From Cryobacterium arcticum (GTDB lineage: Bacteria > Actinomycetota > Actinomycetes > Actinomycetales > Microbacteriaceae), in NCBI RefSeq assembly GCF_003185895.1, contig NZ_QHLY01000007.1, forward strand, positions 248,001 through 312,000: 64,000 nucleotides of DNA, written 5' to 3'. Numbering within the stretch: the first letter of the stretch is position 1; every line of letters begins with the position of its first letter. The position numbers and the translations under genes are program-made. The notes under the pieces are model-generated. The model did not search any database, was not told the DNA's origin, and saw only the letters and a list, made by a program, of their open reading frames with translations. Positions 1 to 64,000 of the stretch are shown one piece after another.

Positions 1-526
1 GGAGCACTGCGGCGAAGTCGTCGATGCCGCGCACCGGCAGAGCCAGGTCGCTGGCCACCTGGGCGATGGAGGGCCGCGGGCCGATCCAGAATTCGCCGAT
101 CTCGGAGTTGGCGTAGAACTCGTCGGAGTCGCGGCCGGCACGTTCCCGGAAGTAGACGGTGACGTCGTGGCCGGTGGTGGTGGGCTCGAAGACGAGCACG
201 GCGCCGGGCTCTGAGTCGCTGCCCCACCCGGTGAGGTGCGCGAAGGCGGAGTGCGCGCGGAAGGCGTAGTCGGTGTCGTTGGCGCGCTGCTTGAGGCGAC
301 CGGCCGGAACGATCAGGCGGTGGCCGGGGTAGAGCCGGGAGATGCGGTCACGCCGGGCGGCCGCGAACGGGGCCTGCTCACGAGCGGGCGGCAGCTCTTC
401 GCTGCGCGCGGCCCAGCCGCTGGAGATGTACTCCTTGAACCCCTGCGAGCCGGGCGTGGTCGACCGGTTCTCGTTGGTGCGGGCAGCGGGGGCGGGTGCG
501 GGGGCGGTGTCGGTGGAGTCAGCCAT
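1..526 (-). CDS. Xaa-Pro aminopeptidase (aminopeptidase P), N-terminal part, cut by window edge
   Basis: Only about the first 175 residues are present; the gene runs off the left edge. They fit the N-terminal domain of M24B aminopeptidase P, a cytosolic metallopeptidase that removes a residue preceding proline: LIVPAGRLKQRANDTDYAF and AFAHLTGW are typical segments. The metal-binding catalytic domain lies outside the window and cannot be checked. An Ala/Pro-rich stretch precedes the domain. Start chosen at ATG 524-526. GGAGG ends one base before it, too close for normal Shine-Dalgarno use, while GACAAT (534-539, minus strand) sits seven bases upstream, which suits leaderless initiation. An in-frame ATG at 533-535 would add three residues. 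Confidence 0.82.
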   Translation of the reverse strand, partial: MADSTDTAPAPAPAARTNENRSTTPGSQGFKEYISSGWAARSEELPPAREQAPFAAARRDRISRLYPGHRLIVPAGRLKQRANDTDYAFRAHSAFAHLTGWGSDSEPGAVLVFEPTTTGHDVTVYFRERAGRDSDEFYANSEIGEFWIGPRPSIAQVASDLALPVRGIDDFAAVL

Positions 527-579
527 ACCTCCCATTGTCCACCTGATCCTTCGGCCTGGCTGGCCGCGAGCTGTGCCGG

Positions 580-1635
580 TCAGGCCGGTGCGGGGGAGAG
601 CGTGGCGACGATCGGCCGGTGATCGCTGCCGGCGCCGTCTTCGGTGCCGATCACTCGCATCTCGTCCACCCGCCAGTTCGGGGTGGCGAGCACGTGGTCG
701 ATCGGGCTGCCCAGCAGCCTGGGTGCCCAGGTCGGCCAGGTGCCGACGGCCGCGGATCCGGCCGAGAGGGCGGCATCCCGGCAGCCGCCGAGCTGATCGC
801 TGCCGGTGTCGGCGTGACCGGCGAAATGGTCGAGGGTGGCGTTGAAGTCGCCGGCCATGATCACGTTGCTGTCGGCGGCGGAGGAGCACTCCTCAGCCAG
901 CCAGTCGAGGTCGGAGCGCCAGTTCGACATCTCCCACTGGATCGGTGCGACGGCGTGCACCGCGATGATGGTGGGGCCGTCGCCGTCGGCCGGGGCCGCC
1001 ACCACGGTAGGCAACACGTTGGTGTTGCCGGGCGGGCCGGAGCCTTCCGCCGAGGTCACGGTGTAGTCGCCGAGGTCTGGGCTGATCAGCAGGGTCGTCG
1101 ACCGCGCCTTGGAGATGAGGTCGAAGGCCAGGGTGTGCACCCACATCGGCCGGCCCGCGGCGCGCATCGCCTCCGCGATGAGCACGCCGGTCTCCTCGGT
1201 GGTCTCCGGCAGGGTGATCACGTCGGCGCCCTCGGCGATGGCGAGGGCGGCGATGTTCTCGGCCCCGGGTTCGTCGCCGAGGGTGTTCCAGCTCAGGACC
1301 GTGATCGAGGCGTCCGCTTCGGCATCCGTTTCGGCCGCCGAGACGGAGCCTGCTCCGATGCCGCGGTGCAGCAGGATGCCCGTATTGACGGCGCCGAAGA
1401 GCACCAGGAGCACCATCAACAAAGCGGTGGTGCCGCGCAACGGGCGCACGAGTAGCAGCAGCACGGCGAGAAGGGCGACCAGTGCCACCGCCACGATCAC
1501 GGCCAAGCCGCGCAGGGACACCGCGTGGGCGACCACCCAGGCGTTCTGCAGGCCGAAGAATTGCGGCCAGGCCAGCACGGCGAGAACCGCGATGGTGACC
1601 AGAACGACGATGATGCGGGCAAGAGCGGAGACCAT
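580..1635 (-). CDS. Membrane-anchored endonuclease/exonuclease/phosphatase (EEP) family protein
   Basis: About 351 residues. Three hydrophobic segments fill roughly the first 90 residues. An EEP fold follows, with the family signatures VLSWNTLGD, GDFNAT, SPIDHVL and GSDHRPI that carry the metal ligands and catalytic His/Asp. The catalytic domain probably faces outside the membrane, hydrolysing phosphodiester or phosphomonoester bonds; the substrate cannot be predicted. A TTG at 1677 would extend the protein by 14 residues but leaves only 13 bases to the divergent PHP gene. ATG 1635 is therefore preferred; TACAGT lies nine bases upstream of it. The gene stops 53 bases before the aminopeptidase P gene on the same strand. 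Confidence 0.82.
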   Translation of the reverse strand: MVSALARIIVVLVTIAVLAVLAWPQFFGLQNAWVVAHAVSLRGLAVIVAVALVALLAVLLLLVRPLRGTTALLMVLLVLFGAVNTGILLHRGIGAGSVSAAETDAEADASITVLSWNTLGDEPGAENIAALAIAEGADVITLPETTEETGVLIAEAMRAAGRPMWVHTLAFDLISKARSTTLLISPDLGDYTVTSAEGSGPPGNTNVLPTVVAAPADGDGPTIIAVHAVAPIQWEMSNWRSDLDWLAEECSSAADSNVIMAGDFNATLDHFAGHADTGSDQLGGCRDAALSAGSAAVGTWPTWAPRLLGSPIDHVLATPNWRVDEMRVIGTEDGAGSDHRPIVATLSPAPA

Positions 1636-1678
1636 AGACCAGTCACTGTAGGGGAACTTCCTGCCATCCTGCTCCAAC

Positions 1679-1684
1679 TAGCAT
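1679..1684 (+). promoter_or_regulatory. Predicted -10 element of the PHP gene (leaderless)
   Basis: TAGCAT ends six bases before the ATG at 1691, placing the expected transcription start on the start codon. No Shine-Dalgarno sequence is seen. Confidence 0.5.
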
Positions 1685-1690
1685 GGGCAT

Positions 1691-2563
1691 ATGGCAGTCG
1701 AACGGCGTTTCACAGGTCCGATCGACCTGCACACCCACTCCAGCGTCTCCGACGGCACCGAGACCCCCTCCCAGCTGGTTCGCGCCGCTGCGGCCGCCGG
1801 ACTCGGCACGGTCGCGCTCACCGACCACGATTCCACGGCCGGTTGGGCCGAGGCGTCGGTCGCCGCGCGGACCGCCGGCATCACCCTGATCCCCGGCATG
1901 GAGTTCAGCACCAAGGTCAGCTACGCCAGCATCCACCTGCTCGCCTACCTCTTCGACCCGTCAGATGCCGGCATCGTGGCCGAGACCGCGCACGTGCGGA
2001 AGGCCCGGCTGACCCGGGCCGAGCAGATGGTGGCGCGCATCGGCGCCGACTACGCCCTGACCTGGGATGACGTGCTCGCCCAGACCACGACCGGCGGAAC
2101 CGTGGGCCGGCCGCACATTGCCGACGCCCTGGTGGCGAACGGTCTGGCGCTTACCCGCAGCGAGGCCTTCGCCGGCATCCTGCACTGGGAGGCCGGCTAC
2201 TACCAGCCGCACTACGCCCCCGATCCGCTGCGCGCGGTGCGGCTGGTGCGTGCGGCTGGGGGAGTGCCCGTGATCGCGCATCCGGCCACGCGCGGCGTCG
2301 CCGATGTGATGGCGGAGAGCAGGCTGGCGGCGCTCGTGGAGGCCGGACTGTTCGGCCTCGAGCTGAGGCACCGCGAGAACAAGCCGGAGGCCACCGCACG
2401 GCTCACCACCCTGGCCGAGAAGTATGGCCTGATGATTACCGGGTCCAGCGACTATCACGGCGAGGGCAAGCCCAACCGGCTCGGCGAGAACACCACAACG
2501 CCCGAGGTGCTCGAGCGGCTCATCGCCGAGGGCCGCGGGTCGGAGCCGGTGTACGCCGCCTGA
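1691..2563 (+). CDS. PHP-domain phosphoesterase (TrpH/YciV type)
   Basis: 290 residues, a single PHP domain. The metal-binding motifs are in order: HTHSSVSDGTETP at residues 14-26, LTDHDS, the GMEFS glutamate, PVIAHPAT and the terminal SSDYHGEG with Asp-x-His. This size and motif set match the stand-alone PHP family of E. coli YciV/TrpH, which hydrolyses nucleoside 3',5'-bisphosphates and short 5'-phosphorylated oligonucleotides. That activity is inferred from the family. The gene is divergent from the EEP gene, 55 bases away, and followed by the histidine kinase on the same strand with a 138-base gap. Confidence 0.85.
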   Translation: MAVERRFTGPIDLHTHSSVSDGTETPSQLVRAAAAAGLGTVALTDHDSTAGWAEASVAARTAGITLIPGMEFSTKVSYASIHLLAYLFDPSDAGIVAETAHVRKARLTRAEQMVARIGADYALTWDDVLAQTTTGGTVGRPHIADALVANGLALTRSEAFAGILHWEAGYYQPHYAPDPLRAVRLVRAAGGVPVIAHPATRGVADVMAESRLAALVEAGLFGLELRHRENKPEATARLTTLAEKYGLMITGSSDYHGEGKPNRLGENTTTPEVLERLIAEGRGSEPVYAA

Positions 2564-2701
2564 TCCCTGGGCTGGCCGGTCGTGGCCTGGCCGACGGCCT
2601 GATGGATGCTGATGTGCCGGGACCGGTGCGAACGCTATGCTCGGAAAAATACTGGATGAGAGCCCGGACCCCGCTCTGACATGCTGGATGAAGGAGCTCC
2701 C

Positions 2702-4384
2702 ATGTCTCTGCTCGGCGCCGACACTGTCGAACCGGAAAGCCGGCTTCTGAACCGCGCTCTGTTCGGCACCCAATTGGTGTTGCTGGCCCTCGTCATCGTC
2801 GTCGTCGCCGCTGGGCTTCTCGGCGAACGACGATGGCCGGCCAGCGCGGCGGAATGGATCTTGACCCTCGCGCCGGTCGGCGCTCTGCTCCTCACGGTGC
2901 TCGTCTTCGTTCTGGGGTCTGCCCGTGGTCGGGCTCAGCGGGGCAAGCTGCTCGCCGCCTCCGCCACCCTGCGCGCTTCGGTACGGCGCGGGGCGGCCGG
3001 CGACGAAGCGCTGCGCGTCTCCACCGAGCGCCGCAAGTTCGGTGCCCGTCGCCTGCGCGATCTGGTGGAGCGCGGCAGGGTGAGCGATGCGAATCTCAGC
3101 GACGCCCTGGCGAAGGGCCTGGAGAGCGATGAGAACCTGCGCGTCGCCGTGGCGAGCGGGCTGGTGGGCGACGACAACCTGCGGGCCGCCGTGGCCAGTG
3201 GCGTCGTCACCGACGAGAAGCTGCGGTTGTCGGTCGCGGCCGGGCTCCTCGGCGCCGAGGCCCTCAGAGTGTCCGTCGCCGACGGGGTGCTGGGCGCCGA
3301 GGCGTTGCGGGTGTCGATCGAACAGGGCATTGACGCGGCATCCACCACTCTGGCGGTGGTGGATACCGTGGATGCGGCCATCACCCTGTACGCACCAGAC
3401 GGGCACATCCTGCTGACCAACGACACCGCGCGCACCCTCGCCGTGCTGGCCCGATCAGAGGAGCTCGATCCGCTGGAATTCGCTGACGACAGGATCACGC
3501 CCATTCCGCTCTTCGACCAGGTGCTCGCGCGCGCCGCGCGCGGGCAACTGGTTACCCGGCGCGCGTATTGGGTGGGCACCGGCGATGCGCAGCGGGCCAT
3601 CATGTCGACCTCCCAGTACGTTCGCCGTGCCTCCGGCGAACTGATCGGCACTGTTGTCGCTTCCCATGACGTCACTCCGCTCGCGCGCACCCGCGACGAG
3701 TTCCTGGAGACCGTCAGCCACGAGTTGCGGACCCCGTTGACCTCGATGATCGGCTACCTCGAAATCATCGAGGACGCACTCGACCTTGAGGAGACCGGGA
3801 TCGCCCGGGAGTTCGAGGTCATCCAGCGCAATACCGACCGGCTCCTCAAACTGATCAACGATCTGCTGCTCACCTCCAAAGGCGAGGCGCCGTCGGATCG
3901 CCGGCCCGTCGATGTGACCGGGCTCGCTGTCAGCTGCCTCAACTCGATTCGGCAGCGTGCCGAGTCGGTCGGTGTCCGGCTCCTCACGACGGATGCGGCG
4001 TCCATCGTCGCCGAGGTGGAGGCGGACCGGATCGGCGACGCCTTCGATAAGGTCTTCTCCAACGCCCTCAAGTTCAACCGACCAGACGGGCAGATCCAAC
4101 TGGCGGTGCTCTCTGACGAGACCCACGTGATCGTGCGGATCTCGGACACCGGAATGGGCATGACCGCCGACGACCGGCAGCGGATGTTCGAACGCTTTTA
4201 CCGCGCTCCCTCGTCGAGAATCGATGTGATCGCCGGAGCCGGTCTGGGCCTGACCACGGCCAAGATCATCGTCGATGCGCACCACGGCGCAATCTCGGCC
4301 GTCAGCGCCCTCGGTGAGGGCACTACCGTTGAGATTCGGCTGCCCCTGCTCGCCGCCCCGATTCGAGTGACACCCTTGGATTGA
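2702..4384 (+). CDS. Orphan sensor histidine kinase with a 14-residue repeat region
   Basis: 560 residues. Two membrane helices (about 21-41 and 53-73) are separated by a very short loop, so there is no large extracellular sensor. A helical stretch and six 14-residue repeats (126-209) come next, then a PAS-like domain (about 210-325), a HisKA domain with SHELRTP (phospho-acceptor His340) and an HATPase domain with SNALKFN, SDTGMGM and GAGLGLT. The protein should autophosphorylate and pass the phosphate to a response regulator, but none is encoded nearby. Start chosen at ATG 2702 because AAGGAG (2691-2696) is correctly spaced. A TATGCT box at 2636-2641 could be its -10 element. Confidence 0.88.
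   Translation: MSLLGADTVEPESRLLNRALFGTQLVLLALVIVVVAAGLLGERRWPASAAEWILTLAPVGALLLTVLVFVLGSARGRAQRGKLLAASATLRASVRRGAAGDEALRVSTERRKFGARRLRDLVERGRVSDANLSDALAKGLESDENLRVAVASGLVGDDNLRAAVASGVVTDEKLRLSVAAGLLGAEALRVSVADGVLGAEALRVSIEQGIDAASTTLAVVDTVDAAITLYAPDGHILLTNDTARTLAVLARSEELDPLEFADDRITPIPLFDQVLARAARGQLVTRRAYWVGTGDAQRAIMSTSQYVRRASGELIGTVVASHDVTPLARTRDEFLETVSHELRTPLTSMIGYLEIIEDALDLEETGIAREFEVIQRNTDRLLKLINDLLLTSKGEAPSDRRPVDVTGLAVSCLNSIRQRAESVGVRLLTTDAASIVAEVEADRIGDAFDKVFSNALKFNRPDGQIQLAVLSDETHVIVRISDTGMGMTADDRQRMFERFYRAPSSRIDVIAGAGLGLTTAKIIVDAHHGAISAVSALGEGTTVEIRLPLLAAPIRVTPLD
3077..3328 (+). repeat. Six tandem 42-base units encoding 14-residue repeats inside the histidine kinase
   Basis: Residues 126-209 of the kinase read as six consecutive 14-mers, for example LVGDDNLRAAVASG, VVTDEKLRLSVAAG, LLGAEALRVSVADG and VLGAEALRVSIEQG. 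Acid or amide residues recur at positions 4-6, Leu-Arg (mostly) at 7-8, Val/Ala around 10-12 and Gly at 14. The DNA units are in phase without indels but have diverged, so the array is old rather than a recent slippage product. Confidence 0.85.
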
Positions 4385-4434
4385 CAGCATGCTGTATACC
4401 TGAGGCTTCAGGATCGCATGACCTCCGCTCCCCG

Positions 4435-4440
4435 TATCCT
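4435..4440 (+). promoter_or_regulatory. Predicted -10 element of the GNAT gene (leaderless)
   Basis: TATCCT ends six bases before ATG 4447. The GGAGG in the six-base spacer lies one base from the ATG, too close to work as a normal ribosome binding site. Confidence 0.5.
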
Positions 4441-4446
4441 GGAGGC

Positions 4447-4905
4447 ATGCTCCAGCTGTCCCCGATGACTCCACGTGATCGCGGAGAGCTGATCGAGTTC
4501 CTCCGGAACGTCGACCTCACCCTGAGCGGGCTGGACTCCCCGACAGTGCGGTTGTGGATTGAGCGTGACGCGGAGTCAGGCGCCATCGTCGCCAGCACCG
4601 GATTCGAATGCAGCGACGACGGCAGTCAGGTACTCATCCGCAGTGTCGCCGTGGATCCGACCCGCCGGAACCGGGGAACTGGCGTCGCCTTGGCCGGATT
4701 CGTGCTCGATCGTGCCGCAGAGTGCGGCGCGGACCAGGCGTGGCTGTTCAGCCGCCGCTCTGGGGAGTTCTGGCAGCGGCTAGGGTTCACACCGGCGACC
4801 ACCGAGGACCTCGCCGAAGCGCTGCCATCCACCCATCAGGTGCGGTATTTCGCCGGAACGGGGCAGTTGGCTCGCGAAGTGGCGTGGAGTCGGCCGCTCA
4901 GGTGA
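4447..4905 (+). CDS. GNAT-family N-acetyltransferase
   Basis: 152 residues, one GNAT fold. The acetyl-CoA-binding motif A is visible as IRSVAVDPTRRNRGTGVALA (the R/Q-x-x-G-x-G/A region), and the C-terminal part has FWQRLGF. The layout resembles short GNATs of the ArsN2 type, but no arsenic genes are near, so the acyl acceptor is unknown. ATG 4447 is chosen from the leaderless promoter; a TTG at 4381 in the same frame would overlap the kinase stop and add 22 residues unlike the family. The 3' end overlaps the convergent small gene by eight bases. Confidence 0.75.
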   Translation: MLQLSPMTPRDRGELIEFLRNVDLTLSGLDSPTVRLWIERDAESGAIVASTGFECSDDGSQVLIRSVAVDPTRRNRGTGVALAGFVLDRAAECGADQAWLFSRRSGEFWQRLGFTPATTEDLAEALPSTHQVRYFAGTGQLAREVAWSRPLR

Positions 4906-5110
4906 GCTTCGTAGCCTGCGAGACCCAGACCCGCCCGACCGCGTCGTAGAATTCGAGCAGGCAAGCGTCGGCAACGGTCTGGATGGCGGCGAGGGCTGTG
5001 TCATCGGTTGCCGCGATGGAGTAATCGAAGCCGAGCTGATTGCCCCGAGCGGTGAGCTGGCTGATGCCGAGCTCCTTGGCCAGCTCCACGAGTGTCAATT
5101 GCATGTCCAT
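4898..5110 (-). CDS. Small conserved-looking hypothetical protein (70 residues)
   Basis: 70 residues beginning MDMQLTLVELAKELG. Its first half (LVELAKELGISQLTARGNQL) has the spacing of a helix-turn-helix or MerR-like DNA-reading helix pair, but the rest does not confirm this and the family is not recognised. Start ATG 5108-5110, with an alternative ATG at 5102-5104. AACGCT (minus strand) lies six bases upstream of the first, again a leaderless arrangement. Codon use matches the neighbours. It ends tail-to-tail with the acetyltransferase gene. Confidence 0.5.
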   Translation of the reverse strand: MDMQLTLVELAKELGISQLTARGNQLGFDYSIAATDDTALAAIQTVADACLLEFYDAVGRVWVSQATKLT

Positions 5111-5139
5111 GCCGCGAGCGTTGTGCCGCCCGCTCTCGT

Positions 5140-5194
5140 GAGTTGCCAGTTTGTGCCCCCTCGCGCGTGCTGAAGGGGCCAGAAGTGGCAACTC
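5140..5194. repeat. Two-tier inverted repeat
   Basis: Outer arms GAGTTGCCA (5140-5148) and TGGCAACTC (5186-5194) are perfect. Inside them, a GCCCCCT tract (5155-5161) faces AGGGGC (5174-5179). The transcript from either strand would form a long interrupted hairpin. It lies between the DEAD-box terminator and the small hypothetical gene. Confidence 0.6.
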
Positions 5195-5222
5195 GACGGG
5201 GCCGGGTGCGCCGAGATGACAG

Positions 5223-5257
5223 AAACGGCCCCCTGACGCGAGGTCAGGGGGCCGTTT
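5223..5257 (-). terminator. Terminator of the DEAD-box helicase gene
   Basis: Perfect 15-base-pair stem (5223-5237 with 5243-5257) with a five-base loop, ending in GTTTC on the minus strand, about 20 bases beyond the helicase stop codon. Confidence 0.8.
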
Positions 5258-5276
5258 GTGGCAAGTCGGTTGAGCG

Positions 5277-6758
5277 TTACGCGGTGGGCGCCTGCGGGTT
5301 GCGGCGGCGGGTGCGGCTGCGACGGCGCGGTGCGCTGTTGCCGTCGTGGTGCTCGGTGCCTCCGCCGTCGTGCGTCCCTGCTGCCGCGGTGGCGGCGGGA
5401 GCATCCGGGTTGGTGCTGCTGCCGACGCGGGTGCGCGGGCGGCTGGCCTGGTCGGACGAACGGGCGGAGCCAGAGCGGCCGGCATCGGAGCGTCCGCCGG
5501 AGCGGCTGTCGCTGCGTCCGCCGCGGTTGGCGTCCCGACCGGAAGCCGCGCCCGGCACGGTTTCCTTGATCGGGGTCGCGCGCAGGCGGCCCTTCGACCC
5601 GGCGGGGATGTTGAGGTCGGTGTAGAGGTGCGGCGACGAGGAGTAGGTCTCCTGCGGCTCGGGGGTGCCGAAGTCGAGGGCCTTGTTGATGAGGGTCCAC
5701 TTGGGCATGTCATCCCAGTCCACGAAGGTGACCGCGATGCCGGTCTTGCCGGCGCGGCCGGTGCGGCCCACGCGGTGCAGGTAGGCTTTCTCGTCTTCGG
5801 GGATGGTGTGGTTGATCACGTGGGTGACGTCGTCGACGTCGATGCCGCGGGCGGCGACATCCGTGGCGATCAGGATGTCTTTCTTGCCGGCCTTGAACGA
5901 GGCCATCGCGCGCTCACGCTGCTCCTGGTTGAGGTCGCCGTGCACGGCGGTGGCGTTGAAACCGCGGTCGCCGAGTTCCTCGACCAGCTTGGCCGCCGCA
6001 CGCTTGGTGCGGGTGAAGATCACGGTCTTGCCGCGGCCCTCAGCCATCAGGATGCGGCCGATGACCTCGTCCTTGTCCATGTTGTGCGCGCGGTAGACCA
6101 GGTGCTCGATGTTGGCCTGCATGAGGCCCTCGTCGGGGTCGCTCGCGCGGATGTGGATCGGCTTGGTCATGAACCGACGGGCCAGGGCCACAATCGGGCC
6201 GGGCATGGTGGCCGAGAAGAGCATGGTGTGGCGGGTGGACGGCGTCTGCGAGAACAGCTTCTCGATGTCGGCGAGGAAGCCGAGGTCGAGCATCTTGTCG
6301 GCCTCGTCGAGAACCATCTCACGCACGTTGGCGAGGCTGAGCAGGCGCTGGCTGGCGAGGTCGAGCAGGCGCCCGGGGGTGCCGACGACGATCTGCGCGC
6401 CGGCCTTGAGCTGCTCGATCTGACCCTCGTAGGCCTTGCCGCCGTAGATGGAGACGATGCTGGTGCCGCGGTTGCTGGCAGCGAGCTCGAGGTCTTCACT
6501 GACCTGCACGCACAGCTCGCGGGTGGGCACGACGACGAGGGCCTGCACGCCGGGCTCGGGGTTGAGGCCGAGGCGCTGGATCAGCGGCAGCCCGAAGCCG
6601 AGGGTCTTACCGGTTCCGGTCTTGGCCTGACCGATGATGTCCTGGCCGCTGAGGGCGAGGGGGATAGTCTGCGTCTGGATCGGGAACGGCTCGAGGATGC
6701 CCTTGGAAGCGAGAGCCTCGACCATGTCTGCGTCGATATTGAGTTCGGTAAAGGTCAC
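5277..6758 (-). CDS. DEAD-box ATP-dependent RNA helicase
   Basis: 493 residues. The helicase core is complete: Q-motif region PFPIQTQ, motif I AKTGTGKT (45-52), PTRELCVQV, TPGRLLDLA, motif II VLDEADKML, motif III SAT, and the C-terminal ARGIDVDDV and HRVGRTGRAGKTG motifs. A low-complexity tail of about 120 residues rich in Arg, Ser and Gly follows and probably binds RNA. This is the architecture of RhlE/CshA-type enzymes that unwind structured RNA in ribosome assembly, mRNA decay and cold growth. GTG start at 6756-6758. A leader of up to about 180 bases separates it from the divergent ferritin-like gene and contains a small TGCGCC/GGCGCA hairpin. Confidence 0.92.
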   Translation of the reverse strand: MTFTELNIDADMVEALASKGILEPFPIQTQTIPLALSGQDIIGQAKTGTGKTLGFGLPLIQRLGLNPEPGVQALVVVPTRELCVQVSEDLELAASNRGTSIVSIYGGKAYEGQIEQLKAGAQIVVGTPGRLLDLASQRLLSLANVREMVLDEADKMLDLGFLADIEKLFSQTPSTRHTMLFSATMPGPIVALARRFMTKPIHIRASDPDEGLMQANIEHLVYRAHNMDKDEVIGRILMAEGRGKTVIFTRTKRAAAKLVEELGDRGFNATAVHGDLNQEQRERAMASFKAGKKDILIATDVAARGIDVDDVTHVINHTIPEDEKAYLHRVGRTGRAGKTGIAVTFVDWDDMPKWTLINKALDFGTPEPQETYSSSPHLYTDLNIPAGSKGRLRATPIKETVPGAASGRDANRGGRSDSRSGGRSDAGRSGSARSSDQASRPRTRVGSSTNPDAPAATAAAGTHDGGGTEHHDGNSAPRRRSRTRRRNPQAPTA

Positions 6759-6929
6759 GTTTTTGGTTGCCTGTCTAGCTAGAAGCGGGATGCGCCCGTC
6801 TTTTGCTTCAGGCGCAAGTACACCGATCCGCGCCGGTGAATGTGTCCAGACTATCGGTCGGCCCTGTGTTAACGCCGTTTACCACACCGCGCACCGTGCG
6901 GCGGGCCAGCGAAGCCGGGACGGTGGACC

Positions 6930-6935
6930 TATGCT
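6930..6935 (+). promoter_or_regulatory. Predicted -10 element of the ferritin-like gene (leaderless)
   Basis: TATGCT ends six bases before the GTG start at 6942, with no Shine-Dalgarno sequence between them. Confidence 0.5.
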
Positions 6936-6941
6936 TGGCTG

Positions 6942-7643
6942 GTGATCTCGTGGTTAGGTGAACGTCCGAAACGGGCAGAGACGCCCCGGCTGTCGGCCAG
7001 GGCTGAACGGCGGGCGACGACGAAAGTCGACATCACCGAGCTCGTTCCCGACCTGCTCACCTACCTCGGCCAGGCCGCGTATTTCGAACTGGGCATGTTC
7101 GAGAGCCTGTCGACGGCCGTGATCTCGGCCCCGAACCTCGCGGCCAAGGAGGGCCTGAGCCTCGCTGCCGGACGCGCGCTGTCGAAGCACCACGGCCTGA
7201 TCGAAGAGATCCGCCGTCGCGATGGTGAACCGGCCACTGTGATGAGCCCGTTCGTGCCGGCCCTTGACAGGTTCCGGGCGGCGACAGCGGGCGACGACTG
7301 GTCGGAACTTCTGCTCAGCTGCTACCTCACCGGCGGCCTGCTCGACGACTTCTTCATCCGGCTCTCCGACGCGCTGCCGGGGGATATCGGCCCGCGCATC
7401 GCACATCTGCTCGGCGAGCACGGCGGCACCGAGGTGCTGATGCGGGAACTCACCGCCGCTCTTGCCGCCCAGCCGGCGCTGGAGTCGCGCCTGGCCCTGT
7501 GGGGCCGCCGCCTGGTGGGCGACACCCTGCTCGTGGCGCGGTCGGCCATGGCCGTCACGCAGGACTCCCGCATCGAACCTGTCTTCACCGAGCTGATCGC
7601 CGCGCACACCCGCCGCATGGATGGTCTGGGCCTCACCGCGTAG
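6942..7643 (+). CDS. Ferritin-like-fold protein (MiaE-like, homologue of mycobacterial Rv3210c by position)
   Basis: 233 residues, almost entirely helical, without signal peptide or membrane segment. The composition and the order of long helices (YLGQAAYFELGMFESLS, then the central SCYLTGGLLDDFF) fit the ferritin-like superfamily members of actinobacteria sometimes compared with the tRNA hydroxylase MiaE. A clear pair of Glu-x-x-His iron motifs is not obvious, so metal binding is unproven. Its place between a DEAD-box helicase and DUF3107 matches the mycobacterial gene order recalled from memory. GTG start supported by the leaderless promoter. Confidence 0.65.
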   Translation: MISWLGERPKRAETPRLSARAERRATTKVDITELVPDLLTYLGQAAYFELGMFESLSTAVISAPNLAAKEGLSLAAGRALSKHHGLIEEIRRRDGEPATVMSPFVPALDRFRAATAGDDWSELLLSCYLTGGLLDDFFIRLSDALPGDIGPRIAHLLGEHGGTEVLMRELTAALAAQPALESRLALWGRRLVGDTLLVARSAMAVTQDSRIEPVFTELIAAHTRRMDGLGLTA

Positions 7644-7696
7644 CCCCTCGTCGAGTCGCGCACCGCGCTGCCCCCGCGACCCGCGCCGGAACACGA

Positions 7697-7724
7697 ACAC
7701 CCCCGCCGAATCCGGCGGGGGTGT
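7697..7724. terminator. Bidirectional terminator hairpin
   Basis: Perfect 12-base-pair stem (7697-7708 with 7713-7724) and a four-base loop, between the convergent ferritin-like gene and the small membrane protein gene. It can serve both. Confidence 0.75.
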
Positions 7725-7739
7725 GTCGTGCGGAGCAGG

Positions 7740-8042
7740 CTAAGCGGGCAGCCCGGTCTTGCTGATCGAGTGCAGCATCGCGAGGTCGGCCGCCTGGCGC
7801 CGACGCCCGACGAGCACGTCCACCACGACCGCTGCGACGCCGGCGACAATGAACGACACCCACCAGATCCAGCCGCCGTCCCACGCCCAGCCGAGCCAGG
7901 TCAGCACGACCCAGACCAGAGCCGCGACCCCGGTGCCGACGGCCGGCACCAGCACGGAGCCGTGCGTGAGCCGGTTGGGCAGGGCGTAGCGGGCGGCCAG
8001 GCCGAGCAATGCGCCGCCGAGCGCGACGAACAGGAGCTCCAT
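7740..8042 (-). CDS. Small three-helix membrane protein, function unknown
   Basis: 100 residues with three hydrophobic segments (about 1-20, 29-50 and 58-78) and a basic C-terminal cytoplasmic tail (GRRRQAADLAMLHS). No family is recognised. It starts six bases after the DUF3107 stop codon on the same strand, so the two are almost certainly co-transcribed. Nothing in the sequence indicates a substrate; a structural or regulatory membrane role is all that can be inferred. Confidence 0.65.
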   Translation of the reverse strand: MELLFVALGGALLGLAARYALPNRLTHGSVLVPAVGTGVAALVWVVLTWLGWAWDGGWIWWVSFIVAGVAAVVVDVLVGRRRQAADLAMLHSISKTGLPA

Positions 8043-8048
8043 CAGGAG

Positions 8049-8273
8049 TTACGCGACGAAGCCGACACGGCGAGAGGACTCCGAGCCCAGCTCGACGTAG
8101 GCCAGGCCCACGGTCGGCACGATGTAGACGTGCCCCTTCTTGTCGCTGAGCTTGAGGTAGCCGGTCTGGCCGGCGAGGGCGGCCGCGACGGTCTCCTCGA
8201 TCTCGTTGGCCGGCTGGGTTGACTCGAAGCTGATCTCCCGGGGGGAGTTGAAGATGCCAATGCGAATGTCCAC
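8049..8273 (-). CDS. DUF3107 protein (TB9.4-like)
   Basis: 74 residues matching the actinobacterial DUF3107 family: MDIRIGIFNSPREISFES at the start and GHVYIVPTVGLAYVELG near the end. Family members are about 75-90 residues, cytosolic and of unknown biochemical function; the mycobacterial member was noted as a secreted-antigen candidate. GTG start with GAAAGGCG correctly spaced upstream. It heads a two-gene operon with the small membrane protein and is divergent from adnA, as in the mycobacterial region this block resembles. Confidence 0.85.
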   Translation of the reverse strand: MDIRIGIFNSPREISFESTQPANEIEETVAAALAGQTGYLKLSDKKGHVYIVPTVGLAYVELGSESSRRVGFVA

Positions 8274-8357
8274 GGATGCGCCTTTCGGTTGCCTATCCGC
8301 CCAGATTACGACATGCCGTCAGGCTGCCCTGCCACGTTCACTGTCGGCGCAACCCGT

Positions 8358-8363
8358 TACCGT
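8358..8363 (+). promoter_or_regulatory. Predicted -10 element of adnA (leaderless)
   Basis: TACCGT ends six bases before the GTG at 8370. That favours GTG 8370 over the adjacent in-frame ATG 8373. Confidence 0.45.
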
Positions 8364-8369
8364 TGGAGC

Positions 8370-11300
8370 GTGATGAACCCGGTGTCCGAACTGCTCGACC
8401 AGCCAGCCGCAGAGGTGCGGCCGGCCGCGGAATCCACCCCCGGCCAGCCTCTCGACCTGGATGCCTCGCAGTGCGCGGTGCTCGCCCTGCCGGTCGATCG
8501 CTCGGCGGCGGTGATCGGCGCGCCCGGCAGCGGCAAGACCACCACGCTGGTGGAATTCGTCGCCGACCGGGTGGCCGGCGGCCTCACGCCCAGCGAGGTG
8601 CTGGTGCTCGTGCCGACCCGCACCGGGGCGACGGAGTTGCGTGACCGGTTGGCCCTCCGCTTGCGCGTGCCCACGAACGGTCCGTTGGCCCGCACCGCGA
8701 ACTCCGTGGCCTTCCAGATCGTGCGGAACGCCGAGGTCGCAGCCGGGCGAACCAGCCCCACCCTGCTCACCGGCGGCGAGCAGGACCAGATCATCGCCGA
8801 GATTCTGGCCGGAGACATTCTCGAGGGCACAGGTCCGGCGTGGCCGAGCCCGCTCGACGCGGAGGTGCGAGCATTGCGGGGCTTCCGCACCGAGCTGCGC
8901 GACCTGATGATGCGCGCGGTGGAATACGGTGTCACGCCCGACCGTCTTGCCGGCCTCGCCGCCGAGAATGACCGGCCGGAGTGGGCAGCGGCCGCCGCCT
9001 TCATCCGCGGCTACCAGGAGATCAAGGACCAGAGCCGCCCCGGCCAGTTCGACTCCACCGAGCTGGTGCAGTTCGCTGCCGCGATCGTGCAGGATGCGCC
9101 GCGGCTGGCCCGGCGCACGGTCGGCGGATCAGCCGGTGCCGGCCCGACTACCGCGGGCGTGGCTGCCGTGACCTCGAGCAACCCGCTCGGCCCGCTCGCC
9201 GGCCTGCGGCTGATCGTGCTCGATGACGCCCAGGAGGCCACCCAGTCGACGCTGGCCCTGCTCGCCCAGTTCGCCGCCCGCGGCGTGACCGTGGTGGCGT
9301 TCGGCGACCCCGACCTCAGCACCGGCTCGTTCCGCGGCGCCCACCCGGATGCGCTCGGTCGCCTCGGCTCGTACCTGCGGCTGCCCGACGTGGCCACGCT
9401 GAACCTCGGCACGGTGTACCGGCACGGCACTGAGCTGCGCACCGTGATCCGCGAGTTCACGGGCCGGATCGGCGCCGCCGCCGCCGGAACCCAACGGGCC
9501 GCCGGCAGCCTAGACGAAGCCACAGCTGCCGCCGTCGACTCAGCGGTCGACATCTCCGCTGCCATGCCCGGCGACCCAACGGCCGTCACGCCGGACACCG
9601 GGATCGCACCGAACGTACAGACCGTGGTCACCGCGAGCCCGGCCGACCAGCTGGCCGTGATCGCCCGGCGGCTGCGCGAACGGCACGTCCTGGACGGCCT
9701 GCCCTGGGGGCGCATGGCCGTGATCGTGCGCACCGGTGCCCTCGTGCCCGCGCTGTCGAAGGGTCTGGCCGCCCTCGAGGTGCCCACCCAGGTGGCCGCC
9801 TCCCAAGCGGCCCTGCGCGACGAACCCGCGGTGCGTGCCTTCATCCTCGCGCTCGACATCACCCTCGGCCGCCGTGAACTCGACGCCGATGCGGCCGTCG
9901 AACTGCTGCGCGGCCCGCTCGGCGGCCTCGACCCGATCACCCTGCGCCGCTTGCGCGCCGCGCTCCGGCAGCAGGAACTCAGCGAACCCGAATCGACCGA
10001 TCGCGCCGCCCGCACCGCGGACGAGTTGCTGGTGGCCGTGTTCACCACCCCCGGCCTGCTCGACCGGATCGACAACCGCACCGCCCGCCGGGCCACCTCC
10101 TGCGCCAAGAACCTGCGCCAGACCCGCACGGCGTTCGCCGCCGGCGCCACCATCGAAGAACTGCTCTGGGGGCTCTGGCAGCGCAGCGGCCTCGCTCCCG
10201 CCTGGAGTGAGCAGTCCACCGGCACCGGCATCGATGCCGACGAGGCGAACCACAATCTCGACGCCGTCGTTGCCCTGTTCTCCGCCGCGCAACGGTTCGT
10301 GGAGCGAACCCCGGAAGCGCCGCCCGTATTGTTCGTGGAGCACCTCGTCGACACCGATGTGCCCGAGGACACCCTCGCTCCCCGGGCGCTGGCCGAATCG
10401 GTGCTCGTGGCCACCCCCAGCGGCACCATCGGCCGGGACTATGACCTGGTGGTGCTCGCCGGCGTGCAGGAGAACGTGTGGCCCGACCTGCGCATCCGCG
10501 GCTCGCTGCTCGGCGCCGGCGACCTGGCCCTGCTGGCCGCGGGGGAGACCCCCGACCCGGCCGGAGCCCGCACCAGTGTGCTGCACGACGAACTGCGCAT
10601 GTTCGCCCAGGCGGCCTCTCGCAGTACGACCGAGCTGCTGGTGACCGCGGTCGACAACGACGACAACCAGCCGTCGGCGTTCCTGCGCCTGCTGCCGGAG
10701 CCGGACCCGGCCCCGCTGACCCGATACCCGCTGTCGCTACGCGGCCTGGTCGGGCGCCTCCGCCGCGACCTCACCCAGACCCTGCGCCCCCGGCTGCACG
10801 TGGCCGCTGACGCCGAGTCCGATCCCGTCGCCACGCTGCCCGCCGTGCTGCCCGTGCGGGCGACGGATGCCGCGGCCACGCTCGCCCGCCTGGCCGAGGA
10901 AAAGGTGCCGGGCGCCTCACCCGACGAGTGGTACGGCCTGCGCGCCGCCAGCACCGACCGGCCGCTCAACGATCCGGAGGCCGGCGACGGGCCGGTGCGG
11001 GTGTCGCCGTCGAAGATGTCGGCGTTCGAGACCTGCCCGCTGCACTGGCTGATCGGCCAGATCGGCGGCGGCGACTCGAGCACAGCAGCCAACCTCGGCA
11101 CGATCATCCACAAGGTGATGGAAGATGCCACCGACCCCGCGCGCCCCGCCGACCCGGCCGCGATCACCGCGGATGCGCTCTGGGCCGGCGTTGAGGCCCG
11201 CTGGGGCGAACTCGCCTTCGACGCCGACTGGCAATCCCGGGTGCAGAAGACCCAGGCCCGCGAACTCACCGACCGGCTCGCCGCCTACCTCGGCGACGGT

Positions 11301-11780
11301 GCCCGCGACGGCACCCGGCTGCTCAGCGCCGAGGGCCGGTTCGCGCTCGACCTGGACGGCGCCGTGCTCTCCGGCACCATCGACCGAGTGGAACGACTGC
11401 CCGACGGCCGCGCCGTGATCGTGGACCTCAAGACCGGCAAGGGCGACCCCACCAGCGACAGCGGCGTCGCCGAGCACCCCCAGCTCGGCGCCTACCAGCT
11501 GGCCTTCTCCGCCGGCGTCATCGACGGCCTCGAACCGGGCATGGACCTGGCCGGCGCCCGCCTGGTGATCGTCTCCTCCGGCACCCAGAAGCAGAACTAC
11601 CGCAACCCCACCCAGCCCGCTTTCAGCCCCGAGGAACTCGCGACCTTCACCACCCGGGTCACCGACGACGCCGCCGGCATGGGCGGCGCCACCTTCGTGG
11701 CCGAGATCGCCGATCACTGCCTCAACCCCCGCTCCTACGGCTCGTGCCGGATCCACGTCATCAAGCAGGTCAGCTCATGA
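8370..11780 (+). CDS. adnA: AdnA-like subunit of the AdnAB helicase-nuclease
   Basis: 1136 residues. The N-terminal UvrD-like motor has Walker A IGAPGSGKTTT (about residues 49-59) and a Walker B-like segment VLDDAQEATQ, where canonical enzymes have DE. Such a motor would be weakened, in line with what is known of mycobacterial AdnA. The C-terminal RecB-like nuclease shows GTIIHKVMED, GTIDRVE and VIVDLKTGK (catalytic Asp and Lys near residues 1018-1022). Cysteines in ETCPLHWL, DHCLNP and GSCRIHV suggest a metal-stabilised nuclease, though a full four-Cys iron-sulphur motif is not evident. AdnAB resects double-strand DNA ends. Overlaps adnB by four bases (ATGA), so translation is coupled. Confidence 0.88.
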   Translation: MMNPVSELLDQPAAEVRPAAESTPGQPLDLDASQCAVLALPVDRSAAVIGAPGSGKTTTLVEFVADRVAGGLTPSEVLVLVPTRTGATELRDRLALRLRVPTNGPLARTANSVAFQIVRNAEVAAGRTSPTLLTGGEQDQIIAEILAGDILEGTGPAWPSPLDAEVRALRGFRTELRDLMMRAVEYGVTPDRLAGLAAENDRPEWAAAAAFIRGYQEIKDQSRPGQFDSTELVQFAAAIVQDAPRLARRTVGGSAGAGPTTAGVAAVTSSNPLGPLAGLRLIVLDDAQEATQSTLALLAQFAARGVTVVAFGDPDLSTGSFRGAHPDALGRLGSYLRLPDVATLNLGTVYRHGTELRTVIREFTGRIGAAAAGTQRAAGSLDEATAAAVDSAVDISAAMPGDPTAVTPDTGIAPNVQTVVTASPADQLAVIARRLRERHVLDGLPWGRMAVIVRTGALVPALSKGLAALEVPTQVAASQAALRDEPAVRAFILALDITLGRRELDADAAVELLRGPLGGLDPITLRRLRAALRQQELSEPESTDRAARTADELLVAVFTTPGLLDRIDNRTARRATSCAKNLRQTRTAFAAGATIEELLWGLWQRSGLAPAWSEQSTGTGIDADEANHNLDAVVALFSAAQRFVERTPEAPPVLFVEHLVDTDVPEDTLAPRALAESVLVATPSGTIGRDYDLVVLAGVQENVWPDLRIRGSLLGAGDLALLAAGETPDPAGARTSVLHDELRMFAQAASRSTTELLVTAVDNDDNQPSAFLRLLPEPDPAPLTRYPLSLRGLVGRLRRDLTQTLRPRLHVAADAESDPVATLPAVLPVRATDAAATLARLAEEKVPGASPDEWYGLRAASTDRPLNDPEAGDGPVRVSPSKMSAFETCPLHWLIGQIGGGDSSTAANLGTIIHKVMEDATDPARPADPAAITADALWAGVEARWGELAFDADWQSRVQKTQARELTDRLAAYLGDGARDGTRLLSAEGRFALDLDGAVLSGTIDRVERLPDGRAVIVDLKTGKGDPTSDSGVAEHPQLGAYQLAFSAGVIDGLEPGMDLAGARLVIVSSGTQKQNYRNPTQPAFSPEELATFTTRVTDDAAGMGGATFVAEIADHCLNPRSYGSCRIHVIKQVSS

Positions 11781-14700
11781 GCAACGAAACCGTACCGATC
11801 CGGCCGCCACGGGCGCCGGTGTCGGCCCTGGACATCGCCAGCGCGCTGGGCATGTTCCCGCCCACCAGCGAACAGCAGGCCGTGATCGAGGCGCCGCTCA
11901 CGCCCACCCTGGTGGTGGCCGGAGCCGGCAGCGGCAAGACCGAGACCATGGCCAACCGGGTGCTCTGGCTGCTGGCCAACGGGCACGCCCGGCCCGACCA
12001 GATCCTCGGCCTCACCTTCACCCGCAAGGCCGCCGGCGAGCTCGCCGAACGCATCAACGGCCGCATCCGGCAGCTGAGTGAGGCCGGGCTGATGCCGACG
12101 ACCGACGCGGCCGACCCGGTCACCGGGCTCGCCTCCCGGCCCGGCCTCGACTCCGCCGACCTGTTCAACGCGCCCGCCGTCTCCACCTACAACTCCTTCG
12201 CGAGCCGGCTGTTCACCGACAACGCCCTGCTGCTCGGCCGCGAACCTGAATCCGTGCTGCTCAGCGAGACCAGCGCCTGGTTGCTCGCCCGCCGAGTGGT
12301 CGTGGCCCAGGGCGACGGCCGGCTGGTGCAATACGGCAAGGGCGTCGACGCCGTGACGGATGCCGTGCTCTCGCTGAGCCGCGCGCTGGCCGAGAACCCG
12401 CCCCCGTTCGTGCCCGGCGAGGAGCCCGTGCCGCACGACCTCGCCAGGTTGGCGCAGAGCTTCGGCTACCTCGCCGACCTGCCCTACGGCAACCCCCGCA
12501 AGAAGAAGCCGTACGACTCGGTGCTCGAGGCCATCAGCGCCGTCGCCCCGCTGCCCGTGCTGGCCGAACTCGCGGATGCCTTCCAGGCCGAGAAACGCAG
12601 GCAGGGCCTGATCGAATTCTCCGACCAGGTTGCCCTGGCCCTGCAGGTCTGCCGCAAGGTGCCCGCCGTGGTGTCCCGCTACCGGGACCAGTACCGGATT
12701 GTGCTGCTCGACGAATACCAGGACACCTCGGTGCTGCAGACCGAGCTGCTGCGCACCCTGTTCGCCCACCACCCGGTCATGGCCGTCGGCGACCCGCACC
12801 AGTCCATCTACGGCTGGCGGGGCGCCAGCTCCGCCAACCTGCTCGGCTTCTCCACCGACTTCGCCGACCTGCCCAACACCCAGGCACCGTCGATGTCGCT
12901 CTCCTTCACCTGGCGCAACCCGGTCGCCGTGCTCGAGACCGCCAACGCCCTGGTCGCACCGCTGAGCGCCCAGCTGCGCGCCCGTCCGAACGGTATCCAG
13001 GTAGAAACGCTCAAAGTGCCCGCCGGGAAGGCCGCCGGCCAGGTGCAGGCGGCCATGCACGAGAGCATCGCCGATGAAGCCGCCGCCATCGCCCGCTGGT
13101 TCGCCCAGCGGCTCGGCACAGGGCCCGGCACAGGTGAACCCGACGCCGAGCCCGAGTCCGGCGCGATGCTGTTCCGTGCCCGCCGCGACATGGAGTTCTA
13201 CGCCGAGGTGCTGCGCGAACACGGCGTGCCCGCGCACGTGCTCGGCCTCGGTGGACTGCTCTCGACGCCGGAGGTGGCCGACGTGCTCGCCGTGCTGCGG
13301 GTGGTGCACGACCCGGCCGCCGGCAGCGACCTGATCCGGCTGCTCACCGGGGGCCGCTGGCGCATCGGCGTGCGCGACCTGCAGGTGCTGTCGAATGTGG
13401 CCGGCTGGCTGGCCACCCACGACTGGGCCCAGAAAGCCGTGACCGACGAACTCAAGGCCAAGCTGCGTGCGTCCGTCGCCACCGAGGAGAGCCGGTCGCT
13501 CGTTGACGCCCTCGACTTCGTCGCCTCGGCCCCCGAAACGCACGGGCAACTCGCCGACTTCAGCGACGACGGCCGGCAGCGCCTGCGTCAGGCAGGCCGC
13601 CAACTCGCCTGGCTCCGCAGCCGGGCGAACCTGGGGCTGCTGGACTTCGTGCGGCTGATCGAACAGGAGACCCTGCTCGACCTCGAACTCGTCGCCAACG
13701 AGAACCACGGCCGAGCCCTGGCCAATCTCTACGCCTTCCACGACGCCGTCTCGGCGTTCCTGGACAGCGACGAAGTGGGCACCCTGGCCAGCTTCCTGCG
13801 CTGGCTCGCCCGCGCCGAACGGCAGGACGACCTGGGGCCACGCGGCGAGGCCGCCGAGCCCGGCACCGTGCAGCTGCTCACCATCCACGGTTCCAAAGGC
13901 TTGGAGTGGGATTACGTGGCGATCCCCGGGCTCACCGAGAAGAACCTGCCCGCGCCGAGCCGGGAAGTCTCCGGCTGGTTGCGGTTCGGCGAGCTGCCCT
14001 ACCCCTGCCGGGGCGACCGGGCCGAGCTGCCAGAGCTCCGCCGCCTCGGCCACGAGACCCAGCTGTCGTTCGACATCGACTACGAACTCTATAAAGAGGA
14101 GCTCGCCAACCGCCACGACGCCGAGGAACGCCGGCTGATCTACGTGGCCACCACCCGGGCACAGCAGCAGTTGCTGCTCACCGGGGCATTCTGGGGCGGC
14201 GGTACGACCGTGCGAAAGCCGAGCCGGTACCTGCTCGAGCTGGCCGAGGCCGGTTTGATCGCCGACCTCCCAGAGGGCAGCGAGCACGACGAGAAGCCCG
14301 TGACCGACCAGGACGCCACGGAGGTCTGGCCGTTCGACCCGCTCGGCACCCGCCGCCCGGTGGTGGAGGCCGCGGCCGCCCTGGTGCGCGCTCATGAGAA
14401 GGGCACGGATGCCGACGACGAGTCGGGCACACCGGCAGAGACGCCCTGGACGCGCGAGGTGACCCTGCTGCTCAGGGAGCGGGCCCAACGGCTCGCCGGC
14501 CCCGGCGTGCTCGACCTGCCGACCCGAATCCCCGCGTCCAGGTTCAAGGACTACGTCGACGACCCGCAGGCCGTGCTGGCCCGGCTACGCCGGCCGATGC
14601 CGGAGCGCCCGTACCGGGCCACCCGCCTGGGAACCTTGTTCCACTCCTGGGTGGAACAGCGCTCGAGTGGCGCGTTCTCGGGCGATCTGATCGACGCCGG

Positions 14701-15196
14701 CCTCGACGAGCTCGACCTCGAGCTCGACTCCGACGTCGACGCCAGCGGCGACGGCATTCCGTTCGAGACCGAGCAGCTCAGCAGGTACCAGGCCACCTTC
14801 GAGCGATCCCCGTGGGCGAACCTGGCGCCGGAAGACGTGGAGATCGAGATCCACCACGTGTTGGGCGACCAGGTGTTCATCTGCAAGCTCGATGCTGTGT
14901 ACCGCACCGAAACGGGCTATCAGGTGGTGGACTGGAAGACCGGCAAGGCGCCCAAGGACGCCGCCGACCTCGAACTCAAGCAGACCCAGTTGGCGCTGTA
15001 CCGGCTGGCCTACGCCCGGTGGAAGGGCATCGACCCGGCCACCGTCGACGCCGTGTTCTACTTCGTCGCCGACGACCGCATCGTCTCGCCCGAGCGGCTC
15101 TACTCCGAGGAAGACCTCTTGCGGGCCTGGTCGTCGGTGTCAGCGTCATCCGCCGAGTCGATCGTGGGAACGGGGCCGGTCGTGTCGTCGACGTAG
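11777..15196 (+). CDS. adnB: AdnB-like subunit of the AdnAB helicase-nuclease
   Basis: 1139 residues. All UvrD/RecB motor motifs look intact: AGAGSGKTET (49-58), LTFTRKAAGEL, LLDEYQDTS, GDPHQSIYGWRGA, HGSKGLEWDYV and YVATTRAQQQ, so this should be the driving motor. The C-terminal nuclease has GTLFHSWVEQ and YQVVDWKTGK followed by QTQLALYRLAY, the PD-(D/E)XK signature. ATG 11777 overlaps the adnA stop; an in-frame ATG at 11744 inside adnA is rejected because of this coupling. The last 97 bases overlap the convergent kinase-fold gene. Two nuclease modules and two motor modules across two genes is the AdnAB layout, unlike RecBCD or AddAB. Confidence 0.9.
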   Translation: MSNETVPIRPPRAPVSALDIASALGMFPPTSEQQAVIEAPLTPTLVVAGAGSGKTETMANRVLWLLANGHARPDQILGLTFTRKAAGELAERINGRIRQLSEAGLMPTTDAADPVTGLASRPGLDSADLFNAPAVSTYNSFASRLFTDNALLLGREPESVLLSETSAWLLARRVVVAQGDGRLVQYGKGVDAVTDAVLSLSRALAENPPPFVPGEEPVPHDLARLAQSFGYLADLPYGNPRKKKPYDSVLEAISAVAPLPVLAELADAFQAEKRRQGLIEFSDQVALALQVCRKVPAVVSRYRDQYRIVLLDEYQDTSVLQTELLRTLFAHHPVMAVGDPHQSIYGWRGASSANLLGFSTDFADLPNTQAPSMSLSFTWRNPVAVLETANALVAPLSAQLRARPNGIQVETLKVPAGKAAGQVQAAMHESIADEAAAIARWFAQRLGTGPGTGEPDAEPESGAMLFRARRDMEFYAEVLREHGVPAHVLGLGGLLSTPEVADVLAVLRVVHDPAAGSDLIRLLTGGRWRIGVRDLQVLSNVAGWLATHDWAQKAVTDELKAKLRASVATEESRSLVDALDFVASAPETHGQLADFSDDGRQRLRQAGRQLAWLRSRANLGLLDFVRLIEQETLLDLELVANENHGRALANLYAFHDAVSAFLDSDEVGTLASFLRWLARAERQDDLGPRGEAAEPGTVQLLTIHGSKGLEWDYVAIPGLTEKNLPAPSREVSGWLRFGELPYPCRGDRAELPELRRLGHETQLSFDIDYELYKEELANRHDAEERRLIYVATTRAQQQLLLTGAFWGGGTTVRKPSRYLLELAEAGLIADLPEGSEHDEKPVTDQDATEVWPFDPLGTRRPVVEAAAALVRAHEKGTDADDESGTPAETPWTREVTLLLRERAQRLAGPGVLDLPTRIPASRFKDYVDDPQAVLARLRRPMPERPYRATRLGTLFHSWVEQRSSGAFSGDLIDAGLDELDLELDSDVDASGDGIPFETEQLSRYQATFERSPWANLAPEDVEIEIHHVLGDQVFICKLDAVYRTETGYQVVDWKTGKAPKDAADLELKQTQLALYRLAYARWKGIDPATVDAVFYFVADDRIVSPERLYSEEDLLRAWSSVSASSAESIVGTGPVVSST

Positions 15197-16362
15197 TCGG
15201 TACTGGCCGGATCCATGGCGGTTCGGTCGCTGCCGACAACACCGATGTCCGGCACGTCGAACCCGGTGCCGTCGAAGCTCGTCACCCGGGAGAATGACCC
15301 GGTGTCGGCGAACTCGCTGGTGCCGTAGTCGCTGCTCTCGTCGCTGTTGCGACCGGCCGACCCGGTCGCGCGGGTGCGCGGGGTGTCCTTGAGCATGGTT
15401 TCCACGTCGGTCACGCTGAGGATGGGCCCGGTCTCGGGGGAGAGCGAGTTCATGGTGTGGCTGTGCACGTTGTCGACCAGGCCGTCGAGCATGGCCACGG
15501 CGTCGTCGATGATGGCGTCGTTGTGCAGGTCGACACCGTGCAGCAGCCAGCGGGCCAGCTCGAGCTCGGCGTAAAGCATGGCGCGTTGGGTGATCAACGG
15601 GTCGTTGCCCTGGCGGGCCGCGGTGTAGGTCGCGATGGCGGTCTCGGCGGCATCTCCCCGGGCGGCGAGCAACCAGTTCAGGTCACGGGCCGGGTCGCCG
15701 ACGCTCAGGCCAGACCAGCCGAGCACTGCGCACACGGCGTCGTCGCTGATCAGAAACGACTCGGCGGAGAGGGAGCCGTGGATGACGGTGGGCGCGAACT
15801 GCCAGAGCGCGTCGTCGTCGGTGGCGAGTTCCCAGCGGCGCAGCAGCGCGGCGGGCAGCTTGCCGGTGTTCGCGGCCCGGTCGATCAGATCGATGGTGGA
15901 GGTGCGGCAATCCTGCGCACTCTGCTGCACCAGCCCGGCGTCGCCGATGAAGGCGGAGGGCAGCCCGTGGATCGCGGCGATGGCGCGGCCGATCGACCCG
16001 GACACGCCTTCGTGGCCGGTCAGGGCATCCGCGTCGTAGGACGCGCCGGGCAGGCGCTCGTAGACCACGGCGCGCGTGCCCTCGAAGGGAGCCTGGCCCA
16101 CGAACACCGGCACATCGAACGGCAGCCGGCTGCGGTTGCCCGTGGTGAGGGCGCGCAGCGCCACGAGATCGGCCGACTGCTCGGTTTCCGCCGCCTGAGA
16201 CGTGGGAACCCGGATGATCAGCTCCTTCTCGTCGCGCGTGATCAGCAGGGCAGAGTCGAACGACCCGTTGCCGCCGAGACTGTGATTTCGGGCGTGGGCG
16301 ACGTCGAGCTCTGGAACTGCATTGGTGGCCAACGCGGCTAGAGTGAGATGGGATCTGGCCAT
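15100..16362 (-). CDS. Aminoglycoside/macrolide phosphotransferase-fold protein lacking the catalytic aspartates
   Basis: 420 residues. Residues 20-290 follow the APH/kinase-like fold: a nucleotide-loop region (HSLGGNGSFDSALLI), RVPTSQ, and VIHGSLSAESFL followed by AVLGWSGLSVGDPARDLNW. In active members these read HGDxxxxN and xxDW. Here the catalytic Asp is Ser197, the Asn is Ser202 and the metal Asp is Gly215, so phosphotransfer is doubtful. A roughly 110-residue acidic, Ser/Thr/Asp-rich tail follows. TAACCT (minus strand) lies seven bases before the ATG. It sits between adnB and nudC and overlaps adnB tail-to-tail by 97 bases. Calling it a resistance gene would not be justified. Confidence 0.75.
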   Translation of the reverse strand: MARSHLTLAALATNAVPELDVAHARNHSLGGNGSFDSALLITRDEKELIIRVPTSQAAETEQSADLVALRALTTGNRSRLPFDVPVFVGQAPFEGTRAVVYERLPGASYDADALTGHEGVSGSIGRAIAAIHGLPSAFIGDAGLVQQSAQDCRTSTIDLIDRAANTGKLPAALLRRWELATDDDALWQFAPTVIHGSLSAESFLISDDAVCAVLGWSGLSVGDPARDLNWLLAARGDAAETAIATYTAARQGNDPLITQRAMLYAELELARWLLHGVDLHNDAIIDDAVAMLDGLVDNVHSHTMNSLSPETGPILSVTDVETMLKDTPRTRATGSAGRNSDESSDYGTSEFADTGSFSRVTSFDGTGFDVPDIGVVGSDRTAMDPASTDYVDDTTGPVPTIDSADDADTDDQARKRSSSE

Positions 16363-16369
16363 GCCTTAT

Positions 16370-16375
16370 AGGTTA
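16370..16375 (-). promoter_or_regulatory. Predicted -10 element of the kinase-fold gene (leaderless)
   Basis: TAACCT on the minus strand, seven bases upstream of ATG 16362. Confidence 0.45.
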
Positions 16376-16456
16376 GGTCGAGATCCCTCCCGCGCGGCTA
16401 TTCGCCACGCCTGCAGACAACTTCGGCACGTGTTGCCCGATCTCCAAAGGGGTCTC

Positions 16457-17476
16457 ATGTCGTTCAGGTTCACGGACCGGCTGCCGCTGTCCAGGCACGC
16501 TGTCGATCGCGACCACGACGCACGCGCCGAGCCGGAGCTCTTCGAGCGGCTCTGGGCGGATGCCGCTACCCGGCTGCTGCCGCTCTGGAAGGGCAAGACC
16601 CTGCTGGCCGCTCCCGCCCTGCCGGGCGAACAACCGCGATTGTTGCTGCTACCGCCGACCGACCTGCCCGTGGACCTGCCGGCATCCGCCCTGCGGGTGT
16701 ATCTCGGCCGGTCATTGGCCGCTGACGCCGCCGAACCCGTGGGCACGCCTCTCGTGGTGGTCCCGCTCGACGACGAGCAAGCCGCCGAACTCGAAGCGGA
16801 CCCGGCACGGTGGGTGGGCCTCCGCGACTACGCCACGCTGCTCTCCGACCGGGACACCGGAATCCTCACCGAATCCCTCGGCATCCTGCACTGGCACTCC
16901 TCGCACCCGCACTGCCCGCGCTGCGGCGCCGCCACCGACGTGACCACCGGCGGCTGGGTGCGACACTGCCCGGTCGACGGCAGCGATGTGTTCCCGCGCA
17001 CCGACGCGGCCGTGATCGTGCTGATCACCGACGACCAGGACCGGGTGCTGCTCGGTTCCAACGCGATGTGGGAGGCCACCCGGTACTCGCTGCTGGCCGG
17101 GTTCGTCGAGCCCGGAGAATCGTTCGAGTCCGCCGTGGTGCGCGAGGTGTTCGAGGAGTCCGGCCTGAGGGTCGCCGACCCGGTCTACCAAGGCTCCCAG
17201 CCGTGGCCGTTCCCGGCGTCGATCATGGTCGGCTTCACCGCCCGCCTCGCCGACGGCCAGCACTCGGCCGGTCTCGTACCCGACGGCACCGAGATCCTCG
17301 ACCTGCGCTGGTTCAGCCGCGCCGAGCTCACCGGCGACGACACCGGCATCATGCTGCCCGGCGAATCGTCCATCGCCCGCGCCTTGATCGACGAGTGGCT
17401 GGCCCGTCCCGCCACCGAACCGATCACCGCCGAACGGCCCGCGATCGACCCCGAGCGGGTGCGCCCCGGTGTCTGA
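16457..17476 (+). CDS. nudC: NADH pyrophosphatase / RNA deNADing NUDIX hydrolase NudC
   Basis: 339 residues. A divergent N-terminal domain, a zinc-ribbon segment (CPRCGAATD then HCPVDG; three Cys clearly visible) and a NUDIX domain with box GFVEPGESFESAVVREVFEE. The diagnostic NudC motif SQPWPFPAS follows the box. NudC cleaves NAD(H) to NMN(H) and AMP and removes NAD caps from RNA. Start ATG 16457, six bases after AAAGGGG (16446-16452) overlaps the spacing window; upstream in-frame codons belong to the divergent promoter region. The stop overlaps the next gene's GTG by eight bases, so nudC and the helicase form an operon. Confidence 0.9.
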   Translation: MSFRFTDRLPLSRHAVDRDHDARAEPELFERLWADAATRLLPLWKGKTLLAAPALPGEQPRLLLLPPTDLPVDLPASALRVYLGRSLAADAAEPVGTPLVVVPLDDEQAAELEADPARWVGLRDYATLLSDRDTGILTESLGILHWHSSHPHCPRCGAATDVTTGGWVRHCPVDGSDVFPRTDAAVIVLITDDQDRVLLGSNAMWEATRYSLLAGFVEPGESFESAVVREVFEESGLRVADPVYQGSQPWPFPASIMVGFTARLADGQHSAGLVPDGTEILDLRWFSRAELTGDDTGIMLPGESSIARALIDEWLARPATEPITAERPAIDPERVRPGV

Positions 17477-19190
17477 CCGGATGCCGCCCACCGCGGAATC
17501 CCTGCTCACCGGGCTGGACGCGCAGCAACGCGTGGCCGCGGAGGCCCTGATCGGGCCGGTCTGCATGCTCGCCGGCGCCGGCACCGGCAAGACCAGGGCC
17601 ATCACGCACCGCATCGCCTACGGCGTGATGAGCGGCGCCTATTCGCCGGGCCGGGTGATGGCACTCACCTTCACCGCCCGCTCCGCCGCCGAACTGCGCG
17701 GCCGGTTGCGCCAGCTCGGCGCCGGCGGTGTGGCCGCGCGCACGTTCCACGCCGCGGCGCTGAGCCAGCTCAACTACTTCTGGCCGCACGTGGTCGGCGG
17801 CCAGGCCCCGCGCATCCTCGAGGGCAAGGGCCGGCTGCTCGGCCACGCCGCCGAGGTACTGAAGCTCAAACTGGACACCGCCACCCTGCGCGACCTGGCC
17901 GGGGAGATCGAATGGCGCAAGACCAGCGGGCTCAGCCTGGATCAGTACGCCACCGCGGGCCGGGCACTGCCGGGCAGGCTCGATATCGATCAGACCCTGG
18001 ACATGCAGGCCGGCTACGAACGGCTCAAGGACGACCGCAAACAGATCGACTTCGAAGACGTGCTGCTGGCGATGGCCGGCATGATCGAGGCCGAACCCTC
18101 CGTGGCCCTGCAGGTGCGCGAGCAGTACCGGTTCTTCGTCGTCGACGAGTTCCAGGACGTCTCGCCGCTGCAGTACGACCTGCTCAAGCTGTGGCTGGGC
18201 GACCGGCGCGACCTCTGCGTGGTCGGTGACGCCAGCCAGACGATCTACTCCTTCGCCGGAGCGCGCAGCGACTACCTGCTGGACTTCCCCAAGCACTACG
18301 AGGACGCCACAGTGGTGCGCCTGGAACAGAACTACCGCTCCACCGCGGCCATCGTCGCCACCGCCAACCAGCTCATGCGCGGCCGGCCCGGCGCGCTGTC
18401 GCTGCACGCCGCCGTCGCTGAGACCGGCGTGGAGCCGATGGTGCGGGAGTACCCGAACGACATGGCAGAGGCCAGAGGCATCGCCCAGAACATCTACGAA
18501 CTCGTCGAGGCCGGCATGGCGCCCGAGAACATCGCGGTGCTCTACCGCGTCAATGTGCAGGCCGCGCTGCTCGAGACCGCGCTGGGCGATGTGGGCGTGA
18601 GCTACCAGATTCGCGGATCGAAGCGGTTCTTCGACCTGCCCGAGGTGAAGCAGGCCGTGATGTCGCTGCGCGCGGCATCCGTGTCGATCATGGGTGAGCC
18701 GCTGTTCAAATCGGTCAGCGACGTGCTGCGCGGGCTGGGCTGGAGCCAGACGGCGCCGGAAACCCGGGGAGCGGTGCGGGACCGGTGGGAGGCGTTGAAC
18801 GCCATCATGGGCCTCGTCGACCAGGCGGCTCCCGGCACTACCTTCCGCCAGTTCACCGACGAGCTGATGGAACGCCAGGCCGGCCAGCACGAACCCACCG
18901 TCGCCGCGGTGACCCTGGCGACGCTGCACTCGGCCAAGGGCCTGGAGTGGGACGCCGTCTTCGTCGCAGGGCTCTCTGAGGGGCTCGTGCCGATCAGCTA
19001 CGCCGGAAACTTCGAGCAGATCGACGAGGAACGCCGGCTGCTCTACGTGGGGGTGACCCGGGCGCGCAAGCGGCTGTCGCTCAGCTGGTCCGCGGCCGGA
19101 AACCAGCAGCGTTCCCCGCGAGAACGATCACGTTTTCTGGCAGAAATCGGCATCCGCACCGCTCGTGCGGCCGGTGCGCGCGGCGCCTGA
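17469..19190 (+). CDS. UvrD/PcrA-like superfamily 1 DNA helicase (short UvrD2 type)
   Basis: 573 residues with a full SF1A motor: AGAGTGKTRAI, LTFTARSAAEL, VVDEFQDVSP, GDASQTIYSFAGA, LEQNYRST, HSAKGLEWDAVF and YVGVTRARKRL. The reading frame ends shortly after motif VI (RSRFLAEIG). Mycobacterial UvrD2, which occupies the corresponding position beside nudC, carries a further tetracysteine linker and HRDC domain; neither is present here. Likely role: 3'-5' DNA unwinding in repair. GTG start at 17469 inside the 3' end of nudC. The last 110 bases overlap the convergent cyclodehydratase-like gene. Confidence 0.88.
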   Translation: MSDRMPPTAESLLTGLDAQQRVAAEALIGPVCMLAGAGTGKTRAITHRIAYGVMSGAYSPGRVMALTFTARSAAELRGRLRQLGAGGVAARTFHAAALSQLNYFWPHVVGGQAPRILEGKGRLLGHAAEVLKLKLDTATLRDLAGEIEWRKTSGLSLDQYATAGRALPGRLDIDQTLDMQAGYERLKDDRKQIDFEDVLLAMAGMIEAEPSVALQVREQYRFFVVDEFQDVSPLQYDLLKLWLGDRRDLCVVGDASQTIYSFAGARSDYLLDFPKHYEDATVVRLEQNYRSTAAIVATANQLMRGRPGALSLHAAVAETGVEPMVREYPNDMAEARGIAQNIYELVEAGMAPENIAVLYRVNVQAALLETALGDVGVSYQIRGSKRFFDLPEVKQAVMSLRAASVSIMGEPLFKSVSDVLRGLGWSQTAPETRGAVRDRWEALNAIMGLVDQAAPGTTFRQFTDELMERQAGQHEPTVAAVTLATLHSAKGLEWDAVFVAGLSEGLVPISYAGNFEQIDEERRLLYVGVTRARKRLSLSWSAAGNQQRSPRERSRFLAEIGIRTARAAGARGA

Positions 19191-19980
19191 CCGAGAGGGA
19201 CTCGGCGTCGATCGCGATCGACGTCGCCGCGAATTCGTTCGACGCGGCGAACACCCTGTCGTGCACGATCGCGGCCACGGTGGCGGCAACCTCGATGCCG
19301 ACCCGAGTCGTCTCGGTGGGAGCGGTGCGATGCAGCAGCTGGGTGGCGATCGCCGGCCAGGCCGGATCGGCATCCACCCGGTCGAGTTCGAGACAGGTCA
19401 GGCAGGGGCCGGCGCCGGGCTCCACCAACGGGCCGATGCGCGCCTCGGTGTCGCTGAACAGTACGGGCAGGTGCGGGAGATCCCGGCGCAGCCACCGGTT
19501 GTGCCGCTCGGGTGAGAGCACGAAGTGGTCCACGATCACGGCGAGGGAAGGGTCTGGCCCGGCCTGCCCGGGTTGTAGCACGGTCAAGCCCAGATCGGCG
19601 AGCAGCTGCCGGATGCGGCGGGCCGTGGGTCCGGCGCCGTCCACGTGGACTACGGCCACAGGTCGGTGGGTCGCCGGAGCCCGCGCCTCCGCTGCCGGTT
19701 CGGCTTCCGCGGGGCCGGCCGCGGCCGGGCGGGCATCCGTGTCGAGCAGTGCGGGCGCGAGCGCTTGCAGCAGGGCCGTGGTCGCGGCGTCCGAGGCGCC
19801 GGCCTCGCGCCCCAACATCAGCGCACCCGACCAGGGCACGCCCGCCCGCAGCGCATCGATGACGCCTTCCAGCGGGGCGGTCACCCCCGGCACGATCGCC
19901 AACGGCCGGTCGATACCCAGCTGGATGGTGTCGGGGCTGCGCCAGACGAGCGGATACCGCGGGTCGAGTCGAACAATCAT
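19081..19980 (-). CDS. TOMM-cyclodehydratase / E1-like partial domain protein (Rv3196-like)
   Basis: 299 residues. The first half is divergent (begins MIVRLDPRYPLVWRSPD); the second half shows the arrangement of the bacteriocin-cyclodehydratase family: VAVVHVDGAGPTARRI, VIVDHFVLSPERHNRWLR, VLFSDTEARIGPLVEPG, then CLTCLELDR and the terminal ERCGCRF. The CxxC and CxC pairs probably hold structural zinc. No YcaO protein, dehydrogenase or precursor peptide is nearby, so a role in RiPP biosynthesis is unlikely; the real function is unknown. ATG 19980 is preceded by a well-placed GGAGGAAG; a longer upstream reading frame is rejected. The CxC end lies inside the 110-base overlap with the helicase. 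Confidence 0.75.
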   Translation of the reverse strand: MIVRLDPRYPLVWRSPDTIQLGIDRPLAIVPGVTAPLEGVIDALRAGVPWSGALMLGREAGASDAATTALLQALAPALLDTDARPAAAGPAEAEPAAEARAPATHRPVAVVHVDGAGPTARRIRQLLADLGLTVLQPGQAGPDPSLAVIVDHFVLSPERHNRWLRRDLPHLPVLFSDTEARIGPLVEPGAGPCLTCLELDRVDADPAWPAIATQLLHRTAPTETTRVGIEVAATVAAIVHDRVFAASNEFAATSIAIDAESLSVRRRAHRPHERCGCRFLPENVIVLAGNAAGFRPRTS

Positions 19981-20077
19981 CCGGCGATCTTCCTCCAGAC
20001 CGCCCGTTGCCGCCGGATTCATCCACAGGCGCGAAAACGCGCTCGCACATGCGCAGGTCAAGCCCAGATTCGGCCCC

Positions 20078-20083
20078 TAGGCT
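20078..20083 (+). promoter_or_regulatory. Predicted -10 element of the SDR/DUF2867 gene (leaderless)
   Basis: TAGGCT ends six bases before ATG 20090, with no Shine-Dalgarno sequence. Confidence 0.5.
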
Positions 20084-20089
20084 GACGCC

Positions 20090-21649
20090 ATGACTGAGCA
20101 CACAGCAGTTCCCCGTCGAGTCCTGGTCACCGGCGCCACCGGATACATCGGCGGACGGCTGGTTCCGCGGCTGCTCGAGGCCGGCCATAAGGTGCGGGTG
20201 CTCGTGCGCTCGCCGCAGAAGCTCACCGACGTGCCGTGGGCGAAAGACGTGGATATCGTGGAGGGTGATCTCGGCGACCGCGCAGCCGTGCTGGCCGCCA
20301 GCGCCGACATCGACGTGTTCTACTATCTGGTGCACTCAATGGGCGCCAAGGGCGACTTCGAGCAGACCGAGCGCACGGCCGCCCGCAACGTGGCCGAGGC
20401 CGCTGCGGAGGCCCAGGTCTCTCGCATCGTCTACCTCGGTGGACTGCACCCCGACACCGGCACCCTGTCACCGCACTTGCGTTCCCGGGCGGAGGTCGGC
20501 CGGATCCTGCTGGAGTCCGGCGTGCCCACGGTGGCGCTGCAGGCGGGCGTGGTGATCGGCTCCGGTTCTACCTCCTTCGAGATGATCCGGCACCTCACCG
20601 ACGTGCTGCCGTACATGCCTGCTCCCAAATGGGTGCGCAACTTCATCCAGCCCATCGCCGTGCGCGACGTGCTCTACTACTTACTCGCGGCCGCCGACCT
20701 CCCTGCGGACGTGAACCGCACCTTCGACATCGGCGGCCCCGATGTGCTGCGGTACGGCCAGATGATGAACGGCTACGCGCTCGAAGCCGGCCTGCGCCAG
20801 CGCCCCATCGCGGCGTTGCCCGTGCTCACGCCGTGGCTGGCGTCGCAATGGGTCAACCTGGTCACGCCGATCCCGCGGAGCCTGGCGGTGCCGATCATCG
20901 CGTCTCTGCAGTACGACTGCGTCATGCACGACCACGACATCGACGCGGTGATCCCGCGGCCAGAGGGCGGGCTCACCAGCTACCGCCGGGCCGTTCGGCT
21001 CGCGCTCGGCCGGATGCGCGACGGCGATGTGGAGACCAGCTGGCAGAACGCCGCAACCGACGGTGCCTCGAGCAATCCGCTGCCCAGTGACCCGGACTGG
21101 GCCGGCCACCTCGTGTACACCGACCTCAAGGAAAAGCACACCACCGCCAAGCCGGCCGATCTCTGGCGCGTGATCGAAAGCATCGGCGGTGCCAACGGCT
21201 GGTATTCGTTCCCGCTGGCCTGGGCGGTGCGCGGATGGATGGACAAGATCGTCGGGGGAGTGGGCCTGCGCCGCGGTCGGCGCCACCCCGACCGCCTGCA
21301 GACCGGTGATGCCCTGGACTTCTGGCGAGTCGAGCGCATCGACCGCGGCAGCTTCCTGCGGTTGCGCGCCGAGATGCGGGTTCCCGGCCGGGCCTGGCTG
21401 GAAATGCACGCCGAGCCCGCCGACGACGGCGGATCGGTCTACCGGCAGCGCGCCGTGTTCTTCCCGCGTGGTCTGGGCGGCAGGCTTTATTGGTTCTCGA
21501 TCCTGCCGTTCCACGGGGTGATCTTCACCGGCATGGCCAACCGGATCACGGCCGCCGCCGAAACCGAGGCGGCCGCAGTTGATGCGGCGCAGCCGCCCAC
21601 GGAGACCCCCACACTCGCTGACGCAGCACCAGAGGCAGCACTCACCTAA
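20090..21649 (+). CDS. NAD(P)H-binding SDR-type protein with C-terminal DUF2867 domain
   Basis: 519 residues in two parts. Residues 1-290 form an atypical SDR with VLVTGATGYIGGRL as the dinucleotide loop, VRSPQKL after strand two, and YLVHSMG replacing the usual YxxxK region. Residues 320-500 match DUF2867, a START/SRPBCC-like ligand-binding domain (GWYSFPLAWAVRGWMDKIVG, DALDFWRVERID). The combination is widespread in actinobacteria and annotated as an NAD-dependent epimerase-like protein, but no reaction is established. It is preceded by a leaderless promoter and followed by a repeat-rich intergenic region. Confidence 0.85.
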   Translation: MTEHTAVPRRVLVTGATGYIGGRLVPRLLEAGHKVRVLVRSPQKLTDVPWAKDVDIVEGDLGDRAAVLAASADIDVFYYLVHSMGAKGDFEQTERTAARNVAEAAAEAQVSRIVYLGGLHPDTGTLSPHLRSRAEVGRILLESGVPTVALQAGVVIGSGSTSFEMIRHLTDVLPYMPAPKWVRNFIQPIAVRDVLYYLLAAADLPADVNRTFDIGGPDVLRYGQMMNGYALEAGLRQRPIAALPVLTPWLASQWVNLVTPIPRSLAVPIIASLQYDCVMHDHDIDAVIPRPEGGLTSYRRAVRLALGRMRDGDVETSWQNAATDGASSNPLPSDPDWAGHLVYTDLKEKHTTAKPADLWRVIESIGGANGWYSFPLAWAVRGWMDKIVGGVGLRRGRRHPDRLQTGDALDFWRVERIDRGSFLRLRAEMRVPGRAWLEMHAEPADDGGSVYRQRAVFFPRGLGGRLYWFSILPFHGVIFTGMANRITAAAETEAAAVDAAQPPTETPTLADAAPEAALT

Positions 21650-21699
21650 CCGCACCGAGAGGATCATCTCCGCGCGACGCCTCCCACTCGACGCCCGCC

Positions 21700-21890
21700 G
21701 GTCGAGCTTGTCGAGACGCGTAACCCGGCCTGTGTGTCGCGCCCCTCCCGCTGGTCGAGCTCGTCGAGACCCCGCGACCCGGCCTGCTCGGCGCGCCCGA
21801 TCCCGCTGGTCGAGCTTGTCGACACCCCGCGACCCGGCGTGTGTGTCGCGCCCGTCCCGCTGGTCGAGCTTGTCGAGACCCCGCGACCCG
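21700..21890 (+). repeat. Four-copy tandem array of a ~54-base repeat
   Basis: The core GGTCGAGCTTGTCGAGAC (with small variations) begins at 21700, 21753, 21808 and 21862, each time followed by a CCCGCGACCCG-like stretch and a TGTGTCGCGCCC-like stretch. Spacing is 53, 55 and 54 bases. The intervening sequence is itself repeated, which argues against a CRISPR array. The same family occurs in reverse orientation beyond the HNH gene. Confidence 0.85.
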
Positions 21891-21996
21891 AACCCAGTAT
21901 CGCGATCACAAGAAAACCCAGTCCAGAAGCGTTTTGCGAGCCTAAAAAAGTTATCCACAACTCGCAAAACCAGCACACAAAGCTACGACATCGAGC

Positions 21997-22002
21997 TATT
22001 CT
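21997..22002 (+). promoter_or_regulatory. Predicted -10 element of the DUF222-HNH gene (leaderless)
   Basis: TATTCT ends six bases before ATG 22009. Confidence 0.5.
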
Positions 22003-22008
22003 CACTGT

Positions 22009-23739
22009 ATGTCCACCATCGCAGACACCTTCGACCCTGGCACCCCGCCCGAGTCCTCCGTGCCTGTCGTAGCGGGTGCCGAGTCGCCGGCCGATGCGCT
22101 CCTAGCCGCGGCCGATGCCGTCGCCCGGCTGGGGGACTGCAGCGCCGACTTCGACGCCCTGCCCGATGCGGACCTGCTCGCCGCGCAACGCGAGATCACC
22201 CGCCTGCAGACCCTCACCACGACCCGGTCGGTCTGGGTCGCCACAGCCATCGCGGAACGCTCCCGCCCCGAGCTCGGCCAGAAGGGCCTGGCCAAGCAGC
22301 AAGGCTTCCTCAACCCGGGCGACCTGATGCAAGATCTCACCGGTGCCAGCAAAGCCGACGCCCACAAACTCATCGACGTCGGCCGGATGCTCGCCGACAG
22401 CGCCGCCGCCGAAGCCGCCGCCGCCCGCGCCCGGGCCGAGGCCGACGCGGAAGCCGCCCGCCGGCTCCTCGATACCGCCCTGAACTCCACCGACGGCGAC
22501 GGTGACGACTGGGGCGCGGGCGGGGGCGACGGCACCGACACCGCCCCGGCCGCAGCACCGGTGGAGATTCCCGCGCTGCCCTGGCACACCCCGATCGCCC
22601 ACGCCGTCACCGACGGCAGCCTCTCCGCCGCGCAAGCACACGCGATCCGCACCGGCCTGGGCGACATCGACACCGTCGTCACCGCCGACGTCCTCGCCGA
22701 GAACCTGGCCACCCTGCTTGAGGAAGCCCGCACCCTCACCATCGACCAGTTGATCCGCCGGGCCAGGCGGATGCGGGACCGTCTCGACGAAGCCGGCATC
22801 AGCAAGCGGGAACAGAAGGCGTGGGAAGACCGGTACCTGCGAATCTGGACCCTGGACACCGGCCAGGTGCGTATCAACGGGCTCTTCCCGCCTGAACAGG
22901 GCGCGTACATCACCGCCGTCGCAGACGGCCTCACCGGGCCTCGCCGGGGCGGCGTGCACTTCGTCGACCCCGACCGGGCCGCGTGGGCCAAAGCCGTGCA
23001 AGACGACCCGCGCAGCACCGACCAACTCACCGCCGACGGCTTCATCGACCTCATCAAAGCCGGCAGCACCATCAACCCGAACCGGATGCTCGGCGGCCGC
23101 ACCCCCGCCGTCCGCATCCTCAAAACCCAACGGCCCAACACCCGACCGACCGCCCCACTGACCGGCCGGCCGGAGACGCAGCAGCCCACCCGGCTGACGG
23201 TCGACCCGTCTCCCGTTCCACCGCTGGGGCCGCCGTTGCAGCTGCTTCGGAACCCGGACGACATCCTCCTTCCCCTTCCCGACGGCACCGGCCACGGGTA
23301 CATCGAAGGGAACCCGGCCCCGGTGTCGCAGGAGACCATCGATCGGCTGATCTGTGACGCCGGCACCGTGGACATCACCTTCGACCCGACCGGCCAGCCC
23401 CTCGACGTCGGCCGGGAAGAACGCCTGTTCACCCCGGCGCAACGCATCGCCCTGGCCGCCCGCGACGGCGGCTGCAGATGGGGAGACTGCACCAAACCAC
23501 CCTCCCAAACCGAAGCCCACCACATCGAGCAATGGAAACGCGACGACGGCCGCACCGACATCCGCCTGGGCATCCTGCTCTGCAACCCCCACCACCGGCT
23601 ACTACACAACCAAGGCTGGCAAATCCTGGAACACCAAGGCCGGTACTGGCTCCGGCCACCCGCCACCGTAGACCCCGGGCAACGGTTGATCGAGCTGCAC
23701 AGCAAGAGCCCCGCCGCACTCGACCAGCACGAGCACTGA
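22009..23739 (+). CDS. DUF222 / HNH endonuclease protein (13E12-like family)
   Basis: 576 residues. A long helical DUF222 region covers most of the protein, with an Ala/Glu/Arg-rich coiled segment near residues 120-150 and an Asp/Gly/Ala-rich linker (about 160-185). The C-terminal HNH nuclease runs from about residue 489: CRWGDC, TEAHHIEQW, CNPHHRLLHNQGW, containing the HH and the zinc/metal Cys-His residues expected for an active site. Relatives in mycobacteria form the repetitive REP13E12 family; many actinobacterial genomes carry several copies. Flanking arrays of one repeat family in opposite orientation suggest that the gene has moved as a unit. Target DNA unknown. Confidence 0.9.
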   Translation: MSTIADTFDPGTPPESSVPVVAGAESPADALLAAADAVARLGDCSADFDALPDADLLAAQREITRLQTLTTTRSVWVATAIAERSRPELGQKGLAKQQGFLNPGDLMQDLTGASKADAHKLIDVGRMLADSAAAEAAAARARAEADAEAARRLLDTALNSTDGDGDDWGAGGGDGTDTAPAAAPVEIPALPWHTPIAHAVTDGSLSAAQAHAIRTGLGDIDTVVTADVLAENLATLLEEARTLTIDQLIRRARRMRDRLDEAGISKREQKAWEDRYLRIWTLDTGQVRINGLFPPEQGAYITAVADGLTGPRRGGVHFVDPDRAAWAKAVQDDPRSTDQLTADGFIDLIKAGSTINPNRMLGGRTPAVRILKTQRPNTRPTAPLTGRPETQQPTRLTVDPSPVPPLGPPLQLLRNPDDILLPLPDGTGHGYIEGNPAPVSQETIDRLICDAGTVDITFDPTGQPLDVGREERLFTPAQRIALAARDGGCRWGDCTKPPSQTEAHHIEQWKRDDGRTDIRLGILLCNPHHRLLHNQGWQILEHQGRYWLRPPATVDPGQRLIELHSKSPAALDQHEH

Positions 23740-23741
23740 CG

Positions 23742-23840
23742 CCGGGATCTCGACGGGCTCGATCAGCGGGGAAGCCCGGGATCTCGACAGGCTCGATCAG
23801 CGGGTGAGGCCCGGGAGTTCGACCAGCGAGGTGAGGCCGG
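23742..23840 (-). repeat. Repeat array in inverted orientation downstream of the HNH gene
   Basis: Units starting CCGGGATCTCGAC at 23742 and 23776, and a degenerate third at 23811, are spaced 34-35 bases. Read on the minus strand they contain GCTGATCGAGCCTGTCGAGA, clearly the same core as the array before the gene (GCTGGTCGAGCTTGTCGAGA). Confidence 0.8.
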
Positions 23841-23952
23841 GCGCGGTCGCGGGCGGCGCTGGGGGCAGTTGCCTAGGCGGCGCCCTAGCGGGTCGCGGTG
23901 ATGGAGTGCATCATGGAAGGCAAGCGTTGCGAGCCATCGCTGAGGAGAGAGC

Positions 23953-24513
23953 ATGTCTGAGAGTGTGGTGTTCCTGGGGGATGGTCTCAGCGCGGACGCC
24001 CGCTGGGAAGAGCGGCTCTCCGAACTCGAGGTGCGCACCCTGGGCGTGTGCGGTGACACGACCGACGAGGTGATCGGTCGGCTGGACGCGGTGATCGAGA
24101 TCGACCCCGGTGCGGTCGTGCTGCAGGTGGGCACGAACGACGTCGGCTGGAACCGGTCCGACGAATACATCGTGCGCAACATCGAAACAATCCTGTGCAC
24201 CCTGCGTAAGGAATTACGCGGTACTCGGATGATTGTGCAGTCGGTGCCGCCACGGGAACTCGAGTACGCACCGGTGATCCGTTCGGTCAACCGGCACTTG
24301 CGCCAGTTCGCGCCGACAGTGAAGGCACGATATCTGGACCTGTGGCCGGTCCTTGCTGCCCCGGACGGCTCCTTGGGCGCGGAGTGGTCCACCGATCGCT
24401 TGCACCTGACCGAGGCCGGCTACGTGGTCTGGCTGGGAGAGCTCCGCCCCATGCTCGCCGAATCGCTCGAGCATCCGCTGCTCGCCCCCGCAGTGAGCCG
24501 TAACCCGGCCTGA
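23953..24513 (+). CDS. SGNH/GDSL-family hydrolase-like protein with altered nucleophile block
   Basis: 186 residues, no signal peptide. SGNH landmarks are present: block I reads VVFLGDGLSADARW, block II glycine in LGVCGDTTDEV, block III QVGTNDVGW, and block V DRLHLTEAGY with Asp and His. In block I the usual GDS nucleophile serine is glycine, with a serine two positions later. The enzyme may be inactive or use a shifted serine. Family members are esterases, acetylhydrolases or lipases. Start ATG 23953 has AGGAGAG correctly spaced. It converges on the M20 peptidase gene. Confidence 0.8.
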   Translation: MSESVVFLGDGLSADARWEERLSELEVRTLGVCGDTTDEVIGRLDAVIEIDPGAVVLQVGTNDVGWNRSDEYIVRNIETILCTLRKELRGTRMIVQSVPPRELEYAPVIRSVNRHLRQFAPTVKARYLDLWPVLAAPDGSLGAEWSTDRLHLTEAGYVVWLGELRPMLAESLEHPLLAPAVSRNPA

Positions 24514-24514
24514 G

Positions 24515-24545
24515 CGTCGGCGGCCCGGATTAGCAGCCGCCGACG
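24515..24545. terminator. Bidirectional hairpin between convergent genes
   Basis: Perfect 10-base-pair stem (24515-24524 with 24536-24545), 11-base loop. It starts just after the SGNH stop codon and runs into the last codons of the M20 gene, so it serves both directions. Confidence 0.55.
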
Positions 24546-26032
24546 ATGCGCTGATAGAACGTGATGCCGGTCAGGAAGGTGCGCACCCGGATGCGCTCGT
24601 TCACGGCGTGCAGGGTGCCGCGTTCCGCGCTGCTCATCTCGAACGGCGTGAACCTGTAGACGTGGTCGCTGATCCGGGTGAAATGCCGCCCATCGCTGGC
24701 GCCGAGCATCACGTACGGGGTCACGATCGTGCCCGGGTAGCTGGCGCGCACGCTGTCAGCCATCAGGTCCCAACCGGGACCGGTAGTCGGCGACGTCGGT
24801 GACGGCTCGTTCGGGTGCAGCGCCTCGATGTGCACGAGCGGGTCGTGCACTGAGCGTTCGATGTGCCGCATCATCTGCGCCACGCTCGAGCCTGCGGCCA
24901 CGCGCACGTTCACGATCGCCTGCGCCTGCTCCGGTAGGGCGTTGGCCGCGGACGAACCGACCAGCTGGGTGACGGCCGCCGTGGTGCGCACAATGGCATT
25001 CGTCTCGTCACTCAGCCGGCCGAACAGGCCGAGCAGCGGCAACTTGAACAGGTCGACGTGGCGAAAGACGAAGCCGAGCAGCCCAGTGCCGTGGCCGCCG
25101 AGCGTGCGGATCATCTCCAGATTGGTCGGGGTGAAGCTGGCCGGAAACCGGCGCCGGTTGAGTCTGGTGATCGCGCGGGCCAGGCGCACCGTCGCGGTCA
25201 TCCGGGGCGGTGTCGAGGCGTGCCCGCCGGCCTGATGCACGGTAAGCCGCACCGAGCAGATGCCCTTCTCGCTCACCCCGATCACGGCGATCGGGCCGGT
25301 CACGCCGGGAAAGATGTCCTCGACGATGGCTCCGCCCTCGTCGATCACCAGGGCAGGCCGCACACCCCTCTCTTCGAGCAGGTCCACGATGGCGGATGCG
25401 CCGGTGCCCGTGGTCTCCTCGTTGTGGCCGAGGCTGAGGTAGATGTCGTGCTCCGGTTGGAAGCCCGCGAGCACCCAGGACTCGACGGCTTCGAAGAGGG
25501 CGCCGGCGGCGCCTTTGTCGTCCAGGGTGCCGCGGCCCCACAACACGTCGCCGTGCTCCTCGGTGCCCGGCTCGAGCACCGCATCGAACGGCGGATGCTG
25601 CCAGCCGGCCGCATCGGCCGCGACGACGTCGTAGTGCGCCATCAGCACGGTCGGCTCTGCGGCGGCGCCGTCATCAGCCACGCCCGGCTCGCCGGCGGCG
25701 CTCCGCCGACCGGCCCAGCGGTAGAGCAGGCTGTGGCCGGCGACGACCTCGCGGGTGAGGGCGCCATGCGTGGCGGGAAACAGCTGAGGCAGGAGCGCAA
25801 CGAAGTCGTCGAACCGCGCCCACTCCGTGACCGACTCGTCGAGCCGGGAGATCGTGGGCACCCGGATCATGGCGCGCAGACGCTCAATCGCGGCGGCGCC
25901 GTCTACCGGCGGCAACTCAATACCCGGTCGCTGTGCCCCGACCTGCGGCGCCGATTCGCTGGCGGACGCGGACTCCGACGGCGCGACAGCCGGTGCCTCG
26001 GACGGGACGGCTGGCGCAGTGGGCTCGCTCAT
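24530..26032 (-). CDS. M20-family metallopeptidase (carboxypeptidase S / PM20D1-like)
   Basis: 500 residues. After a 40-residue low-complexity leader the M20 fold shows its zinc-binding motifs: MAHYDVVAA, the bridging Asp in WGRGTLDDKG, catalytic Glu in GHNEETTGTG, VIDEGGAI, and the terminal LGASDGRHF with the last His. The pattern LMAHYDVV plus a lid insertion is that of the CPS/PM20D1 group, which hydrolyses dipeptides or N-acyl amino acids. There is no secretion signal, so it acts in the cytosol. GAGACT lies six bases upstream of the ATG on the minus strand, again fitting a leaderless transcript. Confidence 0.9.
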   Translation of the reverse strand: MSEPTAPAVPSEAPAVAPSESASASESAPQVGAQRPGIELPPVDGAAAIERLRAMIRVPTISRLDESVTEWARFDDFVALLPQLFPATHGALTREVVAGHSLLYRWAGRRSAAGEPGVADDGAAAEPTVLMAHYDVVAADAAGWQHPPFDAVLEPGTEEHGDVLWGRGTLDDKGAAGALFEAVESWVLAGFQPEHDIYLSLGHNEETTGTGASAIVDLLEERGVRPALVIDEGGAIVEDIFPGVTGPIAVIGVSEKGICSVRLTVHQAGGHASTPPRMTATVRLARAITRLNRRRFPASFTPTNLEMIRTLGGHGTGLLGFVFRHVDLFKLPLLGLFGRLSDETNAIVRTTAAVTQLVGSSAANALPEQAQAIVNVRVAAGSSVAQMMRHIERSVHDPLVHIEALHPNEPSPTSPTTGPGWDLMADSVRASYPGTIVTPYVMLGASDGRHFTRISDHVYRFTPFEMSSAERGTLHAVNERIRVRTFLTGITFYQRIVGGC

Positions 26033-26142
26033 GCGCCCAGTCTCTCAGCCGACACGGCACCGTGGCCAGATCGGCGCCCCGCGACGCGGAAAACACCTGA
26101 CGAGAACGAGCACCACCGTGGAGAGCCTCGGCTACCGATGGC

Positions 26143-26148
26143 TAGAGT
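26143..26148 (+). promoter_or_regulatory. Predicted -10 element of the DUF2207 gene (leaderless)
   Basis: TAGAGT ends six bases before ATG 26155. GAAGG in the spacer is only one base from the ATG. Confidence 0.5.
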
Positions 26149-26154
26149 GAAGGC

Positions 26155-28068
26155 ATGCGCCGACCCGTTCGCCTCCTTTTCAGCCTGGCGTTTACCACCC
26201 TCACCGTGGCCGGACTCGCGGGTCTGGCCGGCACCTCCGCGGTCGCCCAACCTGCGCCAGCACCCGCACCCGCCGTCGCGGCCGCTGCCGTGCCGGCGGT
26301 CGTGACGGCCGGCGTCGACGACTTCACCTTCGCCTCGATGCATGCCGACTACCGGCTCGGCGTCGACGCCGAGGGCCACTCCACCCTGGCGACGACCGAG
26401 ACCCTCGTGGCGCAGTTCCCCGAGACCGACCAGAACCGCGGCATCCGCCGGTTGATCCCCACCCATTATCAGGGCCAGCCGACCGGCCTGTCGATCGACA
26501 GCGTCACCGATGAGACCGGCGCGGCCAGGGAATACGAGACCGACGACGACGACGATGACACCGGAGCGGACTACCTCAGCGTCACCATCGCCGCCGACGA
26601 CTACGTGCACGGCACGCAGACCTACGTGATCAGCTACCACCAGACCAACGTCACGCTCTTTCCGGACAATGCCGACGATGAAGAGTTCTACTGGGAAGTG
26701 AAGGGCACCGGCTGGGCGCAGCCGTTCGGCACGGTCTCTGCGACCCTGCACGTGGCGCCGGAACTGGTGCCGAACCTCACCGGGCAGACCCGCTGCCTGC
26801 AGGGAGGCGCGTCATCCGCCGCGGCCTGCGACGGTCTCGACAGCGAAGCGGATGGTGACGAGTGGGTCATCGACGTCTCCGCCGCGAACCTCGGGCCGCA
26901 CGAGGGTCTCACCCTGGTGGCCGGGTTCACCGCGGGGACCTTCGTGCCGCGGGACGACTCATTCACCGCCAACCCGTTCCCCACCATCGCCCTGCTGGCT
27001 GCGCTGGTCGCCCTGGTGGCTACCGTCATCGCCGTGATCCTGCGCCGCACCCGCTGGGGTGACCGGCCGGGCCGGCCCACCATCATCGCCGAGTACCTGC
27101 CTCCAAAGGGCGTCAACCTGTTGCAGGCGGGTGATGTGCTCGGCTCCCGGGCCAGCAGCAAGGCGATCACGGCCCAGCTGCTGCAGTTCGCTGTGCGCGG
27201 CAACGTGCGCGTACTCGAAGGCGAAGGCAAGAACCACTACCTGCTCGAATTGCGCAGCCGGGAGGGCCTGGATCCCACCGAGAAGGCTGTGCTCACCGCG
27301 TTCTTCCCGACCAAGGACAAGGTCGGAACGGTTCGGGACCTCAAGAAGAAGGCCTCAAAACTGGGCACAGCCCTGCAGAAAGTGCGCAAGGACGCCCGTG
27401 CGCTGATGCTCACCGAGAACCTGCGGCAGACGATGGGCGGAGCAGCGCGCGGATGGCTGCTGACCATCGGCATCGCCGCCGGCCTGGTCGCGATCGTGGC
27501 CAGCGTGATCTCCTTCGCCACCGAGGTCGCCGGGGTGTGGCCGCTCTTGTTCCTCGTGGCCGGGCTGGCAGCTTCGATTGTTACTCTGGTGGTACTCGCC
27601 GAGGTGCGACCTCTCACCGGCAGCGGCGCGGAACTCCGCGACTACCTGAAGGGCGTCATCCTGTATATCTCGCTCGCCGAAGCCGACCGGCTGCGGGTGC
27701 TGCAAAGCCCGCAGGGCGCGTTGCGTACTCCCTACCGGCCCGACGACGGCACTATCGCCGGCGGCACGGAACCCGTGCAGGTGCTCAAACTCTATGAACG
27801 CCTGCTGCCGATCGCCGTGCTCACCGGCCAGGAAAAGGAATGGTCGACCGTGCTGGGTGACTACTACGCCGGCATCAATGAGCAGCCGGGCTGGTACGCG
27901 GGAACGGCACCGTTCAACGCCGCCTACTTCGCAACCGGGGTGGCCGCGTTCTCCACCTCGACGTCGTCGGCGTTCTCCGGCAGCGCGTCGAGCTCGTCGA
28001 GCTCGGGCATGGGCGGAGGCGGTTCCGTCGGTGGCGGCGGAGGCGGCGGCGGGGGAGGGGGCGTCTGA
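26155..28068 (+). CDS. DUF2207 membrane protein, extracytoplasmic N-terminus
   Basis: 637 residues. A signal peptide (first 32 residues, ending near SAVAQPA), an extracytoplasmic DUF2207 beta domain with a DDDDDD-like acidic loop, a membrane helix near residues 280-300 followed by basic residues, a cytoplasmic region with RASSKAITAQLLQFA, two more helices around residues 430-480, and a C-terminal tail ending in Ser- and Gly-rich repeats (GMGGGGSVGGGG). This is the standard DUF2207 architecture; the function of the family is not known. It overlaps the next gene by one base (TGATG), so the two are co-translated. Confidence 0.88.
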   Translation: MRRPVRLLFSLAFTTLTVAGLAGLAGTSAVAQPAPAPAPAVAAAAVPAVVTAGVDDFTFASMHADYRLGVDAEGHSTLATTETLVAQFPETDQNRGIRRLIPTHYQGQPTGLSIDSVTDETGAAREYETDDDDDDTGADYLSVTIAADDYVHGTQTYVISYHQTNVTLFPDNADDEEFYWEVKGTGWAQPFGTVSATLHVAPELVPNLTGQTRCLQGGASSAAACDGLDSEADGDEWVIDVSAANLGPHEGLTLVAGFTAGTFVPRDDSFTANPFPTIALLAALVALVATVIAVILRRTRWGDRPGRPTIIAEYLPPKGVNLLQAGDVLGSRASSKAITAQLLQFAVRGNVRVLEGEGKNHYLLELRSREGLDPTEKAVLTAFFPTKDKVGTVRDLKKKASKLGTALQKVRKDARALMLTENLRQTMGGAARGWLLTIGIAAGLVAIVASVISFATEVAGVWPLLFLVAGLAASIVTLVVLAEVRPLTGSGAELRDYLKGVILYISLAEADRLRVLQSPQGALRTPYRPDDGTIAGGTEPVQVLKLYERLLPIAVLTGQEKEWSTVLGDYYAGINEQPGWYAGTAPFNAAYFATGVAAFSTSTSSAFSGSASSSSSSGMGGGGSVGGGGGGGGGGGV

Positions 28069-28406
28069 TGGGCACCCCGGCAGAACCCACCTACACTCGC
28101 TCGGCGCTCGCACCCGGGCTGCTCGGCGCGATCGCGCTGCTGGCCGGCCTGGCCCTGCTCGATTCCGACAGCTTCGTGATCATCCGCTACGCCGTCAGCA
28201 TCCTCTCGCTGATCATCTGTGTCTTCGTGATCCAGGCGAAGTCGTGGTGGTGGCTGATCGGCCTGGTGCCCATCAGTATTCTGTGGAACCCGATCGTGGT
28301 GATCGAATTGCACGGCCAGGGCTGGGTCTCTGCCCAGTTCATTGCGGCCCTGGTGTTCATCATCGTGGGCGTGCGGACCAAGGTCCCCACGGCGGTGCAC
28401 CGCTAA
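28068..28406 (+). CDS. Small four-helix membrane protein (DUF6804-like)
   Basis: 112 residues with four hydrophobic segments and a conserved-looking WWWLIGLVPISILWNPI. This resembles the DUF6804 family of small membrane proteins; recognition is from memory. Its start codon overlaps the stop of the DUF2207 gene, indicating coupled translation and a shared membrane-related role that cannot be defined further. A 209-base non-coding stretch follows. Confidence 0.7.
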   Translation: MGTPAEPTYTRSALAPGLLGAIALLAGLALLDSDSFVIIRYAVSILSLIICVFVIQAKSWWWLIGLVPISILWNPIVVIELHGQGWVSAQFIAALVFIIVGVRTKVPTAVHR

Positions 28407-28615
28407 ATCCGGGCACGGGCATAGACTAAGAGCGCGTCTGGAGAACCCGGTTAGAGTCTCGACCGTGGCCCTGCAGTGATCAGTCCACTTGACTGAGCGA
28501 TGCGGCGTCACGATGCTCGATTCACAGGTTCGACGTATCGATCGCACAAGCATCCTGCGGATGCGCAACACGACGAGCGCGCATTGAGTGCTGCGCTGGT
28601 GTGAAGTGGAGAAAA

Positions 28616-30790
28616 ATGGCATACACCCGCCCCACCGGAGCGGGCCGCGCTGGCGCCGGCAGCGGTCGAACACGTCAACGTCCACGCTCCCGCGACGATG
28701 ATGCCCCGATCATCCCGATCCTCGCCCGCAAGGTGCGCGAGGTCGAAGCCAAGGCTCAGAGCGGCACCAAGCTCGGCCCCACCAACCGCACCAAGTACCA
28801 GGTCATCGCGCTGCTCATGCGCGAAGAACGCGCCAGGGTCAAGGCCGACACCGAGCTCACCGACGCCAACCGCGCCGAGCTCCTCAAACGCCTCGACGGC
28901 ATTGCTCAGATCCTCGCCAAGACCGCCGCCCGCGACACCAGTCTGATCACCCTGCTCGAACCGGATGCCGGCGTCTCCACCGTCGCGCAGCGCTTCCGCC
29001 GGGACTGGCTGCTGGAATCCGGCGCCGAGCTCAGCCCGGACGAACTCATCATCACCCGCGAACCTGAGGCCAAGCCCGAGGTGCCGCAGAACCAGGTGAT
29101 CCCGCAGTCTGTGCGGGCCCGCCAGCTGGCTAACCCGTTCCTCGCCCCCGACTTCAGTGCCGTTCAGGCAGCGCCGGTTTCCTCGGCCCGTCGCCTGGCC
29201 AACTGGGAACTGCTCGGCCCGCTGTTCAAGGCGTTCGAATACGGTTCCGGCGGCCAGGCAGCCAGCATGGATCTGCCCGAGGCCCCGAACGTCGACAGGT
29301 TCTCCCCGCGCGGCATGGAGCTCATGCGGCACCAGGCCCGCTTCATCGAGAGCGCCCGCCTCGGCCACCGCAGCTACCTCCTCGCCGACGAGCCCGGCCT
29401 CGGCAAGACCGCGCAGAGCCTGCTCGCCGCGTCCGTCGCCGGCGCTTACCCGCTGCTGGCGATCGTGCCCAACGTCGTGAAGATGAACTGGGTGCGCGAG
29501 GTGGAACTGTGGACGCCGCACCGCCGGGCCACAGTCATCCACGGCGACGGCGACACCCTCGACGCCTTCGCCGACGTCGTCGTGGTCAACTACGACGTTC
29601 TCGACCGCCACCTCGCCTGGCTTGGCACCCTCGGTTTCAAAGGCATGGTCGTCGACGAAGCGCACTTCATCAAGAACCAGCAGTCGCAGCGCTCCAAGCA
29701 CGTGCTCAGCCTCGCCGAGCAGATCCGCCGCCGCACCCCGGGTAACAACCCCCTGCTGATGGCCCTCACCGGTACCCCGCTGATCAACGACGTCGATGAC
29801 TTCCGCGCCATCTGGCAGTTCCTCGGCTGGATCGACGGCGACAAACCCACGGCCAAGCTCATGCAGCGGCTGGAAGAAACCGGGCTCACCCCCGCCGACG
29901 CCGGCTTCTACACCGCCGCCCGCTCCGCCGTGATCGACATGGGCATCGTTCGTCGCCGCAAGGTCGATGTTGCCGCCGACCTGCCCGCCAAGCGCATCGC
30001 CGACCTCCCGGTGGAGCTCGACAGCGAACTGGGCCGTTCGATCCAGAAGGCGGAGCGCGAACTCGGCGCCCGCCTGGTCAAGCGCTACAACGCCCTCGTG
30101 GCCGCACGCCACCCCGGCGTCAAGGCGCCTGTGCTCTCCGACGACGAGCGCACCGCGTACATCCGCGCCGTCGCGCACGCCGATCTCGAGGAGTCCAAGG
30201 GCACCACCACGGGTGAGAACGTGTTCACCATGGTGCGCAAGATCGGCCAGGCCAAGGCCGGCCTCGCCGCGGACTACGCCGCCCAGCTCGCGCACTCCGT
30301 GGGCAAGGTGGTGTTCTTTGCCAAGCACATCGACGTGATGGATGCCGCGGAGGAGATCTTCGCCAAGCGGGGCCTGCGCGCAGTGTCACTGCGCGGCGAC
30401 CAGAGCGCCCTGGCCCGCCAGGCGGCGATCGACTCGTTCAACACCGACCCAGAGGTCGCCATCGTGGTGTGTTCGCTCACCGCGGCCGGCGTGGGTGTGA
30501 ACCTGCAGGCCGCCTCCAACGTCGTGCTCGCCGAACTCAGCTGGACCGCAGCCGAGCAGACGCAGGCCATCGACCGGGTGCACCGCATCGGCCAGTCCGA
30601 ACCCGTGACGGCGTGGCGGATCATCGCCGCGCACACCATCGACGCGCGCATCGCCGAACTCATCGGCAGCAAGCAGGGCCTCGCGGCCCGTGCGCTCGAT
30701 GGTGCCGACGAAGACGTTTCCGCCGCCGATTCCGTGCAAGCCAGCGCGTTGGTCTACGTACTCACGCAGGCACTCAACGGAGACCTCTAA
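28616..30790 (+). CDS. SNF2-family DEAD/DEAH-type helicase-like ATPase
   Basis: 724 residues. A basic N-terminus (about 30 residues rich in Arg and Gly), a helical region, then two RecA-like domains: RHQARFIESARL, motif I LLADEPGLGKTAQS, VVDEAHFIKN (DEAH type), ALTGTPLIND, and in the second half SLTAAGVGVNLQAA and IDRVHRIGQSEPV. These are SNF2/SMARCAL1-class signatures, so the protein probably translocates on DNA or remodels protein-DNA complexes. Start ATG 28616 follows GGAGA at a good distance. The leader between the previous gene and this start holds two possible -10 hexamers (TAGACT near 28424, TAGAGT near 28452) and the short hairpin GCATCCTGCGGATGC (28550-28564). Confidence 0.88.
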   Translation: MAYTRPTGAGRAGAGSGRTRQRPRSRDDDAPIIPILARKVREVEAKAQSGTKLGPTNRTKYQVIALLMREERARVKADTELTDANRAELLKRLDGIAQILAKTAARDTSLITLLEPDAGVSTVAQRFRRDWLLESGAELSPDELIITREPEAKPEVPQNQVIPQSVRARQLANPFLAPDFSAVQAAPVSSARRLANWELLGPLFKAFEYGSGGQAASMDLPEAPNVDRFSPRGMELMRHQARFIESARLGHRSYLLADEPGLGKTAQSLLAASVAGAYPLLAIVPNVVKMNWVREVELWTPHRRATVIHGDGDTLDAFADVVVVNYDVLDRHLAWLGTLGFKGMVVDEAHFIKNQQSQRSKHVLSLAEQIRRRTPGNNPLLMALTGTPLINDVDDFRAIWQFLGWIDGDKPTAKLMQRLEETGLTPADAGFYTAARSAVIDMGIVRRRKVDVAADLPAKRIADLPVELDSELGRSIQKAERELGARLVKRYNALVAARHPGVKAPVLSDDERTAYIRAVAHADLEESKGTTTGENVFTMVRKIGQAKAGLAADYAAQLAHSVGKVVFFAKHIDVMDAAEEIFAKRGLRAVSLRGDQSALARQAAIDSFNTDPEVAIVVCSLTAAGVGVNLQAASNVVLAELSWTAAEQTQAIDRVHRIGQSEPVTAWRIIAAHTIDARIAELIGSKQGLAARALDGADEDVSAADSVQASALVYVLTQALNGDL

Positions 30791-30918
30791 CACCGGGCCG
30801 GAAGTCCCTACCCCCGGTCAGCGCCGCCGGTGTTGACTTGATTCAGGCATGAGCCCGCCACCAAGATGGGTTCGGGCATCTGCCGCAACAATATGCATGC
30901 ACTAAGGAGTAGCCAGAA

Positions 30919-31947
30919 ATGAAGATCGGTATCCTCACCAGCGGTGGAGACTGCCCAGGCCTCAATGCAGTGATTCGGGGTGCCGTCCTCAAGGGAGGCC
31001 GCGCCTACGACTCTGAATTCGTGGGTATCCGCAACGGCTGGCGAGGGCTGGTGCAGGGCGAGTTCATGAAACTCGACCGGCACAGTGTTCGTGGCCTCTC
31101 CCGCCAGGGTGGAACCATCCTCGGCAGCTCGCGCACCAACCCGTACGAGGGCGAGAACGCCGGCCCCGAGAACATCCAGAAGACGATGGATGCCGAAGGC
31201 ATCGACGCCGTCATCGCGATCGGCGGAGAGGGCACCCTCACCGCTGCCCGCCGCCTCACCGATGCCGGACTCAAGATCGTCGGCGTGCCGAAGACCATTG
31301 ACAACGACCTCGCTGCCACCGACTACTCCTTCGGCTTCAACACCGCCGTGGAAATCGCCACCGAGGCCATCGACCGCCTCCGCACCACCGCCGACTCCCA
31401 CGGTCGGTGCATGATCGTCGAGGTCATGGGCCGTCACGTGGGCTGGATCGCCCTGCACTCCGGCATGGCCGGCGGCGCCCACGCGATCCTCGTTCCCGAG
31501 CAGCCGCAGACCATCGAGCAGATTTGCGAATGGGTCGAGAGCGTCCGCGACCGCGGCCGCGCACCCGTGCTCGTCGTCTCCGAGGGCTTCCTCCTGGCCG
31601 AGATGGGCGAGGCCCACTCGCACAAGGGCCTGGACGCGTTCAACCGTCCCCGCCTCGGCGGCATCAGCGAACTCATCGCCCCGATGGTCGAAGAGCGCAC
31701 CGGCATCGAGTCACGTGCCACCGTTCTCGGCCACACCCAGCGTGGTGGCGCCCCGTCGGCCTACGACCGGGTGCTCGCCACCCGTCTCGGCATGGCAGCC
31801 GTCGACGCCGTCTTCGACGAGAAGTGGGGATCGATGGTGGCTCTCAAGGGCACTGACATCCACACCGTCAGCATCGCCGACGCCACCATGGACCTCAACC
31901 GGGTCACCCAGGCGCGTTACGACGAAGCAGCCGTGCTGTTCGGCTAA
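30919..31947 (+). CDS. pfkA: 6-phosphofructokinase, ATP-type of the mixed actinobacterial class
   Basis: 342 residues, full-length group A phosphofructokinase: GILTSGGDCPGLNAVIRG at the N-terminus, GGEGTL (102-107) and PKTIDND (124-130), MGRHVGWIALHSG, and the substrate loop LGHTQRGG. Phosphoryl-donor choice is read from two sites: Gly105 is the ATP-type residue, whereas Lys125 is the one found in pyrophosphate-dependent enzymes. The same pair occurs in the ATP-dependent Streptomyces enzyme, so ATP is the likely donor. AAGGAG (30903-30908) precedes the start. A strong terminator follows. Confidence 0.95.
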   Translation: MKIGILTSGGDCPGLNAVIRGAVLKGGRAYDSEFVGIRNGWRGLVQGEFMKLDRHSVRGLSRQGGTILGSSRTNPYEGENAGPENIQKTMDAEGIDAVIAIGGEGTLTAARRLTDAGLKIVGVPKTIDNDLAATDYSFGFNTAVEIATEAIDRLRTTADSHGRCMIVEVMGRHVGWIALHSGMAGGAHAILVPEQPQTIEQICEWVESVRDRGRAPVLVVSEGFLLAEMGEAHSHKGLDAFNRPRLGGISELIAPMVEERTGIESRATVLGHTQRGGAPSAYDRVLATRLGMAAVDAVFDEKWGSMVALKGTDIHTVSIADATMDLNRVTQARYDEAAVLFG

Positions 31948-31967
31948 ACCCGAGCCAGAACGTAGAA

Positions 31968-31997
31968 CTGCCCGGACGGCTTCGGCCGTCCGGGCAG
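31968..31997. terminator. Terminator of pfkA, also downstream of mycoredoxin
   Basis: Perfect 13-base-pair GC-rich stem (31968-31980 with 31985-31997) closed by a TTCG tetraloop, between the convergent pfkA and mycoredoxin genes. Confidence 0.85.
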
Positions 31998-32038
31998 TGT
32001 GCTGTGGGGATGTCGGTGGAACCTGTGGAGCAGTTGGC

Positions 32039-32302
32039 TCAGGCTGCGGGAGCGAGCTTGGCCTGCACCTGCGCGAGCGACGGGTTCGTCGCGGCGGAGC
32101 CATCCGGGAACAGGATGGTGGGCACGGTGCGGTTGCCGTTGTTCAGGCTCATCACGAGCTCAGAGGTGCCCTCGACCTCTTCGACGTTCACCTCGGTGTA
32201 GGCGATGCCGACCTTGTCGAGCTGCGTCTTCAGGCGCGAGCAGTAGCCGCACCATGTGGTGGTGAACATCGTGATAGTTCCGCTCTCAGGCACAAAATCC
32301 AT
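32039..32302 (-). CDS. mrx1: Mycoredoxin (glutaredoxin-like, Cys-Gly-Tyr-Cys)
   Basis: 87 residues, a single thioredoxin-fold domain: MFTTTWCGYCSRLKTQLD carries the active-site CGYC, NRTVPTILFPDGS contains the cis-proline TVP loop, and NPSLAQVQAKL is the final helix. This matches mycoredoxin-1, which reduces mycothiol mixed disulphides in actinobacteria; the presence of mycothiol in the organism is inferred. TACGCT on the minus strand sits six bases before ATG 32302. In mycobacteria the corresponding gene is next to uvrD2; here it has moved about 13 kb away. Confidence 0.88.
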   Translation of the reverse strand: MDFVPESGTITMFTTTWCGYCSRLKTQLDKVGIAYTEVNVEEVEGTSELVMSLNNGNRTVPTILFPDGSAATNPSLAQVQAKLAPAA

Positions 32303-32308
32303 GCGTAC

Positions 32309-32314
32309 AGCGTA
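32309..32314 (-). promoter_or_regulatory. Predicted -10 element of the mycoredoxin gene (leaderless)
   Basis: TACGCT on the minus strand, six bases before ATG 32302; divergent from the NUDIX promoter about 50 bases away. Confidence 0.5.
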
Positions 32315-32363
32315 ACCGAGGTTTCGGAAAAACCGCGGGGAGCAGGGCGTCGGGCGCTCTCGC

Positions 32364-32369
32364 TACGAT
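32364..32369 (+). promoter_or_regulatory. Predicted -10 element of the MutT-like NUDIX gene (leaderless)
   Basis: TACGAT ends six bases before ATG 32376. Confidence 0.5.
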
Positions 32370-32375
32370 GAGGAC

Positions 32376-32852
32376 ATGACCGACCTGCCCCAGGTATGCG
32401 TGTGCTACCTCACCCGGATTTCGGAGACCGGTGAGCGGCAGGTGCTGCTCGGCCGTAAGAAGAAGGGCCTGGGCCTCGGCAACATCGTGGGTCTCGGCGG
32501 CAAACTCGAACCGGGGGAGTCGGCGCTGGACGCCGCCGTGCGCGAGGTCGAGGAGGAATCCGGCCTGGCCGTCACCAAGGATGCCCTGACCCCGATGGGC
32601 GTGCTCACTTACCTGTTTCCGCACCGCACCGCGTGGAGCCAGCGCTCGAATGTTTTCGTCACCGACGTGTGGAGCGGGGTGCCGCGGGAATCGGACGAGT
32701 TGAACCCGCAGTGGTTCACCATCGCCGACCTGCCCGTGGACGATATGTGGGATGACGCCCGGCACTGGCTGCCCGGGGTGCTTGCCGGAGTGCCGGTGGA
32801 GGCTACCTTCACCTTCGGCGAAGATCTCGCCACAGTCGTAGCCCGTAGCTGA
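32376..32852 (+). CDS. MutT/MTH1-like NUDIX hydrolase (8-oxo-dGTP diphosphatase candidate)
   Basis: 158 residues, one NUDIX domain. The NUDIX box is complete: GGKLEPGESALDAAVREVEE followed by ESGL. The segment GRKKKGLGLGNIVGLGGKL before the box and W-rich end (ELNPQWFTIADLPVDDMWDD) resemble human MTH1, which sanitises oxidised purine nucleotides. Substrate assignment is inference from that similarity. The gene is divergent from mycoredoxin; both are plausible oxidative-stress genes, although the sequence shows no shared operator. Confidence 0.85.
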   Translation: MTDLPQVCVCYLTRISETGERQVLLGRKKKGLGLGNIVGLGGKLEPGESALDAAVREVEEESGLAVTKDALTPMGVLTYLFPHRTAWSQRSNVFVTDVWSGVPRESDELNPQWFTIADLPVDDMWDDARHWLPGVLAGVPVEATFTFGEDLATVVARS

Positions 32853-32870
32853 CCTGGCAACGTGTTATCT

Positions 32871-32907
32871 GAACCTTAGGAAAACACCCGCCGAACGTTT
32901 CCTGAAT
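32871..32907 (-). promoter_or_regulatory. Possible PHO-box-like operator upstream of the phosphate transporter
   Basis: GAAC, AAAC, GAAC and GAAT occur at 32871, 32882, 32893 and 32904, that is every 11 bases. Read on the minus strand these are GTTC-type units (GTTCAGATAAC, GTTTTCCTAAG, GTTCGGCGGGT, ATTCAGGAAAC), resembling the 11-base direct repeats bound by PhoP in streptomycetes. Match beyond the four-base cores is weak. Confidence 0.35.
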
Positions 32908-33030
32908 TGACCTGCCCGCCTCGGGCTGTCAGGATCAACGGGGCCCGGTTTCGAGCCAGCCATGTCTCTCGTGCCTGCCGGGTCTGTAAACCGGAGTGCG
33001 GCCCGGGATGAATCACTAGGAAAGACGCCG

Positions 33031-34221
33031 GTGGATTTCAGCCTTATCGTCGCGCTTGTCATCGCATTGGCACTCATCTTCGACTTCACCAACGGGTTTC
33101 ACGACACGGCCAACGCCATGGCCACGCCGATCGCCACCGGGGCCATGAAGCCCAAGGTCGCCGTCGGCATTGCCGCGATCCTCAACCTGGTCGGTGCGTT
33201 CCTCTCCACGGAGGTCGCTCGGACCGTCTCCGGCGGCATCATCAAGGAGGGTGACGGCGGCATCCAGATCACCCCGGAGATGATCTTCGCCGGCCTGATC
33301 GGCGCCATCGTCTGGAACCTGATCACCTGGCTGCGCGGCCTCCCGTCCAGCTCCAGCCACGCCCTCTTCGGCGGTCTGATCGGCGCCACGGTCATCGGTG
33401 TCGGTGCCCAGGCTGTGGCGTTCGACGTCGTGGTCGCCAAGGTGATCCTGCCCGCCCTGATCGCCCCGGTCACCGTCGGCATCGTGGCGTTCATCGCCAC
33501 CCGCCTGGCCTATGCCATCACCCGTCGCGAGCAGGGCAAGCCGGATGGCCGTGGCGGCTTCCGCTATGCCCAGATCTTCTCGTCCTCCCTCGTGGCGCTC
33601 TCGCACGGCACCAACGACGCGCAGAAGACCATGGGCGTGATCACCCTCACCCTCATCGCCGGCGGGTACCAGGCCGTGGGTTCAGGCCCCCAGTTCTGGG
33701 TGGTCGCCTGCTGCGCACTGGCCATCGCCATCGGCACCTACACCGGCGGCTGGCGCATCATCCTCACCATGGGCCGTGGGCTCACCGAGATCAAGCCCGC
33801 GCAGGGATTTGCTGCTGAGACCAGCACGGCCGCCACCATCCTCGCCTCCAGCCACCTCGGCTTCGCCCTGTCGACCACCCAGGTGGCCTCGGGTTCCGTC
33901 ATCGGCTCGGGCCTGGGCCGTCGCGGCTCCACCGTGCGCTGGGGCATGGCCGGCCAGATCGCCCTCGGCTGGTTGCTCACCCTGCCGGCCTCCGCCATCA
34001 TGGGCGCGTTCGCGGCCGGACTGGCACTGCTCGGCCCGATCGGGATCTTCCTCGACGTGCTGATCGGCACGATCGTGGTGTACATCCTCTTCCGATGGTC
34101 CAAGCGCGACCGGGTTTCTCACGACAACCTGCACGACATCGATGACGCCGGCCACGTGGTGAAGATCAAGAAGACACCCCGCAAGACGCCGCGCAAGGAC
34201 CGAGAGAAGGTGGAACTGTGA
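33031..34221 (+). CDS. PiT-family inorganic phosphate transporter
   Basis: 396 residues, about ten membrane helices. The two internally related PiT signatures are present: DFTNGFHDTANAMATPIATG near the N-terminus and LSHGTNDAQKTMGVITL in the second half. These proteins carry metal-phosphate with protons or sodium across the cytoplasmic membrane at low affinity. The GTG at 33031 is chosen because AGGAAAG (33018-33024) is correctly spaced and the protein then begins MDFSLIVALV like its relatives; an ATG at 32962 would add 23 unlikely residues. The basic C-terminus ends in Lys-rich segments. Its stop overlaps the next gene's start (GTGA). Confidence 0.9.
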   Translation: MDFSLIVALVIALALIFDFTNGFHDTANAMATPIATGAMKPKVAVGIAAILNLVGAFLSTEVARTVSGGIIKEGDGGIQITPEMIFAGLIGAIVWNLITWLRGLPSSSSHALFGGLIGATVIGVGAQAVAFDVVVAKVILPALIAPVTVGIVAFIATRLAYAITRREQGKPDGRGGFRYAQIFSSSLVALSHGTNDAQKTMGVITLTLIAGGYQAVGSGPQFWVVACCALAIAIGTYTGGWRIILTMGRGLTEIKPAQGFAAETSTAATILASSHLGFALSTTQVASGSVIGSGLGRRGSTVRWGMAGQIALGWLLTLPASAIMGAFAAGLALLGPIGIFLDVLIGTIVVYILFRWSKRDRVSHDNLHDIDDAGHVVKIKKTPRKTPRKDREKVEL

Positions 34222-34550
34222 TCGACTGGGCCGCATTCCTCGTCGTTGCCGCAGCCGCTCTGGTCTCGTCGGCCATCGTCGTCTCGCTCTATTCGCTGGG
34301 CCTGCGCCTGCTCACCACGGCCGGGCGCATCCCCACTGTGGATCCCGCAGAGTTCACCGGTGCGATCACCGTGCTCAGCCCCGCCCGCGCTGCCAAGGAA
34401 GCCAAGAAGGCGCGTAAGGCGCGCAAGGCCAACCCGCTCACGGCGGGCCAGAAGCGCCTGGCGCTCTTGGGCGGTTACGCCTGCTTCACGATCTGCGTAC
34501 TGGCCGTGCTCTACGGCGTGTACCTGATCATCCCGGCGCTGCACTCCTAA
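34218..34550 (+). CDS. Small two-helix membrane protein coupled to the phosphate transporter
   Basis: 110 residues with a membrane helix at each end (about 5-32 and 85-106) and a basic middle (KEAKKARKARKANPLT) that must face the cytoplasm. GTG start overlaps the transporter stop by four bases, so the two are translated together. Small partner proteins of this shape follow pit genes in many actinobacteria; a role as transporter subunit or regulator is inference only. Confidence 0.7.
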   Translation: MIDWAAFLVVAAAALVSSAIVVSLYSLGLRLLTTAGRIPTVDPAEFTGAITVLSPARAAKEAKKARKARKANPLTAGQKRLALLGGYACFTICVLAVLYGVYLIIPALHS

Positions 34551-34560
34551 GTCGTTAACA

Positions 34561-34625
34561 CCCGCGAGCCGTGAGCTAAGCACCTTCCCCATCGGGGTTT
34601 CGGTGCTTAGCTCACGGCTCGCGGG
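34561..34625. terminator. Very long bidirectional hairpin
   Basis: Perfect 24-base-pair inverted repeat, 34561-34584 with 34602-34625 (CCCGCGAGCCGTGAGCTAAG is the first part), 17-base loop. It separates the convergent phosphate-transporter operon and uracil permease gene. Confidence 0.8.
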
Positions 34626-34638
34626 CGTTGTGCTGGGG

Positions 34639-35913
34639 TTAGGCGGTGCGGCGCACCCGCGCGACCCAGGTCATCAGGTGGTAAATCACGATGGCGGCGA
34701 TGGTGCCGAGCGCGATGCCGTTGAAGGTGAGGCTGCCGGCGTTGAAGGTGTAATCGGCGATGCCGATGATCAGCGCGGTCGCAGCCGTGAACTGGTTCAC
34801 CGGCTTGGAGAAGTCGACCTTGTTGTCGAGCCAGATCTTCACGCCGATGATGCCGATCAGTCCGTAGAGCGCGGTCGTGACGCCACCGAGCACCCCAACC
34901 GGGATGGTGTAGATGACCGCCCCGATCTTGGGTGAGAGGCCCAGGAGCACGGCCACGATGCCGGCGACCCAGTATGCGGCCGTCGAGTAGATGCGGGTGG
35001 CGGCCATCACGCCGATGTTCTCGCCGTACGTTGTGGTGCCGGAACCGCCGCCGAAGCCGGCGAGCATCGTGGCCAGGCCATCTGCGAGCAGCGCCCGACC
35101 GGTGAACTTGTTGACCGACTTGTCGGTCATCTGCGCGACGCCGCGGATGTGGCCGACGTTCTCGGCGATCAGCACCAGAACGACGGGGAGGAATGCAGGC
35201 AGGACGGCCAGCACAGCGGGGTTCTCGAACGGGTTGGTCGGCAGGGTGAACGGCGGCAGACCGATCCAGGCGGCCTTCGCAACCCCGCTGAAGTCGACCT
35301 GGCCCTGCACGAGCGCGGCGATGTAGCCGACGATGACGCCAATGAAGATCGACAGCCGGCCCAGGATGCCACGGAAGATCACCGTAGACAGGATCACGGC
35401 GGCAAGGGTGATCACGGCCGTGAGCGGAGCCTCACTGAAGTTGTTCTTGGCCGCAGGAGCGAGGTTGAAACCGATCAAGGCGACGATCGCACCGGACACG
35501 ACCGGGGGCATCAGCGCGTCGATCCAACCGGCGCCGGTGAACTGCACGATGGCGCCGACGATGGCGAGCAGCAGGCCAACCGCCAGGATGCCGAAGAGTG
35601 CACTGCCCATACCGGCCGTCGCGGTGGCCGCAGCGATCGGTGCGAGGAAGGCGAACGAGGAGCCCAGGTAGGAGGGCAGCTTGTTGCGCGTGACCAGCAG
35701 GAAGAGAATCGTGCCGATACCGGAGAAGAAGATGGTGGTGCTCGGCGGGAAGCCCGTGATCAGCGGCACCAGGAAGGTGGCGCCGAACATGGCGACAACG
35801 TGCTGGGCGCCGACACCGATCGTGATCGGCCAGTTCAGGCGTTCGCCCGGGGCCACAACGTCGTTCGCGCCGACAGTCTTACCATCGCCGTGCAGGGTCC
35901 AGGGCAGTGCCAT
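34639..35913 (-). CDS. Uracil/xanthine permease (NCS2 / NAT family, UraA-like)
   Basis: 424 residues, about 12-14 membrane helices. Family hallmarks: VGAQHVVAMFGATFLVP at the N-terminus, the substrate-binding segment LIAENVGHIRGVAQMTD, and GFGGGSGTTTYGENIGVMAA. The AENVGHI form is closer to uracil permeases than to xanthine or ascorbate carriers. It imports a nucleobase with protons. An AAAAGAG sequence precedes the ATG. Divergent from the carboxylesterase gene; the 122-base intergenic region contains a CTGAGC/GCTCAG inverted repeat. Confidence 0.88.
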   Translation of the reverse strand: MALPWTLHGDGKTVGANDVVAPGERLNWPITIGVGAQHVVAMFGATFLVPLITGFPPSTTIFFSGIGTILFLLVTRNKLPSYLGSSFAFLAPIAAATATAGMGSALFGILAVGLLLAIVGAIVQFTGAGWIDALMPPVVSGAIVALIGFNLAPAAKNNFSEAPLTAVITLAAVILSTVIFRGILGRLSIFIGVIVGYIAALVQGQVDFSGVAKAAWIGLPPFTLPTNPFENPAVLAVLPAFLPVVLVLIAENVGHIRGVAQMTDKSVNKFTGRALLADGLATMLAGFGGGSGTTTYGENIGVMAATRIYSTAAYWVAGIVAVLLGLSPKIGAVIYTIPVGVLGGVTTALYGLIGIIGVKIWLDNKVDFSKPVNQFTAATALIIGIADYTFNAGSLTFNGIALGTIAAIVIYHLMTWVARVRRTA

Positions 35914-35963
35914 TCGTGTCTCTTTTCTGTGGTTCTGGGCAGTCGCCGCTCGATCGGCCCCTG

Positions 35964-35980
35964 CTGAGCGTAGTGCTCAG
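35964..35980. repeat. Short inverted repeat in the permease-esterase divergent region
   Basis: CTGAGC (35964-35969), five-base spacer, GCTCAG (35975-35980). It could be an operator or leader hairpin; no regulator is identified. Confidence 0.35.
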
Positions 35981-36022
35981 CCCGCGGCCGGGCCGAGTCG
36001 GCTGGTTGTCACCGGAGCGGAT

Positions 36023-36028
36023 TAGGAT
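36023..36028 (+). promoter_or_regulatory. Predicted -10 element of the carboxylesterase gene (leaderless)
   Basis: TAGGAT ends seven bases before ATG 36036. Confidence 0.45.
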
Positions 36029-36035
36029 TCAGCGC

Positions 36036-37712
36036 ATGAGCCACGAGACCCCTATCCGCGCCCTCGATCCGCTCGAGATCCGGGTGACCGGCGGGCTGGT
36101 GCGCGGGGTCAGTGAGCGCGGCATTCGGGCATGGCGAGGGATCCCGTATGCGGCGGCGCCGGTGGGGCCCCTGCGCTTCCGCGCCCCTGCGCCAGTGGAA
36201 CCGTGGCCAGGGGTGCGAGACGCGACGGAGTTCGGCCCGGTCGCCCCCCAGAGTCACAAAGGTCAGTTCATCGGGGCGCACCCGCGCATCCCCCAGAGCG
36301 AGGACTGCCTCAACCTCAACGTGATGGCCCCGGACGCTGCCGTCGAAGACGGCGACCTGCGGCCCGTGATGGTTTTCATCCACGGCGGCGCCTACAGCGT
36401 CGGCTCATCGAGGGAGACACCGCGCCAGGGCGAGGGACTCGTGCGCCGCGGTGGCATCGTATTCGTGGGTATCAACTACCGGCTGGGTGCCCTGGGTTAT
36501 CTCGACTTCACCCGATACTCCACGCCGGAGCGGCCGTTCGAGAGCAATCTAGGCCTCCGAGACCAGGTCGCGGCACTGGCCTGGGTGCGGGCGAACATCC
36601 GTGCGTTCGGCGGCGACCCCGAGGCCGTCACCCTGTTCGGTGAATCGGCCGGCGGCAACGCAGTGACCACGCTCATGACGGTGCCGGCAGCCGCCGGGCT
36701 GTTTCAGCGGGCGATCGCCCAGAGCTCGCCGCCCAACGCCGTCTACCCGCCGGCGCTGACCGCGGAGTGGGCGGCCACCTTCGTGGGCATCCTCGCCGAG
36801 CAGACTCCCGGTGTCGCGGATGATGCCGCCGACCTCGTGCACCCGGCCGCGCAGCTTGTGAGCGACCGAGCTTCCCGCGACGACCACGGTGCCCGCGCCG
36901 TTCTGCCCGAACCCGTCGAGCCGCCGGTGGGCTCCGGTCTCACCGACGCGGATGCGGTGCGCCTGCTCCTCGAGGCCTACCCTGCCCGGCTTGCGCGGGC
37001 CGCCACCACCCTCACGGTGCGTTCCCCCGACTTGTACCCCGGCACGATCCCGCTGTGCCCGGTCATCGACGGCGACTTCCTGCCCGAGCGACCGCTGGAC
37101 GCCTTCCGGGACGGCCGGGCGCACCGCATCCCGCTGATCATCGGCACCAACGAGCGCGAGGGCTCGCTCTTCAGCGGGCGCATCGACATTCTCGCGTCCA
37201 CCCCGCCGCGCATGCGGGCGGTCTTCGCGAACACCAAGAAGAAGGCCAGGAAAGCGCTCAAGGCGCAGTACCCCGGCATTCCCGCCGCTCGGGCGTCGCT
37301 TGACTTCGGTGGTGACTATTCGTTCTGGTACCCGAGCGTGACGGTGGGGGAGCGGCACTCCCGCTACGCCCCCGTGCACTTTTACCGGTTTGATGCCGCT
37401 CCCAGACTCTTGCGCCGGATGGGTCTGGACGCCACCCACGGCCTCGAACTGTTCCCCCTCTTCGATCGGCTCGACGGCTGGTTCGGCCGCGGTATGACCG
37501 TGCTCGGCGGCCGCCGGGCGTTCAAGGCCATCGGTGCGCGTATGCAGGGCTGGTGGTTGTCATTCGCCGGAACCGGCACACCGGATGCGGCCTGGCCGGT
37601 CTATACCGAAGCCGAGCGGTTGACGCTCATCATCGACACCCGCGACCGGGTGGTGGCCGATCCCAATGCCGAACGCAGGATCGCGTGGGGTGCGTTCGTG
37701 CCGCACGTTTGA
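36036..37712 (+). CDS. Type B carboxylesterase / para-nitrobenzyl esterase family protein
   Basis: 558 residues, alpha/beta hydrolase of the carboxylesterase-lipase family. VFIHGGAY is the oxyanion-hole segment, LFGESAGGNAVTTLM holds the nucleophile serine, SEDCLNLNVMAP is the family signature, and IGTNEREGSLF is near the acid residue. No signal peptide, so intracellular. Substrate unknown; the family hydrolyses carboxyl esters. ATG 36036 is chosen from the promoter position; 43 upstream in-frame codons overlap the divergent regulatory region and are rejected. It lies between two nucleobase permeases without an obvious metabolic tie. Confidence 0.88.
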   Translation: MSHETPIRALDPLEIRVTGGLVRGVSERGIRAWRGIPYAAAPVGPLRFRAPAPVEPWPGVRDATEFGPVAPQSHKGQFIGAHPRIPQSEDCLNLNVMAPDAAVEDGDLRPVMVFIHGGAYSVGSSRETPRQGEGLVRRGGIVFVGINYRLGALGYLDFTRYSTPERPFESNLGLRDQVAALAWVRANIRAFGGDPEAVTLFGESAGGNAVTTLMTVPAAAGLFQRAIAQSSPPNAVYPPALTAEWAATFVGILAEQTPGVADDAADLVHPAAQLVSDRASRDDHGARAVLPEPVEPPVGSGLTDADAVRLLLEAYPARLARAATTLTVRSPDLYPGTIPLCPVIDGDFLPERPLDAFRDGRAHRIPLIIGTNEREGSLFSGRIDILASTPPRMRAVFANTKKKARKALKAQYPGIPAARASLDFGGDYSFWYPSVTVGERHSRYAPVHFYRFDAAPRLLRRMGLDATHGLELFPLFDRLDGWFGRGMTVLGGRRAFKAIGARMQGWWLSFAGTGTPDAAWPVYTEAERLTLIIDTRDRVVADPNAERRIAWGAFVPHV

Positions 37713-37812
37713 TCAGCGAAGATGCACGGATTTCCGCGGAAGCTTTGTCGCGGCCTAGACTAAGGCGTTTGGCGCGCCGCCGAACGTCGACCTGGAGATC
37801 ATCATTTCCGCT

Positions 37813-39330
37813 TTGAAGCCTGAGTCCGCTGCCGCAGCAGAACCCGCCACCAGCGAGACGGCCCCCGCGGCGACGCCCGCCGAACCGACCGGCCGCGGCA
37901 CCAAGTCGGTGCTCGACCGCTACTTCGAGATCACCCGTCGCGGCTCCAGCTGGAGCCGGGAGATCCGTGGCGGCCTCGTCACCTTCGTGACCATGGCCTA
38001 CATCGTCATTCTCAACCCGCTCATCCTCGGCGGGTTCAGCGCGGACCAGGCCGCCGTCGACGTGGCCGGCAACTGGCTGCCCAACGGCCAGGTCGCCGCG
38101 GTCACCGCCCTCACCGCCGGCGTCATGACGATCCTCTTCGGCGTCATCGCCCGGCTGCCGTTCGGCTTCGCCGCCGGACTCGGCATCAACTCGTTCCTCG
38201 CCGTGAGCGTCGTCGGCCAGGTCACCTGGCCGGAGGCAATGGGCCTCGTCGTGATCAACGGCCTCATCATCGTGCTGCTGGCCTCCACCGGTCTCCGCGA
38301 GATGATCTTCACCGCCGTTCCCCGCCAGCTCAAGATCGCCATCACCGTGGGCATCGGCCTGTTCATCGCCTTCATCGGCCTGGTCGACTCCGGCTTCGTG
38401 CGCGCCAGCGGAATGGCGTCGCCGCCCGTGCAGCTGGGCGAGTCCGGATCGATCGCCAGCCTGCCCACCGCCGTGTTCGTGATCGGGCTGCTGCTGATCG
38501 GCGTGCTCGTGGCCCGCAAGGTCAAGGGTGCCCTGCTCATCGGTATCGTCGGCACCACGGTTCTTGCCGTCATCCTCGAAGCCATCTTCAAGGTCGGCCC
38601 GTCGCTGGGCACCAACCCGGATGGCTGGAACCTCAACGCTCCGGTTCTTCCGACCAGCTTCGTCGCTCTGCCCGACCTGTCGCTCGTCGGCCAGGTGAAC
38701 TTCGGCGCGTTCGAGCGCATCGGCGTGCTCGCGGCCGTGATGCTCGTCTTCACCCTGGTCTTCACCAACTTCTTCGACGCCATGGGCACCATGACCGGGC
38801 TCTCCAACGAGGCCGGCGTCGCCGACAAGAACGGCAACTTCCCGCGGCTCAAGTCCGCCCTGATCGTGGAGGGTGTCGGTGCCGTCGTCGGTGGCGCCAC
38901 GTCCTCGTCGTCGAACACCGTCTTCATCGAGTCCGGCGCCGGTATCGGCGAGGGTGCTCGCACCGGCTTCGCCAACGTCGTGACCGGCCTCCTGTTCCTC
39001 GCGGCGATGTTCTTCACCCCGCTCACCCAGATCGTGCCGCTCGAGGTGGCCGCGGCCGCCCTGGTGATCGTGGGCGCCATGATGGTCTCGCAGATCCGGT
39101 TCATCAACTTCAGTGACTTCTCGATCGTGCTGCCGGTCTTCCTCACCATCATCGTGATGCCGATGAGCTACTCGATCGCCAACGGCATCGGTGCCGGCTT
39201 TATCAGCTGGGTGATCGTGCGCTCCTTCTCGGGCAAGGCGCGAGAGATCAGCCCGCTGCTCTGGATCGTCGCGTTCGGCTTCCTGGTCTTCTTCGTGCGC
39301 GGACCGATCGAGGTCCTGTTCGGCGTCTGA
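37813..39330 (+). CDS. NCS2 purine permease (AzgA/GhxP-like)
   Basis: About 505 residues. A 30-residue Ala/Pro/Glu-rich leader precedes the transporter, which shows the AzgA-type motifs YFEITRRGSSWSREIRGGLV, MAYIVILNPLIL, GLGINSFLAV, FDAMGTMTGLSNEAGV and GATSSSSNTVFIESGAGI. These carry adenine, guanine or hypoxanthine by proton symport. The start is uncertain: the first standard codon is TTG 37813, but GGAG (37794-37797) is better spaced for the in-frame ATT at 37804. A TAGACT hexamer near 37757 may be the -10 element. Convergent with the FadR-type regulator gene. Confidence 0.88.
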   Translation: MKPESAAAAEPATSETAPAATPAEPTGRGTKSVLDRYFEITRRGSSWSREIRGGLVTFVTMAYIVILNPLILGGFSADQAAVDVAGNWLPNGQVAAVTALTAGVMTILFGVIARLPFGFAAGLGINSFLAVSVVGQVTWPEAMGLVVINGLIIVLLASTGLREMIFTAVPRQLKIAITVGIGLFIAFIGLVDSGFVRASGMASPPVQLGESGSIASLPTAVFVIGLLLIGVLVARKVKGALLIGIVGTTVLAVILEAIFKVGPSLGTNPDGWNLNAPVLPTSFVALPDLSLVGQVNFGAFERIGVLAAVMLVFTLVFTNFFDAMGTMTGLSNEAGVADKNGNFPRLKSALIVEGVGAVVGGATSSSSNTVFIESGAGIGEGARTGFANVVTGLLFLAAMFFTPLTQIVPLEVAAAALVIVGAMMVSQIRFINFSDFSIVLPVFLTIIVMPMSYSIANGIGAGFISWVIVRSFSGKAREISPLLWIVAFGFLVFFVRGPIEVLFGV

Positions 39331-39336
39331 CCGGAT

Positions 39337-39367
39337 GCGGCGAGCTGCTCGTTCGCTTCCTCGCCGC
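39337..39367. terminator. Possible bidirectional terminator
   Basis: GCGGCGAG (39337-39344) pairs with CTCGCCGC (39360-39367) in the 41-base gap between two convergent genes. No T-run is evident. Confidence 0.45.
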
Positions 39368-39371
39368 TGCG

Positions 39372-40136
39372 TTACTCCAAGAAGCCGCGCAATAGCAGGG
39401 CCGTGCCGACCAGGTGCTCGGTCATGGCCAGCGCCGCAGCCTCCGGGTTGCCGGTGAGGATCGCCATCACGATCTGTTCGTGCTGCCGGTTGGAGTGCGC
39501 GATGTTCGGGCCGAGCGACGGGATGCTGTCGAGGAGTTCGTTCACGCGCATGCGCACCTCGGCGAGCAGCGGCACCAGCGAGTTGGAGCCCGCCAGTTCA
39601 CCGATCGTGAGGTGTAACCGGGAGTCCAGCCGTCGGTAGTCGTCGTCAGTCGCGGCAGCGCAGTCGCCGAGGCTCGCCCAGAGGGCCTCCCGGTCGGCCG
39701 TGGACAGCGGCCGGGAGGCGGCCTGCCGGGCCGCGCCCACCTCGAGGACCTCGCGCAGAATGAGCGCATCATCGAGTTCGGCGGTGCTGAACTGCCGGGG
39801 CGGCACCGGCTCACCGTCGGCATCGAGGGCGGGACCGGTGGTGGGCAGTTCGTCGGTGACGAAGGTGCCGCCGTAACGGCCGCGGCGGGACACCAGGTAC
39901 CCGGCCTCGCCCAGGGACGCGAGCGCGTCCCGCAGGGTGTCCCGGCTCACGGCCAGCATGGCGGCCAGCTCCCGCTCAGCGGGCAGCCGTTCGCCGGGCG
40001 CGATCAGGCCCAACCGGATGGTCTGCAGCAGCCGCTGCACGGTCTCTTCGAACGCGTTGCCGCCGTGCACCGGCCGCAACAGCAGCTCAGAGCGGATGCC
40101 GCCGGCCGGGTCGGTGTCGTCTCCCAGGTGGATCAT
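39372..40136 (-). CDS. FadR-type GntR-family transcriptional regulator
   Basis: 254 residues. An N-terminal winged helix (RLPAERELAAMLAVSRDTLR, then LGEAGYLVSRRGRYGGTFV) and an all-helical FCD ligand domain (LILREVLEVGAARQAA, LDSRLHLTIGELAGSNSLVP, HSNRQHEQIVMAIL, whose Asp/His residues usually bind a metal). Such proteins repress catabolic operons until a small carboxylate or related ligand binds. It is the last gene of the ligase-dehydrogenase operon and the natural candidate to control it. ATG 40136 is preferred because CAGAAT lies nine bases upstream; a GTG at 40202 in the same frame would add 22 unlike residues. Confidence 0.88.
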   Translation of the reverse strand: MIHLGDDTDPAGGIRSELLLRPVHGGNAFEETVQRLLQTIRLGLIAPGERLPAERELAAMLAVSRDTLRDALASLGEAGYLVSRRGRYGGTFVTDELPTTGPALDADGEPVPPRQFSTAELDDALILREVLEVGAARQAASRPLSTADREALWASLGDCAAATDDDYRRLDSRLHLTIGELAGSNSLVPLLAEVRMRVNELLDSIPSLGPNIAHSNRQHEQIVMAILTGNPEAAALAMTEHLVGTALLLRGFLE

Positions 40137-40215
40137 GGTGGTTCCATTCTGCCCGCCGCTGTGCCCACCGGAGTGCCGGGAGCTGCTCGGGGTGCCTCGC
40201 ACGGTCAGGTCGGGT

Positions 40216-41004
40216 TCACTCCGGAGTCACGTACGCCGAACTGATTCCACCGTCCACGAGGAAGGTGGAACCGGTGATGAAGGAAGCGTCGTCGCTGGCG
40301 AGGAACGCCACCGCGGCGGCGAGTTCCTCCGGTTCCGCGAATCGGCCGACGGGAATGTGGATCAGCCGGCGGGCGGCCCTGGCCTGGTCCTTGGCGAACA
40401 ACTCCTGCAGCAGCGGGGTGTTCACCGGGCCGGGGCAGAGCGCGTTGACCCTGATGCCCTGCCGGGCGAATTGCACGCCCAGCTCGCGGCTCATCGCGAG
40501 CACCCCGCCCTTCGACGCGGTGTACGAGATCTGGCTGGTGGCCGAACCGAGCACCGCCACGAACGACGCGGTGTTGATGATCGACCCGCTGCCCTGGGCC
40601 ACCATGTGCCGCAGCGCCGCCCGGCAGCAGAGGTACACCGACTTGAGGTTGACGTCCTGCACCTTGTTCCAGGCCGGGAGTTCGGTGGTCTCGATCGAGT
40701 CGTCATCCGGCGGGGAGATGCCGGCGTTGTTGAAGGCGATGTCGACAGAGCCGTAGGTGGCCGCCGCGGTGTCGAAGAGGTTGTTCACCTGATCCTCGTC
40801 GGTCACGTCGACCCGCACGAAGAGTCCGTCGACCTCCGCGGCCGCGGCGGTTCCTGTGGTTTCGTCGACGTCGCCGATCACCACGGTCGCGCCCTCGGCA
40901 GCGAACCGGCGGGCGGTGGCCAGGCCGATTCCGCTGGCGCCGCCGGTGATCACGGCGACCTTGCCGGCCAGGCGCTGAGTGAGGTTGATCGGGGTGATGC
41001 TCAT
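40216..41004 (-). CDS. Short-chain dehydrogenase, proposed gamma-glutamyl-amino-alcohol oxidising enzyme
   Basis: 262 residues, classical SDR: VAVITGGASGIGLATARRF (NAD-binding), DIAFNNAGIS, catalytic Ser-Tyr-Lys in NTASF and YTASKGG, and GDVDETTG after strand two, where Asp favours NAD over NADP. The substrate is not determined by sequence. Its position between a regulator and an aldehyde dehydrogenase, in an operon with a glutamylating ligase, makes oxidation of a glutamylated alcohol to the aldehyde the best guess. AAGGAG precedes ATG 41004. It begins 33 bases after the aldehyde dehydrogenase stop. Confidence 0.85.
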   Translation of the reverse strand: MSITPINLTQRLAGKVAVITGGASGIGLATARRFAAEGATVVIGDVDETTGTAAAAEVDGLFVRVDVTDEDQVNNLFDTAAATYGSVDIAFNNAGISPPDDDSIETTELPAWNKVQDVNLKSVYLCCRAALRHMVAQGSGSIINTASFVAVLGSATSQISYTASKGGVLAMSRELGVQFARQGIRVNALCPGPVNTPLLQELFAKDQARAARRLIHIPVGRFAEPEELAAAVAFLASDDASFITGSTFLVDGGISSAYVTPE

Positions 41005-41037
41005 TGCTGCTCCTTGGGGCTGGGGGCTCGGGGGATT

Positions 41038-42405
41038 TCAGAGGCCGTCGACGGCGATGAAGACGTTCTTGGTCTCGGTGAAGTTCAGTGGTGCGTCCGG
41101 TCCGAGTTCCCGGCCGAGGCCGGACTGCTTGAACCCGCCGAACGGGGTGGTGTAGCGCACCGACGAGTGCGAGTTGACCGACAGGTTGCCGGATTCCACA
41201 CCGCGCGCCACCCGCACCGCCCGGCCCAGGTCCCTGGTCCAGATCGACCCGGACAAGCCGTACGGGGTGTCATTGGCCAGCTGCACCGCATCCGCTTCGT
41301 CGTCGAACGGAAGCACCGTCACGACCGGGCCGAAGATCTCGTCGGTCACGGCGCGGTCGGTGCGGCTGGCCGGGGTCAGCACCGTGGGCGGTACCCAGTA
41401 GCCGGGGCCGGAAGGGGTGGTGCCCTGGAAAGCCACCGGGGCGTCGGTCGGCAGGTAGGCGGACACCCGGGCCAGGTGGTCGGCCGAGACCAATGGGCCC
41501 ATCTCGGTGGCCTCGTCGGTCGGATCGCCGACGACCACGCCGGCCACGGCGGGTTCGAGCAGCTCCATGAACCGGTCGTAGACACTCCGTTCCACCAGAA
41601 TGCGGCTGCGCGCGCAGCAGTCCTGGCCGGCGTTCTCGAAGACGCCGTACGGCGCAGTCGCCGCGGCCTTCTCCAGGTCGGAATCGGCGAAGACGATGTT
41701 GGCGCTCTTGCCGCCGAGTTCCAGGGTGACCCTTTTCACCTGGGCGGCGCAGCCGGCCATGATCTTCTGTCCCACCGCGGTCGACCCGGTGAAGACCACT
41801 TTGCGCACGTCGGGGTGGGTGACAAAACGTTCGCCCACCACGGCACCCCGGCCGGGCAGCACCTGGAACAGCCCGTCGGGCAGGCCGGCGGCCAGGGCCA
41901 ATTCACCCAGCCGGATGCTGGAGAGCGGCGTCCACTCGGCCGGTTTCAGCAGCACTGCGTTGCCGGCGGCGAGGGCGGGCGCGAAACCCCAGGCCGCGAT
42001 GGTCATCGGGAAATTCCACGGCGTGATCACGCCGACCACCCCGAGCGGTTCCTGGAAGGTGACATCGATGCCGCCGGCGACCGGGATCTGTCGGCCGAAC
42101 AATCGCTCCGGCGCCGCGGAGTAGTACTGCAGCACGTCACGCACGTGGCCGGCCTCCCAGCGGGCCTGGCTGATCGGATGGCCCGAGTTGGCCACCTCGA
42201 TTCCAGCGAGGTTCTCCCGGTCGCCGTCGACGGCAGCGGCGAAACGGCGCAGCAGCAGAGCCTTGTCGGCGGGGGAGACCTTCGCCCAGTGCCGCTGTGC
42301 GGTGACCGCGCGGGCGATGGCATCGTCGGCGGCCGTCTGGTCGAGATGGGCGACGGTGGCGACCTCGGTCTCGGTCGCCGGGTTGATCACGGTGTAGCTG
42401 GTCAC
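41038..42405 (-). CDS. NAD-dependent aldehyde dehydrogenase
   Basis: 455 residues, ALDH superfamily. GVITPWNFPMTIAAWGFAPA, catalytic Glu region LELGGKSANIVF, catalytic cysteine in NAGQDCCARSR (two adjacent Cys), and the late EIFGPVVTVLPFDDE and GGFKQSGLGRELG motifs are all present, so the enzyme should be active. In the proposed pathway it oxidises a gamma-glutamyl aldehyde to the acid, as PuuC does in the putrescine pathway. GTG start at 42403-42405 overlaps the hydrolase stop in a GTGA quartet; a longer upstream reading frame lacks support. Confidence 0.9.
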   Translation of the reverse strand: MTSYTVINPATETEVATVAHLDQTAADDAIARAVTAQRHWAKVSPADKALLLRRFAAAVDGDRENLAGIEVANSGHPISQARWEAGHVRDVLQYYSAAPERLFGRQIPVAGGIDVTFQEPLGVVGVITPWNFPMTIAAWGFAPALAAGNAVLLKPAEWTPLSSIRLGELALAAGLPDGLFQVLPGRGAVVGERFVTHPDVRKVVFTGSTAVGQKIMAGCAAQVKRVTLELGGKSANIVFADSDLEKAAATAPYGVFENAGQDCCARSRILVERSVYDRFMELLEPAVAGVVVGDPTDEATEMGPLVSADHLARVSAYLPTDAPVAFQGTTPSGPGYWVPPTVLTPASRTDRAVTDEIFGPVVTVLPFDDEADAVQLANDTPYGLSGSIWTRDLGRAVRVARGVESGNLSVNSHSSVRYTTPFGGFKQSGLGRELGPDAPLNFTETKNVFIAVDGL

Positions 42406-43217
42406 GGTGAGGTGCTTCCTTCCGGTGTGGCCGGGTCGAGCGACGCCGCAGCAGCCTGCTCGCGGTCTCGATATTGCCGGGCGGCAGTGACGAGCCCGGT
42501 GAACAGGCGCAGGTCGTCCCTGGCCTCTTCCGGGTGCCACTGCACGGCCACGGCGAAGGTCGCGGCCGGCAGTTCGACGGCCTGCACGATGCCGGGCTCT
42601 GAGGTGCCGCTGACCACGAGGCCGGCGGCGAGCGTGTCGATGGCCTGGTGGTGGTACACCGGCACGGTAACCCGGTCGTCTCCGCCGAGCAGACCGCTGA
42701 GCCGGGAACCCGGTGCGACGGTGACGTCGGCGGAGTTGAAGACGCCCTGGCCGGCCTGGTACCGGGTGTCGCCCACCAGGTCGGGCAGGTGCTGGTGCAG
42801 GGATCCGCCCAGGGTCACGTTGAGCATCTGGGCGCCGCGGCAGATACCCAGAAAGGGCAGGTCACGATCGAGGGCGCCGCGCAACAGTTCGTCCTCCCAG
42901 CCGTCGCGGTCCGGCCGGGGCTGGTCGGTGAGCGGATGCGGCGACTGGCCGTACCTGCTCGGCTCGATGTCCTTGCCGCCGGTGATCACCAGCCCGTCGA
43001 GACCGTCGAGCACGCGCTCGGCGATGGCGGGCGTGACCGGTTGCGGGGGCAGCAGCACGGCGATGCCGCCGGCCCGGGTGATGGCGTCGAAGTAGACCAG
43101 CGGCAGGAAGGCGGCGGGCACGTTCCAGACGCCGGAACTCGCCTGCTCGAGGTAGGTGGTGAGACCGATCAGCGGTGCGCCGGCCGGGCGGGGCGAGGCG
43201 GGGTCAGAGCCGTTCAA
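42402..43217 (-). CDS. Class I glutamine amidotransferase-like gamma-glutamyl hydrolase (PuuD-like)
   Basis: 271 residues. LIGLTTYLEQ at the N-terminus, LDGLVITGGKDIEPSRYG, nucleophile cysteine in FLGICRGAQMLNVTLGG, HHQAIDTL and the His/Glu pair in AVQWHPEEA give the complete triad of the gamma-glutamyl-GABA hydrolase family. It should cleave the gamma-glutamyl amide to free glutamate and the second amino acid. The start is most likely TTG 43217, overlapping the ligase stop by 14 bases; no better-placed ATG or GTG is available before the conserved domain. Overlaps both neighbours, indicating a tightly coupled operon. Confidence 0.85.
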   Translation of the reverse strand: MNGSDPASPRPAGAPLIGLTTYLEQASSGVWNVPAAFLPLVYFDAITRAGGIAVLLPPQPVTPAIAERVLDGLDGLVITGGKDIEPSRYGQSPHPLTDQPRPDRDGWEDELLRGALDRDLPFLGICRGAQMLNVTLGGSLHQHLPDLVGDTRYQAGQGVFNSADVTVAPGSRLSGLLGGDDRVTVPVYHHQAIDTLAAGLVVSGTSEPGIVQAVELPAATFAVAVQWHPEEARDDLRLFTGLVTAARQYRDREQAAAASLDPATPEGSTSP

Positions 43218-44604
43218 AGCCGCGCACCCGCTCCCAGTCGGTGACCACCGAGTCGTAGGCGGCCAGTTCGATGCGTGCGTTGTTGAGGTAGTGGTCCACC
43301 ACCTCGTCGCCGAACGCCTCACGGGCGATGGCCGATCCGGCAAAGAGCGTGGCTGCTTCGCGGAGCGATGCCGGCACCCGGGGTGCGTCGCTCTCGTAGG
43401 CGTTGCCCACGAAAACGTCGTCGAGCTCGAGCTCGTTCTCGATGCCGTATAGCCCCGCGGCGATCAGGGCGCTCACGGCGAGGTACTGGTTGACGTCGCC
43501 GCCGGGCACCCGGTTCTCCACCCGCATGCCGTGGCCGCGGCCCACCACGCGCAGGGCGCAGGTGCGGTTGTCCAGCCCCCAGGCGATCGCCGTGGGCGCG
43601 AAGCTGCCGGGCACATACCGTTTGTACGAGTTGATGTTGGGGGCGGAGAACAGGGTGAGTTCCCGCATCACGGCGAGCTGGCCGGCCAGGAACTGCCGAA
43701 ACAGGGTGGACATGCCGTGTTCGGCATCCGCGTCGGCGAAGACGGCAGAACCGTCGGTGCCGCGCAGGCTGATGTGGATGTGGCAGCTGTTGCCCTCGCG
43801 CTCGTTGAACTTGGCCATGAAGGTCAGGCTCTTGCCGTGGGCATCCGCGATCTCTTTCGCGCCGTTCTTATAGATCGAGTGGTTGTCGCAGGTGACCAAC
43901 GCCGGAGCGTACCGGAACGCGATCTCCTGCTGGCCGAGGTTGCATTCGCCCTTCACGCCCTCGCAGTACATTCCGGCGCCGTCCATGGCCAACCGGATCT
44001 CCCGCAGCAGCGGTTCCATCCGGGTGGAGGCGAGCAGGGCGTAGTCGATGTTGTAGTCGGTGGCCGGGGTCAGGTTCCGGTAGCCCTTCTTCCAGGCCTC
44101 ACGGTAGCCGTCGTCGAAGACCAGGAATTCCAGCTCGGTGCCCACAAACGCCTCCAGGCCGCGCGCTTCCAGCCGGTCGAGCTGGGTCTGCAGGATCTGG
44201 CGGGGGGACTGCACGACGGGCGCTTCGTCGAGCCAGTGCAGGTCCGCGGTGACCAGGGCGGTACCGGGCAGCCACGGAACGAGCCGGAGGGTGCTGATGT
44301 CGGGCATCATCACCATGTCGCCATAGCCGCGTTCCCAGCTCGACATCGCGTAGCCGTCGACGGTGTTCATGTCCACGTCGACGGCAAGCAGGTAGTTGCA
44401 GCATTCTGCTCCGTGCGACTGCACGTCTTCGACGAACAGGCGGGCGGAGACCCGTTTGCCCACCAGTCGGCCCTGCATGTCGGTGAACGCCACGATGACG
44501 GTGTCGATCCGGCCGGTGGAGACGGCTTCGGCGAGCGCGTCGACACCCAGGTAGCCGGGGTTCCGGTGCTCGCTGCTCCCAGCGGAGGGACGGTTCTCGG
44601 TCAT
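43204..44604 (-). CDS. Glutamine-synthetase-like gamma-glutamyl-amine ligase (PuuA/GlnA4-like)
   Basis: 466 residues. GS-fold signatures: TDMQGRLVGKRV, VGTELEFLVF (metal Glu), GVKGECNLGQQEIAFRYA, GNSCHIHISL (the GSxxHxH equivalent) and ENRVPGGDVNQYLAVSALIA. The adenylylation-site segment of true glutamine synthetase is absent, as in amine ligases. These enzymes join glutamate to an amine with ATP: PuuA uses putrescine, Streptomyces GlnA4 uses ethanolamine, and IpuC uses isopropylamine. The neighbouring ethanolamine-type permease and dehydrogenases favour an amino alcohol. GAGGAG is well placed before ATG 44604. First gene of the operon, divergent from the permease. Confidence 0.88.
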   Translation of the reverse strand: MTENRPSAGSSEHRNPGYLGVDALAEAVSTGRIDTVIVAFTDMQGRLVGKRVSARLFVEDVQSHGAECCNYLLAVDVDMNTVDGYAMSSWERGYGDMVMMPDISTLRLVPWLPGTALVTADLHWLDEAPVVQSPRQILQTQLDRLEARGLEAFVGTELEFLVFDDGYREAWKKGYRNLTPATDYNIDYALLASTRMEPLLREIRLAMDGAGMYCEGVKGECNLGQQEIAFRYAPALVTCDNHSIYKNGAKEIADAHGKSLTFMAKFNEREGNSCHIHISLRGTDGSAVFADADAEHGMSTLFRQFLAGQLAVMRELTLFSAPNINSYKRYVPGSFAPTAIAWGLDNRTCALRVVGRGHGMRVENRVPGGDVNQYLAVSALIAAGLYGIENELELDDVFVGNAYESDAPRVPASLREAATLFAGSAIAREAFGDEVVDHYLNNARIELAAYDSVVTDWERVRGFERL

Positions 44605-44717
44605 GGGATCTCCTCGTGGACGGTGCGCGGAGCGCGGAGTGCGAGAGCTGACAGGGAGTCAAACGATGCGAACTCGACCATTAGATCACAGGAGTAGGAC
44701 GGAAAGCGGGGCAAGTT

Positions 44718-44735
44718 TTTACATGCTGTTTACAT
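44718..44735. promoter_or_regulatory. Direct repeat TTTACAT, candidate operator between ligase and permease
   Basis: TTTACAT occurs at 44718-44724 and 44729-44735, 11 bases apart (one helical turn), in the AT-rich centre of the 213-base divergent region. This is the position expected for a regulator acting on both the operon and the permease. Confidence 0.45.
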
Positions 44736-44767
44736 CCAAAGGTCTGTGCAGCGAACCATTGAGTGCC

Positions 44768-44773
44768 TAGGCT
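44768..44773 (+). promoter_or_regulatory. Possible -10 element of the permease gene
   Basis: TAGGCT, 44 bases upstream of the GTG at 44818. It would give a leader of about 38 bases carrying the GAGGAG ribosome binding site. Confidence 0.35.
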
Positions 44774-44817
44774 CGGGCGACAACCGCATCACTACAGCAA
44801 CCCTGAGGAGCCCCCTG

Positions 44818-46332
44818 GTGTCTGAGTCCCGATCCGTTTCCGGCGTCACGTACACGCCTGCCGAGGCAGGATATTTTGAGAAACGCTCTCTCAAGCGCAC
44901 CGCCGGGTTCTGGGGAATCTGGGGGATCGGCATCGCCGCGGTCATCTCCGGCGACTTCTCCGGCTGGAACTTCGGCCTGGCGTCCGCCGGCTTCGGCGGC
45001 ATGCTGATCGCGTTCGTGCTCGTGGTGGTGATGTACTTCACGATGCTGTTCTCAATCGGCGAGATGTCGGCCGCCATGCCGCACACCGGCGGCGCCTACT
45101 CCTTCGCCCGCGCCGCGATGGGCCCGTGGGGCGGCTTCATCACCGGCCTGGCCGAGACCATCGAGTACGTGGCAACGACGGCGGTCATCGTCTACTTCTC
45201 TGCCGCCTACGCCAACGGCATCACCTCGGTGTTGTTCGGTTTCGAGCTGCCGGGCTGGATGTGGTGGGTGATCCTGTACGCCGTGTTCATCCTGCTCAAC
45301 ATGGCGGGCGCGGCCGTCTCGTTCGCCTTCGCACTGGTGGTGGCGGTGGTCTCGATCGCGATCCTGGCGGTGTTCGCGGTCCTGGCGATCGTCTCCGGCC
45401 AGTTCAGTGTCGACAACCTCTTCGACATCGTGCCGGATGCCGGCCAAACCGAGTTCCTGCCGCACGGTGTGCTGCCCATCCTCTTCGCCCTGCCATTCGC
45501 GATGTGGTTCTTCCTCGGTATCGAGGAACTGCCGCTCGTGGCCGAAGAGGCACACAACCCGACAAAGGACATTCCCCGGGCCGGCATCGTCGGCATGATC
45601 ACGCTCGTCATCTGCGGTGCCGCGGTGCTCGTGCTCAACCCCGGCATCAACGGCTCCGAGGCGCTCGGGGTGTCGGCCGAGCCGCTGCTGGACGGGTTCA
45701 GGGCGATCCTGCCCGACGGCCTGGCCGCCGTGCTCAGCGCCTTCGCCCTGATCGGGTTGCTCGCGTCGTTGCAGGGCATCATGTTCGCCTACGGCCGCAA
45801 CATGTATTCGCTTAGCCGGGCCGGCTACTACCCCAAGGTGCTTTCGCTCACCGGTAAGCGCCAGACCCCGTGGGTGGCCCTGCTGGTCGGCGCGGTCATC
45901 GGTTTCGTGGCGCTGATCGTTGTCGACCTCACCGGTGGTTCCGCCGGGTCCGGCGGCGCGATCGTGCTGAACATCGCCGTCTGGGGCGCTGTGCTCGCCT
46001 ATGTGCTGCAGATGGCCTCGTTCATCATCCTGCGCCGGGTGTTCCCGAATGCGAACCGCCCGTACGTGAGCCCCACCGGTGTGGCCGGAGCCGTCGTCGC
46101 CGGCATCATCGCCCTGGCGATCTTCCTCGGCTTCCTGCTCAACGAGGCTTTCCGGCCGGCCATCGTCGCGATCGCCGTCGTGTACGTCGTGGGTCTGGTG
46201 CTGTTCGCGGTGTTCGGCCGCAGCCGGCTGGTGCTCTCGCCCGAGGAGGAATACGCGCTCTCCGGGGGCATGCACGGCGACCCGCAGGCCGAGGGTTATG
46301 ACGCCATGGAGAAGGACGTCTTCCCGGGGTAG
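44818..46332 (+). CDS. APC-family permease of the ethanolamine permease type
   Basis: 504 residues, about 12 membrane helices. YFEKRSLKRTAGFWGIWGIG, AVISGDFSGWNFGLASAGFG, MSAAMPHTGGAYSFARAAMG and LAETIEYVATTAVIVYF closely fit the ethanolamine permease subgroup of the amino acid/polyamine/organocation family. It should import ethanolamine or a related small amine. GTG 44818 is chosen because GAGGAG (44805-44810) is correctly spaced. It is divergent from the ligase operon, and the shared intergenic region contains a TTTACAT direct repeat. A GC-rich hairpin follows the stop. Confidence 0.88.
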   Translation: MSESRSVSGVTYTPAEAGYFEKRSLKRTAGFWGIWGIGIAAVISGDFSGWNFGLASAGFGGMLIAFVLVVVMYFTMLFSIGEMSAAMPHTGGAYSFARAAMGPWGGFITGLAETIEYVATTAVIVYFSAAYANGITSVLFGFELPGWMWWVILYAVFILLNMAGAAVSFAFALVVAVVSIAILAVFAVLAIVSGQFSVDNLFDIVPDAGQTEFLPHGVLPILFALPFAMWFFLGIEELPLVAEEAHNPTKDIPRAGIVGMITLVICGAAVLVLNPGINGSEALGVSAEPLLDGFRAILPDGLAAVLSAFALIGLLASLQGIMFAYGRNMYSLSRAGYYPKVLSLTGKRQTPWVALLVGAVIGFVALIVVDLTGGSAGSGGAIVLNIAVWGAVLAYVLQMASFIILRRVFPNANRPYVSPTGVAGAVVAGIIALAIFLGFLLNEAFRPAIVAIAVVYVVGLVLFAVFGRSRLVLSPEEEYALSGGMHGDPQAEGYDAMEKDVFPG

Positions 46333-46348
46333 CTCCTCTACCAGCCCC

Positions 46349-46391
46349 GACGGCCGCGCCGGCTGCGTTTTCTTGCATCGGCGCGGCCGTC
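46349..46391 (+). terminator. Terminator-like hairpin after the permease
   Basis: Perfect 13-base-pair stem (46349-46361 with 46379-46391) around a T-rich 17-base loop; no T-run follows. Confidence 0.6.
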
Positions 46392-46456
46392 AGCCGCGCT
46401 TCCCTGCGCACGATAGTCGAAATGTGCGGGTCTGCGGCCGGGCGTGAGCCTCGCGA

Positions 46457-46462
46457 TAGAGT
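46457..46462 (+). promoter_or_regulatory. Possible -10 element of aspA
   Basis: TAGAGT ends nine bases before ATG 46472, predicting a leader of only about two bases. Confidence 0.4.
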
Positions 46463-46471
46463 GAATCGGTC

Positions 46472-48046
46472 ATGAGCCACAAGCTCACCACCGACGGCAA
46501 TGGAGCCAGCGTGCACACCACGAACAGCCTGTCCACTCAGACCGAATCGACGAACCCCACTGTGACCCTAGACACCAGCGCACCGGAGGATTTGGGCGCC
46601 GACATCCCCGCGGCCGCCCCCGGCTTCCGCATCGAGCGTGACTCGCTCGGCCGCGTCGAGGTGCCGCTCGAGGCCTACTGGGGGGTGCACACCAAGCGCG
46701 CCCTGGATAACTTTCCGATCGCCAAGCGACCGATCTCGGTCTACCCGGACTTCGTGGTGGCCCTGGCCTCGGTGAAGCAGGCCTGCGCCCGGGCGAACGC
46801 CGAGGTCGGCGCCCTCTCCCAGGAACGCGCCGACTGGATCGATGCCGCGTGCCAGGAGATCATCGAGGGAAAGCACCACGACCAGTTCGTGGTCGGGGTC
46901 ATGCAGGGCGGCGCCGGCACCTCCACCAACATGAACGCCAACGAGGTGATCTGCAACCTCGCCCTCGAGAACGCCGGCTACAGCCGCGGCCGCTATGACG
47001 TGCTCAGCCCGATCGACCACGTCAACCGCAGCCAGTCCACCAATGACACCTACCCGACCGCGATCAAGATCGCCCTCGCCTTCTTCCTCAAGCACCTGCT
47101 GCGCGAGCTCAAGGCGCTGCAGGGGTCGTTCTCGGTGAAGGCCGACGAGTTCTCCCACATCCTCAAGGTGGGCCGCACCCAGATGCAGGATGCCGTGCCG
47201 ATGACCCTCGGCCAGGAATTCCATGGCTTCGCCACCACCCTCGGCGAAGACTACGACCGGCTCACCGAAACGATCTGGCTGCTGGCCGAGGTCAACCTGG
47301 GCGCCACCGCGATCGGCACCGGCATCACGGCCGATCCCGGCTACGCGGCCGCGGCCATCCGGCACCTGAACAAGATCACGGGCCTCAAGCTCGAGACCGC
47401 CCCCGACCTGATCGAGTCGACCAGCGACGCGGGCAGCTTCATGTCGTTCAGCGGCAACCTCAAGCGCAGCGCGATCAAGCTCTCCAAGATCTGCAACGAC
47501 CTGCGCCTGCTCTCCAGCGGCCCGCAGGCCGGCCTGGGTGAGATCAACCTGCCGCCCCGGCAGGCCGGTTCGAGCATCATGCCCGGCAAGGTCAACCCCG
47601 TTATTCCCGAGGTCGTCAACCAGGTGGCGTTCGCCGTCGCCGGCGCGGATGTGACGGTGACGATGGCCGCGGAAGGCGGGCAGCTGCAGCTCAACGCCTT
47701 CGAGCCCGTCATCGCGCACTACCTCTTCCAGAGCCTGACCTGGATGACCCAGGCGATGTGGACGCTGCGGGTGAACTGCATCGACGGCATCACCGCCAAC
47801 GAAGACCGGCTGGCCGCCATGGTCGGCTCCAGCGTCGGAGTGATCACCGCGCTCATCCCGCACATCGGCTACGCCGCTGCAGCCGCCCTGGCCCAGACGG
47901 CTCTGCTGACCGGGCGTAACGTGGCCGACCTGGTGGTGGAGGCGAACCTGATGACCCGCGACGACGTGATGCGCGAGCTCGAACCCGCCCGGCTCTCCGG
48001 CATGATGCCCGACACCGGCACCTCCTCCATCCCGATCATCGAGTAG
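46472..48046 (+). CDS. aspA: Aspartate ammonia-lyase
   Basis: 524 residues of the fumarase/aspartase superfamily. After a 50-residue low-complexity extension the enzyme shows VPLEAYWGVHTKRAL, MQGGAGTSTNMNANEVI, NRSQSTNDTYPTA, VGRTQMQDAVPMTLG and the catalytic loop GSSIMPGKVNPVIPEV. The TSTNMNANEV and SQSTNDTYPT forms, together with the overall match, point to aspartase (L-aspartate to fumarate and ammonia) rather than class II fumarase, though the two are hard to separate by eye. A GTG at 46511 preceded by GGAG is an alternative start that would shorten the extension. It follows the amine-utilisation cluster, so both concern nitrogen supply. Confidence 0.88.
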   Translation: MSHKLTTDGNGASVHTTNSLSTQTESTNPTVTLDTSAPEDLGADIPAAAPGFRIERDSLGRVEVPLEAYWGVHTKRALDNFPIAKRPISVYPDFVVALASVKQACARANAEVGALSQERADWIDAACQEIIEGKHHDQFVVGVMQGGAGTSTNMNANEVICNLALENAGYSRGRYDVLSPIDHVNRSQSTNDTYPTAIKIALAFFLKHLLRELKALQGSFSVKADEFSHILKVGRTQMQDAVPMTLGQEFHGFATTLGEDYDRLTETIWLLAEVNLGATAIGTGITADPGYAAAAIRHLNKITGLKLETAPDLIESTSDAGSFMSFSGNLKRSAIKLSKICNDLRLLSSGPQAGLGEINLPPRQAGSSIMPGKVNPVIPEVVNQVAFAVAGADVTVTMAAEGGQLQLNAFEPVIAHYLFQSLTWMTQAMWTLRVNCIDGITANEDRLAAMVGSSVGVITALIPHIGYAAAAALAQTALLTGRNVADLVVEANLMTRDDVMRELEPARLSGMMPDTGTSSIPIIE

Positions 48047-48084
48047 CCCGCGCCGGCTGCTGGGTAGCCGGCGTCGCGGCCCGC

Positions 48085-48130
48085 GTTCGTCTCGGTGGCA
48101 CGTGTTCGTACACGTGCCGCCGAGACGAAC
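48085..48130. terminator. Long hairpin after aspA
   Basis: 20-base arms (48085-48104 with 48111-48130) with a single G-T pair and a six-base TTCGTA loop. Strong RNA structure in the 193-base gap after aspA. Confidence 0.75.
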
Positions 48131-48227
48131 TAGTGCCGCGGGGTGACACTCGGGTCGCCGAGGTGCAGCCGCGGCCACCCGGGGAGAGCGCCGGTACCGG
48201 GGCCTCACCGAGCGTGGCGCTCGGGGC

Positions 48228-48233
48228 TACTCT
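48228..48233 (+). promoter_or_regulatory. Predicted -10 element of the alpha/beta hydrolase gene (leaderless)
   Basis: TACTCT ends six bases before the GTG at 48240. This favours that GTG over the later ATG at 48285. Confidence 0.45.
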
Positions 48234-48239
48234 GGTGCC

Positions 48240-49154
48240 GTGTCCCTGCGGGTGAGGCAACAGAGCCGTCGTCGCGAGCCGATCATGCCCGATCGACTCG
48301 CGGCACTCGATGCCGCCCTGCCCGACATCGACTGGACGATTCTGCCGCCGGGAACGGAGCACTACCGGTTTCCGGCACCGAGCGGTGACCTGGCCTCGAT
48401 CGCGCTCGGTCGACCCGGCGATCCCCGCGTGCTGCTGCTGCCGGGCGCCACCGGTTCCAAAGAAGACTTTGTCTTGCTGGCGCCGCTCCTCGCCGACGCC
48501 GGCTACCGGGTGGAGAGCTACGACCTGGCCGGCCAGTACGAATCGGCGCCGGCCGGGCCGCCCACCGGCCACGCATTCGACTATCCCCTGTTCGTCGCCG
48601 ACCTGATCGCGGTGCTCGAGGCGGGGGAGACCCCCGTGCACGTGCTCGGCTATTCCTTCGCCGGTCTCGTGGCCGAGCTGGCCCTCGCCCGGCGCCCCGA
48701 CTTGTTCGCGTCGCTGGTGCTGCTGGCGACTCCGCCGCAAGCGGGGCAGACCTTCCGCGGGGTGCGCTGGCTCGGCCCGGTGAGCGGATTGGTTCCGCCG
48801 CACACCATTGCCACGCTGATGGTCTGGGGCATTGTCACCAACCGCAACCACACGCGCCCCGGCCGGCTCGACCTGGTGCGGATGCGTTTCGGCTATACCC
48901 GGCGCACCAGCCTCGACCAGATCATCGCGCTGATGAAGAACACCCCGGATGTGCGGAGCGCCCTGGCGCACACCCCGGTGCCGATGCTGATCGCGGTGGG
49001 CGACCGTGACCTGTGGAAGGTTCGGCTGCACCGCCGGTTCGCGAACCGGATCGGTGCTGAGCTGAAGGTCTACCCGGCGGGCCACAGCCCCTGCGAAACG
49101 ACGCCGCACCAGCTTGCTCGGGACATGCTCGCTCTCTACGACCGCGGGCGGTGA
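48240..49154 (+). CDS. Alpha/beta-fold hydrolase
   Basis: 304 residues. Typical alpha/beta hydrolase order: VLLLPGATGSKEDFVLLAPL (oxyanion region), nucleophile elbow HVLGYSFAGLVAE with Ser, LIAVGDRDLWKV (acid) and PAGHSPCETTPH (catalytic His). A helical cap lies between residues 170 and 235. No signal peptide. Substrate unknown; this is a very broad family. GTG 48240 is preferred on promoter grounds; ATG 48285 would remove 15 residues that are not conserved-looking. The 3' end overlaps the convergent glycosyltransferase gene by 19 bases. Confidence 0.82.
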   Translation: MSLRVRQQSRRREPIMPDRLAALDAALPDIDWTILPPGTEHYRFPAPSGDLASIALGRPGDPRVLLLPGATGSKEDFVLLAPLLADAGYRVESYDLAGQYESAPAGPPTGHAFDYPLFVADLIAVLEAGETPVHVLGYSFAGLVAELALARRPDLFASLVLLATPPQAGQTFRGVRWLGPVSGLVPPHTIATLMVWGIVTNRNHTRPGRLDLVRMRFGYTRRTSLDQIIALMKNTPDVRSALAHTPVPMLIAVGDRDLWKVRLHRRFANRIGAELKVYPAGHSPCETTPHQLARDMLALYDRGR

Positions 49155-49921
49155 GCGCCGGGCTGGTCGCGCCGGCGGGCGGCCCGCCGGATGCGCCACG
49201 GTGAATAAGCCGGCCAGCCGGCGAACAGGGTGCGGCCGGCCCAGCGGATGCGCTTGCCCAAGCCCCGCGGGGTTTCGAACGGACGGGCCGAGATCGCCAC
49301 CCGGAGGGTGCGGTCCAGGGCCACCGGTTCGGCCCGGCTGAGCTGCATGCTGAAGTCCAGGTCGTCGTGCACGTCACTGCGAGTGCGGCGCACGGCGTCG
49401 CGGTTGGCGGCCCAGACCTGCTTGCGCATCGCGAAGTTCGACCCGAACAGCGGATAGTGGCCGATCCACAGGCCCATCCAGACGAAATACCCGCCGATAT
49501 AGACGTGACCGCCGAGCCAGGCCGTGATCGGGCCGCTGCCGTAGAAGTCGCCGGGGCCGGTGAGCACGGCCGTGTCCGGCAGCCGGGTGAAACGGTCCTC
49601 GATGCGCGCCAGCCAGTCCACCGGGGGCACGGAATCCGCGTCGAGCCTGGCGATGATGTCACCGGCGGCAGCGTCGTAGCCGGCGGCGGCGGCCGGCCAG
49701 ATGCCCTGCAGCGGCTCGGTGACCACACGCACCCCGGCCGCGCGTGCGATCGCGGCCGACGCATCCGTGCTGTTGTTGTCGACCACGATGATCTCGTCGG
49801 CGGGCCGGCGTTGCTGGGCGAGGGCGCGCAGGCAGGTGCGCAGGAAGTCGGCGTCGTTGAACACCGGGATGACCACCGAGATGGTGACGGCGTGGTGGAG
49901 CTCCTCCGGGCTAGATCTCAC
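49136..49921 (-). CDS. Family 2 glycosyltransferase
   Basis: 261 residues, GT-A fold: ISVVIPVFNDADFLRTCL at the N-terminus, EIIVVDNNSTDASAA, and the nucleotide-sugar/metal motif in IIARLDADSVPP. A hydrophobic stretch (GGYFVWMGLWIGHYPLFG) may touch the membrane. It probably transfers a sugar to an envelope lipid or polysaccharide; the acceptor is unknown. The GTG start at 49921 lies inside the 3' end of the FAH-family gene, overlapping by 11 bases, which indicates an operon with functionally unrelated neighbours. GGAGGAG occurs just inside the reading frame. Confidence 0.82.
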   Translation of the reverse strand: MRSSPEELHHAVTISVVIPVFNDADFLRTCLRALAQQRRPADEIIVVDNNSTDASAAIARAAGVRVVTEPLQGIWPAAAAGYDAAAGDIIARLDADSVPPVDWLARIEDRFTRLPDTAVLTGPGDFYGSGPITAWLGGHVYIGGYFVWMGLWIGHYPLFGSNFAMRKQVWAANRDAVRRTRSDVHDDLDFSMQLSRAEPVALDRTLRVAISARPFETPRGLGKRIRWAGRTLFAGWPAYSPWRIRRAARRRDQPGAHRPRS

Positions 49922-50786
49922 GGCAGTGAGTCGTGAGCAAGCCGATCCGGTCGATCGACACCGTGACGGTTGAGCCGTTCTTGAGGAACACCTGCGGCTT
50001 GCGGCTGTAGCCGGCGCCGCCGGGGCTGCCGGTGGAGATCAGGGTGCCGGGCAGCAGGGTCGAGGTGAGGGAGAGGTAGGCGATGATCTCCGCGACGGTG
50101 CGCACCATGTCGCCGCTCGAGGCATCCTGCAGGATGCGTCCGTCGACGTGGGTGGTCAGCCAGAGGTCTTGCGGGTCGGCGATCTCGTCGGCGGTGACCA
50201 CCAGCGGTCCGGTGGGGGTGAACCCGTCGAACGACTTGCAGCGTGACCATTGCGCCTCGGAGAACTGCAGGTCGCGGGCCGTGATGTCATTCACGACGGT
50301 GTAACCGAAGACGTAGTCGAGGGCGTTCTGCACCGACACGTTGCGGGCCGGCTTGCCGATGATCACGCCGAGTTCGGCCTCGTAGTCGACCTGGGTGGTG
50401 AGGTCGGTGGGCCAGGTCACGATCGACTCGTGCCCGGTGAGCGAGTTGGGCCAGAGCGAGAACACTGTGGCGGCGGTTTCGCTGCGCAGCTTGAGCTCGG
50501 ACGAGTGCGCCGCATAGTTGGCGCCGATCGCCAGGATCTGCGGCGGGCGGAGCACCGCTGAGGAGTGCCGCAGGTCGTCGAGCGGGGTGAGGGTGGCGCC
50601 GTGGGTGAGGGCGTTCTGGGTGAGCGCGCGCACCCGGTCGTACTCCGGTGCGCCCTTTTCGATCAGGTCTTGCAGGTCGCGGGGGGAATCGTCTAGGACC
50701 TCGTCGAGGAAGAGCGCCGCGTCCTCCACCACGATCGCAAGGCGGGGGGTCGAATGGCCGTCAACTCTGAGGTGGGCAAACTTCAC
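49911..50786 (-). CDS. Fumarylacetoacetate hydrolase (FAH) family protein
   Basis: 291 residues. C-terminal FAH domain with ILAIGANYAAHSSELK, the metal-binding VDYEAELGVIIGKPARNV (E-x-E), YTVVNDITARDLQ (Asp) and KSFDGFTPTGP. Family members include fumarylpyruvate hydrolase, 2-oxo-hept-3-ene-dioate hydratase and oxaloacetate decarboxylase; sequence alone cannot choose. GTG 50786 overlaps the stop of the Ada/AlkA gene in a GTGA quartet; the far longer reading frame extending left to 52655 is non-coding before this point. No other aromatic-degradation genes are nearby. Confidence 0.85.
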   Translation of the reverse strand: MKFAHLRVDGHSTPRLAIVVEDAALFLDEVLDDSPRDLQDLIEKGAPEYDRVRALTQNALTHGATLTPLDDLRHSSAVLRPPQILAIGANYAAHSSELKLRSETAATVFSLWPNSLTGHESIVTWPTDLTTQVDYEAELGVIIGKPARNVSVQNALDYVFGYTVVNDITARDLQFSEAQWSRCKSFDGFTPTGPLVVTADEIADPQDLWLTTHVDGRILQDASSGDMVRTVAEIIAYLSLTSTLLPGTLISTGSPGGAGYSRKPQVFLKNGSTVTVSIDRIGLLTTHCREI

Positions 50787-52519
50787 CTTCTCAGCGTAAC
50801 GGGGCCGACCGGTTCTCGGGGGGAGGCGGGTGGCCCGGCCGGTCGCGGCGACCCGGCGGCCCGCCACAGGTGCATGCCGGCGTAACTGCGCCACGGCGCC
50901 CAGCGGTTGCCGTGGGCAGCGAGGTCCCTGGCGGTGGCGGGCAGGCCGAGCCGGTCGGCGCCCTGCCGCAGCGCGAGGTCGCTGGTGAGCAGGATGTCGG
51001 GGCTGCCGAGCACTCGCATGGCCACGTAGCCGGCCGTCCACGGACCGATCCCCGGCAGGGCGGTGAGCCGGGCCTGCAATTCCTCGCTGGATTCGCCCAC
51101 GTCGAGCACGAGCTCGCCGGCGGCGAGGGCTTCGGCGACCCCGATGATGGCGTTGATCCGAGCGACGGGGCCCCGCAGCACGTCCCGGCCGTTCTCGGCG
51201 ATACGTTCGGCGGTGGGGAAGAGCAGCCGCGGCATGCCCGGCAGAGCGATGCCGGCGGGATCGGTGGCGTGCTCTGCGGGGTCGGGCGGGCCGGAAGAGT
51301 CCGGCCCGGGGTGTCCCGGCAGTGGTTCGCCTAGCGCGGCGCTCAGGTTGCCCAGTGCGGTGCGGGCTGACGCCACGGAGACCTGCTGACCGAGCAGCGC
51401 CCGGAAGAGGGTCTCTTCTGGGTCGAGGCTGCCCGGCACCCGCATGCCGGGAACCCGGCGCACCGAGTCGGCCAGCGCGGGGTCGTCGGCCAGGGCGAGG
51501 TCGATGGCCTGGGCATCCGCGTCGAGGTCGAACAACCGGCGCACCCGGCTCACCAGCGGGGCGAGGTCGGCCAGGCTGGCCAGGCTCACGGTGCAGGCGA
51601 TGGTGGGCGCGGCGGTGGTGCCCGCCGGCGCCAGGTGCAGGCTGGCCCAACCGTGCGGTAGCCGCAGGGTGCGTTCGTATCCGGTCGGTGTGCGCCGTTC
51701 CACCCCGGTGATGGCCCGCACGCCGAGGAAGTCCAATAGGCCCTGCCCGTCGAACGGCGCCCGGGCCGGGAGGAACAGGCTGATCCTGGACCCGGTGCCG
51801 CCTGGGGTGTCGCCATCTTCCGGAGCGTCGGTGTCGCGGGGATGGGTCGGCCCGCGGTTGGCGGCCGGCCGGGCGCCGGCCCGCAGCGCCGAGGGGGTGC
51901 GCTCGTAGACGGCCGCGATGGTGTCGTTGAATTGCCGCACGCTGCCGAAGCCGGCCGCGAAGGCGATGTCGGTGATCGACAGGTCGGTGCTGGTCAACAG
52001 CACCCGGGCGGTCTGAGCCCGGTGCGCGCGTGCCAGCGCGAGCGGGCCGGCACCGACCTCGGCCACCAGCACCCGGGTGAGGTGTCGCGGGGTGTAGCCG
52101 AGCCGGCTGGCCAGCCCCGGCACTCCTTCCCGTTCCACAGTGCCGTCGCCGATCAGTCGCATCGCCCGGGCGGCCAGGTCGTCCCGGATGTTCCACGCGG
52201 GCGACCCCGGCACGGCATCGGGCAGGCAGCGCTTGCAGGCCCGCAGGCCGGCCTCGTGGGCGGCTGCGGCGGTGAGGAAGAACGACACGTTCGCGGGCTT
52301 GGGCGTCGTGGCCGGACAACTCGGCCGGCAGTAGATACCGGTGGAGTGCACCCCGGTGATGAACTGGCCATCGAAGCGAGCATCCCGCGACGACATCGCG
52401 CGGTACCGCTCGGCGAAGACCGGGTCGTCCACCCGGCCCCGACCGGACGCGCCGGCCGGCGTTGACAGGCGCCCGGGGAGGGGACTGGTCGGTGCGGGGG
52501 AGCTGTGGGGTGTGGTCAC
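50783..52519 (-). CDS. Ada metal-binding / AraC / AlkA DNA-3-methyladenine glycosylase fusion
   Basis: 578 residues. (1) Ada zinc domain, about 35-110: FDGQFITGVHSTGIYCRPSC and ACKRC give the four cysteines, the first of which accepts methyl from phosphotriesters in Ada. (2) An AraC-type helix-turn-helix, about 120-200 (LTSTDLSITDIAFAAGFGSV). (3) AlkA N-terminal and HhH-GPD domains, about 225-560, with LTALPGIGPWTAGYVAMRV and the catalytic Asp in DILLTSDLAL. The methylguanine transferase domain of classical Ada is absent. Likely an alkylation-damage sensor and glycosylase in one protein. CAGTCT lies six bases upstream of the GTG, fitting a leaderless start. Confidence 0.9.
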   Translation of the reverse strand: MTTPHSSPAPTSPLPGRLSTPAGASGRGRVDDPVFAERYRAMSSRDARFDGQFITGVHSTGIYCRPSCPATTPKPANVSFFLTAAAAHEAGLRACKRCLPDAVPGSPAWNIRDDLAARAMRLIGDGTVEREGVPGLASRLGYTPRHLTRVLVAEVGAGPLALARAHRAQTARVLLTSTDLSITDIAFAAGFGSVRQFNDTIAAVYERTPSALRAGARPAANRGPTHPRDTDAPEDGDTPGGTGSRISLFLPARAPFDGQGLLDFLGVRAITGVERRTPTGYERTLRLPHGWASLHLAPAGTTAAPTIACTVSLASLADLAPLVSRVRRLFDLDADAQAIDLALADDPALADSVRRVPGMRVPGSLDPEETLFRALLGQQVSVASARTALGNLSAALGEPLPGHPGPDSSGPPDPAEHATDPAGIALPGMPRLLFPTAERIAENGRDVLRGPVARINAIIGVAEALAAGELVLDVGESSEELQARLTALPGIGPWTAGYVAMRVLGSPDILLTSDLALRQGADRLGLPATARDLAAHGNRWAPWRSYAGMHLWRAAGSPRPAGPPASPREPVGPVTLRR

Positions 52520-52592
52520 TCCTCCAGACTGACACGCGCACAGCGGGATCGGTAGCGGGAATCGGACACCAGCGTTCGGGGCCCGATCCCCG

Positions 52593-52598
52593 TAAACT
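52593..52598 (+). promoter_or_regulatory. Predicted -10 element of the PrsW-like gene (leaderless)
   Basis: TAAACT ends seven bases before ATG 52606. Confidence 0.5.
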
Positions 52599-52605
52599 TG
52601 CGGGC

Positions 52606-53841
52606 ATGACCCTCGACCCGACCGGCCGACCGCTCGCTATCCCCGCGCAAGACACTCCTATTCAGGGCCAGGTGTGGAACACCGCTGTGCGTCGCACCAA
52701 CCTGAGCACCGTGGTGTGGGCGAGCGTGGGCATCGTGGTCGCCGCGCTCGCGCTGCTGTTGGTGCTGGTCTACCTCTCCACGTTCCTCGGCCCGGCCGCG
52801 CTCGTGGTCTGCCTGCTCCTGGCGTTGGTGCCGCTGACGCTCGTGATCTTCGCGGTGCGCTGGATCGACCGGTGGGAGCCGGAACCGCGCCCGGCGCTGT
52901 GGTTCGCGTTCCTCTGGGGAGCGGGTGTGTCCATCGTGACGGCGCTGGTGTTCGACCTCGGCGTGCAGATCGTGGTCGCCTCCAGCGGCACCGCCCGCCC
53001 GGCCGGAGACTTCATGTCGGCCGTGGTGCAGGCGCCGCTAGTGGAGGAGGGCGCGAAGGGGTTCGGCATCCTGCTGCTGTTCTGGGTCATCCGCGGCCAG
53101 TTCAACGGGCCGATCGACGGCGTGGTGTACGCGGCCGTGATCGCCGCCGGGTTCGCGTTCTCCGAGAACATCCAATACTTCGGCGTGGCCATGGTCAACG
53201 GCGGCATCACCGACCTCGGGCTCACGTTCCTGCTGCGCGGAGTGATCTCGCCGTTCGCCCACGTGTTGTTCACCGCCTGCACCGGTCTGGCTATCGGGCT
53301 TGCGGCCCGGCGGGCGAGCGGCTCGCGCTATATCGGCATGGTGCTCGTCGGCCTGGTCGCCGCAGTCCTGCTGCACGCCCTGTGGAACGGCGCGTTCTTC
53401 TTCCTCACCGATGACGCCGCACTCGTGGGCTACTACTTCCTCGTGCAGGTGCCGTTGTTCATCGGTGCCATCCTGGCAATCGTGATGCTGCGCCGCAAAG
53501 AAGAGAAAATGACGCTGCAACGTCTCGGCGACTACGCCGCGGTCGGCTGGTTCACCCCCGCCGAGGTGGAAATGCTGGCGACACCGCGCGGCCGGCGTCA
53601 GGCTCGCGCGTGGGGAGCGGCCCAGCCGCAGGCCCGGCGCCAGGCCATGAACCGCTTCATCACGGATGCGACCCGCCTGGCGTCGGTACGGCAGCGGCTG
53701 GTCAGCGCCCAGCAGCATCCCGCACACCGCGGCACGGTCGCCGCCGGGCAGCCCGGCCCGACGCCCGACCAGCTCGAGGAGTCCAGGCTCCTCGGCCTGC
53801 TCATGGCCGACCGCGCCGAAGTCATCGGCGCGCAGCCGTAA
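52606..53841 (+). CDS. PrsW-family intramembrane metalloprotease
   Basis: 411 residues, about eight membrane helices in the first 300 residues and a cytoplasmic C-terminal tail of about 115 residues. The putative active-site motifs are VVQAPLVEEGAKGFG (EExxK), AFSENIQYFGV (E-N), SPFAHVLFTACTG and LLHALWNGAFF (His residues). PrsW of Bacillus cuts an anti-sigma factor; the actinobacterial substrate is unknown and no anti-sigma gene is nearby. ATG 52606 follows the leaderless promoter; in-frame upstream codons are rejected. Confidence 0.88.
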   Translation: MTLDPTGRPLAIPAQDTPIQGQVWNTAVRRTNLSTVVWASVGIVVAALALLLVLVYLSTFLGPAALVVCLLLALVPLTLVIFAVRWIDRWEPEPRPALWFAFLWGAGVSIVTALVFDLGVQIVVASSGTARPAGDFMSAVVQAPLVEEGAKGFGILLLFWVIRGQFNGPIDGVVYAAVIAAGFAFSENIQYFGVAMVNGGITDLGLTFLLRGVISPFAHVLFTACTGLAIGLAARRASGSRYIGMVLVGLVAAVLLHALWNGAFFFLTDDAALVGYYFLVQVPLFIGAILAIVMLRRKEEKMTLQRLGDYAAVGWFTPAEVEMLATPRGRRQARAWGAAQPQARRQAMNRFITDATRLASVRQRLVSAQQHPAHRGTVAAGQPGPTPDQLEESRLLGLLMADRAEVIGAQP

Positions 53842-53876
53842 CCAGCTGGCGGGGCGATAAGTCTGCAGGCACGAAA

Positions 53877-53932
53877 AAACTCGCCGCCCGGTGGTGTGGC
53901 AATGCCGACAACTCTCCCGGCCCGGCGAGTTT
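53877..53932. repeat. Imperfect inverted repeat / possible terminator
   Basis: AAACTCGCC (53877-53885) and GGCGAGTTT (53924-53932) are perfect arms; outside them GCACGAA and TTCTGTGC extend the match with one bulge. It follows the PrsW-like stop by about 35 bases. Confidence 0.55.
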
Positions 53933-54023
53933 CTGTGCAATAAGCATGCGCCTCCGGGTCGCGTTCGCGCAAGGGGGAATTTCTCGCTATGCGTAGCCGG
54001 CCGAAATCCGATTGGATGGAGGT

Positions 54024-54395
54024 ATGACTGATCTGAACTCCAAGCCAGAACTCGACTTCCCGGAGGGCCCCGCGCCCGAACAGCTCGACATCGTCGACAT
54101 CGTGGTGGGTGACGGCGCCGAAGCCGCTCCCGGTGCCACCGTCGACGTGCACTACCTCGGTGTGGAATACGACACCGGCGAAGAATTCGACTCTTCGTGG
54201 AACCGCGGCCAGTCGATCAACTTCCCGCTCGGCTCGCTCATCGCGGGCTGGCAGCAGGGTATCCCCGGCATGAAGGTGGGCGGGCGTCGCAAGCTCACGG
54301 TTCCCGCGCACCTGGCCTACGGTCCGGCCGGCTCCGGTCACCGTCTGTCGGGCAAGACCCTGATCTTCGTGATCGACCTGCTCGGCGTCAGCTAG
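54024..54395 (+). CDS. FKBP-type peptidyl-prolyl cis-trans isomerase
   Basis: 123 residues, one FKBP domain without signal peptide, so cytosolic. VDVHYLGVEYDTGEEFDSSW, LIAGWQQGIPGMKVGGRRKL, VPAHLAYGPAG and LIFVIDLLGV contain the usual active-site aromatics and the Trp at the floor of the pocket. It speeds proline isomerisation in protein folding. ATG 54024 begins the family-typical MTDLNSKPELDFPEG; GGAGG ends one base before it, an unusually short distance. A rho-independent terminator follows. Confidence 0.9.
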   Translation: MTDLNSKPELDFPEGPAPEQLDIVDIVVGDGAEAAPGATVDVHYLGVEYDTGEEFDSSWNRGQSINFPLGSLIAGWQQGIPGMKVGGRRKLTVPAHLAYGPAGSGHRLSGKTLIFVIDLLGVS

Positions 54396-54430
54396 AGCGC
54401 CGACCCACACCAGCCTCATTCGTGAGCGGG

Positions 54431-54461
54431 GCCCCGGAGAATTCGCACAGCGCTCCGGGGC
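54431..54461 (+). terminator. Rho-independent terminator of the FKBP gene
   Basis: GCCCCGGAG (54431-54439) pairs with CTCCGGGGC (54453-54461), followed by TTTGT. Confidence 0.75.
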
Positions 54462-54488
54462 TTTGTGCTGTCCGGGCGATAATGGTGC

Positions 54489-54935
54489 ATGATCACAATC
54501 GACTGTGCCCGTGCTCTGCAGCAGGCCGGATTGACCTGGCGCCCGGCCTCCGGCGATTCGTTCAGTATCGAGCGGCCCGGTTTCGACTCCGAGGTGTTCA
54601 CGGTCAGCGAGATGACCATCGAGGCCCACGTGTTCGACACCGGCACCATCCTGGGCTTCAACGGCACCACCGAATGGGCGCTCGACTCGCTCGCCCTCGA
54701 GGATGCGCTCTGGTTGCCGCGCGAAGACCAGCTTCGATCGCTGTTGCGAGGCACGTTCCGCTCGCTGCACCGCCTCGGCGACGACAGGTACCGGGTGAGC
54801 GTGCGGGTGCAGGGCGCCGACGAGGTGTTCGAGGCCGGCACCGCGGAGGATGCCTACGGCACCGCGGTGCTGATGCTGATCGGGCTCTCCGGCGAGGGCC
54901 GGGTCGCCCCGGCCGCCTCGCCCACCGACTCGTAG
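54489..54935 (+). CDS. Conserved actinobacterial hypothetical protein (sometimes mislabelled CpaE)
   Basis: 148 residues, soluble, with no recognised catalytic motif. GTILGFNGTTEWALDSLAL and LWLPREDQLRSLLRG are the most distinctive segments. From memory, homologues of this size are often annotated as pilus assembly protein CpaE, but the ATPase domain of CpaE is not present, so that name should not be used. GATAAT lies five bases before the ATG, another leaderless-type arrangement. Converges with the flavin-binding protein gene seven bases on. Confidence 0.65.
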   Translation: MITIDCARALQQAGLTWRPASGDSFSIERPGFDSEVFTVSEMTIEAHVFDTGTILGFNGTTEWALDSLALEDALWLPREDQLRSLLRGTFRSLHRLGDDRYRVSVRVQGADEVFEAGTAEDAYGTAVLMLIGLSGEGRVAPAASPTDS

Positions 54936-54942
54936 CCGCCGG

Positions 54943-55368
54943 CTAGTAGCGCTCGGGTTCCGGCTCGAGTGCGAACGTCCGGCCGGTCAGTTCGGTCGGC
55001 GCGATCTCGACCCAGATGTACTTGAGCGTCGGCACCAGCGGATGCAGCGGCAATGCGTTCGCGGCCTCGATCTCGGCCTGGGTGTCGAGTACCCGGGCGA
55101 TCCCCTTCACCACGACGCTCCAGGCGTCGCTCCGATTGATGGAGTCGGTCTCGAGCGCGACCTTGTTGTTCACGGTGAGCGCCAGGAGCTTCGTACCCTC
55201 TGCGGTGCGGAACAGCAGACGCCGGTCGGCGGCTACGAAGTTGAGCGGGAAGATCTCAATGTCGTCGGCGACGGCCGCGGCGAGCCGGCCGAAGCTCGAT
55301 GACAACAGCAGCTCCCAGCACTCGTCCTCGCTGAGAATGCGAACCGGATCCTGGTCGTTGATGTCCAT
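54943..55368 (-). CDS. Pyridoxamine 5'-phosphate oxidase-like flavin/F420-binding protein
   Basis: 141 residues, single split-barrel domain: SSFGRLAAAVADDIEIFPLN, RRLLFRTAEGTKLLALTVN and SWSVVVKGIARVLD-like strands typical of the PNPOx-like superfamily (the visible text is AWSVVVKGIARVLD). Members bind FMN, F420 or haem and act as reductases or have no known function. This short form lacks the PLP-binding tail of true pyridoxamine oxidase. CACGAT lies six bases before the ATG on the minus strand. Confidence 0.8.
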   Translation of the reverse strand: MDINDQDPVRILSEDECWELLLSSSFGRLAAAVADDIEIFPLNFVAADRRLLFRTAEGTKLLALTVNNKVALETDSINRSDAWSVVVKGIARVLDTQAEIEAANALPLHPLVPTLKYIWVEIAPTELTGRTFALEPEPERY

Positions 55369-55440
55369 ACCCTCATCGTGCCACTACCCGCCCGCCACGG
55401 CGCCGCAACGCACGTTCGTGCGCGGAAAATTCCTGCCCAC

Positions 55441-56688
55441 TTAGGACGTGATGAGCGTGCTGGTCTTCCACAGTCGCTCGGTGGCCAGGTTGGCGCCGGC
55501 AACCAGCGAGTCCAGCTTTGCCCAGGCGATCTGCGGGTGGATCCGGCCGCCCAGGCCGCAGTCGGTGGAGGCGATCACGTTTTCGCGACCGACGACGCCG
55601 GCGAACCGTTCGATGCGGTCGGCGACGAGCTCGGGGTGTTCCACCACATTGGTGGCGTGCCCGATGACGCCGGGAACGATGGTCTTGCCTTCGGGCAGGG
55701 TGACGTCTTCCCAGATGCGCCACTCGTGCTCGTGACGGGCATTGGCGCCCTCGAACGAGTACGATCCGGCATTGATCTCCAGCATGGTGTCGATCAGGTA
55801 GCGGAACTCGAGGTCGGTGGTGTGCGGGCCGTGCCAGCTGCCCCAACAGAGGTGGAAGCGGATCTGCTCTTCCGGCAGGCCGCGCAGTGCGTGGTTGAGC
55901 GCTTCCACCCGGATGCGGGTGAACGCCAGGTAATCCTCCACCGTCGGTGCGGGGTTGATCTGGTCCCAGTTCTCTGCGATCGACGGGTCGTCGATCTGCA
56001 GGATCAGCCCGGCATCGATCACAGCCCGGTACTCCTCCCGGAGGGCGTCGGCGGTGGCCCAGATGAACTCCTCCTCGGTGGCGTAGAACGTGTTGCCGAT
56101 GCGGGAGGCGCTGCCGGGCGACAGCGAGGTGATGAAGCCCTGCTCGACACCGGCTGCGGCGAGACCGGTCTTGAGGTGTGCGATGTCGGAGGCGATCGCC
56201 TCGTGCCCGGTGTAGCGCACCGGACCGGTGGCGGTGGGGAAGGACGGGGCGCGGTCACCGACGGAGATGCCGCTCTTGGGGTCGCCGTAGGCCTCGGCGA
56301 AGAGGGTCCAGTCGCGGCGGTCGGGAAAGGTGGTGAGGCGCACGTTGCCGGGGCTGGAGAGCACGGGTTCGCCGTCGAACGGTCCGCCGGGCAGCAGTTC
56401 GAGGCCGCTCAGCCGCTGGAAGGAGTACGACCACCAGGCGCCGTAATCAACGGCGCTGGACATGGCCTTGCCGTATTCGCCGTCGCCGGGCAGGGTGATG
56501 CCCGCATCGGCCTGGCGCTGCACGAGGTCCACGACGGCGCTCTCGAGCAGCGGCTGGAATCCGGCCGGGCTATCGAGGGTGAGCTGCCCGGCGGCAGCGT
56601 CCTGGCGCGCGTCGTTGGCGGCGAGCAGGGCATCCGTGCGGGGGAGACTGCCGGCGTGGGACGTGGGGATGCGGTTCGTGGTGGTCAT
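55441..56688 (-). CDS. Cobalamin-independent methionine synthase II (MetE C-terminal-like) family protein
   Basis: 415 residues, a single TIM-barrel resembling the C-terminal half of MetE: SHAGSLPRTDALLAAND, LQIDDPSIAENWDQ, RFHLCWGSWHGPH (His-x-Cys zinc ligands) and STDCGLGGR (second zinc Cys). The barrel binds zinc to activate a thiol for methyl transfer. Full MetE is about 750 residues with an N-terminal duplicate, absent here. Relatives of this length use unknown methyl donors or are annotated as epoxyalkane:coenzyme M transferase-like; the substrate cannot be set. GATACT lies six bases upstream of ATG 56688. Confidence 0.85.
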   Translation of the reverse strand: MTTTNRIPTSHAGSLPRTDALLAANDARQDAAAGQLTLDSPAGFQPLLESAVVDLVQRQADAGITLPGDGEYGKAMSSAVDYGAWWSYSFQRLSGLELLPGGPFDGEPVLSSPGNVRLTTFPDRRDWTLFAEAYGDPKSGISVGDRAPSFPTATGPVRYTGHEAIASDIAHLKTGLAAAGVEQGFITSLSPGSASRIGNTFYATEEEFIWATADALREEYRAVIDAGLILQIDDPSIAENWDQINPAPTVEDYLAFTRIRVEALNHALRGLPEEQIRFHLCWGSWHGPHTTDLEFRYLIDTMLEINAGSYSFEGANARHEHEWRIWEDVTLPEGKTIVPGVIGHATNVVEHPELVADRIERFAGVVGRENVIASTDCGLGGRIHPQIAWAKLDSLVAGANLATERLWKTSTLITS

Positions 56689-56772
56689 CCCGCCAGTATC
56701 CCAAAGGCCGAGAGGCCGGAGCCGTTGTGTTACGCGCGGTTCCGGTGCCTGCACGTGCAGGCGCCGGCCGGC

Positions 56773-57039
56773 TTACTGCTCGCTGGCGGCGCGGACCCGG
56801 TCGATCAGGTCCTTCCAGGCGCCGTGCACCTGCGGTTCGGCGAGGACCACTTCGTGCGGGGCGCAACGGATGCGGTAGATGTAGCGGTCCGGCGCGGGCA
56901 CGGTGTCTTCGGCTTCGTCCCACGGCAGTGCCTCGAGGAACTGCATCCATGAGGCTGCGTCGGGTTGCTCGTCGACCTGCACGTCCCAGGTGACCCGGAG
57001 CCCAGCGATGCCTCCGCTGCGTGAGACGACGACCTTCAT
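56773..57039 (-). CDS. Emfourin-like protealysin inhibitor
   Basis: 88 residues beginning MKVVVSRSGGIAGLRVTWDV, the characteristic N-terminus of emfourins, small cytosolic inhibitors of protealysin-type M4 proteases; RYIYRIRCAPHEVVL and AWKDLIDRVRAASEQ complete the fold. It lies 122 bases downstream of an M4 protease gene on the same strand, the arrangement described for protealysin and emfourin. TACCAT sits six bases upstream of the ATG on the minus strand, so it probably also has its own leaderless promoter. Recognition is by family pattern; inhibition is inferred. Confidence 0.8.
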   Translation of the reverse strand: MKVVVSRSGGIAGLRVTWDVQVDEQPDAASWMQFLEALPWDEAEDTVPAPDRYIYRIRCAPHEVVLAEPQVHGAWKDLIDRVRAASEQ

Positions 57040-57045
57040 GGCCCC

Positions 57046-57051
57046 ATGGTA
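57046..57051 (-). promoter_or_regulatory. Predicted -10 element of the emfourin-like gene (leaderless)
   Basis: TACCAT on the minus strand, six bases before ATG 57039, inside the gap behind the protease gene. Confidence 0.45.
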
Positions 57052-57100
57052 CGTCCGGCGCGGCCGGGAGCGGGGATGTCGGCCGGTTGCAGGGCGGCTT

Positions 57101-57140
57101 CCCAGCGGGGCGAGGCCGCAGCGCGGCACGCCCCGCTGGG
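57101..57140 (-). terminator. Hairpin between the M4 protease and emfourin-like genes
   Basis: Perfect 12-base-pair stem (57101-57112 with 57129-57140), 16-base loop, 22 bases beyond the protease stop. It may end or attenuate the protease transcript before the inhibitor gene. Confidence 0.6.
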
Positions 57141-57161
57141 GCGGCGAGTCGGGATGCCCGG

Positions 57162-58376
57162 TCAGGACGCCGCCTGCAACGGCCCGACGCCGAGGCCCAC
57201 CCCGTCCCAGCCGGCCAGGACGGCGTCGTGTTCAGTTGAGCCCTCGCCGTACCTGGCCACCGCTGCGGTGGCCGTCGCGGCGGCGAACGTGGCGAAGTCG
57301 CTGGTGGTGGTGAGGTTCGGTCCGGTGATGGTGTCGTACCAGATCTGGCCCGCTGCCTCCCAGGCGTTGCCGCCGATGGCCTCGGCCACCAGGTAGAACG
57401 CCCGGTTGGGAATGCCCGAGTTGAGGTGCACTCCGCCATAGTCGTCCTCGGTCTCGATGTACCCCGACATGGAGTCTGGCTGGGGGTCCTTGCCGAGCAC
57501 GTCGTCGTCGTAGGCGGTGCCGGGCGCTCTCATCGATCGCAGCGCCTGGCCCTGCACCTGTTCGGTGAAGAGGCCCGCGCCGATCAGCCAGCTGGCCGAC
57601 TGCACATCTTGGCCGGCGGCGTACTGCTCCACGAGCGCGCCGAACACGTCGGAGACCGATTCGTTGAGCGCGCCGGACTGGCCCTGGTAGGCGAGATTGG
57701 CGCTGTACTGGGTGACGCCGTGGGTGAGTTCGTGGGCGATCACGCTGAGCGAGATGGTGAACCGGTTGAACACCTCACCGTCACCGTCGCCGAAGACCAT
57801 GCGTTCGCCATCCCAGAACGCGTTGTCGTACTCCCGGCCGTAGTGCACCGTGGCGTCCAACGGCAGGCCGCGGCCGTCGATGGAGTCGCGCAGGTACTGG
57901 CTCCAGTACAGCTCGTGGGTGTCGCCGAGGCCGTCGTAGGCCTCGTTGACGGCCACGTCCGCGACCGGTGGGGCGCCCTCCACCCGTACGACCCGGCCGG
58001 GCAGCCGTTCCAGGTGACCGGCGTCGCTGATGGTGCGGGTGGCGACGCCGGGAACCGCATCCACCGGCAGGGTGGGCAGTGCGGTGGTGCGGCGCTCGCC
58101 GAGCCGCAGGCTGCGGATCGGATCGTCGACCCGTAGTGACTTGCGGGCGGCTTCCGCGGCCGCCGAGAACCGCGGATCGTCGACCTCGGCCAGCCGGGCG
58201 AGAAGGTAGGGCGGCACAATGCCGCAGCGGAACGGCTTGGCGGGGCCGCCGGCCTGGCGCATGCCACCTGTGTCGTCACGCGTGTCACCAAGCGTGTGGC
58301 CATGTGGGAAACTGCTCGGCTGGGCGCGGTGCCGGCCGAACGGGACGGGGCTCTGGGTGTGGTCTGTGCCTGTCAT
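57162..58376 (-). CDS. Protealysin-like M4 metallopeptidase
   Basis: 404 residues, no signal peptide. A short propeptide (about residues 40-110) contains PFRCGIVPPYLLARLAE, the protealysin-type precursor motif whose cysteine may block the zinc. The catalytic domain has VIAHELTHGVTQYS (HExxH, 215-219), third ligand Glu239 in SGALNESVSDVFG, and VHLNSGIPNRAFYL with the transition-state His region. Short precursor and absence of a Sec signal separate it from thermolysin and match protealysins, which can act inside the cell or leave by an unknown route. CAGACT lies six bases before ATG 58376. Followed by its likely inhibitor gene. Confidence 0.9.
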   Translation of the reverse strand: MTGTDHTQSPVPFGRHRAQPSSFPHGHTLGDTRDDTGGMRQAGGPAKPFRCGIVPPYLLARLAEVDDPRFSAAAEAARKSLRVDDPIRSLRLGERRTTALPTLPVDAVPGVATRTISDAGHLERLPGRVVRVEGAPPVADVAVNEAYDGLGDTHELYWSQYLRDSIDGRGLPLDATVHYGREYDNAFWDGERMVFGDGDGEVFNRFTISLSVIAHELTHGVTQYSANLAYQGQSGALNESVSDVFGALVEQYAAGQDVQSASWLIGAGLFTEQVQGQALRSMRAPGTAYDDDVLGKDPQPDSMSGYIETEDDYGGVHLNSGIPNRAFYLVAEAIGGNAWEAAGQIWYDTITGPNLTTTSDFATFAAATATAAVARYGEGSTEHDAVLAGWDGVGLGVGPLQAAS

Positions 58377-58428
58377 GCGGTGAGTCTGCCAGCACCCGCT
58401 GACATCCGCACCCATCCGGCGCTCAGGC

Positions 58429-59190
58429 TCACAGTGCCGACCAGCCGCCGTCGGAGGCGAGCACGACGCCGGTGATGTTCGCCGCATCCGGGCTGGCCAG
58501 CCAGGTGATGGCGGCGGCGAGCTGTTCGGCGGTGGCCACCGGCGGCACGACGTGCTGGAAGACCGGCCCGAGCACCGAGCCGGCCAGTGGGGACAGCATC
58601 GGAGCCTCGATGTTGGTCTGCACCCCGCCGGGGGCGACGGCATTGCACCGGATGCCCTGGGCGGAATACATCACCGAGGTGTTGCGGGTGAGGCCGATCA
58701 CGGCGTGCTTGGACGCCGTGTATGCCACTCCGGCGGCGCCGCCGCGGAGTCCCGCCTCGGAGGTGACGTTCACGATCGCGCCGCCGCCGCCGGCCGCCAT
58801 GATCGGCACGGCCGCGCGGCACAACCGCATCATGCCGGTGATATTGATGCCGAAGACGCGCTCCCAGGTGGCGTCGTCGACCTCGGCCACCGGTAGGAAA
58901 CCATCCATCACCCCGGCGACGTTCGCGACCACGTCGATGCGGTTGTTGGCTGCTGCCACCAGCCGGGTGGTGGTGTCCTCACGGCTGATGTCGCCGTCGA
59001 CGGTGTGGATGTCGAGGTCGGGATACTGGTCCACGAGTTCCTGCAGCCGGGCGGGCAGCACGTCTCCGGCGATCACCCTGGCGCCTTCCTGGGCCAGGCG
59101 CACGGCGGTGGCCTTGCCGATTCCGGAGCCGGCTCCGGTGACGATGGCGGTCTGTCCGGCAAAACGATTGGGGGTCACTGGTGTAACCAT
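58429..59190 (-). CDS. Short-chain dehydrogenase/reductase
   Basis: 253 residues, classical SDR: TAIVTGAGSGIGKATAVRLA, ARVIAGDVLPARL (Asp after strand two, favouring NAD), DVVANVAGVMDG, Ser in VNVTSEAG and catalytic YTASKHAV. The C-terminus VVLASDGGWSAL is standard. Substrate unknown. AAGGAG is well placed before ATG 59190. It lies 52 bases upstream of the M4 gene on the same strand and is divergent from the luciferase-like gene; no functional link to either is evident. Confidence 0.88.
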   Translation of the reverse strand: MVTPVTPNRFAGQTAIVTGAGSGIGKATAVRLAQEGARVIAGDVLPARLQELVDQYPDLDIHTVDGDISREDTTTRLVAAANNRIDVVANVAGVMDGFLPVAEVDDATWERVFGINITGMMRLCRAAVPIMAAGGGGAIVNVTSEAGLRGGAAGVAYTASKHAVIGLTRNTSVMYSAQGIRCNAVAPGGVQTNIEAPMLSPLAGSVLGPVFQHVVPPVATAEQLAAAITWLASPDAANITGVVLASDGGWSAL

Positions 59191-59341
59191 CGGGATGCTC
59201 CTTCATGGTCCGGTCTGGCGGTGGCGGTGGCGAGTCGGGGCGGGCGGTCGACACGCACGGCCCGGTGCCGGCACGCTGCGAACGCACCATTCATAGCACC
59301 GTCCGCTCTCGTCGGCACCGGGCGGTGTCCCTGCCGGTTTG

Positions 59342-59347
59342 TAGACT
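59342..59347 (+). promoter_or_regulatory. Predicted -10 element of the luciferase-like gene (leaderless)
   Basis: TAGACT ends six bases before ATG 59354. Confidence 0.5.
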
Positions 59348-59353
59348 GCGGGT

Positions 59354-60232
59354 ATGCGCTACGGAATCGTCATCCTGCCCCAGTTCGACTGGCCGGAGGC
59401 CCGCCGCAAATGGCAGGGCGCCGAGCAGTACGGTTTCCATCACGCCTGGACCTACGACCATCTGTCGTGGCGCAGCCTCGCCGATCAGCCGTGGCAGGCC
59501 ACGATCCCCACCCTGGCCGCGGCCGCGGCGGTCACCGACCGGATCCGGCTCGGCACCTTCGTCGCCTCGCCGAATTTTCGGCATCCAGTGCCGTTCGCCA
59601 AGGAGATCGCCACGGTCGACGACATCTCCGGTGGCCGCCTGACGCTCGGGGTCGGGTCGGGCGGAACCGGCTTCGATGCCTTCGTGTTGGGTCAGCCGTC
59701 GTACACCCCGCGGCAGCGGCATGAGCGATTCGCCGAGTTCGTGGCCGACCTCGACCTGCTGTTGCGCCACGAGGAGCCCGGCGCCGGCGGGTTCAGTTTC
59801 GCCGGCGAGTGGTTCAGCGCGGTCGGCGCCCGTATGGTGGGCCGGCCGGCGCAGACGCCCCGGGTACCGTTCGTGATCGCGGCGAACGGGCCGAAGGGGC
59901 TCAAGCTCGTGGCCGAGCACGCGGCCGGCTGGGTCACCACCGGCGCCGACGGGGCGGTCGGCGAACAGTGGTGGTCAGCGGTGTCCGGCCTGGTGCGCCG
60001 GTTGGACGACACCCTCGCCGCGACCGGCCGCGACGCGGGCACTGTCGACCGTTACCTCTCGCTCGACAGCGGGGGCGCCTTCTCGCTGCAGAGCGTCGGC
60101 GCCTTCGATGACGCCGTCGGCCGGGCGGCGGAGTTGGGCTTCACCGACGTGATCAGCCACTGGCCGCGCCCCGACGGCATCTATGCCGGGTCGGAGTCAG
60201 TACTCGACGAGATCGCCACGCGCCTGGGGTAG
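59354..60232 (+). CDS. LLM-class (luciferase-like) flavin/F420-dependent oxidoreductase
   Basis: 292 residues, one TIM barrel: MRYGIVILPQFDW at strand one, FHHAWTYDHLSW, IRLGTFVASPNFRHPV, GGRLTLGVGSGGTGFD and PFVIAANGPKGLKLVAEHA, where the nucleotide phosphate binds. The group uses FMN or F420 for oxidation of varied small molecules; neither cofactor nor substrate is fixed by the sequence. The gene is intact to its natural end and is followed directly by a decayed gene fragment. Confidence 0.88.
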   Translation: MRYGIVILPQFDWPEARRKWQGAEQYGFHHAWTYDHLSWRSLADQPWQATIPTLAAAAAVTDRIRLGTFVASPNFRHPVPFAKEIATVDDISGGRLTLGVGSGGTGFDAFVLGQPSYTPRQRHERFAEFVADLDLLLRHEEPGAGGFSFAGEWFSAVGARMVGRPAQTPRVPFVIAANGPKGLKLVAEHAAGWVTTGADGAVGEQWWSAVSGLVRRLDDTLAATGRDAGTVDRYLSLDSGGAFSLQSVGAFDDAVGRAAELGFTDVISHWPRPDGIYAGSESVLDEIATRLG

Positions 60233-60240
60233 CGGTCGCC

Positions 60241-60458
60241 GGTTCAGACGCTCGAGAGCCGGCGGTCAGCCTGGTAACCGCCGACATCCGGCCAGACACC
60301 TTGTTCTCGTTCCACTTCGCCGCCGACCAGCTCGCGAGGCCGGCAACGACACCGTCGCGTGCGTCGGTGCGGCCACCCGCGCCGGCAACGGCTGCGGCGG
60401 CTGCAAGGGCCGCATCGGCGAGGTGCTCGAGCGCTTCGCTGCCCAGAGTGTGCCCTGA
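60241..60458 (+). pseudogene. Decayed 3' end of a molybdopterin oxidoreductase with BFD-like domain (nitrate-reductase type)
   Basis: Three fragments in shifting frames resemble the C-terminus of assimilatory nitrate reductases. VQTLESRRSA (frame of 60242) recalls the SRRG strand. VTADIRPDTLFSFHFAADQ (from about 60274, next frame) recalls the IRPDTVFxPFH motif of the molybdopterin dinucleotide-binding domain. VACVGAATRAGNGCGGCKG (up to the stop at 60456-60458) recalls the end of a BFD-like iron-sulphur domain with CxxC. The linker, the first CxC pair and the proline of PFH are missing, and at least two frameshifts separate the pieces, so it is not a gene. Together with the 126 bases after it, this fills the 352-base gap before the FdhF-like gene; in the remainder only the leader and ribosome binding site of that gene are seen. 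Confidence 0.6.
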
Positions 60459-60584
60459 ACCGTGCCGAGTGCTTGCCGGAAGCCGCGGATGCTGATAGCC
60501 ATGAAGGGTTAACTCGAGTGTTATCCGGGCAGCAGCGCTGTGATCCAGTGGCGAGTGGTCCCGGCCGGCGAAGGGATGCTCCAG

Positions 60585-62981
60585 ATGGCCCGCAACAAGA
60601 CGGCCCGCACCACGACCGCGGGTGGCGTGACCACGCCGCCGCAGGGTACAACTAAGGCGGGGCGCCCGGTCCACCTCGACGACACCGACGAGACCGGCGA
60701 GTCCACCCTGGAGATCGGCACCCCCAAGAGCTGGGCCGCCGGTGTGCCCGGTGTGCTGCACTCCACCATTCCCGCGCTGGAGGGGATGGGCGTCACCCGC
60801 AGCCGCAAGACCCTGCTGGCGATGAACCAGAAGCACGGCTTCGACTGCATGAGCTGCGCCTGGCCCGACCCCACCCACCGCAAGACCTTCGAGTTCTGCG
60901 AGAACGGCGCTAAGGCCGTCACCTGGGAAGCCACCCCCATCACCATCGGCTCAGAATTCTGGACCGAGCATCCGGTCAGCGACCTGCTCGAGCGCACCGA
61001 GTACTGGTTGGGCATGCAGGGCCGGCTCACCGAACCGGTCTACAAGGCCGCCGGCGACGACTACTACCGCCCGGTCAGCTGGACCGAGGCGTTCCGGATA
61101 CTCGCCGACAAGCTCAACAGCCTCGACTCACCCGATCAGGCCGCGTTCTACACCAGCGGACGCACCTCGAACGAAGCCGCGTTCGCCTACCAGCTGTTTG
61201 TGCGCGCGTTCGGCACCAACAACCTGCCGGACTGCTCCAATATGTGCCACGAATCGTCGGGTTGGGCGATGGGCCAGACTATCGGCATCGGCAAGGCCAC
61301 CATAGGCTACGACGACTTCGGCAAGGCCGACCTGATCATCGTGATGGGGCAGAACCCGGGCACCAACCACCCGCGGATGCTGACCGCCCTGGAGGAAGCG
61401 AAGGACAACGGCGCCCAGATAGTGGCGGTGAATCCCATGCCGGAGGCCGGGCTCAAGCGTTACAAGAACCCGCAACGGGTGAAAGGCGTGATTGGGCACG
61501 GCACCGACATGGCCGACCAGTTCGTGCAGATCCGGCTCGGCGGTGACATGGCCCTGCTGCAGGCGGTGTCGCAGCGGGTGCTCGCCGCCGAAGCGGCGAA
61601 GCCGGGCACGGTGCTCGACCACGAGTTCCTGCGTGAGCACACCATGGGTCTCGAGGAACTCACCGATCACCTGGCCCAGCTCGACGAGGAGACGGTGCTC
61701 GAGGCCACCGGTCTGCGCTCCGCCGAGATCGACGAGCTCGCGGCCCGGTACCTCGCCGCCGACAAAGTGATCATCACCTGGGCGATGGGTCTCACCCAGC
61801 AGAAGAAGGGGGTGGCCACCATCAAGGAGATCATCAACCTGCTGCTGCTCCGCGGCAACATCGGCAAGCCCGGTGCTGGAGCGTCGCCCATTCGTGGCCA
61901 CAGCAATGTGCAGGGCGATCGCACGATGGGCATCTGGGAGCAGATGCCGCCGGCGTTCCTGGATGCCCTGCAGCGGGAGTTCGGCTTCGACCCGCCCCGC
62001 GATCACGGCACCGACTCCGTCGGCACCATCAACGGGCTGCGCGACGGCCAGATCAAGGTGTTCATGGCCATGGGCGGCAACCTGGTGGCGGCGATCAGCG
62101 ACACGCAGGCGGCGGAGGCGGCGATGCACGGCGCCGAGATGACGGTGCAGGTCTCCACCAAGCTCAACCGGTCGCACGCCGTAGTGGGTGATGCGGCCCT
62201 GATCCTGCCGACCATGGGGCGCACCGAGATCGACCGGCAGGCCACCGGAGTGCAGTTCGTGTCGGTGGAGGACACCGTCTGCGCGGTGCATCCGTCGTGG
62301 GGTCAGGTGACCCCGGTCGCGCCGAACCTGCTCTCTGAGGTGGCGATTGTGAGCAGGCTGGCCAGAGCCGTGCTCGGCGAGAAGGTCCAGGTGGACTGGA
62401 CCGGGTTCGAGCGGGACTACGACCTGATCCGCGAACACATCTCCCACGTCGTGGCGGGCTGCGACGACTACAACGTGAAGATCCGGGAGAAGGTCGGATT
62501 CGTTCTGCCGAACGGACCCCGGGACTCCCGCACCTTCCCGACCCCCACCGGCAAGGCCATGCTCACCGTCAACGACCTCGAACACCTCGACCGGCCGGAG
62601 GGCACCCTGATTTTGCAGAGCCTGCGCTCGCACGACCAGTTCAACACCACCATCTACGGCCATGACGACCGCTATCGCGGCATCAAGAAGGGCCGGCACG
62701 TGGTGTTCGTGAACCCCAACGACCTCGTGGAGTTCGGTCTGGTCGACGAGCAGCTGGTGGATGTGCACGGGGTCTACCACGACGGTGTCGAGCGGGTGCT
62801 GCGCGGATTCCGGGTGGTCTCGTATCCCACCGCCCGCGGCTGTGCGGCGGCGTACTACCCGGAGGCCAATGTGCTGGTGCCCCTGGACCACCTGGCCGAG
62901 GGCAGCAACACCCCGATCTCGAAGGGCGTGATCGTGCGGCTCGAACCCGCGCACAACACCGAAGCCGTGCTGAGCTCCTAG
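60585..62981 (+). CDS. FdhF/YdeP-family molybdopterin oxidoreductase (formate-dehydrogenase-like)
   Basis: 798 residues. An N-terminal Fe-S motif, GFDCMSCAWPDP with FEFCENGAKA (Cys88, 91 and 105), is shorter than the four-Cys motif of classical FdhF. CSNMCHESSGWAMG provides the probable molybdenum-ligand cysteine. VMGQNPGTNHPRML, GNIGKPGAGASPIRGHSNVQ and the late SLRSHDQFNTTIYG are molybdopterin-binding segments. YdeP-type enzymes are linked to acid resistance in E. coli and are otherwise uncharacterised. ATG 60585 has AAGGGA eight bases upstream. It converges with the DUF6457 gene, a family tied to molybdenum-cofactor genes. Confidence 0.9.
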   Translation: MARNKTARTTTAGGVTTPPQGTTKAGRPVHLDDTDETGESTLEIGTPKSWAAGVPGVLHSTIPALEGMGVTRSRKTLLAMNQKHGFDCMSCAWPDPTHRKTFEFCENGAKAVTWEATPITIGSEFWTEHPVSDLLERTEYWLGMQGRLTEPVYKAAGDDYYRPVSWTEAFRILADKLNSLDSPDQAAFYTSGRTSNEAAFAYQLFVRAFGTNNLPDCSNMCHESSGWAMGQTIGIGKATIGYDDFGKADLIIVMGQNPGTNHPRMLTALEEAKDNGAQIVAVNPMPEAGLKRYKNPQRVKGVIGHGTDMADQFVQIRLGGDMALLQAVSQRVLAAEAAKPGTVLDHEFLREHTMGLEELTDHLAQLDEETVLEATGLRSAEIDELAARYLAADKVIITWAMGLTQQKKGVATIKEIINLLLLRGNIGKPGAGASPIRGHSNVQGDRTMGIWEQMPPAFLDALQREFGFDPPRDHGTDSVGTINGLRDGQIKVFMAMGGNLVAAISDTQAAEAAMHGAEMTVQVSTKLNRSHAVVGDAALILPTMGRTEIDRQATGVQFVSVEDTVCAVHPSWGQVTPVAPNLLSEVAIVSRLARAVLGEKVQVDWTGFERDYDLIREHISHVVAGCDDYNVKIREKVGFVLPNGPRDSRTFPTPTGKAMLTVNDLEHLDRPEGTLILQSLRSHDQFNTTIYGHDDRYRGIKKGRHVVFVNPNDLVEFGLVDEQLVDVHGVYHDGVERVLRGFRVVSYPTARGCAAAYYPEANVLVPLDHLAEGSNTPISKGVIVRLEPAHNTEAVLSS

Positions 62982-62993
62982 GCTGACTGCGAC

Positions 62994-63323
62994 CTATTGC
63001 GCTGTGTGCGCCCAGCCGTCCTCGACGCCGCCGGCCCCGGTCTTCTCGGTCGCCTGCGTGGCGACCTCGACCGCGTGTGACACGGCGGCGGTAGCCTCCT
63101 GCTTGCCGCTGGTCGAGATCGTCCCGGCCGCGTAGCCCACCAGGAAAGTGCTGATGGGCCCGGCGGCGGCACCGGCGGCTCGTGAGGTTTGCTCCGCGAG
63201 CCCGAGCAGCAGCGAGTAGTCCACCTCCAGGTCGAGAATCTGCAAGGCCTGGGTCAGGCGGCGAGTCAGGTCATCCAGCGCGCCGGGATCGTCGGCACGG
63301 CTGTCGTCGGTGTGGCTGCTCAC
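62994..63323 (-). CDS. DUF6457-like protein
   Basis: 109 residues. LDDLTRRLTQALQILDLEVD, LLLGLAEQTSRAAGAAAGPI and STFLVGYAAG form the pattern of DUF6457, a small helical domain often found fused or next to MobA, FdhD or formate-dehydrogenase-like genes in actinobacteria (recalled). It may help in molybdenum-cofactor handling. GTG start with GAGGAGA correctly spaced. Its stop is 13 bases from the FdhF-like stop, on the other strand, so they are neighbours but not one transcript. Confidence 0.7.
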   Translation of the reverse strand: MSSHTDDSRADDPGALDDLTRRLTQALQILDLEVDYSLLLGLAEQTSRAAGAAAGPISTFLVGYAAGTISTSGKQEATAAVSHAVEVATQATEKTGAGGVEDGWAHTAQ

Positions 63324-63398
63324 GGGGTCTCCTCGCGCTTTGAGTGCTGTTGCCTGGATGCTCTAGCAGTAGCACCGAGTACTGATCCCGGCAATCGA

Positions 63399-64000
63399 TC
63401 ACTTGCGGGAGCCAGGGTCCTCATCCCCGATGTGCCCCGGCGCGTTCGCGGTGAGCACCCGCTGCACGAATGCCGAGTACTCCTCCATATAGTGCGTGAG
63501 AAATGTTTTCGTGCCGTCGTCGGTGACGGTGCCGTTGGCGTCGTAGACGGCCGGATTGAAGGTGATGTAGGCCTCGGGCGAGTTCAGCTGTGGCGCATCG
63601 AGGAAGCTCAGCACACTGCGCATCGACGACTGCATCACCGCGGTGCCGATGCCGCCGGGGGAGGCACCGATGATGCCGGTGGGCTTGCGGGCGAAGGAGT
63701 TCGTGCCCCACGGCCGGGAACCCCAGTCGATGGCGTTCTTCAACGCGCCGGGGATCGACCGGTTGTACTCGGGGGAGACGAACAGGATGCCGTCGGAGGC
63801 TTCGATGGCGTCCTTGAGGCGACGTCCCTCCGGCGGGAAATCATCGTCGTAGTCCTGGCTGTAGAGAGGTAGGTCCCGGATGGGGATCTCGGTGAATTCC
63901 AACTCGTCGGGGGCGAGCGCGATCAGCGCCGAGGCGAGGGTGCGGTTGATGGAGGTGCTGCTCAGGCTGCCGACGAAGTAGCCGATCTTGTGTGTGGCCA
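63399..64000 (-). CDS. NAD(P)H-dependent FMN reductase, start codon cut by window edge
   Basis: About 200 residues are visible. Reading begins TG GCC ACA CAC AAG at base 64000, so only the first base of the presumed ATG is outside. ATHKIGYFVGSLSSTSINRT is the FMN phosphate-binding loop, DGILFVSPEYNRSIPGALK and AIDWGS are the flavodoxin-like signature, and KPTGIIGASPGGIGT follows. These enzymes supply reduced FMN or reduce quinones, azo dyes or chromate. A shorter start at TTG 63902 would lose the FMN loop and is rejected. Confidence 0.88.
   Translation of the reverse strand, partial: ATHKIGYFVGSLSSTSINRTLASALIALAPDELEFTEIPIRDLPLYSQDYDDDFPPEGRRLKDAIEASDGILFVSPEYNRSIPGALKNAIDWGSRPWGTNSFARKPTGIIGASPGGIGTAVMQSSMRSVLSFLDAPQLNSPEAYITFNPAVYDANGTVTDDGTKTFLTHYMEEYSAFVQRVLTANAPGHIGDEDPGSRK

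What the first reader, a model, noticed from the sequence alone, without database searches (positions are those of the whole stretch)
39372..46332. Complete glutamate-capping pathway for a small amino alcohol, probably ethanolamine
Seen: a five-gene minus-strand operon with overlapping genes (GS-like ligase, PuuD-like hydrolase, aldehyde dehydrogenase, SDR, FadR-type regulator) faces an ethanolamine-type permease. Known: PuuA/PuuB/PuuC/PuuD degrade putrescine through gamma-glutamyl intermediates, and Streptomyces GlnA4 makes gamma-glutamylethanolamide. Inference: there is no PuuB-type flavin amine oxidase here, but there is an SDR, which fits oxidation of an alcohol rather than an amine. The set would convert ethanolamine to gamma-glutamylethanolamide, then aldehyde, then gamma-glutamylglycine, then glycine plus glutamate. 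This would be an ethanolamine route without ethanolamine ammonia-lyase, microcompartment or vitamin B12. Alaninol or an isopropylamine-derived alcohol are alternatives.
Basis: partly seen in the sequence, partly recalled or inferred. Interest (0 to 1): 0.78.

Follow-up and report, generated by a model that had tools for sequence, protein, structure and literature searches.

The report
Glutamate-capping ethanolamine operon, with operator
This is an actinobacterial gene set that most likely breaks down ethanolamine after first attaching it to glutamate, a route already proposed for Streptomyces; the new part is a conserved DNA switch next to these genes that tends to appear and disappear together with their regulator gene.

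Summary
In detail: ligase, hydrolase, aldehyde dehydrogenase, SDR and GntR/FCD regulator lie on the minus strand, facing a permease. The five minus-strand genes match the published Streptomyces coelicolor glnA4 cluster (SCO1611-SCO1615), for which the same ethanolamine to glycine-plus-glutamate route was proposed in 2019 (PMC6529630); in what I read, only GlnA4 was assayed. The ligase is a reciprocal best hit of GlnA4 and keeps 14 of 15 checked positions. Of 80 named relatives (the best of 591), 42 have the window's exact gene order. The genome has no EutB.

What I did not find in print is a candidate operator, AAWGGT-N10/11-ACCWTT, at 44738-44760, with a weaker copy over the ligase promoter. 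At up to 2 mismatches it lies upstream of the ligase in 71 of 73 loci that carry the regulator and 1 of 16 without it in the DNA held, 14 of those 16 being Mycobacteriaceae. Where genes are rearranged it also lies before permease or hydrolase. Its spacing is unusually wide for the FadR subfamily. Substrate and steps 2-4 remain untested biochemically.

The parts
43204..44604 (-). GlnA4-type gamma-glutamylethanolamide synthetase (ligase, step 1)
   Evidence: Gln-synt_C, 331.8 bits; reciprocal best hit and 62.5% identity to the GlnA4 counterpart of G533; metal, glutamate and ADP residues kept, and F335 where glutamine synthetase has the E327 flap
42402..43217 (-). Peptidase_C26 / class-I GATase-like gamma-glutamyl hydrolase (proposed step 4); exact start not settled
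   Evidence: PF07722, 204 bits; GICRG, YHHQ and WHPE motifs present (their roles recalled); 44.4% identity to the SCO1615 counterpart
41038..42405 (-). Aldehyde dehydrogenase (proposed step 3); probable GTG start overlapping the hydrolase stop (start read from the translation; one search was run with 42408)
   Evidence: PF00171, 511.9 bits; LELGGK and GQDC motifs (roles recalled); 64.7% identity to the SCO1612 counterpart
40216..41004 (-). Short-chain dehydrogenase (proposed step 2, alcohol oxidation)
   Evidence: PF13561/PF00106; TGGASGIG, NNAG, NTAS and YTASK motifs, D after the second strand (NAD preference is a recalled rule); 74.4% identity to the SCO1611 counterpart
39372..40202 (-). GntR/FCD (FadR-subfamily) regulator, counterpart of EpuRI (SCO1614); exact start not settled
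   Evidence: PF00392 and PF07729; 49.0% identity to the G533 counterpart, which has the same two domains
44818..46332 (+). APC-family permease, probable ethanolamine uptake; ORF listed from 44746, likely start GTG 44818
   Evidence: TIGR00908 346 bits, below the cut-off of 381.75; the two Streptomyces-like permeases tested at the same cluster (L125, L128) pass it with 500 and 489 bits; four permeases from other genomes are 38-43% identical to this one
44738..44760 (-). Candidate operator O1, AATGGT-N11-ACCTTT, beside the permease promoter
   Evidence: Perfect match; one of 2 exact AATGGT-N10/11-ACCWTT sites in the 4.3 Mb genome; conservation
44661..44682 (-). Weaker candidate operator O2, AATGGT-N10-TCGTTT (2 mismatches), overlapping the ligase -10 region
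   Evidence: the relatives L044, L045, L047, L054 and L106 have a perfect N10 copy near this place
44680..44685 (-). Probable -10 hexamer (TCTAAT on the minus strand, in TGTGATCTAATGG) of the ligase operon
   Evidence: Conserved block in the alignment of the window and 10 relatives; promoter assignment is inference

Best explanation
This is the actinobacterial GlnA4 ethanolamine pathway in a Microbacteriaceae-like genome. The permease imports ethanolamine. The ligase uses ATP to join its amine to the gamma-carboxyl of glutamate. The SDR oxidises the hydroxyl to an aldehyde, the aldehyde dehydrogenase makes gamma-glutamylglycine, and the C26 hydrolase releases glycine and glutamate. The GntR/FCD protein, counterpart of EpuRI, represses both divergent promoters by binding AAWGGT-N10/11-ACCWTT sites between ligase and permease, and releases them when the substrate or a gamma-glutamyl intermediate is present. 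Shown here: gene content, orthology, catalytic residues of the ligase, and co-occurrence of site and regulator. Shown by others in S. coelicolor: GlnA4 activity, its need for growth on ethanolamine, repression by EpuRI, and EpuRI binding to the glnA4 and epuRI promoters in vitro. Inferred: steps 2-4, the inducer, the exact binding site, and the substrate in this organism.
For: Identities 44-74% and reciprocal best hits of the ligase among the glutamine synthetase homologues found in the two genomes. 15 of 17 printed GlnA4 positions fit that protein's numbering, and the window keeps 14 of those 15, including F in place of the E327 flap. Gene order conserved in 42 of 80 named loci. SDR in 18 of 20 distant loci. 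No EutB. Operator: at up to 2 mismatches in 60 of 62 regulator-bearing loci not used to find it, against 1 of 16 without the regulator; 87 of 90 sites in 1.49 Mb lie before the ligase, the hydrolase or a permease. EpuRI is a repressor (PMC6529630 section 11) and binds the glnA4 and epuRI promoters (PMC8998196 section 10).
Against: No biochemistry for this organism. I saw no assay of SDR, ALDH or hydrolase in the passages and sections read. The window permease is below the TIGR00908 cut-off. EpuRI also shifted the promoters of sco5652, sco5654, sco5657, epuRII and epuRIV, yet only 4 sites (N10, up to 1 mismatch; N11 not searched) were found in all of G533, two of them at this locus and two not examined, so the site cannot explain all of those targets. 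Two regulator-bearing loci (L087, L134) have no site within 2 mismatches upstream of the ligase. The 16 loci without the regulator are 14 Mycobacteriaceae plus L094 and L131, so that class is close to one lineage, and the regulator is only known to be absent from the DNA held.
Confidence: 0.85

Rival explanations
1. The same chemistry on a different small amino alcohol (alaninol, 1-amino-2-propanol, 3-aminopropanol) rather than ethanolamine.
For: The SDR/ALDH/C26 chemistry would act on any primary amino alcohol (inference); the permease is below the ethanolamine-permease cut-off; in 2 loci (L076, L104) the permease behind the operator belongs to another APC subfamily (TIGR00907, itself below cut-off).
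Against: The ligase keeps the printed GlnA4 residues and is the reciprocal best hit of the enzyme shown to use ethanolamine; two Streptomyces-like permeases at the same cluster pass the ethanolamine-permease cut-off.
Confidence: 0.1
2. A putrescine (Puu-type) or polyamine pathway.
For: Shares a glutamine-synthetase-like ligase, an ALDH and a C26 hydrolase with Puu; the hydrolase's best NCBIfam hit is gamma-glutamyl-GABA hydrolase, 99.3 bits, below its cut-off of 266.
Against: Gamma-glutamylputrescine synthetase model 187.8 bits against a cut-off of 650, PuuC 353 against 850; DAO relatives in only 2 of 96 loci, away from the ligase (four DAO queries). Of the genome's 27 DAO matches five were run against NCBIfam and none hit a model named for a gamma-glutamylputrescine oxidase at E 1e-20; 22 were not run. 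S. coelicolor glnA4 deletion does not change polyamine use (PMC8998196 passage).
Confidence: 0.03
3. The inverted repeat is a general promoter element or the site of another protein, not the operator of the GntR/FCD regulator.
For: O2 overlaps a -10 element; the GT-AC distance of 10-11 nt does not fit the 2-3 nt usual for FadR-subfamily sites (PMC4494728 passages); EpuRI shifted promoters that the site does not explain.
Against: Present with the regulator and absent without it, also inside Mycobacteriaceae (10 of 10 against 0 of 14 at up to 1 mismatch); lies before relocated permease and hydrolase genes; EpuRI binds the glnA4 promoter region, where the S. coelicolor-like locus L140 has the site.
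Confidence: 0.2

Closest known systems
S. coelicolor glnA4 cluster SCO1610-SCO1615 (PMC6529630)
   Same: Ligase, ALDH, SDR, C26 hydrolase and GntR/FCD regulator are counterparts; some other Streptomyces add a permease
   Different: Window order is ligase-hydrolase-ALDH-SDR-regulator in one run with a divergent permease; in the S. coelicolor-like locus the regulator and hydrolase are divergent from the ligase and the permease is missing
C. salexigens / Phaeobacter gamma-glutamyl ethanolamine pathway (PMC9397018 table 2, passage; PMC10132767 passages)
   Same: Same proposed four chemical steps; C. salexigens ligase is PF00120
   Different: C. salexigens is listed with an iron-dependent dehydrogenase (PF00465) and a formylglutamate amidohydrolase (PF05013); here an SDR and a PF07722 hydrolase. 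Uptake in Phaeobacter is by a TRAP transporter
E. coli Puu putrescine pathway (recalled)
   Same: Glutamate capping, ALDH, C26 hydrolase
   Different: No PuuB-type oxidase found beside the ligase; an SDR instead
Eut ethanolamine pathway (recalled)
   Same: Same proposed substrate
   Different: No EutB in the genome

Membership tests
GlnA4 gamma-glutamylethanolamide synthetase | Closest glutamine synthetase homologue is GlnA4, reciprocally | tested here: met
   59.6% over 483 residues (open frames) or 62.5% over 448; next best homologue about 33-34%. The frame picked for one weak homologue, L146, may not be the matching one
GlnA4 gamma-glutamylethanolamide synthetase | Metal, glutamate and ADP residues kept; E327 flap replaced by F | tested here: met
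   14 of the 15 positions that fit the printed numbering are identical; V189 is L190 in the window
GlnA4 gamma-glutamylethanolamide synthetase | Makes gamma-glutamylethanolamide from ethanolamine | not testable with these tools
   Needs an enzyme assay
SCO1610-1615-type ethanolamine cluster | SDR, ALDH, ligase, C26 hydrolase, regulator together | tested here: met
SCO1610-1615-type ethanolamine cluster | Membrane protein orf1 (SCO1610) | not tested
   The 2019 figure legend lists it; no homologue was sought
TIGR00908 ethanolamine permease | Score above the curated cut-off of 381.75 | tested here: not met
   346 bits; related, not a member by that model
Puu putrescine pathway | PuuB-type flavin oxidase with the ligase | tested here: not met
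   With four DAO queries, 2 of 96 loci hold a relative, kilobases away
Gamma-glutamylputrescine synthetase (NF045547) | Score above the cut-off of 650 | tested here: not met
   187.8 bits
Eut pathway | EutB ethanolamine ammonia-lyase in the genome | tested here: not met
   No match in own genome; among 14 control genomes the search rings in E. coli only
C. salexigens-type variant | PF00465 dehydrogenase and PF05013 amidohydrolase | tested here: not met
   Window proteins are PF13561/PF00106 and PF07722
FadR-subfamily regulator | GntR HTH plus FCD domain | tested here: met
FadR-subfamily regulator | Operator with GT and AC 2-3 nt apart (usual form) | tested here: not met
   Candidate site has 10-11 nt; binding itself untested

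The most novel reading that the evidence does not exclude
The ethanolamine gamma-glutamylation genes of actinobacteria form one small regulon, read by a FadR-subfamily repressor through an unusually wide inverted repeat (AAWGGT-N10/11-ACCWTT, GT to AC 10-11 nt instead of 2-3). The site moves with the pathway genes, including replacement permeases of another subfamily, and is lost together with the regulator in part of the Mycobacteriaceae.
Probability: 0.7. Interest if true: 0.5.

Novelty: new member of a known kind. Interest (0 to 1): 0.38.

Why it matters
It extends a pathway known from one assayed enzyme in Streptomyces to a complete, ordered operon in Microbacteriaceae, Mycobacteriaceae and other actinobacteria, and gives an operator that can be tested at once and used to find missing members such as transporters. 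It also suggests that a published table lists as orthologues, in two of the four steps, enzymes that fall into different Pfam families in C. salexigens and in actinobacteria.

Tried and rejected
Exact palindrome search with spacers up to 9 nt found nothing shared (best pattern in 2 of 25 regions); the operator was then seen by eye in the printed alignment of the window and 10 relatives, so those 11 are not independent and repeats the counts without them. The compact FadR-type pattern (T.GT, 1-3 nt, AC.A) was found in only 5 of 25 intergenic regions, at differing places. A wider regulon in the own genome: at up to 1 mismatch there are 6 palindromic sites with N10 and 4 with N11, the same numbers as the tool's reversed-pattern control; that control equalled the observed count in G533 too, so I lean on it lightly. 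The second exact site in the own genome (L168) lies among a phage-like set of small ORFs and appears to be in coding DNA. Whether mycobacterial counterparts are in print: a search for Rv2857c-Rv2860c (names recalled) found 1 paper with two of the four (listing only). Novelty of the operator: searches. Of 15 papers holding EpuRI or SCO1614 as whole words, five concern Streptomyces or its nitrogen metabolism; I read passages or sections of four of them (PMC6529630, PMC8998196, PMC9397018, PMC11356490) and only the listing for PMC9739823.

Rows dropped in the operator counts: L126 and L135 (ligase without the cluster) were not among the 95 loci; 6 of the 95 (L052, L079, L082, L091, L096, L108) hold too little DNA downstream to say that the regulator is absent and are in neither class (their best sites have 1, 1, 0, 4, 4 and 4 mismatches). 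An earlier count left out 23 loci whose ligase start was not recognised and is superseded. The Mycobacteriaceae subset (24 loci, picked by record title) leaves out L079, L091 and L096 as too short. The 20 distant loci were chosen by me from the matches.
Full report
Observation. Two of the four junctions in the minus-strand run overlap; the others are gaps of 33 and 13 nt. The permease ORF probably begins at GTG 44818, preceded by GAGGAG, because close relatives align there and keep little coding similarity before it (inference). This leaves 213 bp between ligase (44604) and permease.

Genome. The window lies in a 4.3 Mb genome of 13 contigs. The closest named ligases are from Cryobacterium, Salinibacterium, Agreia and other Microbacteriaceae (first eight rows 79-85% identity), so the genome is probably a member of that family. 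It has four Gln-synt_C matches: a GlnA1-type enzyme, a second one whose best match in G533 is L143 (68.9%; probably GlnA2, which is a gamma-glutamylpolyamine synthetase in S. coelicolor according to PMC8998196; the equation of L143 with GlnA2 is inference), the window's ligase, and a weak match inside a long frame. It has no EutB.

Counterpart of a published cluster. PMC6529630 (passages; sections 12 and 11) describes S. coelicolor SCO1610-SCO1615: membrane protein, short-chain dehydrogenase, aldehyde dehydrogenase, GlnA4, regulator EpuRI, glutamine amidotransferase, plus a permease in some other Streptomyces. To test the match I looked for six printed RT primers (two each for glnA4, SCO1612, SCO1614). 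Window proteins are 62.5% (ligase), 74.4% (SDR), 64.7% (ALDH), 44.4% (hydrolase) and 49.0% (regulator) identical to it, and the ligases are reciprocal best hits among the glutamine synthetase homologues found in both genomes. Of 17 positions printed for GlnA4, 15 fit the numbering of this protein; the window ligase is identical at 14 of those 15, including F for the flap glutamate E327, where the other two full-length homologues of the window's genome have E.

Conservation. Of 80 named loci (the best of 591), 42 have the window's exact order (permease divergent; ligase, hydrolase, ALDH, SDR, regulator), 14 lack regulator and permease within 7 kb, 11 lack only the permease, 4 have the regulator divergent and the hydrolase last, 3 lack only the regulator (two of them, L052 and L108, on DNA that ends early), and 6 have other or cut-off arrangements. 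Of 16 further loci from Streptomyces-like and other genomes, 14 have all four enzymes; L126 and L135 have a ligase alone. In 20 distant relatives that I chose (ligase identity 45-62%) an SDR relative is in the locus in 18, though in L153 about 6 kb away; ALDH in 12, hydrolase in 7. Among 96 loci, relatives of four DAO proteins of the own genome occur in two, kilobases from the ligase.

Two versions of the pathway. A table in PMC9397018 (passage) sets SCO1611 and SCO1615 beside C. salexigens protein families PF00465 and PF05013 under the heading orthologues. The SCO1615 counterpart is PF07722, and the SCO1611 counterpart is 74.4% identical to the window SDR, which is PF13561/PF00106. Two of the four steps therefore seem to be done by different enzyme families in the two lineages. 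That two different alcohol-oxidising families accompany the same kind of ligase speaks for an amino alcohol as substrate (inference; I did not examine C. salexigens DNA).

Operator. Aligning the ligase-permease spacer of the window and 10 relatives showed an inverted repeat, AAWGGT-N10/11-ACCWTT, near the permease promoter, and in several relatives a second copy over the ligase -10 region. In the window the first copy is perfect (44738-44760) and the second has two mismatches (44661-44682). Over 95 loci, a site at up to 2 mismatches lies within 360 bp upstream of the ligase in 71 of 73 loci with the regulator and 1 of 16 without it; at up to 1 mismatch 60 of 73 and 0 of 16; at 0 mismatches 27 of 73 and 0 of 16. 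First-order Markov sequences gave 19, 2 and 0 of 475, and a coding control 6, 0 and 0 of 95. Without the 11 discovery loci the counts are 60, 49 and 18 of 62. Spacing matters: at up to 1 mismatch 38 of 62 loci have N10, 11 have N11, and every other spacing from 3 to 19 gives 0 or 1. Among 180 permuted half-sites the observed one ranks first (49 of 62); the next three (34, 30, 20) are near variants of it and the fifth gives 6. In the 24 Mycobacteriaceae loci counted, 10 of 10 with the regulator and 0 of 14 without have the site at up to 1 mismatch. Caveats: these loci are related by descent, so the P values printed by the scripts overstate the case; 14 of the 16 loci without the regulator are Mycobacteriaceae; and absence of the regulator means absence from the DNA held.

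The site follows the genes. In 1.49 Mb (95 loci) there are 90 sites at up to 1 mismatch: 73 before the ligase (52 of them also before the permease, 12 also before the regulator), 7 before a relocated hydrolase in Streptomyces-like loci, 5 before a relocated permease (4 loci), 5 elsewhere. Two of those 5, both perfect, sit just upstream of a permease whose best NCBIfam hit is TIGR00907 (below its cut-off), in loci L076 and L104, which lack the window's type of permease. That leaves three unexplained, each with one mismatch, one of them in the window itself (48788-48809, inside a coding frame). The published work fits: EpuRI represses glnA4 and its purified form shifts the glnA4 and epuRI promoters (PMC8998196 section 10), where L140 has the site. 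It does not fit in one respect: EpuRI also shifted at least five other promoters, while G533 holds only four sites (N10, up to 1 mismatch), two at this locus and two that I did not examine. L087 and L134 carry the regulator without the site.

The spacing is odd. PMC4494728 (passages) gives 2-3 nt between GT and AC for most FadR-subfamily sites, with exceptions; here it is 10-11. The regulator might bind as a larger assembly or with a different dimer geometry; this is open.

Verdict. The finding is real and its biochemical reading is very likely right, but it is a new member of a published kind. The operator is the part I did not find in print.

Noticed in passing
L140:6029-6050 and the ligase start beside it: In the S. 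coelicolor-like locus the candidate operator runs into the ATG that fits the published GlnA4 numbering, while GGAGG and then a GTG follow, the GTG ten codons after that ATG; the published start may be too early.
   Followed up: no
46472-48046: An aspartase-like gene lies downstream of the permease on the same strand, and a homologue was found in the loci of 8 of 80 relatives and in L133.
   Followed up: partly
G000:C9:284929-285483 (L004): A weak Gln-synt_C match (76 bits) inside a 759-codon frame, perhaps a fused glutamine-synthetase-like protein.
   Followed up: no
L101, from 9365: The hydrolase of a Microbacterium locus appears as two short pieces (77 and 66 bits) in different frames, so it may be broken or misread.
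   Followed up: no
L076:6308-7855 and L104:13158-14693: A permease of another APC subfamily stands behind a perfect operator copy in clusters lacking the window's permease, suggesting replacement of the transporter.
   Followed up: partly
G000:C9:540212-540233 (L168): Second exact operator-like site in the genome, among a phage-like set of small ORFs; probably chance.
   Followed up: partly
G533:C1:8568944-8568965 (L177): A perfect N10 copy of the operator-like site far from the glnA4 locus in the S. coelicolor-like genome.
   Followed up: no
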